DNA of 29,212 nt, taken from positions 1-29,212 of IMG/VR virus record IMGVR_UViG_3300034104_001855; one strand, written 5' to 3'. The notes under the pieces were generated by a model. That model saw nothing but the letters and a program-made list of their open reading frames with translations, was not told where the DNA came from and did not search any database. The stretch's first letter is position 1; each line of letters begins with the position of its first letter. Of the stretch, positions 1-29,212 are shown in pieces. A program made the translations under genes and the position numbers. This DNA comes from a virus.

Positions 1-77
1 AAAAGGCCAGTCAGCAGCGCAACATGAATGGCCTCTACCGCCGATTCTCTACCTACACTTCACGTCAGTTCCGCTAA
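1..77 (+). CDS. C-terminal end of an unidentified gene (partial)
   Basis: An open frame runs in from the left edge (codons begin at base 3) and stops at TAA 75-77. It encodes the last 24 residues of a protein, rich in Arg, Ser, Gln and Tyr, ending FR. Only 2 bases separate the stop from the next ATG, the same tight packing as the following + strand genes, so it is probably the previous gene of the virion block. Too little is present to name a family. Confidence 0.6.
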   Translation, partial: KASQQRNMNGLYRRFSTYTSRQFR

Positions 78-79
78 TC

Positions 80-394
80 ATGAATAACTCCCTTGTTGTT
101 AATCTCTATCCGCAGCCCACGGGCGAAGCTGATGAACGTCTGGCCGTAAGCACCTCTGCCGTCAGCCTCACCGCTGGCTGGAGCAGCGCGAGGACCAAGT
201 ATGTCCTCATTGACGTGCAAACGGCTGACGTTATGGTGACCTTTGACGGTTCCACCCCTACGGCATCCAACGGTCATCTGTTCAAGGCCGGGGTGCAGCC
301 GTTCTTTTGGAACAAGGAAACCGCCCGTCTCGCCAAGTTCATCCGCGCTGGTGCGACGGACGCCGCTGTACACGCCACCCCGTTCTCGATCTAA
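80..394 (+). CDS. Small phage protein, tandem paralogue 1 (104 aa)
   Basis: Unrecognised 104-residue protein with alternating hydrophobic and polar residues typical of a small beta-sandwich. Its second half shares VTFDG-T-PTAS-G, an aromatic/Trp segment and a closing A-(F/A)IR-A-TDA motif with the next gene, so the two are tandem duplicates that have diverged. It precedes a tail-fibre gene in the same direction, so a virion accessory role (head or tail decoration, or joining) is an inference from position. The start is ATG right after the previous stop (TAATCATG), with no visible Shine-Dalgarno. No signal peptide, membrane segment or catalytic motif is seen. Confidence 0.8.
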   Translation: MNNSLVVNLYPQPTGEADERLAVSTSAVSLTAGWSSARTKYVLIDVQTADVMVTFDGSTPTASNGHLFKAGVQPFFWNKETARLAKFIRAGATDAAVHATPFSI

Positions 395-397
395 GTC

Positions 398-724
398 ATG
401 CCTAACGCACGCATCGTCAATACCCCGTCGCAGGCTATTCCGCAGAATGGCACGGCGCACAAGCAGCGCACGGTTAGCTCGACGGCTGTAGCTTTCCTTG
501 ACTGGACGCTGGCAACGGACACGGAACACCTCCTGATCCAAGTGACGGGAGGAGACATCCGCGTTACCTTCGACGGAACCACCGATCCTACGGCTTCTAA
601 GGGCTTCCGGCTCCCGGCCAATAGCTCGGCCTACTGGACGCGCACAATGGCCCTTAAAGCCCGCGCAATCCGCGAAGCCTCCACCGATGCTGTGATTGAG
701 GCGCAGGAACTCAACTATCTCTAA
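398..724 (+). CDS. Small phage protein, tandem paralogue 2 (108 aa)
   Basis: A 108-residue protein related to the preceding gene. Both have a beta-rich core with VTFDGTTDPTAS-G, then a Trp/Tyr-containing strand (YWTRT here, FFWNKE in the neighbour), then an AR-IREASTDAV-type end. The gene begins 3 bases after the previous stop and ends 2 bases before the fibre gene, so all three are probably co-transcribed. The function is unknown. The location beside fibre genes suggests a virion component such as a tail or head accessory protein. An enzyme is unlikely because no conserved polar cluster is visible. Confidence 0.8.
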   Translation: MPNARIVNTPSQAIPQNGTAHKQRTVSSTAVAFLDWTLATDTEHLLIQVTGGDIRVTFDGTTDPTASKGFRLPANSSAYWTRTMALKARAIREASTDAVIEAQELNYL

Positions 725-726
725 TA

Positions 727-2460
727 ATGGACATCTTCAAGACGCTGCTACTCGACACGCCTGTTAATACACAGGTAAGTGGAACCGTAGGCGTCAGTCA
801 AGGTGGCACGGGGCTGACTGCTACGCCCACTAACGGCCAACTTCTGATTGGCAATGGTACGGGCTATACGCTGTCCACGCTTACCGCTGGAACGGGAATC
901 ACCGTTACCAACGGATCTGGCAGCATTAGCCTCGCCGCAACCAATGACTTGGTAGCGCGAACCCTTACCGCCGTTGTAACCAACGATGAGGCAGTAGCTA
1001 TCACCAAGGGTCAGGTGGTTTATGCCTATGCCGCTACGGGCAACCGTATGTCGGTTAAGCTCGCAAACAACAGTTCCGACGCCACTTCTTCCAAGACGGT
1101 TGGTGTGGTTAGCGATGCTAGCATTTCTGCTGGCGGCACCGGAACCATCACTTTGGTTGGTGTGGTTGATGGCCTTAATCTTGGCAGTTATTCGGATGGT
1201 GATGCCGTCTATCTTGGATCCACTGCTGGCAGTATTACCAACGTAAAGCCATACGCTCCCAACCACATGGTGTTTGTTGGCATTATTGAACGCGCCAACA
1301 ACGGCAATGGTCAGCTTTATGTTCGCATCCAAAACGGCTACGAACTGAACGAGATCCACGATGTTCAAATCACGGGAACCCCTGATGCGGGTTCTATGAT
1401 TATTTACGACAAAACCAACTCGCTCTGGAAGAATGCTACGCTGACGGCTGGAACGAACATCGCCATTACCAATGCGGATGCTTCCGTTACCGTTGGCCTC
1501 ACCGGACAGGTTGCCATTGCCAATGGCGGCACGGGAGCCAGCACGGATAGCGGTGCGCGAAGCAACCTCGGCCTTGGCAACGTAGAGAACACCGCGCTGT
1601 CCACTTGGGGCGGCAGCACCAACATCGTTACCCTCGGCACTATCACTACGGGTACTGTGCCTGTAGCGCGAGTTAGCGGACTGGCTACGGTGGCTACATC
1701 GGGCAAGTACTCGGACCTTACTGGTCTTCCTACGCTCGGCACGATTTCGTCTCAGGACGCCAGTAACGTAGCCATTACGGGCGGATCTGTTAACGGAACG
1801 TCCATTGGAGCTTCTAGTGCCTCTTCCGGCGCGTTTACGACGCTTTCTGCCTCAAGTACGGTGAGTGGCACGGGTTTCTCTACCTACCTCGCCTCGCCCC
1901 CTGCAATCGGCGGAACTGCTCCTGCTGCTGGCAAGTTCACGACCCTTGAGGCTACGGGTGTTGCCACCGTCTCCGCTGGTACCGTTTCGGCTCCAGCTAT
2001 CACCACGACAGGAGATACCAACACGGGTATCTTTTTCCCTGCGGCTGATAGTATGGCCTTTACGGAAGGCGGCGCGGAAGTCTTTCGCATCGAGTCTAAT
2101 GGACGGATGGGTGTTGGGCAAACGTCCCCGGCAAGCAAGTTTGACCTGTCTGGCAACTACGCATCCAACATCACGGCTATGGCCGCTTTGGACGTAGACT
2201 GCTCAACGGCCAACTACTTCACCAAGACCATCAACGGGGCTTCGACGTTTACGTTCAGCAACCCCCCGGCAAGCCGTTCATTTGCGTTTGCGCTTGAACT
2301 CACTCATACTTCCGGCACCATCACTTGGCCGACCTCTGTGAAGTGGCCCAAGGACACGGCACCAACCTTAACCACGGGCAAAACCCACATCTTCATCTTT
2401 GTCACCGACGACGGCGGCACACGCTGGCGTGGAGCTTCCCTAGTAGACTACGTTAACTAA
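727..2460 (+). CDS. Modular tail fibre / receptor-binding-like protein (577 aa)
   Basis: A long Gly/Thr/Ser/Ala-rich beta-structured protein typical of phage fibres. The N-terminal third holds GGTG and TLTAGTGITVTN-type repeats. The middle has GGTGASTDSGARSNLG followed by LGLGNVENTALSTW, a common fibre-shaft motif, then SS-(T/A)(S/P)A(S/A)-GAFTTL/GKFTTLEATG units. Residues about 479-577 form a separate C-terminal domain (NYFTKTIN, TFTFSN, WP-SVKWP, FVTDDGGTRWRG). It recurs nearly intact in the fibre gene at 5846-6433 and resembles C-terminal domains widespread in phage tail proteins. Likely role: the distal adsorption apparatus. The chaperone at 5391-5834 probably helps fold it. The receptor cannot be inferred. 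Confidence 0.85.
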   Translation: MDIFKTLLLDTPVNTQVSGTVGVSQGGTGLTATPTNGQLLIGNGTGYTLSTLTAGTGITVTNGSGSISLAATNDLVARTLTAVVTNDEAVAITKGQVVYAYAATGNRMSVKLANNSSDATSSKTVGVVSDASISAGGTGTITLVGVVDGLNLGSYSDGDAVYLGSTAGSITNVKPYAPNHMVFVGIIERANNGNGQLYVRIQNGYELNEIHDVQITGTPDAGSMIIYDKTNSLWKNATLTAGTNIAITNADASVTVGLTGQVAIANGGTGASTDSGARSNLGLGNVENTALSTWGGSTNIVTLGTITTGTVPVARVSGLATVATSGKYSDLTGLPTLGTISSQDASNVAITGGSVNGTSIGASSASSGAFTTLSASSTVSGTGFSTYLASPPAIGGTAPAAGKFTTLEATGVATVSAGTVSAPAITTTGDTNTGIFFPAADSMAFTEGGAEVFRIESNGRMGVGQTSPASKFDLSGNYASNITAMAALDVDCSTANYFTKTINGASTFTFSNPPASRSFAFALELTHTSGTITWPTSVKWPKDTAPTLTTGKTHIFIFVTDDGGTRWRGASLVDYVN

Positions 2461-2462
2461 TT

Positions 2463-3587
2463 ATGGACCCGAACGTTATCAAACTTGCGATGGGTGCGGC
2501 TGGGGCTGGTGGTGCAGATAATAGACTGTATGGATGGGGACGCAATATATATGGCGAAATTGGTCTTGGGAATACGACCTCGTATTCATCTCCAAAACAA
2601 GTTGGCGCACTAACAACTTGGTCCCAAATTGCTATGGGGTCAGGTCACTCCCTCGCTATTAGCGAAAGTGGAGCTTTGTGGGCTTGGGGCAATGGAGGAT
2701 CTGGAAGGCTTGGGCTTGGTAATACAACCACTTACTCATCTCCAAAACAGGTTGGCTCTCTTACGGATTGGGCAACCCTTATGAAATGTGGTGGCACTCC
2801 AAATTTTAGTGCTGCTATTAAGACTGACGGAACCCTTTGGATGTGGGGTAACAATAGCGAAGGTCAGCTTGGTCAAGGAAATCAAACTTATCGGTCATCG
2901 CCAGTACAGGTAGGTGCATTGACCAACTGGAGCAAAGTAGCTACTGGTAGTACGGCAACAATCGCTATTAAAACAGACGGAACTATTTGGTCTTGGGGAA
3001 GAAATTCTGAAGGGCAATTAGGACTTGGAAACACTACCGCAAGATCATCTCCAGTACAGATTGGTTCTGGAACAAATTGGGCAGATGCAGCAATTAACCT
3101 GCATTCTCTTTTTGTTAAAACCGATGGAACGCTTTGGTCGTGCGGGTTAAACCGTTACTCTGCTGCTGGTGCTCTTGGGCTTGGAGACTCTGGAATTGAT
3201 AGAAGTTCGCCAACGCAAGTTGGATCTCTTACCAATTGGAACAAAGTAGCTACTGGCGACGGATCTTCGTTTTCCATCAAGACCAACGGAACACTTTGGG
3301 CTTGGGGAAACAATAGTAATGGTCAACTCGGTCTTGGAGATACTGCAAATAGATCATCTCCAGTGCAGGTAGGATCTTTGAGCAACTGGAGCAACATTGT
3401 TGCTAGTGGATCATTTGTTGTTGCTGTGAAAACTGACAAAACGCTTTGGGCTTGGGGTTCTGGAGGGAATGGAAGGCTTGGTCTTGGAAACACGACATCA
3501 TATTCATCCCCAAAACAAATTGGATCATTGACTAATTGGAATAAGATTGCAGCCGCATACTCAAGTGCTCTTGCTACAACGCAATAG
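2463..3587 (+). CDS. RCC1-like seven-repeat beta-propeller protein (374 aa)
   Basis: After a short Gly/Ala-rich start (about 18 residues) the protein consists of seven tandem repeats of about 50 residues. Each has the form (G)TLWAWG-N--GQLGLGNTT-RSSP-QVGSLTNWSKVA-G---S-AIKTD, the hallmark of RCC1-type repeats (Trp-x-Trp-Gly, GQLGLG). Seven repeats match the seven blades of a closed propeller. In cellular proteins this fold is a binding scaffold; here a surface-binding virion role is inferred from its place between fibre genes. No signal peptide is seen. The gene is visibly more A/T-rich and its repeats more alike at DNA level than neighbouring genes, suggesting recent acquisition or internal duplication. 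It starts 2 bases after the fibre stop. Confidence 0.85.
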   Translation: MDPNVIKLAMGAAGAGGADNRLYGWGRNIYGEIGLGNTTSYSSPKQVGALTTWSQIAMGSGHSLAISESGALWAWGNGGSGRLGLGNTTTYSSPKQVGSLTDWATLMKCGGTPNFSAAIKTDGTLWMWGNNSEGQLGQGNQTYRSSPVQVGALTNWSKVATGSTATIAIKTDGTIWSWGRNSEGQLGLGNTTARSSPVQIGSGTNWADAAINLHSLFVKTDGTLWSCGLNRYSAAGALGLGDSGIDRSSPTQVGSLTNWNKVATGDGSSFSIKTNGTLWAWGNNSNGQLGLGDTANRSSPVQVGSLSNWSNIVASGSFVVAVKTDKTLWAWGSGGNGRLGLGNTTSYSSPKQIGSLTNWNKIAAAYSSALATTQ

Positions 3588-3631
3588 CATAAAAGTCTTT
3601 ACCTTACGTTAGTAGCTGTCAGAAAGGCTAA

Positions 3632-5416
3632 GTGAGCAACAACTTGCCTAAGAAACTTCACTTCCTTTCTGGCCTTCCTCGTTCTGGCTCGACGGTGTTA
3701 GCTGCGATTCTTAACCAGAATCCGCAGACGCACGTTTCAACCACCTCTGGTCTTGGTGCTGCGCTTGATGCTCTTGCCTCAGCGTGGCACCGAGAGCCGC
3801 TTCTTGAGAAAAACGACCTAGATCGCAAGAAGCTGGCAAACGCTATGCGTGGCCTGATTAACGGCTACTATGACGAGGTTACGGACAAGCCTGTTGTCAT
3901 TGATAAGGCGCGTAATTGGCCTCTTCCTGTGGTGGTTTCTGCAATGGGCCAAGTGCTTGGGCACAAGCCGCGCATCATTGCAACGGTTCGTAGCGTTCCC
4001 GACTGCATGGCTTCGTTTGTTCGCGTAGCCAAGCCAACGGACCTCGACGATTTCGTGCATAAGTCTGGGCTTGCTGGGCATCTCAAGACCTCCTACCAAG
4101 TGTTACAGGCTGGCTACCAAGCTGACCCAGAGTGCTTCCTGTTCGTGGAATATGAAGACCTTCTGGCCGATCCGCGCACCCAGCTTAAGCGCATCCACGA
4201 CTTCCTTGGCCTCGACCCGTTTGAGTATGACCTAGAACGCATTGACGGCTCTACCGTCAAGGAGGACGACGAGGGCATTCATGGCGTAGCTGGCCTGCAC
4301 GACATCAAGCCCAAGCTAGCTCGGCAACACAACGAGTCGGCCAAGGATGTTCTCGGCTACCATTACGGTCAGTTCTGTCAGCCTGAGTTCTGGCTCCCTA
4401 AGCCGCGCACCATTGCACCACTAGACGACCTCGATGTACAGCTTGCAGCGTCAACAATTGGCAAATTTGACGATGGTAAGCGTATTGCCGATAAGCTCAA
4501 GGTGGAACGCCCCAACGACCACCGCGCAGCCTACAACCGTGGCTGGTACGAACTGCGAGGCGGCAACATCCAAGAGGGCTACAAGCTGCTCCATCGTGGG
4601 CGCAAGGTAGGCGTATTTGGCAACAGCCAGCCCAACACCCCGCAGCCTGAGTGGGATGGGCGCAGCGGCAAAACCATCCTGCTCCACCTAGAGGGCGGCT
4701 TGGGAGATCAACTGCATCAGGTGCGCTACACCCGCGAACTCCGCTCCAACGGCTTCAGTCCCATTGTTAGCTGCTCTGGGGAGCTTGTTTCGTTTATTTC
4801 GTCTACAGACCTAGCCGATGCCGTAGTGCAGCACGGGGCAGAGTACGGGGTCTATCACGACTATTGGATGGCTGGGATGTCGTCCCCGATCTACCTGAAC
4901 ATCAAGAAAAACACGATTCGCGGAGACTCCTACATCCATCGAGATTTCATTGTCCATAGCAAGAAGCTGCGGGTAGGTCTGCGCTGGTCAGGCAACAAGA
5001 CCTTTGAGGCCCAGCACCACAAGCTGTTCCCGGCCCACCTGTTCTTCGATGCCGTTAAGCGGGACGACGTAGAGTTTATCTCCCTTCAACGGGATGCCGA
5101 CCTAGAGCACAAGCCTAGCTGGGTGCAGGACGTACCCCTCCAGACGTGGCACGATACGCATAAGGCCGTAAGCTCCTGCGACCTTGTAATCAGTAGCTGT
5201 ACATCCGTAAGCCACCTGTCCGCAGCAATGGGTGTCCCCACTTGGGTTGTCATTCCAATTATGGGGTATTATCTGTATGCCGAACCCGGCCCTAAAACGC
5301 CCTACTACAACTCTATGCGGCTGTTCCGTCAGCAGAAGTATGGCGATTGGACCCACCCCTTTGAGGAAATCAAAGCCCTAAACTACGAACATGAACTACT
5401 GTCTGGTAGAGAATAA
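3632..5416 (+). CDS. Sulfotransferase-glycosyltransferase fusion (594 aa)
   Basis: Two enzyme modules in one chain. Residues about 8-255 are a PAPS-dependent sulfotransferase: SGLPRSGSTVL (13-23) is the 5'-phosphosulfate-binding loop, and IIATVRSVPDCMASF is the 3'-phosphate-binding segment. After a linker with a TPR-like helix pair (PNDHRAAYNRGWYELRGG), residues about 335-590 match the glycosyltransferase domain of bacterial TPR-glycosyltransferases (GT9/GT41-like): HLEGGLGDQLHQVRY, VGLRWSGN, FISLQRD, DLVISSCTSVSHLSAAMG and PYYNSMRLFRQ. Likely role: adding sulfate and/or sugar to a virion protein or host glycan; the substrate is unknown. The start is GTG at 3632, preceded by AGAAAGG, one of the few SD-like stretches here. 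The end overlaps the next gene by 26 bases. Confidence 0.82.
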   Translation: MSNNLPKKLHFLSGLPRSGSTVLAAILNQNPQTHVSTTSGLGAALDALASAWHREPLLEKNDLDRKKLANAMRGLINGYYDEVTDKPVVIDKARNWPLPVVVSAMGQVLGHKPRIIATVRSVPDCMASFVRVAKPTDLDDFVHKSGLAGHLKTSYQVLQAGYQADPECFLFVEYEDLLADPRTQLKRIHDFLGLDPFEYDLERIDGSTVKEDDEGIHGVAGLHDIKPKLARQHNESAKDVLGYHYGQFCQPEFWLPKPRTIAPLDDLDVQLAASTIGKFDDGKRIADKLKVERPNDHRAAYNRGWYELRGGNIQEGYKLLHRGRKVGVFGNSQPNTPQPEWDGRSGKTILLHLEGGLGDQLHQVRYTRELRSNGFSPIVSCSGELVSFISSTDLADAVVQHGAEYGVYHDYWMAGMSSPIYLNIKKNTIRGDSYIHRDFIVHSKKLRVGLRWSGNKTFEAQHHKLFPAHLFFDAVKRDDVEFISLQRDADLEHKPSWVQDVPLQTWHDTHKAVSSCDLVISSCTSVSHLSAAMGVPTWVVIPIMGYYLYAEPGPKTPYYNSMRLFRQQKYGDWTHPFEEIKALNYEHELLSGRE

Positions 5417-5834
5417 CGCCATTGTTGATGGGCCTCGCGCCCTGCCGAGTAGCTGGCGCAATGTATCTGGCCTCAATTGGCTGAGCAATGACGAGCTTCG
5501 CGCCCTTGGTTGGCTTCCGGTTCGTATTGATGAGGGTGCTGTGGATGAGAAGTTTTCGGGGTCAATGTTCGTCATCCATCCCTACGAGGTGGTGGAGATA
5601 AAGCTGTGGGTTAAGTACACGGCAGAAGAGAAGGCTGAGATTGATGCCCAGAAGGCGGCTTCCGTACGCCGCGAGCGCAATGCTAAGCTGGCTGAATGCG
5701 ACTGGACTCAGCTTAACGACACCCCGTTGGACAATACGGCCAAAGTGGCGTGGACTACCTATCGTCAGTCTCTCCGCGACATCACCGCTCAGGCTGGATT
5801 CCCGCACAACGTCGTCTGGCCCGTAAAGCCCTGA
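5391..5834 (+). CDS. Tail fibre assembly chaperone (phage_tail_APC type, 147 aa)
   Basis: The C-terminal third carries the signature of phage tail-fibre assembly chaperones: RNAKLAECDWTQLND-PLD, then W-TYRQSLRDI-AQ-GFP, then VVWPVKP, as I recall for Pfam Phage_tail_APC. The N-terminal part (MNYCLVENNAIVDGPRALP) is the variable region that often mirrors a partner. Such proteins help fold or trimerise fibre tips and are normally not part of the finished particle. The gene overlaps the fusion gene by 26 bases and is followed 11 bases later by a fibre gene, fitting a fibre-specific chaperone serving the two fibres (727-2460 and 5846-6433) that share a C-terminal domain. Confidence 0.85.
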   Translation: MNYCLVENNAIVDGPRALPSSWRNVSGLNWLSNDELRALGWLPVRIDEGAVDEKFSGSMFVIHPYEVVEIKLWVKYTAEEKAEIDAQKAASVRRERNAKLAECDWTQLNDTPLDNTAKVAWTTYRQSLRDITAQAGFPHNVVWPVKP

Positions 5835-5845
5835 TATACTAAGTC

Positions 5846-6433
5846 ATGGCCCAGATTCAAAAAGGCACCACCTACGGGACGACCTCCCCGTCGAACCTCG
5901 TATCGGCAACCAATCTCAACGACCATGTTGATGATGCCGTACTGCTCCCCGGTGCCGTTACGGATCAGACGGCCAAGACGGTGTTGGCGGATGCCGACAC
6001 GATTCTGGTGCATAGCGCGGCGGATGTAGCCCTCCGCAAGACCACGGCTGCTCAGGTGTTTGCCAGCCCGCGCCCTATTGGCTCTTCTACAGCCTCTTCC
6101 GGCAAGTTTACGAGCCTTGAGACCACGGGACAGTATAAGGGTGCAGTAACGGCTGTGGGTGCCCTAGATATCGATTGTTCGCTGGGCAACTACTTCACCA
6201 AGACCATTAACGCCAATAGCACCTTCACCTTCAGCAACGCCCCCTCGGGCGCGTATGCGTTCGCCCTTGAGGTGGAGAACACGTCTGGAACGATTAGTTG
6301 GCCTGCTACGGTTAAGTGGCCGAACGATACGGCCCCCACCCTGTCCACGGGCAAGACCCACCTCTTTGTGTTTGTTACTGACGACAGCGGCGCACGCTGG
6401 CGGGGCATGGCCCAAGTGAACTACACGACATGA
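5846..6433 (+). CDS. Short tail fibre protein with duplicated C-terminal domain (195 aa)
   Basis: Residues 1-75 (MAQIQKGTTYG and onward, NLNDHVDDAVLLPGAVTDQ) look like a fibre attachment segment common in phage tail proteins. A short GSSTASSGKFTSLETTG linker matches the linker of the long fibre. Residues about 100-195 (LDIDCS-GNYFTKTIN, TFTFSNAPSG, WPATVKWPNDTAPTL, FVTDDSGARWRG) are about 70% identical by eye to the C-terminus of the 727-2460 fibre. It probably forms a second, short receptor-binding or shaft-capping protein. It follows the fibre chaperone and overlaps the next gene by 4 bases (ATGA), so translation is probably coupled to the holin gene. Confidence 0.82.
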   Translation: MAQIQKGTTYGTTSPSNLVSATNLNDHVDDAVLLPGAVTDQTAKTVLADADTILVHSAADVALRKTTAAQVFASPRPIGSSTASSGKFTSLETTGQYKGAVTAVGALDIDCSLGNYFTKTINANSTFTFSNAPSGAYAFALEVENTSGTISWPATVKWPNDTAPTLSTGKTHLFVFVTDDSGARWRGMAQVNYTT

Positions 6434-6852
6434 GCTGGTGGTCCGAGCTTCTCTTTAATGCTGGCACGGGCGGTCTCTTCGGGCTGTTCGGCAGCGTTGC
6501 TACGTCGGTGATTCGCATCTGGGAGAAGAAGCAGGACAACAAGTTTGCGCTGGATATGCTTGATAAGCAAGCTGCTAGTGCTGAGGCACTTGCGGCATGG
6601 AACGCATTCGCGGCGTCTCAGTCGGCATCTGCCGCAGACATGACGGAGAAGGTGGCACCGTGGGCAGCTAACGTCCGCGCCATCACCCGCCCCTTCCTCA
6701 CCATCGGCCTAGTGCTTGGCTCCTTCATCAGCTTCTTCCTGATCGAGGACCAATACCTCAAGGTGGAAGCCATTCAGAGCTTCATGATGTTGGCAGGCAC
6801 CTCAGTTGCGTGGTGGTTCGGTAGCCGTATGACTGCCCTCATCCGCAAATGA
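6430..6852 (+). CDS. Holin-like membrane protein, 3-TM type (140 aa)
   Basis: Three hydrophobic segments: about residues 10-28 (GTGGLFGLFGSVATSV), 88-105 (PFLTIGLVLGSFISFFLI) and 115-132 (SFMMLAGTSVAWWFGSRM). An amphipathic Ala/Gln-rich stretch lies between the first and second. The N-terminal glycine-rich helix, the charged WEKKQDNKF turn and the RAITRPFLT approach to the second helix match the 'holin of 3 TMs' family as I remember it. Role: a hole in the inner membrane at the end of infection. The start lies in the ATGA overlap with the fibre stop. It is followed by another tiny membrane protein, as in many holin pairs. Confidence 0.75.
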   Translation: MSWWSELLFNAGTGGLFGLFGSVATSVIRIWEKKQDNKFALDMLDKQAASAEALAAWNAFAASQSASAADMTEKVAPWAANVRAITRPFLTIGLVLGSFISFFLIEDQYLKVEAIQSFMMLAGTSVAWWFGSRMTALIRK

Positions 6853-7016
6853 TCTTCGATAACGACATTATCAAGGTGTTTGGCGTAACCGTAGGAGGCT
6901 CCTTGGGAACAATCACCCTCACTCAAGTGAACGAGATTGCGGCCTTCATCCTCGTTCTAGTGTCGATTGCTTACACCGTTACCAAGCTCATTAAGATCCT
7001 AAAGAGCGATGAATAA
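6849..7016 (+). CDS. Single-TM small membrane protein, candidate second holin (55 aa)
   Basis: A 55-codon gene from ATG 6849, in a 4-base ATGA overlap with the holin-like gene, to TAA 7014-7016. The product has a polar start (MIFDNDIIKVFG), a Gly-rich stretch, one clear membrane helix (about 28-44, EIAAFILVLVSIAYTV) and a basic tail (TKLIKILKSDE). Size, topology and placement next to a 3-TM holin suggest a holin, antiholin or pinholin-type partner, but no family motif is decisive. It overlaps the next gene by 8 bases. Confidence 0.65.
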   Translation: MIFDNDIIKVFGVTVGGSLGTITLTQVNEIAAFILVLVSIAYTVTKLIKILKSDE

Positions 7017-7254
7017 GAAGGCTATGAAGTGCAACTCGCCCCGGCGCGAGGTGAAGGGCGGCAAGAAGTTTGTCGTCAAAGCCTGTCAGAATGGGCAGGA
7101 GCGTATCGTCCGCTTTGGAGATGCTAACATGAGCATCAAGAAGAACCAGCCTGCCCGCAAGAAGAGCTACTGCGCTCGGTCTGGCGGCATCAAGGGCAAG
7201 ACCAACAAACTTTCCGCTAATTTCTGGTCTAGACGCGCTTGGGGATGCAAGTAA
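7009..7254 (+). CDS. Small basic conserved phage protein with a replaced C-terminal end (81 aa)
   Basis: Very Lys/Arg-rich protein with the pattern GGKKFVVKA, then RIVRFGD-NMSIKKNQPARKKSYCARSGG, and an aromatic end ANFWSRRAWGCK. I recall similar FGD-NM-I/(R)ARH/YWS patterns in small phage proteins of unknown function. The last 11 codons appear to be a substitute: a second copy of this end, NWSRRAWDC-stop, lies at 7903-7932, immediately after the GIY-YIG gene, using different codons for Ser and Arg. The original gene therefore probably ended at 7932, two bases before the ATG at 7935, and was interrupted by the mobile endonuclease. The ATG lies inside the preceding small gene. Confidence 0.75.
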   Translation: MNKKAMKCNSPRREVKGGKKFVVKACQNGQERIVRFGDANMSIKKNQPARKKSYCARSGGIKGKTNKLSANFWSRRAWGCK

Positions 7255-7904
7255 TCTACATTTACTGCGTTACGAATCTAATTAACGGAAAGCGTTATAT
7301 CGGTCAGTCGCGGTATCTGCCACAAGAAAGATTTAAGGGTCACTGTAGCGATTCTAATACAAGACCAAACAGAAGGGGATTAGCTAGGGCCATTAAGAAA
7401 TATGGGCCAGAATCATTTGTTGTAGAACAGCTGTGTTCCGTCTGCACCCAGAATGAAGCAAATAGCCTAGAGAAATACCTAATACTGAAATTTGATTGCA
7501 TTTCAAATGGCTACAATATGCTTCCCGGTGGAGCGGGAGCACGAAAGATTGGCAATCCCCATACAAAAAGCCCGCAATGGAAACAAAAGATTTCGGAAAT
7601 AAGAAAGCAAAAGTGGGCAAATCCGATTTCTAGACAAAAGATGCTTTCTGGTCGCTGGGGCAACAAATCCTCAAAGTTTAGATATTTACCTGCTAAACTT
7701 ACCCCCGAACAACGTTCAGTTAAAATTGCCGAATCCAATAAGAAAAGGTCCAAGACTTATCAGTTTCTATCTCCATCTGGGGAAACGGTAACCGTTAATC
7801 ATCTTCCGGACTTTTGCTTAGAAAACAACTTAGACTCAACCTGTATGTGCAGAGTAGCCAATGGAGCCTATGTTCACCATAAACAATGGAGAAGGGCTGC
7901 CTAA
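7245..7904 (+). CDS. GIY-YIG homing endonuclease (219 aa)
   Basis: GIY-YIG nuclease domain in residues 1-95: IYCVTNLINGKRYIGQS (5-21), a basic RF-GHC segment with catalytic-type Arg about 29, EANSLEKYLI with the metal-binding Glu at 76, and GYNMLPGG. Downstream, NPHTKSPQWKQKISEIRKQKW resembles a NUMOD3 DNA-binding motif, and the last ~40 residues (LPDFCLENNLDSTCMCRVANGAYVHHKQW) resemble a NUMOD1/HTH-like recognition unit. This is the layout of T4 Seg-type free-standing homing endonucleases. The A/T-rich composition differs from the neighbours and fits a mobile gene. I chose ATG 7245 over the TTG two codons upstream. It overlaps the recoded end of the preceding gene by 10 bases. Confidence 0.9.
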   Translation: MQVIYIYCVTNLINGKRYIGQSRYLPQERFKGHCSDSNTRPNRRGLARAIKKYGPESFVVEQLCSVCTQNEANSLEKYLILKFDCISNGYNMLPGGAGARKIGNPHTKSPQWKQKISEIRKQKWANPISRQKMLSGRWGNKSSKFRYLPAKLTPEQRSVKIAESNKKRSKTYQFLSPSGETVTVNHLPDFCLENNLDSTCMCRVANGAYVHHKQWRRAA

Positions 7905-7932
7905 TTGGAGTCGGCGGGCTTGGGACTGTTAA
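7903..7932 (+). pseudogene. Stranded original 3' end of the 7009 gene
   Basis: Read in the frame AAT TGG AGT CGG CGG GCT TGG GAC TGT TAA, this stretch encodes NWSRRAWDC-stop, nearly the same as the end of the 7009-7254 gene (NFWSRRAWGCK-stop). It begins inside the stop codon of the homing endonuclease and ends two bases before the next ATG (TAACCATG), the same spacing seen elsewhere in this small-gene cluster. It is best read as the displaced exon-like remnant left when the endonuclease gene was inserted. It has no start of its own. Confidence 0.7.
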
Positions 7933-7934
7933 CC

Positions 7935-8117
7935 ATGAAGGAAAATCGTAAAAACCGTTCAATGAAGCAGGAGTTCATGCTCTACAAGCGCATGAAGGAA
8001 GCCGAAGAGGCTTTTGAAGACGCTGAAGACATGATGGAAGATGACTACGAAGGGGAGGGCAAAATGAACTGCAAAAAGCGCAAGTGTGAAATGGGCAAGC
8101 GCAAGTCTTGTTCGTGA
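7935..8117 (+). CDS. Small charged phage protein (60 aa)
   Basis: From ATG 7935 the product is MKENRKNRSMKQEF onward. It has a helical, strongly charged middle (KRMKEAEEAFEDAEDMMEDDYEGEG) and a Lys/Cys-rich end (NCKKRKCEMGKRKSC). The frame is open further upstream to 7905, but that part coincides with the stranded end of the interrupted 7009 gene, so the ATG right after its stop is preferred. The three C-terminal cysteines could bind metal or form disulfides; this is only suggested by their spacing. No family recognised. It overlaps the next gene in GTGA. Confidence 0.65.
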   Translation: MKENRKNRSMKQEFMLYKRMKEAEEAFEDAEDMMEDDYEGEGKMNCKKRKCEMGKRKSCS

Positions 8118-8299
8118 AACGTCGTTCAACAGTAAACTCTGCTGGCGTGTACACCCAGCCGACCATGCGTAAGCGGCTCTTTGAGTCGATTAAGGCTGGC
8201 GGCAAGGGGGGCCGTCCGGGCCAATGGTCCGCGAGGAAAAGTCAAATGCTCGCTAAGAAGTACAAGGCTAAGGGCGGACGTTATAAGACTCCAAAGTGA
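8114..8299 (+). CDS. Small basic conserved phage protein, GQWSARK motif (61 aa)
   Basis: The GTG start at 8114 shares GTGA with the previous stop. The product contains MRKRLFESIKAGGKGG, then GQWSARKSQMLAKKYKAKGG, a strongly conserved signature of tiny phage proteins of unknown function (DUF6321-like, family name from memory). Net charge is very positive, suggesting nucleic-acid contact. It sits in a row of four or five equally small basic genes joined by GTGA overlaps or TAACCATG junctions, so they are translated as one unit, between lysis and tail genes. Confidence 0.75.
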   Translation: MKRRSTVNSAGVYTQPTMRKRLFESIKAGGKGGRPGQWSARKSQMLAKKYKAKGGRYKTPK

Positions 8300-8529
8300 A
8301 ACCTCAGCAGCGCAGTTTGGTTGATTGGACCCGCCAGAAGTGGCGTACGTCCTCCGGCAAGCCCAGCCTCAAGACGGGAGAACGCTATCTCCCTGATGCC
8401 GCTTGGAAGAGCCTGAGTCCCGCCGAGAAGGCCGCGACCAACAGGGCTAAGCGCAAGGGAATGAAGGCTGGTAAACAGTTTGTTAAGCAGCCCAAGAACA
8501 TTGCTAAGAAAACCGCTAGATACCGCTAA
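8296..8529 (+). CDS. Small basic phage protein, DUF5872-like (77 aa)
   Basis: The GTG start at 8296 overlaps the previous stop by 4 bases. The sequence has WRTSSGKPSLKTGERYLPDAA, then SLSPAEKAATNRAKRKGMKAGKQFVKQPKNIAKKTARYR. The SGKPS-KTGERYLP and GKQFVKQPK-IAKK-ARYR blocks are highly conserved in small proteins of phages and large DNA viruses that I recall as DUF5872. The biochemical role is unknown. The extreme basicity (Lys/Arg about one quarter of residues) is compatible with DNA or RNA binding or packaging inside the particle. Confidence 0.78.
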   Translation: MKPQQRSLVDWTRQKWRTSSGKPSLKTGERYLPDAAWKSLSPAEKAATNRAKRKGMKAGKQFVKQPKNIAKKTARYR

Positions 8530-8531
8530 CC

Positions 8532-8675
8532 ATGCCTCTAACTAAAAAGGGTTCCAAGATTTTATCAAGAATGAAGAAGGAATATGGCAAGAAGCGCGGC
8601 GAACAAGTGTTCTACGCTTCTCGCAACAAAGGCACCATCAAGGGCGTTGACTTCAAGCGTCGGAAGATGAAGTAG
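8532..8675 (+). CDS. Tiny basic phage protein, YGKKRGEQVFYASRNKG motif (47 aa)
   Basis: A 47-codon gene from ATG 8532 (junction TAACCATG) to TAG 8673-8675. The product begins MPLTKKGSKILSRMKKEYG and carries KRGEQVFYASRNKGTIKGV, a motif very common in small phage proteins (YG---G--VFYAS-NKG-I-G). Function is unknown. It belongs to the basic small-protein cluster and is the last one before the nozzle-like gene. High Lys/Arg content again suggests nucleic-acid contact. The motif conservation supports it as a real gene despite its size. Confidence 0.75.
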   Translation: MPLTKKGSKILSRMKKEYGKKRGEQVFYASRNKGTIKGVDFKRRKMK

Positions 8676-8705
8676 TTGAGCGGGCGGATAGTGTAAACTA
8701 CCGTC

Positions 8706-10889
8706 ATGCCTCGTTACAGCAACTTTGGTCCCCGTGACAATCCGCTCACGGAGGATGCGGACATTGGCTTTTCTCGGTTTGGCAATCGGCTACGTCCCGA
8801 CCAACTGAAGGCTGGCGAGCTTGCTATGTCCGTCAACGGACGTATGAACGTCGATGGGACGTGGCAAGTGCGTCCCGGCGTAGATACGTTTGGCCCTACG
8901 ATTGGGTCCGTGAACGAGGCTCTGGCCCTGCCGTTCTACCTGTGGCCCCAAGTGACGATTAGCTCGGCCACCCGATCTGGTACGACGGTTACGATTACAA
9001 CGTCTACCAACCACGGCTTCTCGTCATCCTATGTTGTTGCAATTGTGGATGTTGGTCCCGGAACCGTAGACCCCAACGGCAACCAGACCGTCACCGTTAC
9101 GGGCAACACCACATTCACCTACGAGATTGCTGGAGCTACGGGTAGCGAGACCTACTCGGTTAGCGGCACCTCCAAGGCTGGTGGTGCTATCGTTGGGACC
9201 ACCGCCCTCAACGGCGCATTTGGCTCCTGCTTGTTCTCTGACCCTGCGAGCAGCAATCAGGAGTACATCATTCTCGCCCTGTACGAGAACGCTATCGCCA
9301 TCAACATGACGACGAAGGCGACCACTACGATTGCGTACCCCACGGGGATTACGCTCACGTCGTCGGTGAATATGCTGCAAGCCTTCAACAAGGTGTTCAT
9401 CTTCCGCGACGGAGCTACTGCTCTGCAATGGAACGGCAGCTTTTCTGGCTCCCCGGCCTTCACGAAGGTGGCTAATGGAAACTACGCGGCGAGCACCTAC
9501 TTGGATGCATCAAACAACACGGTGATTACGGATGGTATTGTCACCGTTACAGAAGCGTCCCACGGCTTAAATGTTGGGGACATTATATATGTCGTAAACA
9601 ACGGAACAACGGAGCTTTCAGAAAGTAATCCTTACGTTGTGGCTACGGTGCCGGGAACTGGTAGCTTTACGTTCTACGCAGAGATTTCCGACGCTACGGC
9701 CACAACCGTGGTGTATGCCAAGAAGCAGCCTTCCCAGCTTGGCTTCACGCATATGCCCGCGCCCCCGTGGGGTGTGTATCACCAGCGTCGTCTGATTGTC
9801 CCCTACTACTACACGACCTCTGGCAGCAGCGGTAGCGAGACGGTTGCGAGCCGTAACGTGCGGGATGAGATTCTCCTGTCCGACATCTTTGACTCGGACA
9901 CCTACGACCGCATCCTCAACCAGCTAAAGGTAACTGCGGGCATCGCTGACTATCTTCAGTATGTTCACCCGTTTACTGAGGATAACGCCGTCATCTTCAA
10001 CCGCAACTCCATCCATCTAATGATGGGCCTGAGCGGCTCGCTGAACGACATCAGCCTCAAGGAGATCACTCGCGAGGCTGGACTAGTAGCGCAAAAGAGT
10101 GTCGTTACCATCGGCAACAAGATATTTTTCCTATCGGACAACGGCATCTACGCTACGCAGTTTGAAGACTTGTACAATCTGCGCGGGGCAGGACTGCCTT
10201 TGTCTGACCCCATCAATCCTCTCATCAAGCGGATCAACCCAGACTACGCGCACAACGCTGTAGCCGTCTACCATGACAATCGCTATTGGATTGCAGTACC
10301 GATTGATGGCAGCACCCGCAACAATGCCATACTGATCTACAACCTTCTGAACGAGGGCTGGGAGAGCATGGACCTGATTGACCAGAGCGGCTGGAACATC
10401 TCCAACCTTATCGTCAGCGGAGCAGGCGGGGTGAACAAGCTATACGCTGTTAACAGCTTCGGCGGTGTACACGTCCTTGACGAACGCCCTGATGCCTTCG
10501 ACTACATCTATACCCGACCGGGGGCGGCCTCTACGCCCTACCCCATTGAGGCAGAGGTAACTACCCGCCAGTATACGTTTGGCGACGTTGGCCGTAAGAG
10601 CTTCAATGCTTACGAGGTTCACGTCGAGTCCTCCGATCAGGAGCCTAGCGATGCCGAGATTACGATGATTTCGGAGAACATTGATAAGGAGGCAGAGATG
10701 TACACTCTAGCTCAGAGCTTGGGTGAAGACCTTCCTATTGGGGAGGACAGCTCCGTCCGTGGCCGTATTGGTAACATCCGCGCCTACGGTATGCAGATGC
10801 GGTTCGTACCGACCAAGGGCCGACCCAAGCTGCGAATGGTGAAACTTGAGGCTTCTCAGGCGTTCCGTTCTGTGACAGAAGCTAGTTAA
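8706..10889 (+). CDS. Tail nozzle / head-tail stabilisation-like protein (727 aa)
   Basis: Large beta-rich protein. The N-terminus (NPLTEDADIGFSRFGNRLRPDQLKAGELAMSVNGRMNVDGTWQVRPG) has the layout I associate with podoviral tail-nozzle or stabilisation proteins (T7 gp12 / P22 gp10 type): a list-like 'N-R---G--R-G' opening and then propeller-like strands. Two beta insertions rich in Thr, Val and Gly occur near residues 83-145 and 270-330. The C-terminus (RQYTFGD-GRKSFN, then MQMRFVPTKGRPKLR) is typical of such proteins. Its place just before the ejection-type proteins supports the call. A generic tail-tip or fibre role is possible. No clear SD; the ATG follows TAAACTACCGTC. Confidence 0.65.
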   Translation: MPRYSNFGPRDNPLTEDADIGFSRFGNRLRPDQLKAGELAMSVNGRMNVDGTWQVRPGVDTFGPTIGSVNEALALPFYLWPQVTISSATRSGTTVTITTSTNHGFSSSYVVAIVDVGPGTVDPNGNQTVTVTGNTTFTYEIAGATGSETYSVSGTSKAGGAIVGTTALNGAFGSCLFSDPASSNQEYIILALYENAIAINMTTKATTTIAYPTGITLTSSVNMLQAFNKVFIFRDGATALQWNGSFSGSPAFTKVANGNYAASTYLDASNNTVITDGIVTVTEASHGLNVGDIIYVVNNGTTELSESNPYVVATVPGTGSFTFYAEISDATATTVVYAKKQPSQLGFTHMPAPPWGVYHQRRLIVPYYYTTSGSSGSETVASRNVRDEILLSDIFDSDTYDRILNQLKVTAGIADYLQYVHPFTEDNAVIFNRNSIHLMMGLSGSLNDISLKEITREAGLVAQKSVVTIGNKIFFLSDNGIYATQFEDLYNLRGAGLPLSDPINPLIKRINPDYAHNAVAVYHDNRYWIAVPIDGSTRNNAILIYNLLNEGWESMDLIDQSGWNISNLIVSGAGGVNKLYAVNSFGGVHVLDERPDAFDYIYTRPGAASTPYPIEAEVTTRQYTFGDVGRKSFNAYEVHVESSDQEPSDAEITMISENIDKEAEMYTLAQSLGEDLPIGEDSSVRGRIGNIRAYGMQMRFVPTKGRPKLRMVKLEASQAFRSVTEAS

Positions 10890-11221
10890 TGAAGCCTATT
10901 TATGAGGCCAAGAAAATGTTCGTGGAGCGCGGCCTCAACTTTGAGGAACAGCTTACTTGGTATCTAACCAACGGAGTGGTGCTTAGTTTTGAGGACAGGT
11001 TCCTCATGGCTAAGCCCATTGAGATAGCGAAGGGGGATGATTGTTGGCATCCCGAAAACCCCGATTGTTGGTATGTCCATTGCGCGGTAGGCAAGAACTG
11101 CCTCAAGTGGTTCTTGAACCAAGCTCCCTACCCGTTGCCCTACATTGGGTGGCGGCGCAACAAGGACGGCACTAATCGGTTTCGATGGTACAATGCGTCT
11201 ACATTCGAGCGACTTGCGTAA
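10889..11221 (+). CDS. Hypothetical Cys/Trp-containing phage protein (110 aa)
   Basis: Starts in TAATG with the previous stop and ends TAA directly before the next ATG, so it is tightly coupled. The N-terminal half is helical (YEAKKMFVERGLNFEEQLTWYL). The middle has C52, C60, C65 and C71 with several Trp (DDCWHPENPDCWYVHCAVGKNCLKWF). The end is PYPLPYIGWRR--DGTNRFRWY. The pattern 'W-VH-AVG---L--FL-Q-PYPLP-I-W' recurs in my memory of small phage proteins beside tail/ejection genes, but no function is established. Four cysteines could bind a metal. Not an enzyme I can name. Confidence 0.75.
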   Translation: MKPIYEAKKMFVERGLNFEEQLTWYLTNGVVLSFEDRFLMAKPIEIAKGDDCWHPENPDCWYVHCAVGKNCLKWFLNQAPYPLPYIGWRRNKDGTNRFRWYNASTFERLA

Positions 11222-14005
11222 ATGAAAACATCCGTATCTGCCCCGCCTCCCGCCCCGGCTCCCGTTGATCCCGGCAAAGCATCGTTGGATTACATCAACG
11301 CAATGGCCGATCCGGCGTTGCAGGAGAAGCTGCTGGGCGCAGAGCAGCAGTTCCGTCCGCAGTATACGAAGCTCAACCTTCAAGAGCAGGAGCAATATCT
11401 TCGTGGTGTAGACGGACAGGCTGGTGTCATTGACATTCTCAATCAGGTTACGCCACAGCTTGTTCAGACTCAGGAAACGGCTGATCGTCTCCAGCGCGAT
11501 GCAGACATCCGCGCCCTTCAGAGCCAGAGCGGAGGTTACCTCTCTGCGCTTATGCAGGCCAACCCCCAGATGTTTGCTCAGCTTGAGGCTGCGCGGGGCA
11601 TGGGTGGCAAGACTGACTTTTACGGTGGGCTGCAAAACGCAATTACCGGAGCACAGCGATTTGGCGATGTCGGCGTAGCGCAAGCTACGGCCAACACAAT
11701 TGACCAAGGTCCGCAAGTAGACCTCCAAGGCTATCAGGCTACAACTGGTACGGCTGCGCAACAGGCGGCTGCTCAGCCCGTTTCCCTGCAAGGCTTCCAA
11801 GCGGCTCAGGGTCAGGCTACGATGGCTGGTGCCGCTCCGCAGGCTCAGGCTGCTCTCTTGGGTGGTGCGCCCACCATGCAGGCTGTATCTGCTGGGGCTG
11901 TGCCGATGGTGCAGCAGCAGGGCTTCCAAGCTGAACGTGCTGCCGCGCCCACCCTTGGTGCTGCTCCGACTGTTCAACAGCAGGGCTATCAGGCCGCACA
12001 GATGCAGGCGGCTCTTCTTGGTGCCGCGCCTCAAGTTGCTGCTCAGGGCTATCAAGCTCAGGGATATAACGCCGCTCAGGCTGCTGCTGTTGCCGACATC
12101 GCTGCGCAACAGGTTCAGCAGGGTCAGCTTGGTCAGGCGTTGTACCAGCAGGCTTTGCAGGCTGCGCCCACGTCTGCCTCTGAGACCTTCCGCCAGCGTG
12201 CGGCTCAGATGGCTACGTCCACGGGCCAACTTAGCCCAGAAGAGCTTCGCAATGCCCAACAGGCAACCCGTGAGGCGTTTGCTGCCCGTGGCTTGGAGAT
12301 GAGCAATCAGGCTATTGCCGCTGAAGCCATGTCCCGTGCGGGTGCCGTGCGTGAGCGTCAGGCTCAAGACATTCAGCAGGCGTCTGCTCTCAATCAGGCT
12401 TACCTTGCTGATCTCGGTGCTTCCCGTGGGTTTGCTACGGGGGTTTACGGTCAGGACTTGGGTCTCCAGCAGGCCAATCAGGCCGCGATGTTGCAGGCCG
12501 CGCAGTCCAATCAGGGTGTCGCTGCTCAGATGTCGTTGGCTAATCAGGCCGCCATGAATCAGGCTAGCCAGTTTGGTGCGTCAGCCGCTAATCAGGCGGG
12601 ACAGTTTGGAGCCACTGCTCAAAACGCTGCCGCGATGGCTAATGCTCAGCAAGCCGCTCAGTTTGCTATGGCGAATCAGCAGGCCCAGATGTCTGCCGCT
12701 TCGGCCAATATGGCTGCGCTCAACCAAGCTGGTCAATTCGGTGCTACGGCTCAGAACGCCGCTGCAATGGCGAACGCTGACCGCGCAGCGCAGTTTGCTT
12801 TGGCTAATCAGGGCATCCTTTCCCAAACTGGTTTGGCTAACATGGCTGCTGGCAATCAGGCAGCGCAGTTTGGTGCTTCCGCGCAGAACGCTGCGGCTAT
12901 GGCTAACGCCGAACAGGCTGCTCGTTTCGCCCTAGCCAATCAGCAGGCCGGGATGCAGGCGGGGCAGTTTAACGCCCAGCAGGCTGCGCAGTTTGCTCTC
13001 GCTAACCAGCAAGCCTCAATGCAGGCCAACCTCGCCAATCAGGCGTTGCTTGGTCAGTATGGACTTTCCAATCAGTCGGCGGCTAACCAGTTTGGTTTGG
13101 CGAATATGCAAGCCGCTCAGGAGGCTGCTCAGTTTGGTGCGGGTGCTGCGAATCAGGCTACGCTGGCTAACCAGCAGGCGTTTCTCCAGCAGGCTGCTGC
13201 CAACCAGCAGGCTCAGCAGCAGATGGCTCTGGCTAACATCGAGGCCCAGAATGCTGCGGCGCAATTTGGTGCTGGTGCCGCCAATCAGGGAAGACTGTCC
13301 AATCAGGACGTGGCTATGCGTGCTGCTCTGGCTAACCAAGCCGCGCAGAATCAAGTGGGCCTGTTTAACGCTGAGCAGCTTACCAATATGGGGCTTGCAA
13401 ATCGAGCCTTCCAAGCCTCCCAACAGCAGCAGAATATTGCTAACCTTGGTATGCTTGGTCAGGCGCAGCAGGGAGAAATGGCTGCCAATCGTGCCTATCA
13501 GAGCCAGTTGGTTGGCCTTTACGGCGCAGCCTTTGACCCCATGAGCGTTGTCCTTGGTCGTCCGTCCGGTGCGCTGGGCGTGGGCCAGAATCAGCAGGGC
13601 TTGGCTACGGGCATGATGCAGAGCATGGGCGGTCAGGTGTTTGACCCGAACGCTGGTGTTAACCTCGCCCTCCAACAGAACGCCAACCTCGGCAACTATC
13701 AGGCGGCTACCTACGGTGCTCGCGCTGCGGCTCAGGGTGCGATTACTGCCGCTAAATATCAAGCTGGAGGAAACATCCTTAGCTCAATTATTGGATGCTG
13801 GGTAGCCCGCGAAGTGTATGGCGAAACCAATCCGCGCTGGATGATGTTCCGTGAATGGCTCGTAATGAAGTCGCCGTCTTGGTTCAAGAAGCTCTACTTC
13901 AAGCATGGCGAGGGCTTTGCTGCGTGGCTCAAGAACAAGCCGCGCATTAAGAACCTAATCCGCAAGTGGATGGACTCCCGTATTAACAACTATCTCTTCT
14001 CCTAA
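11222..14005 (+). CDS. Ala/Gln-rich repetitive internal virion (ejection-type) protein (927 aa)
   Basis: Starts with a Pro/Ala leader (APPPAPAPVDP) and a helical region. Two repeat arrays follow: residues about 169-285 with QGYQA/QGFQA and AALLGAAP units, and about 415-720 with roughly 30-residue units of the type NQAAQFGASAQNAAAMANA--AAQFALANQQA. Residues about 859-920 are a distinct conserved tail, GCWVAREVYGETNPRWMMFREWL, then SWFKKLY and KPRIKNLIRKWMDSRI, which I recognise from the ends of large phage structural proteins. The size, helix content, and position after the nozzle and before two other long helical proteins suggest a DNA-ejection protein. The direct DNA repeats may be prone to slippage. 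Confidence 0.7.
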   Translation: MKTSVSAPPPAPAPVDPGKASLDYINAMADPALQEKLLGAEQQFRPQYTKLNLQEQEQYLRGVDGQAGVIDILNQVTPQLVQTQETADRLQRDADIRALQSQSGGYLSALMQANPQMFAQLEAARGMGGKTDFYGGLQNAITGAQRFGDVGVAQATANTIDQGPQVDLQGYQATTGTAAQQAAAQPVSLQGFQAAQGQATMAGAAPQAQAALLGGAPTMQAVSAGAVPMVQQQGFQAERAAAPTLGAAPTVQQQGYQAAQMQAALLGAAPQVAAQGYQAQGYNAAQAAAVADIAAQQVQQGQLGQALYQQALQAAPTSASETFRQRAAQMATSTGQLSPEELRNAQQATREAFAARGLEMSNQAIAAEAMSRAGAVRERQAQDIQQASALNQAYLADLGASRGFATGVYGQDLGLQQANQAAMLQAAQSNQGVAAQMSLANQAAMNQASQFGASAANQAGQFGATAQNAAAMANAQQAAQFAMANQQAQMSAASANMAALNQAGQFGATAQNAAAMANADRAAQFALANQGILSQTGLANMAAGNQAAQFGASAQNAAAMANAEQAARFALANQQAGMQAGQFNAQQAAQFALANQQASMQANLANQALLGQYGLSNQSAANQFGLANMQAAQEAAQFGAGAANQATLANQQAFLQQAAANQQAQQQMALANIEAQNAAAQFGAGAANQGRLSNQDVAMRAALANQAAQNQVGLFNAEQLTNMGLANRAFQASQQQQNIANLGMLGQAQQGEMAANRAYQSQLVGLYGAAFDPMSVVLGRPSGALGVGQNQQGLATGMMQSMGGQVFDPNAGVNLALQQNANLGNYQAATYGARAAAQGAITAAKYQAGGNILSSIIGCWVAREVYGETNPRWMMFREWLVMKSPSWFKKLYFKHGEGFAAWLKNKPRIKNLIRKWMDSRINNYLFS

Positions 14006-14006
14006 C

Positions 14007-15215
14007 ATGGCACGCTTTGGTACAGGCATTAACGCCAGTCTTGGCGCAATCAACTACACCCCCTATATGCAGGGGTCTATGGCTGGCAGTCAGGCCATTG
14101 CACAGGGCATTGCCAGTCTAGGTCAGGCTGCTGGCAGCGCAATTCGCGACTACAAGCAGAAGAAGGAAGAGGAGAAGAAGATTGGCGAGACGATTGGCTT
14201 CCTTGAAACCAACTTCAAGAAAGACCCCGGCACTTACGCCATGTTTGATGATGGGTCTGGAAACTTTGATCGTGATGCAGCTAATGCCGCCGTTCGCTCC
14301 GTTGGTCCAAACGGCGTAATGACGTTTATCAACTTCTCGCAGGCTGCGCAGGCCAATCGTGATATTAAAGCTGAGAAGGACGCCGAGAAGGCTCGTCGCA
14401 AGGCTGTTGATAGCCTGTTGGGCATTTCTGATCCCGTGGCTCAGCAAACCGCCCTTGCCGCCGCTACGGATGATGTTCGCGCCGCCTTCCAGCAAGAGAA
14501 CCTCAAGCGTCAATCAATGCAGGCTCAAATTGAGGATGCACGCTCTCAGGCCACCCTACGCGATACGCAGGCATTGGCCTTGGCTCAGGAGATGCAAACG
14601 CCCAAGATGCCAACGGCTCCTGTTGGTTATGAGTATACGCGGTCTGGTGCGCTTCGCCCCATTGAAGGTGGCCCAGCTGCTGCTGCGGCTGAAGAAAAGA
14701 AGGCTGCGGCTGAGGAAAAACAGAGGGCGTTTAATGAACGCCTTCGCACCCAGCAAATCAAACTGGAGTCAACGCTTGGAAATATTGACCAAGCAATTGC
14801 TCTTTCTAACGCTGGTGCTGGCGGAACATTTGAGGGTCTCCCATATGTTAACCCAGCTATGCGGGCTCTCTCTTTGGGAACCGTAGGATCTGATACGGCA
14901 GCTCTTTCTACGCTTATTGACTCCATCAAGGCTGGTGTTGCTATTGATGAAATTGAAGCACTAAAGGCTCTTTCGCCAACTGGATCTACGGGTTTTGGTA
15001 ACCTTACCGAAGGCGAACGTCAGGCACTTTCTTCAACGATTGTTACACTTGATCCGTCTCTCTCTGAGTCGGTTCTCCGCGACCGCCTTGTTAAGCTGCG
15101 CGAAACGCTTCTTAAGCTGCGCGGCGGCAATGTTAAACGCAATAATACCGGAGAACCAATCTCTCCGTATAATGAAGAAACCGATGGTGTGGTTTTCCGT
15201 CGCAATCGCGGTTGA
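14007..15215 (+). CDS. Internal virion-type helical protein (402 aa)
   Basis: Ala/Gln/Glu/Lys-rich helical protein. The start is Gly/Ala-rich (ARFGTGINASLGAINYTPYMQGSMAGSQAIAQGIASLGQAAGSAI). A coiled-coil-like KKEEEKK stretch follows, then a central helical region with KAEKDAEKARRKA and AAAAAEEKKAAAEEKQRAFNERLR. The C-terminal part (LPYVNPAMRALSLGTVGSDTAALSTLIDSIK, then LKALSPTGSTGFGNLTEGE) resembles ends of phage structural or ejection proteins. One base separates it from the previous stop. No catalytic motif is evident. Inferred role: a second protein of the DNA-ejection set with its neighbours. Confidence 0.65.
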   Translation: MARFGTGINASLGAINYTPYMQGSMAGSQAIAQGIASLGQAAGSAIRDYKQKKEEEKKIGETIGFLETNFKKDPGTYAMFDDGSGNFDRDAANAAVRSVGPNGVMTFINFSQAAQANRDIKAEKDAEKARRKAVDSLLGISDPVAQQTALAAATDDVRAAFQQENLKRQSMQAQIEDARSQATLRDTQALALAQEMQTPKMPTAPVGYEYTRSGALRPIEGGPAAAAAEEKKAAAEEKQRAFNERLRTQQIKLESTLGNIDQAIALSNAGAGGTFEGLPYVNPAMRALSLGTVGSDTAALSTLIDSIKAGVAIDEIEALKALSPTGSTGFGNLTEGERQALSSTIVTLDPSLSESVLRDRLVKLRETLLKLRGGNVKRNNTGEPISPYNEETDGVVFRRNRG

Positions 15216-15223
15216 TTCTTAAA

Positions 15224-17947
15224 ATGCCGACCTACGAAGAATTTATCCAAGCGGCACGCAACGCCCGTAAGCGTGGTGCTGTTGATGATGAAAAGCGTCT
15301 GCTTGAGCTTGCCGCTCTTGAGCGACAGGCCGCTCCTGAAATTGTTTCTGGAACGCCCGAGCAGATGGCTGCTGCGCGTGCTAGAAACCTACAGGTTGAG
15401 CTTGGGCTTGAACAACCTGTAGTTCCTCCGTCTGAGCAAACTACTACCCTTGGAAGCCGCGCAATCAAGAGCTTTGCCCCAAATCAAAAGGACGTAGAGC
15501 GTTTCTATGACATTGAGTATGGACAGGGCAATTGGGTTCATCTTGGAGACAATCGCTACTTGGTTAAGACTGGATCTCCTGATAGTCCTAACATCAAAGA
15601 TCGCTGGGTAGTAGATAATCCCGCTGGTCTTGATGCTGGAGATGTTGCTGCTCTTGCTGGACAGACCCCGCAGTTGATTGCTGGTGCAACGTCTGCTTTG
15701 GCTATGACTCCCGGCCCCGCTGGAAACCTTGCAAAGCTGGCAAAGCTATCTGGTGCTAGTGCCGCCGCCTCCCAGCTTACTGGTGCTGTGCAGGATGTCT
15801 TGTTCCGTTTTGCTACGGACCAGAATATCGATCCATCTGAGATTGCTGCGCGCCGCGCACCCCAGTTGGCTGCTGAGTTTGCTGGTGGCGTTATGCTCCC
15901 CGTGGTGGCCGGGAAAGTGGCCGAAAAGGCTGCTTCTCGTTCTGCGATTGCTAAGGAATACAAGGCAATTGAGGCGGAAGGCCGTCAGGCTGTAAAAACG
16001 CTTCAACAGGCTGGTATTAATCCGGTGAACTCCGCTGAACTTGGTCAGGCGATTCGTGAGTCCACCACCAATCCTGCTGCTCAGCGTGCTAAGGCTGTTG
16101 GCGACTACATTGCTAATGCGGTGTCTGATGCGGATCGCCAAATTCGCGCTACCACTCAAAAGGCTTTGGGGCGTGCTTCGCAGGCTATTGATGCTCAGGC
16201 AATGCAGGTTATTGATGCCGCTGCCCCACAGATTAATCTTCAGCCAAGTGAGATTGTTTCAGCATCCTTGGCCGGAGCGTCGAAGCGCATTATTGATGAC
16301 CGCACCAATCTTCAGACGGTGTTTGATGCTGCGATGAATGAAATTGATGCAGCCGCCAAACAATCTGGTGCTGGCAAGTTTTTCGTTTCACTCAACAATA
16401 CCAAGAAGGCAATTGCGGATCTAAAATCAACACCTCTGCGTGGAATTGATCCGGCAACTGGTGAGTTGGCTCAAATTGATACAACGCCTACTATTAGAGG
16501 CATCGTTGCTGATCTTGAGCAAGCTGCTGGAACCACTCAACAGTTGCAGGCTGTTCGCAATATCCGTTCCCGTCTTGGTGAGTTTATTGGTGGCAAGGCG
16601 GACTTGTTCCCCGGCTTGGATGTTGGTGCAGCAAAGAAACTCTATGGAGCACTGTCGCAGGACATGGATAGCTCTATTTCAAAGCTGACTGGCAAGGGCG
16701 GCGATTTGATGCGCCAGTACAACTCTGAGTACAAGAAACTAGCCGAACTTGCTGAAACCAATAAGTTTGGTGCAGATATTGTTTCTGGCAATTTCAACAA
16801 CCCTAGCGACTTCGTAGATGTTTTGATGCAGGGCAAGAAAACAGACTGGGATGTTGCCCAGCAGCTTATTCCACCGAAGACATTCAATCAGGTACGCCGC
16901 GTTGTGCTGGACACCATGATTGGCGACTCTGCTAAAAAGGTTGCTGGTCAGGACGTTATCAACGTCGCTGGGTTGGTTCGCCGCATGGACTCCATGAAGG
17001 ACGCAGGCGTGCGCGATCAACTCTTTGGTGGGCCAAACGGAGTTAATGCCCTTCGTCGTTTTGCTGAGCGTCAAGATGCCCTACAGCGTGTTGGCGGTCT
17101 ATTTACCCGTCCATCTCTGCCGACGATGGATGAGTTTGATGAGGCCATCGGCATTGCCCAGCAGGCTGGACTCGATCAGGCCAATAAGTATTTCGATCAG
17201 GCTGTGTCGTTGGCTAAGAGCCGTCGCAATGGTCTTGCCGAGTCTTTGCTATCGCTCAGCCGTAACGGCAACTATACGTTCTCTGCCCGTAATCCGGAAG
17301 AGGTGCTGGATGCTGTTATTTTCAACAACGAAATCCGCCCAGCCTACATTCAGAACTTTTTGAATAGGATGCCCGCTCAGCAGCGTGCGGATCTTGGGGA
17401 TATGGCCTTCCAGCGTATCTTTGAGAACTCCCGTAATGCCGTAGCATCTGGTGTTAAGGGCAACCGCGAGCGTTACGACGTAGACTCGATTGTTAAGAAC
17501 GTCTTTGGCTCCAAGGAACGTGTCGATGCGATGCGCGACCTTATTGGGCAAAAGCGCATGGATATGCTTGAGGCTTGGGTAGCTTATGACACCAAGCTAA
17601 ACTTGGATCTGTCTAAGCGCGGCCTCAACACCCAGCGTGCGGCTAACTTGGTGGCTACTGCTCCCTATCCGAATCTGTTTGCTGCCCGCGCCACCTCGAT
17701 GGCTCTTGAGTCAATTGCCGGAATGAACTTCATCAAGAAGGCCAATCCTGCAAATATTGTCGCGTTCCCGCAGGCGCGTGCTGCGTTGATGCTTCCCACG
17801 AAGACCAACGCAGACATCGCGATTATTCAGCAGGCCATCAATATGGGCGGCAGAGACCTGTTTAACGACTACAATACGATGATGGACGAGCTTAATGACG
17901 ACCAGCAAGCTGCCGTCAATAAGTACCTGTTCAATCCGCCGTATTAA
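15224..17947 (+). CDS. Large helical internal virion (ejection-type) protein (907 aa)
   Basis: Begins MPTYEEFIQAARNARKRGAVDDEKRLLELA, a helical N-terminal motif seen in phage internal proteins. It is Ala-rich and predominantly helical throughout. Hydrophobic Gly/Ala stretches near residues 140-165 (GDVAALAGQTPQLIAGATSALAM) and 210-235 (AEFAGGVMLPVVAG) could insert in membranes, as expected for a protein forming an ejection conduit. No lysozyme motif was found. ATG 15224 is preferred to a TTG four codons upstream. Its TAA (17945-17947) overlaps the stop of the opposing - strand gene within one TTAA. The family is inferred from size, composition and gene order. Confidence 0.65.
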   Translation: MPTYEEFIQAARNARKRGAVDDEKRLLELAALERQAAPEIVSGTPEQMAAARARNLQVELGLEQPVVPPSEQTTTLGSRAIKSFAPNQKDVERFYDIEYGQGNWVHLGDNRYLVKTGSPDSPNIKDRWVVDNPAGLDAGDVAALAGQTPQLIAGATSALAMTPGPAGNLAKLAKLSGASAAASQLTGAVQDVLFRFATDQNIDPSEIAARRAPQLAAEFAGGVMLPVVAGKVAEKAASRSAIAKEYKAIEAEGRQAVKTLQQAGINPVNSAELGQAIRESTTNPAAQRAKAVGDYIANAVSDADRQIRATTQKALGRASQAIDAQAMQVIDAAAPQINLQPSEIVSASLAGASKRIIDDRTNLQTVFDAAMNEIDAAAKQSGAGKFFVSLNNTKKAIADLKSTPLRGIDPATGELAQIDTTPTIRGIVADLEQAAGTTQQLQAVRNIRSRLGEFIGGKADLFPGLDVGAAKKLYGALSQDMDSSISKLTGKGGDLMRQYNSEYKKLAELAETNKFGADIVSGNFNNPSDFVDVLMQGKKTDWDVAQQLIPPKTFNQVRRVVLDTMIGDSAKKVAGQDVINVAGLVRRMDSMKDAGVRDQLFGGPNGVNALRRFAERQDALQRVGGLFTRPSLPTMDEFDEAIGIAQQAGLDQANKYFDQAVSLAKSRRNGLAESLLSLSRNGNYTFSARNPEEVLDAVIFNNEIRPAYIQNFLNRMPAQQRADLGDMAFQRIFENSRNAVASGVKGNRERYDVDSIVKNVFGSKERVDAMRDLIGQKRMDMLEAWVAYDTKLNLDLSKRGLNTQRAANLVATAPYPNLFAARATSMALESIAGMNFIKKANPANIVAFPQARAALMLPTKTNADIAIIQQAINMGGRDLFNDYNTMMDELNDDQQAAVNKYLFNPPY

Positions 17948-18927
17948 TTCAAAGCGCGGCCATTAACGATCCGGTAGTTGTGGACGTGAAACTCGTCCCC
18001 ATCTAGGTGGATGATGGCTGCACCGTGATTGTAGCTGTTATACGGGGAGTAGGCGGGGTGGAGGTCCGATAGGCACCCCACGCTCCAAGTGGTCGTTATA
18101 GAGCCGTCTAGGGCCGTTTCCGTGTGCTCTGACGTGCGATGGTGATGGCCCACCATACAGCTCTGCTTGGCCTTAAGGTAGGCTCCGCGAGCAGGGTTCA
18201 CCGGGGGCGCGAAGCCCTTGAAGAACTCATGCCCGTGCATCACGGCCAGCCCACCCACCATGATGATGCGCTTATCCGTGACATATTCGATGTCGTGCTC
18301 GTCAAAGGCCAAGAGGTTCTCCAGCGCGAACTCATCCAGATGAAAGATTTCGGGAGCCTTGGTCATCATGTAGGTCTTGAACCTATCCTCATGGTTGCCG
18401 TCGCGCCAGACGATGCGGGCATCAGGGAACCGCTCACGGAGATAGGCCAATAGCTCGTTGGTGGTATCCCGCTCCTGCTTGAAGTTGCGGGCGCGAGGAT
18501 CACGGACGAACGTGGACAGCGAATGGCAGTCGATGGTGTCGCCGTTGAGGATGATGCCGTCTACGTCCTCCTTGAGCGCACGTTTCACCGCGCACTCAAT
18601 AGCCGCTGGGGTGTGGTAGGGAACGTGGATGTCAGACAGGATAGCCACCTTCTCCACGCCATCCATGATGAAGGGCGTGAACTCACGGGTGACGGATGCT
18701 GGGATTTGGCGCACAGGTGTAGTTGGTTCAGTTAATCCACGGACTTCACGACAACGCTTTCCCAGCGCACCCCGGCGATAGCGTATCGCCACGTAGGCAG
18801 CATCGAAAGTGGGCCAAAGGAGCGAGTGCTCCTTGTACATCATGCGAGCCAGTTGGCGGCTCGGCAGGGTAGGATGCGCGGCGAGGTACTCCTCAACTAC
18901 GGCAGCAACATCAGGATTGTTGGGCAT
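17944..18927 (-). CDS. HTH-metallophosphoesterase (calcineurin-like, 327 aa)
   Basis: Residues about 5-60 are a basic helical region (VEEYLAAHPTLPSRQLARMMYKE onward, AIRYRRGALGKRCRE) resembling a helix-turn-helix DNA-binding unit. The rest is a calcineurin-like phosphoesterase with the full metal set: SDIH (D99, H101), NGDTID (D130), RDGNHED (N178, H179), HGH (231-233) and GHHHR (261-263). Such enzymes hydrolyse phosphodiesters or phosphomonoesters; with an HTH a DNA or nucleotide substrate is plausible but not shown. It is the last gene of the leftward unit. An in-frame GTG at 18933 is an alternative start; both overlap the previous gene slightly. Confidence 0.85.
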   Translation of the reverse strand: MPNNPDVAAVVEEYLAAHPTLPSRQLARMMYKEHSLLWPTFDAAYVAIRYRRGALGKRCREVRGLTEPTTPVRQIPASVTREFTPFIMDGVEKVAILSDIHVPYHTPAAIECAVKRALKEDVDGIILNGDTIDCHSLSTFVRDPRARNFKQERDTTNELLAYLRERFPDARIVWRDGNHEDRFKTYMMTKAPEIFHLDEFALENLLAFDEHDIEYVTDKRIIMVGGLAVMHGHEFFKGFAPPVNPARGAYLKAKQSCMVGHHHRTSEHTETALDGSITTTWSVGCLSDLHPAYSPYNSYNHGAAIIHLDGDEFHVHNYRIVNGRALN

Positions 18928-19129
18928 GGACACTCAGGATAGCACGGTCGATTGCTGCGCGTAGTGAAGGTCCATCGGTAATCATCAAGTGCTCTTCGCT
19001 CTCATCCATGTAGACAATCTTGAACGTGGGATCGCCGTCACCGTTAATGGTGAAGGCAATCTCGATGACGTATTGCTCAATCCAGTTTACTCTGCTTTCG
19101 TCCTCTGGCTGGTCTAGTTTTGGGATCAT
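18911..19129 (-). CDS. Hypothetical acidic protein (72 aa)
   Basis: Unrecognised protein with a beta-rich middle (WIEQYVIEIAFTINGDGDPTFKIVYMDESEEHLMI) and a helical end (SLRAAIDRAILSVHAQ). Acidic overall. It overlaps the HNH gene upstream by 53 bases at its 5' end, so the true start could be somewhat later, although no other ATG is present in the first 45 codons. It overlaps the phosphoesterase gene by 17 or 23 bases. No nuclease or binding motif is visible. Confidence 0.6.
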   Translation of the reverse strand: MIPKLDQPEDESRVNWIEQYVIEIAFTINGDGDPTFKIVYMDESEEHLMITDGPSLRAAIDRAILSVHAQQS

Positions 19130-19475
19130 GGGTTATGTTTTTATGGCAGGGCTTACATATCACCTGCAAATCTTTTGCCTCGCAGAACAAGCGTTCCACA
19201 AAGCCGGGGAGATCGGAGTAGCTCTTGAGTGAGCCGCACTCCACGACGTGATGCACTTGGGTGTTCTTCTGGATGAACCACCCGCCGCACACGCCGCATT
19301 GATATTCGTTTTTCTGTAGTTTGTTTGGTCCCCTGTAGGTACGTTTAGCCGCATTGCGGCATTGGTAGTTTGGCGGATAGCGAGTGAAGGCACGCCGCAG
19401 GGCAGAACGGATGAAGCCCCAATAACGAGCACTTGTCCACGTTCCGCCACAATGTGTCTTCTCTGGCTTAGGCAT
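19077..19475 (-). CDS. HNH nuclease-like zinc protein (132 aa)
   Basis: A basic N-terminal half is followed by a Cys/His core: C60-x2-C63 (YQCGVCGGWF), H75-H76 (TQVHHVVECG), then C107-x2-C110-H111 (DLQVICKPCHKNITH). CxxC, HH and CxxCH in this spacing is the usual outline of zinc-containing HNH endonucleases of phages. Possible roles are packaging-linked nicking, genome processing or mobility. Its place in the replication block, away from a terminase, leaves this open. The start codon overlaps the stop of the 25-codon reading frame upstream by one base. Confidence 0.78.
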   Translation of the reverse strand: MPKPEKTHCGGTWTSARYWGFIRSALRRAFTRYPPNYQCRNAAKRTYRGPNKLQKNEYQCGVCGGWFIQKNTQVHHVVECGSLKSYSDLPGFVERLFCEAKDLQVICKPCHKNITHDPKTRPARGRKQSKLD

Positions 19476-19552
19476 TAGTCAATCCAGTCGAGGACAGCCT
19501 CAACGGTGGTGCTAATGGCCCAGATGGCCGCGAATCCAAGTAGGAGTGTCAT
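19475..19552 (-). CDS. Putative 25-aa membrane microprotein
   Basis: A complete 26-codon frame fills the gap between two genes. Its ATG overlaps the previous stop in ATGA (19549-19552), and its TAA shares one base with the next ATG. The product is one hydrophobic helix (MTLLLGFAAIWAISTTVEAV) with an acidic end LDWID. The perfect coupling at both ends argues for translation, at least to carry ribosomes into the HNH gene. A membrane function is only inferred. Confidence 0.45.
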   Translation of the reverse strand: MTLLLGFAAIWAISTTVEAVLDWID

Positions 19553-19947
19553 GGCTTGGCCTCCTTGGCGCGTGCGGCGTCAATGGCGGCGTCGAGATCA
19601 AAAGTGATCGACACGCAAAACGACTGAAGAATTTCAGACACCTCCATCGTCTCGCTGTTTTTTATGTAACGGTAGCGTTCTGCGTCGGCCCGCAGCACGG
19701 CGTTCTCCTTCTGACCCTCGCAGTCGGTGCCACCGCAGGAACATTCCCATTGGGTTTGATTTTCCAGAGCCGCGAGCCTGTTGCACAGCGCGGTGTTGTC
19801 GGCGTCCTGCCTGAGCGTAACCAGCCGATAGCGTTCGGCCTTCTCCCGTAGCGCGGCGTTCTCGCGTTCGAGTTGTTGCATTTTTTGCAACAGCTCCTCC
19901 ATCTCGGTCAGGTTGGAATTGCTCCAAGATTGTGTGTCTTTGTTCAT
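19549..19947 (-). CDS. Coiled-coil small early protein (132 aa)
   Basis: Unrecognised by function. An N-terminal coiled coil (LTEMEELLQKMQQLERENAALREKAERYR) is followed by a small Cys cluster (CSCGGTDCEG) and a second helical unit (KENAVLRADAERYRYIKNS). The end DAAIDAARAKEAKP is nearly the same as that of the 22662-23015 protein (RAAIDAARAKEGQP). This ERENAALR/AIDAARAKE style is common in phage accessory proteins of the Ea22 kind. It is coupled at both ends by ATGA overlaps, to the SWIM-like gene upstream and the membrane microprotein frame downstream. Confidence 0.7.
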   Translation of the reverse strand: MNKDTQSWSNSNLTEMEELLQKMQQLERENAALREKAERYRLVTLRQDADNTALCNRLAALENQTQWECSCGGTDCEGQKENAVLRADAERYRYIKNSETMEVSEILQSFCVSITFDLDAAIDAARAKEAKP

Positions 19948-20210
19948 GCTCTTCCGTTCATTGAGTCTAAGACCAAGCTACCTAGCTCAACAAGGCAGGC
20001 ATTGATATGTTTGCAGCGGGTGGCCTCTGGCTTCCCATACTGCACAATCTTGCCCGTCCTGTTAAGAATCGGTAGGCGGCGCGTGCTGAAGTCGGTGCAA
20101 GAACACTCCCCGTTGCCTTTGTGCTCACTTAGGTCAACGAGGTAGTATTGCTGATGCACCGTCTCCGACAGCACCTCATAGGTTAGTTTGTCTCTAGTTG
20201 TTACGATCAT
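19944..20210 (-). CDS. SWIM-like zinc finger protein (88 aa)
   Basis: Contains YYLVDLSEHKGNGECSCTDF, then 27 residues, then CKHI: C36-x-C38 ... C66-x-H68, which is the CxC...CxH pattern of SWIM zinc fingers. The Leu/Arg-rich segment between (STRRLPILNRTGKIV) also fits. SWIM fingers bind DNA or protein partners, for example in recombination helpers; the phage role is not known. It lies in the replication operon between a helical small protein and a coiled-coil protein, with overlaps at both ends. Confidence 0.65.
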   Translation of the reverse strand: MIVTTRDKLTYEVLSETVHQQYYLVDLSEHKGNGECSCTDFSTRRLPILNRTGKIVQYGKPEATRCKHINACLVELGSLVLDSMNGRA

Positions 20211-20412
20211 CGTCGTAGGGCAGCGTAGTGGTCATCACCGTGTACGCCTCCACGCCGTTCTTCACGCTCTCGGTGAGAGCCTTGTGCCGCTCAAGGGCGG
20301 CGAAGAAATCCTTGGGGTTCCCCGTTTCAAGGGAAGCAAGCACGTCGTGCTGGCCTGCTTCAAGGATGCGGATGTAGTTAGCTTCAATACTGTCGAGGTC
20401 CATGTTTGTCAT
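20194..20412 (-). CDS. Hypothetical helical protein (72 aa)
   Basis: From ATG 20412, in ATGA overlap with the upstream HNH-like gene, the product begins MTNMDLDSIEANYIRILEAGQ and contains a helical region (DFFAALERHKALTESVKNGVEAYTVM) ending in an acidic-polar YDDDRNN. A longer in-frame start at 20445 would overlap the upstream gene by 37 bases and is less likely. No family recognised. It belongs to the translationally coupled series of the leftward unit. Confidence 0.6.
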   Translation of the reverse strand: MTNMDLDSIEANYIRILEAGQHDVLASLETGNPKDFFAALERHKALTESVKNGVEAYTVMTTTLPYDDDRNN

Positions 20413-20717
20413 CTTGGTAGCATATATCCCCGCTCGTATGCCCATTGGGGATGGTAGTGAATTTTGTTATGTGACTCGCGGCATACAGCGAGCCAATGAG
20501 TTGTGTCGTTCAGTCTGCCGTGCCAACGTCCCCGGCGGTGGTGGATGTCTTCCGAGGCTGGGGCGTTGAGCGGTTGGCCTTCGTACTTGAGGCCGTTCTC
20601 TTGGAGGTACACCTCGCAATACGGATGAGCTTCAAGGTAGGCTTTACGGAGCTTCGCATATTCTCGTAGCTCCTTGGACCTCTTGCTGCTCACCCGCTTG
20701 AGAGGCGTCCGCTTCAC
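20409..20717 (-). CDS. HNH-like phage protein, SEDIHHRRGR motif (102 aa)
   Basis: Basic start (KRTPLKRVSSKRSKELREYAKLRKAYL), then HPYCEV (C34), SEDIHHRRGRWHGRLND (H59, H60) and HWLAVCRESHNKIHYHPQWA (C79, H83, H87), ending YERGYMLPR. This DIHHRRGR...VCR--H--IH--P-WA arrangement is a familiar phage HNH-fold protein. The first Cys pair is incomplete, so zinc binding may use C34 and C79 with His. It may nick or process DNA, or be an inactive binding version. It is coupled by ATGA to genes on both sides. Confidence 0.72.
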   Translation of the reverse strand: MKRTPLKRVSSKRSKELREYAKLRKAYLEAHPYCEVYLQENGLKYEGQPLNAPASEDIHHRRGRWHGRLNDTTHWLAVCRESHNKIHYHPQWAYERGYMLPR

Positions 20718-20935
20718 CGGATGGCTTCTTCCAAGTCGGCAATCACCTCATCAATTGCGTCAGCCACTTCACCGCTTGGGCGAAACTTAGCAATGATCTG
20801 GTGCAGCTCGTCGATAGCGTCTTTAATAACAGCGATCTTCTCAATGTTGCTGATGTCGGCCTCCTTGAGGTCATCGCGCAGAGCATTGTTGTCGCGGTAC
20901 AGGTTGAGCAGTTCTTGTTGGTTGTCTGTGTTCAT
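20714..20935 (-). CDS. Hypothetical helical coiled-coil protein (73 aa)
   Basis: All-helical, acidic small protein (ELLNLYRDNNALRDDLKEADISNIEKIAVIKDAIDELHQIIAKF in outline, ending ADLEEAIR). It sits directly downstream of the DnaB-like helicase, with its ATG in the helicase stop codon overlap, so it could be a helicase partner such as a loader or modulator. That is only positional inference. No motif recognised. Confidence 0.6.
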   Translation of the reverse strand: MNTDNQQELLNLYRDNNALRDDLKEADISNIEKIAVIKDAIDELHQIIAKFRPSGEVADAIDEVIADLEEAIR

Positions 20936-22194
20936 GTTGTTCTCTCGATGAATTTGGTGTGCGGGGCGAAAAATGTCAAGCGTGTTTGGTAGAGTGCGCC
21001 ATCTCTGTTTTTGAGTTGGTAGAGTTCTTGGAGGTATTCGCTGCGGTCGTAGCCCTGTAGCTGACCAGCATCGTCCTTGCTAGGACGGTGCAGGGCAAGC
21101 ACACGGTGGGCGTCTTCCTCGATGCTTCCGGTGTCGCGGAAGTCGGTGCGCCCCGGCGGGCGGTCCTCACGTTCGTTGCCACGGTTGAGTTGAGCAGCGA
21201 CAATGAGGGTGCAGCCGAGGGCTTTCTTGAGCGGGATCATAGCCTTGGATAGCTTGGTCATCCGCTCGTAAGCACCGTCTGCATTGACCTTGATGAGGCC
21301 GAGATAGTCGATGATTACGAGGTCAGGCTTCCACGTTGCCGCGATGAGTCGGCAGCGGGCTTCGATCTGCTCAAGGCTAAGGTCGCGCTCAAAGACAAGC
21401 AGGGGCTTCTCCTTGAGCTTGGCCACCTCATTAACGAGGTCGTCTTGCTTGGACTTAAACTCCTGCCGCAGATGGCGGAGATTAACCCCTGCACGCTGCG
21501 CTGCCATCTGAAGGATGACGGCCTTCGCTGATGTCTCCAAGGTGAAGTAGGCTACCCTCAATCCGCGATACAGGTTGTGCTGCGCGAGTTGCGCCATGAA
21601 GGACGACTTACCTGTGGAGGTCCGCGCTCCAACGATGACGTATTCATGCATCCCAATCGATCCCGCGCCCTCGTCAAAGCGGCGCAAGCCCGTCACGACA
21701 ACTTTCTCATCGGCGGTGTTACCCGTAACTTGTCCGGTGATCCACGCCATCGCCTCTTCTACAGTTTCCGGCAGGCTCACCTCCGTGCGTTCCTCTGGCT
21801 TGAGGTGCTCGGCTAAGGCTTCAACGGTCTCCTTGATGTCCTTGTAGGGCTTGCCGTCGTCAATCAGGGAGAGGGCGTCGTTAAGGGCTGGGCGAAGCTG
21901 GGCGATGATCCCAGCCTCAAGCACACGGCTCAGGGCTTTCTTTCCGTGAGTCTGGGTGGGTGCAGACGCTTCGCAAGCGAGCAGTTCGTCAGCGGGGCAG
22001 TCGGTTCCCATCTCCAAGAAGATGGCCTGCATATCCGTGAGTTTGCTGTTCGTGCGCGAATCCAGCAACTGAAGCCAGATCCGCTTGCGGTCGTCGCTAG
22101 TGAACGCATCAGCCTTCAGCCCGCTGCCGATGGCATGGTCGATGAGCGTTGGCTCCAGCATACAGGAGCCTAAGAACACTTGTTCGTAGTTCAT
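20932..22194 (-). CDS. dnaB: DnaB-like replicative helicase (420 aa)
   Basis: RecA-fold hexameric helicase. The N-terminal domain (about 1-100) begins NYEQVFLGSCMLEPTLID, as in DnaB. Walker A is GARTSTGKSS (189-198). FTLE gives the catalytic Glu at 220. Walker B is DLVIIDYLGLI (291-301). The DnaB motif 4 VAAQLNRGNE follows at 332-341, and R(D)TGSIEEDAHRVLALHR near the end carries the arginine-finger region. It unwinds the fork 5'-3' for phage replication. At 420 aa it is slightly shorter than bacterial DnaB. ATG 22194 sits in an ATGA overlap with the membrane-protein gene; the open frame upstream is not needed. No primase domain is fused. Confidence 0.92.
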   Translation of the reverse strand: MNYEQVFLGSCMLEPTLIDHAIGSGLKADAFTSDDRKRIWLQLLDSRTNSKLTDMQAIFLEMGTDCPADELLACEASAPTQTHGKKALSRVLEAGIIAQLRPALNDALSLIDDGKPYKDIKETVEALAEHLKPEERTEVSLPETVEEAMAWITGQVTGNTADEKVVVTGLRRFDEGAGSIGMHEYVIVGARTSTGKSSFMAQLAQHNLYRGLRVAYFTLETSAKAVILQMAAQRAGVNLRHLRQEFKSKQDDLVNEVAKLKEKPLLVFERDLSLEQIEARCRLIAATWKPDLVIIDYLGLIKVNADGAYERMTKLSKAMIPLKKALGCTLIVAAQLNRGNEREDRPPGRTDFRDTGSIEEDAHRVLALHRPSKDDAGQLQGYDRSEYLQELYQLKNRDGALYQTRLTFFAPHTKFIERTT

Positions 22195-22376
22195 AGCTGT
22201 GCCTCCTTGGCAGCGATGACGATGACAATGCCCAGCCCAATCCAAGCTATAGCCAACAGTCCGTCTACCAAATAAACCCAGATGGGACGGAGCCTGATTG
22301 TGAACTCCATGAAACAACTATTAGCGAGCCAGCCGCCGTAGGCTACGCAAAGACACCCAAGCAATAATCCAATCAT
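22191..22376 (-). CDS. Two-TM small membrane protein (61 aa)
   Basis: Hydrophobic segments at about 1-22 (MIGLLLGCLCVAYGGWLANSC) and 35-56 (YLVDGLLAIAWIGLGIVIVIAA), joined by a basic loop (EFTIRLRPIW) and ending in KEAQL. It lies just upstream of the helicase with an ATGA overlap. Function unknown; an inner-membrane accessory protein of early infection is possible. Together with 22450-22665 it forms a pair of small two-TM proteins in the same operon. Confidence 0.6.
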   Translation of the reverse strand: MIGLLLGCLCVAYGGWLANSCFMEFTIRLRPIWVYLVDGLLAIAWIGLGIVIVIAAKEAQL

Positions 22377-22378
22377 GG

Positions 22379-22453
22379 CTAGTCCTCCTCCTTCCCGCGT
22401 GCGTCGCGCAAGAATTCCCCCGGGGAGGGATTAGCGAAGCTTGGAAAGCTCAT
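22379..22453 (-). CDS. Putative 24-aa microprotein
   Basis: A complete frame exactly filling the space between two membrane-protein genes. Its ATG overlaps the upstream stop in ATGA (22450-22453), and its TAG ends 2 bases before the next ATG. The product is MSFPSFANPSPGEFLRDARG followed by KEED. Soluble, no hydrophobic helix. DARGKE resembles the AARAKE ends of neighbouring accessory proteins. Support is positional only. Confidence 0.4.
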   Translation of the reverse strand: MSFPSFANPSPGEFLRDARGKEED

Positions 22454-22665
22454 GGTCTGAAGCCCTTGATTGCAGCAAAAATTAGGAGCACGCTGAGAAC
22501 GACGCAAAGCAACGCGATCAAGCAATCCCGCACCAAGCCCCACAGTGGCGGACGCTTAAAGGCTAGAGCGGTCGCGACGAAACTGCCAATCAGCAGGAAC
22601 GCGCAGCCAATTACGAGTCCGTTAATCAACACGTTCATGGCTTGCTCTCCAATAAACACGCTCAT
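22450..22665 (-). CDS. Two-TM small membrane protein (71 aa)
   Basis: Begins MSVFIGEQAMNVLING. Helix 1 is about 12-34 (LINGLVIGCAFLLIGSFVATALA), then a KRPPLWGLVRD loop, then helix 2 about 47-66 (LIALLCVVLSVLLIFAAI) and a basic end KGFRP. The start is the ATG in the ATGA overlap with the upstream gene at 22665; a longer frame exists but would run deep into that gene. It is similar in layout but not in sequence to the 22191-22376 protein. Function unknown. Confidence 0.6.
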   Translation of the reverse strand: MSVFIGEQAMNVLINGLVIGCAFLLIGSFVATALAFKRPPLWGLVRDCLIALLCVVLSVLLIFAAIKGFRP

Positions 22666-23015
22666 GGCTGGCCCTCCTTGGCTCGGGCGGCGTCGATTGC
22701 GGCGCGAAGTTGTCGGCAGATCGCCAAGTTTTCGGGGCACGGGTGATTGGTTCCCATGGCAACCACGTTGATGTACGCTTTGAGCACTTCTTCGGCTGCG
22801 TCGGCCAGACGAGACTTACTCATCCAATCTGCCTCTGCCTCGTCATAAGCGTCGGCGAGTGCACCTTCAATAGAGTTGCGGACACGATTTACGTCTTCTA
22901 GCTCTTGCCGCAGCGCGGCGTTCTCGCGTTCTAATTCACGCAATTCAAGCCATAGGTTTTTTACATTTCCGTCCCATTCTTGAGCTAGGGCATCTGTTCG
23001 TGGTGTGTCGCTCAT
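22662..23015 (-). CDS. Coiled-coil early accessory protein, SDTPRTDA start (117 aa)
   Basis: The opening MSDTPRTDALAQEW and the coiled coil LWLELRELERENAALRQELEDVNRVRN are very common in phage accessory proteins of unknown role. The second half is helical (ADAAEEVLKAYINVV), followed by a short HPCPENLAICRQLRAAIDAARAKEGQP-type end. That end is almost shared with the 19549-19947 protein, indicating an exchanged or duplicated module. It is coupled by ATGA overlaps to both neighbours. Confidence 0.72.
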   Translation of the reverse strand: MSDTPRTDALAQEWDGNVKNLWLELRELERENAALRQELEDVNRVRNSIEGALADAYDEAEADWMSKSRLADAAEEVLKAYINVVAMGTNHPCPENLAICRQLRAAIDAARAKEGQP

Positions 23016-23233
23016 AGCTGGCCCTCCTCATTGTAATTCTTGAAGAAGCTCCGAGCAATGCTCCTCATCCTAAACGCAGCAGGGCAATCGTTGTCGTCGA
23101 GGTAGGTGTCTGCCACTTGGCCGATGGCTGCACGAAGCTGGGCCACCTCCGTTTCCAACTCATGGATGACTTTCCGATAGTGGCTCGGAAAATCGTGTGT
23201 GTAACGTGTCTCGTTTGGTATTTCTGTTTTCAT
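23012..23233 (-). CDS. Hypothetical coiled-coil protein (73 aa)
   Basis: From ATG 23233 the product begins MKTEIPNETRYTHDFPSHYRK and has a helical stretch VIHELETEVAQLRAAIGQVADTYL, then CPAAFRMRSIARSFFKNYNEEG. Upstream codons to 23353 are open, but they overlap the nuclease gene and lack a better start. The leader is CAACCAAAC-ATG, A/C-rich without SD. Function is unknown. It overlaps the next gene in ATGA. Confidence 0.6.
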   Translation of the reverse strand: MKTEIPNETRYTHDFPSHYRKVIHELETEVAQLRAAIGQVADTYLDDNDCPAAFRMRSIARSFFKNYNEEGQL

Positions 23234-23262
23234 GTTTGGTTGCGCGTGATGACGTATACGCG

Positions 23263-23276
23263 CCCCACGTTTGGGG
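23263..23276 (-). terminator. Short stem-loop after the nuclease gene
   Basis: On the transcribed (-) strand, CCCCA-AACG-TGGGG forms a 5-bp GC-rich stem with a 4-base loop, immediately after the TAA of the nuclease gene. It has no following T-run, so it is at best a weak terminator or an RNA-processing or stability hairpin. Confidence 0.3.
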
Positions 23277-24107
23277 TTAACTGACGCGAGGATCGAAATT
23301 GCGCCACCGCCAAAGGGCAAGCAATTTCTGGAATACTGAGTAGCTGCGCCCAATCATGGCGTCATCGTAGGTGACGGCATCGACACGCCCCACTTCGGTG
23401 GTGGAGATGTAGATGTTAACCCCAATGGAGCCAACATGCTTTGCCAACTCTATGATGTCGCCAGTCCACAGGTCGCTGGCATAGTGGTATGCCGCGATTT
23501 GTACGGGATGCGTCTCGATAGGCTCAACGGCAACGTTTGGCTTCGTCCGTTTGGACTTAAAGTCCACGACGGCCAAGTTGTCGCCATACTTGCCCATAAG
23601 GTCACACGTCCCAGCGTAGCCCTCAAAGCTGTTGACGACGCGCAACTCATGGTAGAGCGGAGTGATGCCGAGTTGCTCGATTTTGTGGACGGCGGGAAGG
23701 ACGAACTCCCGGCACGGCACGGCTTTCCCGTCAGGCATTGAGAGCGTAGCCGTACCATCCCATGAGTCGTGGTCGGTATAATACTGCTCCAGCGAAGCAT
23801 GGATCAGGGTGCCAAGGTCAGCCGCGCCTGCCGCATCCTCCCCTGCGAGTTCGGTGATGCGGCCTCGATAGGCTTGCAACTCCTCGCTAGCGAAGGGTGG
23901 ATTGTTGTAGCAGGCTTGGATGGTTTGGTACACCTTGTACTCCTCAAGCCCCGGCGCACTCAGCATCTTGGTGTACTCCGTGACGCTGGGAAGAAGCCGC
24001 TGCTCACGAATGTCCTTGAGGTTGGTGGGCCTCGTAGGATTCTTCGCGGTCTTCGACTTCGTAGGCTGCTCGTGGACGGCGATTCCGTCTCTGGTGTAGG
24101 CGTGCAT
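23277..24107 (-). CDS. PD-(D/E)XK exonuclease, Cas4/RecB-like (276 aa)
   Basis: RecB-family nuclease motifs in order: LGTLIHASLEQYY (H103), FEGYAGTCDLMG (D169), LAVVDFKSKR (D182, K184) and HPVQIAAYHYA (Q203, Y207). This is the H...D...D-x-K...Q-x3-Y arrangement of phage Cas4/RecB-like exonucleases. No Cys cluster for an iron-sulfur site is apparent, unlike true Cas4. Role: DNA end processing for recombination or replication, probably working with the SSB-like protein encoded just upstream (1-base TAATG overlap). No Cas genes or arrays are nearby, so CRISPR is not implied. The N-terminal 40 residues are basic and probably disordered. Confidence 0.85.
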   Translation of the reverse strand: MHAYTRDGIAVHEQPTKSKTAKNPTRPTNLKDIREQRLLPSVTEYTKMLSAPGLEEYKVYQTIQACYNNPPFASEELQAYRGRITELAGEDAAGAADLGTLIHASLEQYYTDHDSWDGTATLSMPDGKAVPCREFVLPAVHKIEQLGITPLYHELRVVNSFEGYAGTCDLMGKYGDNLAVVDFKSKRTKPNVAVEPIETHPVQIAAYHYASDLWTGDIIELAKHVGSIGVNIYISTTEVGRVDAVTYDDAMIGRSYSVFQKLLALWRWRNFDPRVS

Positions 24108-24667
24108 TAGAACGGAGCCTCGTCAGATGGAACCTCATTCGTCGCAGTCACGGGAGCCAGATGTCCTTCTTGCAACTTCTGTGCAACACGGATAATCATG
24201 GAGGCTGTCCGCCACAGGTCATCCGCGCCGATTGGGTCACAACCATCAATAAGGATGTCTACAGCCTTGTTGATAGCCATCCCAACAGTCACTCCCTCAA
24301 TGCGGGAAGGCCCAGAAATGGCGTTTCCTTGCGTTTTACGGGGTTCTTCAGCCGCAGGGGCAGGCTGGGCTTGGGTAGCCTCGCCTACGGGCTTAAAAAC
24401 GACTTTATCGCCGAAAGTAAGCTGAATGCCACCGCGATAGTCGTCTCCGCGCTTAATGCCCTGACCCGAAAACTGGACCCTCTGGCCGTTAACATGTTCA
24501 AACGTCTTGCTAAAAGACGTGACATCCACCGTAACTCCACCCTCAGAAAGAGTGGCCTTCCAAAAGGTCTTCCCAGATTTGCTGGTAAGAGCCTTTGCTC
24601 CTGAGACATTGGCAACGATGTTGCCCTTAATGTATTCGCCCGGTTGGGCTGCTAGTACGTTGTTCAT
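24107..24667 (-). CDS. Single-stranded DNA-binding-like protein (186 aa)
   Basis: Residues about 10-95 look like an OB-fold (YIKGNIVANVSGAKAL, FWKATLSEGGVTVDVTSFSKTFEHVNGQRVQFSGQG, RGGIQLTFGDKVVFKPV in outline). A Pro/Ala/Gln-rich linker follows, then a helical region. The extreme C-terminus EVPSDEAPF matches the acidic, proline-phenylalanine tip by which SSB proteins recruit partners. Likely binds ssDNA and recruits nuclease and helicase. The helical insert (about 125-170) is not typical of bacterial SSB and might be a separate domain. The A/C-rich leader before ATG 24667 ends AACACACA. Confidence 0.72.
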   Translation of the reverse strand: MNNVLAAQPGEYIKGNIVANVSGAKALTSKSGKTFWKATLSEGGVTVDVTSFSKTFEHVNGQRVQFSGQGIKRGDDYRGGIQLTFGDKVVFKPVGEATQAQPAPAAEEPRKTQGNAISGPSRIEGVTVGMAINKAVDILIDGCDPIGADDLWRTASMIIRVAQKLQEGHLAPVTATNEVPSDEAPF

Positions 24668-24751
24668 TGTGTGTTATTGCAGTTGACTGACAAATTTATT
24701 CCGTAAGGGGATATAGGGGTTGTATAAGTACGATGTATATATCTGTACGCA
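24668..24751 (-). promoter_or_regulatory. A/T-rich intergenic leader with an operator-like dyad
   Basis: This 84-base gap is markedly A/T-rich compared with its surroundings and precedes the SSB-like gene. It contains GTACGATGTATATATCTGTAC (24728-24748, in two halves GTACGAT and ATCTGTAC around TATATA), an imperfect inverted repeat. It could hold an internal promoter or operator for SSB and downstream genes. No convincing -35/-10 pair could be fixed by eye. Confidence 0.35.
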
Positions 24752-24994
24752 TTATTGAGCTGAATTTTTGACGCAGTATCGCGCATTGGCAACCCAGACG
24801 ACAACGCCCTTCTTGCCAAGGCTTGCGACGACGCGATCAACAGTACGCTTCTCCAAGTGCAGCTTGGTTGCAATGTACTCATTGCCGCCGGTGAAGCCGC
24901 GATTGAAGGAGGCGATGAAAGCGGCGACGAGCCTCTCCGCATGAGAGAGGTCGTCCCGCGCAATCAGGTCGTAGGGAATCCAAAGACCTTTCAT
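24752..24994 (-). CDS. Winged-helix DNA-binding protein, replication-initiator type (80 aa)
   Basis: Begins MKGLWIPYDLIARDDLSHAERLVAAFIASFNRG, then GGNEYIATKLHLEKRTVDRVVASLGKKGVV (helix-turn-helix 38-66) and a wing strand VVWVANARY. This is the outline of the N-terminal HTH_36-like domain of phage replication proteins (O/DnaD-like), but without the C-terminal helicase-loading part, so it may be a stand-alone regulator or a shortened initiator. It lies just upstream of the SSB gene. The start overlaps the previous stop in ATGA. Confidence 0.72.
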   Translation of the reverse strand: MKGLWIPYDLIARDDLSHAERLVAAFIASFNRGFTGGNEYIATKLHLEKRTVDRVVASLGKKGVVVWVANARYCVKNSAQ

Positions 24995-25194
24995 GGGTGG
25001 AGTTCCCTTAAAGCCTTGAGCAAATGACAGTTCGTCTCTCTAAGACGCTCGATTTCCTTCGCCTGTTCAGACAGGCGATCTGCTGCTTCGGCAATCGCTA
25101 CATTGGCCGCGCCGTCTTCGGAAACAATGTCGCGTGCCAGAACGCGCAGGGCATCGTGCAAAACCTTGGTTTCGGTGTACGGGATTTTAGTCAT
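24991..25194 (-). CDS. Hypothetical helical protein (67 aa)
   Basis: From ATG 25194: MTKIPYTETKVLHDALRVLA then helical AAEAADRLSEQAKEIERLRETNCHLLKALRELHP-type sequence, a short coiled coil. Codons further upstream are open to 25254 but overlap the next gene for longer; the ATG at 25194 gives an 8-base overlap. Function unknown. Confidence 0.55.
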   Translation of the reverse strand: MTKIPYTETKVLHDALRVLARDIVSEDGAANVAIAEAADRLSEQAKEIERLRETNCHLLKALRELHP

Positions 25195-25384
25195 GGATAT
25201 AAACGTTGCTGCCAAAGAATTTGCGGTCGGCGGGAACCTCGGCGGGAAGTCCACGGGACAACCTACTCAGGCACACGCGTATATCGCTGCGGAGTTGATG
25301 GTTGCAGTCCCAAGCAAGGCTTGGCCGCAACTGCACCAGCACTTGATCCAGTAGCTCAATCAGTCGTTCTTTGTCTGTTTTCAT
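25187..25384 (-). CDS. Hypothetical small protein (65 aa)
   Basis: Starts at ATG 25384, where AGAAACACA precedes the start (the A/C-rich leader type of this region) and the previous stop overlaps in ATGA. The product is MKTDKERLIELLDQVLVQLR onward, helical, then a Cys-containing middle (WDCNHQLRSDIRVCLSRL) and a basic end with PADRKFFGSNVYIHD. Unrecognised. Confidence 0.55.
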   Translation of the reverse strand: MKTDKERLIELLDQVLVQLRPSLAWDCNHQLRSDIRVCLSRLSRGLPAEVPADRKFFGSNVYIHD

Positions 25385-25569
25385 TGTGTTTCTACTACCT
25401 GCCAAGGACGGCTAGGATCGCTGACGCCCCATTGCTCAACGCTCTCCCGGCCATCCAATGAATTGTGGATTATCAGTTGGTTATTGTCGGTTTTCGACGG
25501 CGAACACCAGCACTTTGACGTGCAGATGTGGTCGATTTGATCGTTTAATGGAATGACGTGCAACTTCAT
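25381..25569 (-). CDS. Conserved small phage protein, HVIPLNDQIDH motif (62 aa)
   Basis: From ATG 25569: MKLHVIPLNDQIDHICTSKC then WCSP (three Cys in C-x3-C-x-C), then NQLIIHNSLDGRES and a tail WGVSDPSRPWQVVET. The pattern 'H--P-ND---H----C-C-P------HNS-DGRE' is common in phage and bacterial small proteins of unknown role, where the Cys/His set probably binds a metal. The start is in ATGA overlap with the gene upstream. Earlier in-frame codons would overlap that gene. Confidence 0.68.
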   Translation of the reverse strand: MKLHVIPLNDQIDHICTSKCWCSPSKTDNNQLIIHNSLDGRESVEQWGVSDPSRPWQVVETQ

Positions 25570-25775
25570 GGGTGCGGGTCGTCCCGGCGGTAATCGGTGA
25601 GATCGTTGATCTCGCGACGCAGGCGACGGATTTCTTCCTCTAAACGGTCGATGCACAGGAAGAGTTCTCCCCGGCAGTCCTCAAGGCCAGTTGTCGCGAC
25701 TGGCAAACGCGCCCAGCCAATCAACTCATCTACGCACTTTCGCGCCGTATCGGCGTCTTGTTCATATGTATTCAT
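25566..25775 (-). CDS. Hypothetical helical protein (69 aa)
   Basis: From ATG 25775 (leader CTAGAAAGATA): MNTYEQDADTARKCVDELIG then ATTGLEDCRGELFLCIDRLEEEIRRLRREINDL-type helices ending DDPHP. An additional in-frame ATG upstream at 25793 exists, but 25775 fits the spacing and leader type of the other genes. It is a short coiled-coil protein with no known family. ATGA overlap with the next gene. Confidence 0.55.
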   Translation of the reverse strand: MNTYEQDADTARKCVDELIGWARLPVATTGLEDCRGELFLCIDRLEEEIRRLRREINDLTDYRRDDPHP

Positions 25776-25802
25776 TATCTTTCTAGGTTGCACGGTAACT
25801 GC

Positions 25803-26294
25803 CTAAGCCATCACGCGATGACTACTTGAGCGGAAGCACCGTGCGGGCTTTTTGCTCTCGCCAAAAGCGGCGGCAGTTCTCGTTTCCTGTTCGTTCTGAC
25901 AAAGTGGGACTTTCCACACTCCATCTGTGGGATCAAGAAAAATCTCGCCCCGCATCATCTCGTTAGCGCAACGATTTAACGTAGCGGTACTTAGGCCAGC
26001 ACGGTCTGCGTACCACTTCCGGCCGACGTATCCATCTCTTGTAGCGCGGGCTTGAGCGTATTCGTGAACTACGGCACAGGCCGCTTGGGTGATTCTGGGC
26101 TGGCCTTCGACCCATTGATTCTTTCGCAACATTCCCTTGCCAAATCCCCTGCTGACACGGGTGCGCGTAAAAATCGGGGCGCGTGTCTTCTTATCGGCTG
26201 AAGCCATTAGCTTGGCCTCTTCCTCTTCCGCCTTCCTGACACGCTCCTGCATCTTCTCCCAGAAACGAACCGCTGACGATATTGTGTTATTCAT
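25803..26294 (-). CDS. HTH-like DNA-binding protein (163 aa)
   Basis: A helical charged N-terminus (WEKMQERVRKAEEEEAKLMASA), a basic linker (TRTRVSRGFGKGMLRKNQW), then residues about 68-120: ITQAACAVVHEYAQARATRDGYVGRKWYADRAGLSTATLNRCANEMMRGEI in outline. This resembles a winged HTH in which the 92-113 helices (RKWYADRAG-STATLNRC) contact DNA. It is the second HTH protein of the operon and a candidate early regulator or replication factor. Start ATG 26294, leader AATAAACA. It overlaps the stop of the 26291 gene in ATGA. Confidence 0.65.
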   Translation of the reverse strand: MNNTISSAVRFWEKMQERVRKAEEEEAKLMASADKKTRAPIFTRTRVSRGFGKGMLRKNQWVEGQPRITQAACAVVHEYAQARATRDGYVGRKWYADRAGLSTATLNRCANEMMRGEIFLDPTDGVWKVPLCQNEQETRTAAAFGESKKPARCFRSSSHRVMA

Positions 26295-26500
26295 TGTTTA
26301 TTTAGGTATGCAAACTTCTTGAGCGTCTTAAAATGCGCTAGCCGTTCGGCCAATGGCGGCGGCGGAGAATCCAATCGCCTCCGCGTTAAAAGGGCTAGGA
26401 ATGCGGCCATGTCTGCCGTGCCTCTTGTCCATTGGTTATACCAAACCACCTTGCCCAAGCGCACCGCTCGCCATGATTCAATCCAGTCTTTCTTTTTCAT
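26291..26500 (-). CDS. Hypothetical basic protein (69 aa)
   Basis: Begins MKKKDWIESWRAVRLGKVVW, basic and Trp-rich, then RRRLDSPPPPLAERLAHFKTLKKFAYLNKQ. Start ATG 26500 is preceded by TTAACACA, the A/C-rich leader type; an ATG four codons upstream (26512) lies inside that leader and is less likely. Unrecognised. Coupled by ATGA to the HTH gene. Confidence 0.55.
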   Translation of the reverse strand: MKKKDWIESWRAVRLGKVVWYNQWTRGTADMAAFLALLTRRRLDSPPPPLAERLAHFKTLKKFAYLNKQ

Positions 26501-26537
26501 TGTGTTAATCATCGCCACATTTTTTCTTTTTGTGGCA

Positions 26538-26744
26538 TTAGTTAATTGGTGCAGACCGAAAGCGCAAAACCAAATCCGACACCTTAAAACGTGCGCAAAT
26601 CGAATCGGCACGGCGAAGGTAGCTTTCGCGAAACTCAAATCGAGAATCGTTTGCCATATTTCTTAACGCAAAAACGGCATAAAGTGCGGCTTTTGCAATT
26701 GGCTTCTTGTAAAGCGAATCATGAATTTCTCTTTTCGTTTTCAT
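26538..26744 (-). CDS. Hypothetical basic protein (68 aa)
   Basis: Begins MKTKREIHDSLYKKPIAKAA, helical, then RNMANDSRFEFRESYLRRADSICARFKVSDL and a basic end RFRSAPIN. ATG 26744 is preceded by AACACA, and the stop of the upstream endolysin gene (TAA) sits inside this leader (AAGTAACACAATG). This leader is the main reason to accept the gene; the protein itself is not recognised. Confidence 0.5.
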   Translation of the reverse strand: MKTKREIHDSLYKKPIAKAALYAVFALRNMANDSRFEFRESYLRRADSICARFKVSDLVLRFRSAPIN

Positions 26745-26748
26745 TGTG

Positions 26749-27147
26749 TTACTTCATTGCATTAACTACTTTGCGGGAATAAGATAGAGTGGCGCGTTTC
26801 TTATGCCCTAATGGCCCCCCATTATGGATTCGCGCCAACGTCGCAACGTCGCCCCGGTCCCACGCATTGCGGGCATATCGGCGCAAATAGGCAGTGACGA
26901 CGCGCCGGGAATAAGCTAAATCCGCGCAATCGGAATATCGCCCCGGAACTCCGGAGTCCTGCCAGTATGCGCGATGGATTTGCAGAGGGCCAAGGGCTTG
27001 AGGCTTTCCGTTTACATAGTCGCCGGGAATCGGTCCAAGCCTGCCCGACGTTTCGACGTGATGCAAAGCCCGCCAAAACGATTCCGGCGGTGCAGCGTTA
27101 GCCGTTGCGAGGGATGCGAGGGCGACGAATAGAAGTTTTGCTTTCAT
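26749..27147 (-). CDS. Secreted lysozyme-like endolysin (132 aa)
   Basis: A signal peptide (MKAKLLFVALASLATANA, cleavage after about residue 18) is followed by a lysozyme/transglycosylase-like fold: ALHHVETSGRLG with the probable catalytic Glu at 32, IPGDYVNGKPQALGPLQIHRAYW (GPLQI motif), YSRRVVTAYLRRYA, then LARIHNGGPLGHKKRATLSYSRKV (HNGGP motif and T--Y--KV end). This is the layout of short peptidoglycan-cleaving endolysins of many environmental phages. Export by Sec would make it less dependent on the holin. It lies in the leftward (early-type) unit, far from the holin genes at 6430-7016. One-base TAATG overlap with the upstream secreted protein. Confidence 0.8.
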   Translation of the reverse strand: MKAKLLFVALASLATANAAPPESFWRALHHVETSGRLGPIPGDYVNGKPQALGPLQIHRAYWQDSGVPGRYSDCADLAYSRRVVTAYLRRYARNAWDRGDVATLARIHNGGPLGHKKRATLSYSRKVVNAMK

Positions 27148-27395
27148 TAGGCAACCCGCGCCTCCTGCACTTGTGAAACAATGTCAAAAAATGACGGCTC
27201 TTCGGCTTCCGGTCCATTTTCCGATTGGTAACGGTGATATGCGCGGACCCGTTGCCGCATTTCTGCGGTGATTCGCGCCGTTTCAGTCGTGCCGTCAGAA
27301 TATCTCAGGGTGCAATAATTTCCCGTGAACTGAGCGAAGGCAACGCCCGTCATCATGGACACGGCGAAGGGAGGAACTAAGGCAATCGTTTTCAT
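27147..27395 (-). CDS. Small exported protein next to the endolysin (82 aa)
   Basis: A Sec signal peptide is visible in MKTIALVPPFAVSMMTGVAF-A (cleavage about residue 21), then a mature part of about 60 residues: QFTGNYCTLRYSDGTTETAR, helical QRVRAYHRYQSEN and an acidic/Gln end. No lipobox and no second membrane segment, so a classical two-component spanin is not supported. The overlap with the endolysin suggests linked roles in the envelope. ATG 27395 is preceded by AAACAAAAACACA, the clearest A/C-rich leader of the window; the longer open frame upstream lacks support. Confidence 0.65.
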   Translation of the reverse strand: MKTIALVPPFAVSMMTGVAFAQFTGNYCTLRYSDGTTETARITAEMRQRVRAYHRYQSENGPEAEEPSFFDIVSQVQEARVA

Positions 27396-27477
27396 TGTGT
27401 TTTTGTTTTTGGGGTTTGGTAGTCTCATCAGGCGGTCCATGCCAAGGGCCGCGACGGGCAAAGCCCGTTTCGATAGG
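27396..27477 (-). promoter_or_regulatory. Intergenic leader with hairpin
   Basis: An 82-base gap before the exported-protein gene. On the transcribed strand it contains ACGGGC-TTT-GCCCGT (27454-27468), a perfect 6-bp stem with a 3-base loop, about 58 bases upstream of the start, and ends in CCCCAAAAACAAAAACACA before ATG. There is no T-run after the stem. It could be a processing, attenuation or weak termination point between two early gene groups. Confidence 0.35.
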
Positions 27478-27819
27478 TTAAAACCCCATAACCAGCACCC
27501 CGCCGTCAAATTCGACGACTTGCGTTTGCTCGCGGAGCCAATCCAAGGCTTCCGATTCGTCGCTTTCGCTTTCATGCCCAAACGACTTGGCGGACTCCCC
27601 GGCGTCGAAACCATACTCAACGGCGGCCTCAAGAGCGGTCCTGAACTCTTGCCATTCGCAACAAAGGGCAATGACGTCTAATTCGTATTCCTCGCCCGTG
27701 TCTTGCTCCATTTCTTCGATGTGAGCGAAAAGAGCGCGAAGCGCAGCGGGGGAAAAGTCATTGCGCCCCATGCGGCGGAAAGCGTCAATGAAGTCGATTT
27801 CGGAAACGTTGGTTTTCAT
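27478..27819 (-). CDS. Acidic conserved early protein, ICC-type (113 aa)
   Basis: From ATG 27819: MKTNVSEIDFIDAFRRMGRN, then HIEEMEQDTGEEYELDVIALCCEWQEF, an acidic middle (ESESDESEALDWLREQT) and the end VVEFDGGVLVMGF. The combination 'D-IALCCEW-E...EAL--L---T-V-EFDGGVLV--F' is a familiar conserved protein in phages and plasmids with no assigned role. Very acidic, so a DNA-mimic or protein inhibitor is conceivable but unproven. Its leader (27820-27845) begins with ACGCAAAC. The upstream frame to 27876 is rejected as part of that leader. Confidence 0.7.
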   Translation of the reverse strand: MKTNVSEIDFIDAFRRMGRNDFSPAALRALFAHIEEMEQDTGEEYELDVIALCCEWQEFRTALEAAVEYGFDAGESAKSFGHESESDESEALDWLREQTQVVEFDGGVLVMGF

Positions 27820-27845
27820 TTTGTCTTTGTGTTGTTTGTTTGCGT
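27820..27845 (-). promoter_or_regulatory. ACGCAAAC leader, copy 1
   Basis: Read on the - strand this 26-base leader starts ACGCAAACAAACAACACAAA and ends GACAAA directly before the ATG. It contains only one G besides that in ACG and no Shine-Dalgarno. The stop codon TAA of the upstream gene merges with its first bases. Four consecutive genes have such a leader. Confidence 0.55.
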
Positions 27846-28051
27846 TAGCAGTCGGAGAGAATAACTTTGGGCGCAATCATCGACCGGGAAAGTCCCTTGT
27901 GTTGAACTTCGATTTCGACGATTGAAGCCGTCGCGAGGTGAAAGCCGCAACCGTTCCAACGGGCAATCCAAGTCTCGGCTTGCTCAAGTCCAGCAAAGCC
28001 CGTTGCAAGGGCGCGGTTCAACTGGTCAACTGTCATGTCTGAGGTGTTCAT
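27845..28051 (-). CDS. Hypothetical protein (68 aa)
   Basis: Begins MNTSDMTVDQLNRALATGFA, then GLEQAETWIARWNGCGFHLA and VEIEVQHKGLSRSMIAPKVILSDC. The pattern of a short helical start and a beta-rich end is seen, but no family is recognised. An inner ATG six codons in is a possible start; the leader at 28052-28075 supports the longer form. It ends inside the next leader. Confidence 0.58.
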   Translation of the reverse strand: MNTSDMTVDQLNRALATGFAGLEQAETWIARWNGCGFHLATASIVEIEVQHKGLSRSMIAPKVILSDC

Positions 28052-28075
28052 TATGTATTTGTTTATTGTTTGCGT
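28052..28075 (-). promoter_or_regulatory. ACGCAAAC leader, copy 2
   Basis: On the - strand: ACGCAAACAATAAACAAATA then CATA before the ATG. Same head and A/C-rich body as copies 1, 3 and 4; no Shine-Dalgarno. Confidence 0.55.
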
Positions 28076-28087
28076 TAGTAGTTGGAT

Positions 28088-28267
28088 TCACTCCGATTCT
28101 TCGCTGTCTTCTTTGTCCTGTTCAGGGTTCCGTGCAAGCCAAGCGGCATAAGCGGCCTCCTCTGCTGCACGTTTGGCCTGAATTCGTTTCTCGTCGGCTT
28201 CAGACCATAGGCCGTACCGATTGCGGATTTCCTGCAACGCATCATTTATTGATACCGGGTTACTCAT
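28088..28267 (-). CDS. Hypothetical charged helical protein (59 aa)
   Basis: A 59-codon gene from ATG 28267 to TGA 28088-28090. Begins MSNPVSINDALQEIRNRYGL, then WSEADEKRIQAKRAAEEAAY helices, then AAWLARNPEQ and an acidic end DKEDSEESE. Highly charged, probably all-helical with a disordered tail. Its presence is supported by the copy-3 leader with AAACAAAAACACA right before the ATG. No family recognised. Confidence 0.6.
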   Translation of the reverse strand: MSNPVSINDALQEIRNRYGLWSEADEKRIQAKRAAEEAAYAAWLARNPEQDKEDSEESE

Positions 28268-28352
28268 TGTGTTTTTGTTTATGGTTTGCGTTTGTAAGAA
28301 CCCCTAAGGATTCAGCGCAACCCCCCACTTTCGCGAAGGGTTGAGTGAATGC
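28268..28352 (-). repeat. 85-nt intergenic unit A (leader copy 3 plus hairpins)
   Basis: One of two homologous 85-base spacers (the other at 28614-28698). On the - strand it begins right after a TGA with GCATTCACTCAACCC, contains GAATC-CTTAGG-GGTTC (a 5-bp stem with one G-T pair), and ends with ACGCAAACCATAAAC and AAAAACACA before ATG 28267. The shared order suggests duplication of a spacer that carries 3'-end, hairpin and leader signals. Confidence 0.6.
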
Positions 28353-28613
28353 TCAGGCGGTCAAATCGCCAACCTTGCCAAGCTTGCCGAGGTGAATCAG
28401 CATAGCATCCGGCGCATCCGCGCCCCCAAAGGAACAGCCCCCGTAGCTATCTACCGTAGGATTTGGATCATTCAGCACCAGGGAACCAACCGCTTTGTCG
28501 GAACGCTTGGCCCCTGCCTTCAAAAGCTTGGCGGCGGCCTCCGGCAACGATTCGCCAATGGCGAAGTAATTGATGGTCATCAAAACATATCGCGTGCAAT
28601 CAGGATATTTCAT
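28353..28613 (-). CDS. Hypothetical protein (86 aa)
   Basis: Begins MKYPDCTRYVLMTINYFAIG, then helical ESLPEAAAKLLKAGAKRSDKA, then a Gly/Asp-rich loop (NDPNPTVDSYGGCSFGGADAPDA) and the end HLGKLGKVGDLTA. The last codons GGCGATTTGACCGCCTGA resemble the end of the 28699-28911 gene (GGCGACTTCGCCTGA), and the spacer that follows is also shared. Function unknown. Confidence 0.6.
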   Translation of the reverse strand: MKYPDCTRYVLMTINYFAIGESLPEAAAKLLKAGAKRSDKAVGSLVLNDPNPTVDSYGGCSFGGADAPDAMLIHLGKLGKVGDLTA

Positions 28614-28698
28614 TTGTCTTTATTGTTTATTGTTTGCGTTTGTTTGAATCGCTAAGGATTCAAGCCAACCCTCGCAAGGGCAAGGATTGGGTGAATGC
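28614..28698 (-). repeat. 85-nt intergenic unit B (leader copy 4 plus hairpins)
   Basis: Same length and order as 28268-28352. On the - strand: GCATTCACCCAATCC, then CCCTTGCGAGGG (4-bp stem), then GAATC-CTTAGC-GATTC (perfect 5-bp stem; the unit-A partner keeps pairing through G-T), then ACGCAAACAATAAACAATAA and AGACAA before ATG 28613. By eye about 70% of bases match unit A. Confidence 0.6.
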
Positions 28699-28911
28699 TC
28701 AGGCGAAGTCGCCCCGGTAGGCCCGGCGTTCGTCGCCCCTCAGCTCCTGAGCAATGTCGTAAGCGTCCGCAAGGCGGATAATCATTCGCTTATCAGCGGC
28801 ACTCTTGCCGCGAATGTAAAATGAAGGACGGTAAGACCCTTGAGCGGTCAGCATGGCCTCAAAGGACGGGAAGGCAGTCACTCGCTTGGTGATGGTTTCG
28901 ATTGCGTTCAT
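28699..28911 (-). CDS. Hypothetical protein, first gene of the leftward unit (70 aa)
   Basis: Begins MNAIETITKRVTAFPSFEAM, then LTAQGSYRPSFYIRGKSAAD, KRMIIRLADAYDIAQELRGD and ERRAYRGDFA. Basic, mixed fold, not recognised. As the first gene after the 300-base control region it should be among the earliest expressed, a position where phages often put host-takeover or anti-defence proteins; that is inference from position only. Its leader GAAACAAACAAACAGAACGCC has the A/C-rich character without the ACGCAAAC head. Confidence 0.6.
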   Translation of the reverse strand: MNAIETITKRVTAFPSFEAMLTAQGSYRPSFYIRGKSAADKRMIIRLADAYDIAQELRGDERRAYRGDFA

Positions 28912-29212
28912 GGCGTTCTGTTTGTTTGTTTCGCTTCAGCTTCGTGCCTCAGCTTCCTCCACAATGCAGACTGTCCAGAGGCTGACGAGCAAAAAATCAC
29001 TTTCCTCAAAAATTCCTCTGGTTTGCAATAGTAAGGCCGCGCCCCCAAAACCACCCCTTCACCGTATACGGAAGAGAGAGAGACAGGGATAGCATTGTTC
29101 CACGTGGAACACTCAGCCACTTGCAAGGGCAAGCAATAGACAGGTGCAAGCCTCCGGCAGTCGTCCGGTGCAATAGCCTTGCGGCAATCCCTTCCCTCCC
29201 CATAAGCAACAA
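28912..29212 (-). promoter_or_regulatory. Non-coding early control region
   Basis: Three hundred bases without a supported gene, upstream of the leftward unit and running off the right edge. Contents: a parS-type 16-bp palindrome (29096-29111), a 10-bp palindrome CCGTATACGG (29062-29071), a GA-rich run (29071-29084), three copies of GCAATAG (29025, 29133, 29170), CTTGC-AAGG-GCAAG (29120-29133, a 5-bp inverted repeat) and two copies of TCAGCTTC (near 28935 and 28949). The early promoter should be here, but no clear -35/-10 pair could be fixed by eye. Confidence 0.5.
29096..29111. promoter_or_regulatory. parS-type ParB-binding palindrome
   Basis: TGTTCCACGTGGAACA is a perfect 16-bp inverted repeat and fits the bacterial chromosomal parS consensus (TGTTnCACGTGnAACA) at every defined position. 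It lies in non-coding DNA upstream of the leftward operon. No ParA- or ParB-like protein is encoded in this window, so any binder would come from the host or from elsewhere in the phage genome. Confidence 0.75.

Follow-up and report, generated by a model that had tools for sequence, protein, structure and literature searches.

The window analysed here is the whole of a 29,212-nucleotide stretch of DNA (IMG/VR virus record IMGVR_UViG_3300034104_001855), an aquatic phage contig which encodes a DnaB helicase and a phage tail assembly chaperone and has relatives in IMG/VR. Other genes in the window include one for a phage protein of RCC1-type beta-propeller repeats (2463–3587; Pfam RCC1, seven stretches) and one for a large protein with an N-terminal Sulfotransfer_3 domain (residues 11–195) and a long C-terminal part without Pfam match (3632–5416), the latter gene adjoining that of the tail assembly chaperone. 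On the minus strand, two small ORFs (19077–19475 and 20409–20717) show HNH-like His/Cys patterns and have no Pfam match.

The locus of interest lies on the plus strand and begins with a small gene (7009–7254) whose native part (7009–7220) resembles phrog_7595 (E = 1e-11) and has a left flank identical to that of two related contigs, L005 and L006. This gene ends in ANFWSRRAWGCK-stop, with the stop at 7254. Its divergent 3′ end (7219–7254), hereafter the replacement end, encodes NFWSRRAWGCK-stop and includes 30 nt, AATTTCTGGTCTAGACGCGCTTGGGGATGC, which duplicate the gene end in frame (FWSRRAWGCK); the first base that is unlike the related phages is 7221. A second gene end is found further downstream (7904–7932), where the sequence read from 7903 gives NWSRRAWDC-stop, and the ATG of the next gene (7935–8117) follows two bases after this stop. 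The replacement end and this stranded original end are spelled with different codons (Ser TCT versus AGT, Arg AGA CGC versus CGG CGG, Cys TGC versus TGT), and the Asn codon is AAT in the replacement end versus AAC in the relatives. At the protein level, the replacement end differs from the native end by two residue changes (F for Y and G for D) and an extra Lys. The peptide match between the gene end and the downstream sequence has a score of 48, compared with 38 for the best of 60 shuffles. The duplication is thus beyond chance, for which the rejoining of the flanks described below is the more decisive evidence.

Between the two ends is a gene for a GIY-YIG homing endonuclease of 219 amino acids (7245–7904), whose ATG sits inside the replacement end (GG-ATG-CAAGTAA). 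The protein matched Pfam GIY-YIG (PF01541) with 35.1 bits, above the curated cut-off of 22.6, and the homing endonuclease family phrog_314 (8.8e-35). The AlphaFold model is confident for approximately residues 1–100, and Foldseek matched it to the catalytic domain of I-TevI (1mk0; E = 1.4e-5, probability 1.00, TM 0.83 on the target). The C-terminal half, which is poorly modelled, is presumably DNA-binding. In an alignment with distant relatives (A1), all members have E76 and N91 and most have R29, and catalytic roles of the conserved Arg, Glu, and Asn in GIY-YIG enzymes have been described (PMC2988022). The G + C content of the endonuclease gene is 42% versus 54% for the window. Searching solved structures with the endonuclease sequence gave no match, searching genome contigs with the protein gave no relatives, a DNA pattern for its conserved AIKKYGPE motif retrieved no contigs beyond those already found, and the cassette DNA had no match in 50,697 phage records. 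Immediately after the endonuclease stop (TAA-TTG) comes a TTG codon in the frame of the next gene (7905–7935); re-initiation there would give the next protein ten more residues (MESAGLGLLT).

Empty sites in related phages

In a scan of IMG/VR, 80 contigs were found to encode closely related copies of the small gene; approximately 34 more loci came from a second scan. In all relatives except the endonuclease-bearing contigs, the gene end is followed without interruption by the next gene or a short spacer. The endonuclease-free relatives end in ...CTTTCCGCTAA-CT-ATTGGAGTCGGCGGGCTTGGGACTGTTAACCATG, so that the small gene closes with ...NYWSRRAWDC and the next gene comes directly after it. CTTTCCGCTAACTATTGGAGTCGGCGGGCTTGGGACTGTTAACCATGAAGG was read at the empty sites of L004, L005, L006, L018, and others, L005 and L006 being the closest to the window, and the junction with the next gene is TAACCATG in most relatives of the L002–L040 group.

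Compared with L005 and L006, the window is identical for 60–62 nt leftwards of 7220 and for 42 nt rightwards from 7904, the exact rightward match to empty-site relatives in general being 36–45 nt. Comparison with L005, L006, L018, L011, L019, L077, and L130 delimits an inserted cassette of 683 bp (7221–7903), comprising the replacement end and the endonuclease, which stands in place of CT in the empty site CTAA-CT-ATTGG. The replaced CT lies in coding sequence, within the small gene's Asn and Tyr codons. When 7009–7220, CT, and 7904–7932 were joined by script, the exact NYWSRRAWDC gene end of the endonuclease-free relatives was obtained. No end is more common among the relatives than the one given by the joined flanks, ...NKLSANYWSRRAWDC-stop, which stands in 54 of 115 gene copies with their end read. 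On the basis of these comparisons, the locus almost certainly represents a 683-bp insertion that carries a replacement tail.

The displaced piece is conserved. A WSR(R/K)AW.C motif stands right before the next gene or short spacer in all distinct other copies examined but one (WSRRQWAC), and a C-terminal (Y/F)W...W motif is kept in Pelagibacter phages HTVC106P and HTVC008M, in Roseobacter phages CRP-3, CRP-902, and SIO1, and in Synechococcus phage S-EIVl. An insertion without a replacement end would cost the small protein its (Y/F)W...W motif.

Much of this had been anticipated by the initial annotation. The two gene ends and the codon differences which it listed are correct as read directly from the window, and the empty relatives that it predicted, with ...WSRRAWDC directly before the 7935 gene, are present in L004, L005, L006, L018, and others. 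Its use of the stranded end as a marker of the insertion point holds, as this point is now pinned to within two bases. Its proposal that the insertion brought a replacement end and left the small gene whole agrees with the in-frame tail in the window and with the exact rejoining of the flanks. Two patterns contrary to this reading, an AWGCK end instead of any NWSRRAWDC sequence in the endonuclease-free relatives or both copies without an endonuclease between them, were sought among the relatives, and neither was found.

The cassette and its tail in other phages

The cassette was found in only two independent backgrounds. L099 belongs to the same phage population as the window (100% identity over 13.8 kb, same junctions). 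On the other hand, L098 represents a different phage background, with an average identity of 94.4% to the window over 5.2 kb, yet the two show zero differences at 7187–7939. This block of 753 nt, the longest identical run in the comparison, covers the last small-gene bases, the cassette, and the stranded end; the first difference is at 7940, and dozens follow within the next 150 nt. L098 reaches only approximately 32 bases upstream of the cassette. A second identical block of 592 nt (10812–11403) has no endonuclease inside and appears to reflect recent recombination. Since the window and L098 share such other long identical blocks, the cassette may have moved by ordinary phage recombination, and general recombination could account for this single case of exchange. 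Homing-type mobility at the small-gene site is likely.

A 27-mer from the replacement end occurs in only four IMG/VR contigs, two with the cassette and two without it. The latter (L096/L002 and L097/L003) are mutually identical over 6.5 kb. In L003 (6210–6238, and also in L002, L096, and L097), the small gene carries the replacement end without the endonuclease, in a genome that is otherwise of the empty type; the gene ends in ...AATTTCTGGTCTAGACGCGCTTGGGGATGC-TAACC. When L003 was compared with its near relatives L026, L027, and L037, which have the ordinary end (L016 was left out because of a bad alignment), 10 of 32 positions differed, against a background of 4–5% (P about 1e-6). Immediately to the right of the altered end, the next 300 nt of L003 share 99.7% identity with empty-type relatives. 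Because this island lies within sequence that is 95–99.7% identical to ordinary empty alleles, the altered end appears to have been imported into L003 too, as a piece of 29–30 nt. Repair copying may have quit the cassette template at a shared TGC, or a deletion between two imperfect repeats, GCTTGGGGATGC and GCTTGGGACTGC, may have removed the cassette. The product of both routes would be the same, a functional gene which should resist cutting, and the L002/L003 allele is thus a natural candidate for a cleavage-resistant allele.

The initial annotation regarded the replacement end as recoded. Its divergent spelling is confirmed, whereas recoding in place is less likely than a foreign origin. 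Excepting the L002/L003 phage, the 30-nt replacement end is 7–14 nt from every natural allele, and natural alleles differ from one another by 1–14 nt (median 7). The nearest natural allele, that of L059, also ends in C-K-TAA (...TGCAAATAAT versus ...TGCAAGTAAT in the replacement). Considering this distance and the Lys-ended L059 allele, the tail was most likely captured from a divergent relative rather than built by stepwise recoding. A degenerate pattern search for a native donor with an (F/Y)WSRRAWGCK end retrieved only cassette-bearing contigs. A distant small-gene relative in L041 (3783–4028) has a native AWGCK end, identical in residues to the replacement end but spelled with different codons.

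Proposed mechanism and alternatives

We consider it likely that the locus is a mobile cassette with two components: a divergent version, still functional, of the final ~10 codons of its target gene, and a GIY-YIG homing endonuclease whose start lies within that version. When phages with and without the cassette infect the same cell, the predicted cleavage of the empty allele would fall at or close to GCTAAC|TATTGG, and the cut allele would receive the cassette through repair templated by a cassette-bearing genome. The small gene, read from its left flank, would then continue into the replacement end, so that the protein retains its conserved (F/Y)WS...W tail, and the old end, displaced downstream of the endonuclease, would still provide unaltered sequence right before the next gene. 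The divergent spelling would probably have been acquired from a more distant relative.

The position of the predicted site is constrained by the stranded end, which keeps ATTGGAGTCGGCGGGCTTGGGACTGTTAACC whole in the cassette-bearing genome. The 18-mer which the initial annotation had proposed as substrate, TGGAGTCGGCGGGCTTGG, is intact at 7906–7923 in the endonuclease-bearing genome itself and cannot alone be the cleavage site. Since the right half of the target is retained there, the predicted site must extend leftwards of the junction into GCTAAC, and hence span GCTAAC|TATTGG, provided that the enzyme leaves the genome encoding it uncut. Under a junction-spanning site, the replacement would have to be spelled differently, as the native spelling would rebuild the site beside the left flank. 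By this logic, it is somewhat probable that the altered spelling protects against self-cleavage. Free-standing GIY-YIG enzymes of T4 such as those encoded by seg genes, which lie between genes, usually cut far from their own gene, at hundreds to thousands of base pairs (PMC2988022). This argues against homing at the junction; the site may lie elsewhere, and the tail may then serve only to repair the host gene.

Several other explanations of the arrangement were considered. The endonuclease and a neighbour's gene end could have arrived together from another lineage by homologous recombination, with the tail as a hitch-hiker lacking any protective role. These phages are visibly mosaic, the distance of the tail from natural alleles falls within their own range, and a similar C-K-TAA tail exists in L059. 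However, a two-sided homologous crossover would swap out the old end rather than strand it, and an insertion ending midway through the target motif on its right side is needed to account for both the two-base junction and the stranded end; passive mosaicism is therefore improbable, and a foreign origin of the tail is also compatible with a mobile cassette. We give slightly less weight still to the possibility that the L002/L003 phage was the original tail donor, the end being native there and the endonuclease having landed behind it. This would explain the identical 30 nt without an endonuclease, but the altered end is an island in that phage too, with flanks of the ordinary empty type, and partial copying from a cassette donor or cassette loss between imperfect repeats is more likely.

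Intron-encoded members are common among GIY-YIG enzymes, and a relative lies between the two halves of the terminase gene of Enterococcus phage BC611, which raises the question of whether splicing of a group I intron or intein that includes the insert restores the old end. A group I intron around the endonuclease ORF was rejected, with no Rfam match at 6800–8200 even at E ≤ 1. Moreover, the upstream gene is complete, its stop precedes the body of the endonuclease, no reading frame runs through, and the gene is restored without need for splicing, so that this explanation is very unlikely. Metagenomic contigs can also be chimeric; an assembly artefact is even harder to credit, given that the same junctions recur in L099 and, in a different background, in L098.

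The evidence leaves evenly balanced whether the element acts as a natural home-and-rescue drive in phages, in which the altered tail would both keep the target gene working and evade the element's own enzyme, and partial homing or enzyme loss between the imperfect tail copies would give rise to resistant enzyme-free alleles such as that of L002/L003.

Comparison with known systems

The closest parallel is provided by the mobile ORFs (mORFs) with carboxy-terminal replacement of fungal mitochondria, in which a foreign C-terminus and an endonuclease are found in atp6 of Allomyces macrogynus and in atp6, atp9, cox2, and nad3 of Glomus sp. (PMC3630166). The native C-terminus of these genes is stranded downstream and matches close relatives, and the enzyme of the Glomus atp9 mORF is of the GIY-YIG family (PMC3630166). 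In both mORFs and the phage cassette, an endonuclease plus a divergent 3′ end is inserted, the hybrid gene is in frame, and the native end is stranded. The phage locus shows the features by which mORFs are recognized, namely an ORF in a coding end for which empty alleles exist, an in-phase divergent C-terminus, and a stranded native C-terminus. Unlike mORFs, the cassette resides in a phage genome rather than a mitochondrion, its tail has only ~10 codons, the endonuclease start overlaps the replacement end, and an enzyme-free tail allele was found. By analogy, the cassette would work like an mORF, in a phage and with a GIY-YIG enzyme outside any intron.

The window enzyme also resembles the T4 seg endonucleases (SegA–SegG), which are GIY-YIG, phage-borne, and located outside introns (PMC2988022), and several seg genes, like the window endonuclease, are placed head-to-tail behind an upstream gene. 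In contrast to the intergenic seg genes, the window endonuclease interrupts a coding end at its presumed site, replacing CT inside small-gene codons, and rebuilds the gene end. With the intron-encoded I-TevI of T4 it shares the catalytic fold (1mk0) and the conserved Arg, Glu, and Asn, but has no intron around it. HomeR, an engineered CRISPR drive in Drosophila, is aimed at the 3′ end of a coding sequence, so as to limit re-coding, and supplies a re-coded rescue (PMC7968924). Both HomeR and the phage cassette target a 3′ coding end and bring an altered rescue end, the HomeR drive allele being functional and uncuttable; HomeR is man-made, and the likeness is in logic only.

Among 25 other related phage GIY-YIG genes (11 IMG/VR loci and 14 annotated phages), no convincing case of a duplicated tail was detected. 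In several cases, a phage GIY-YIG gene and a convergent gene (e.g., ligase or clamp loader) overlap by 4–18 nt at the 3′ end of the latter, as at 1492–2070 in L114, 1507–2085 in L110, and 1501–2073 in L117, which suggests a preference for gene ends. No phage precedent for an endonuclease with a replacement tail was found in the literature, with most subscription journals outside the scope of the search. The arrangement is known from fungal mitochondria and engineered drives and is apparently unreported in phages.

Homing genes normally spare their host by hiding in introns, in inteins, or between genes. Carrying a replacement for the displaced gene piece, as known in fungal mitochondria, is a fourth way. 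An element of this kind can occupy conserved coding sequence without splicing, and the host can survive its decay or loss. The allele states found here are empty, full (in two backgrounds), and tail-only. If the proposed mechanism is true, the cassette would be a natural counterpart of engineered home-and-rescue drives and would show how resistant alleles arise against one.
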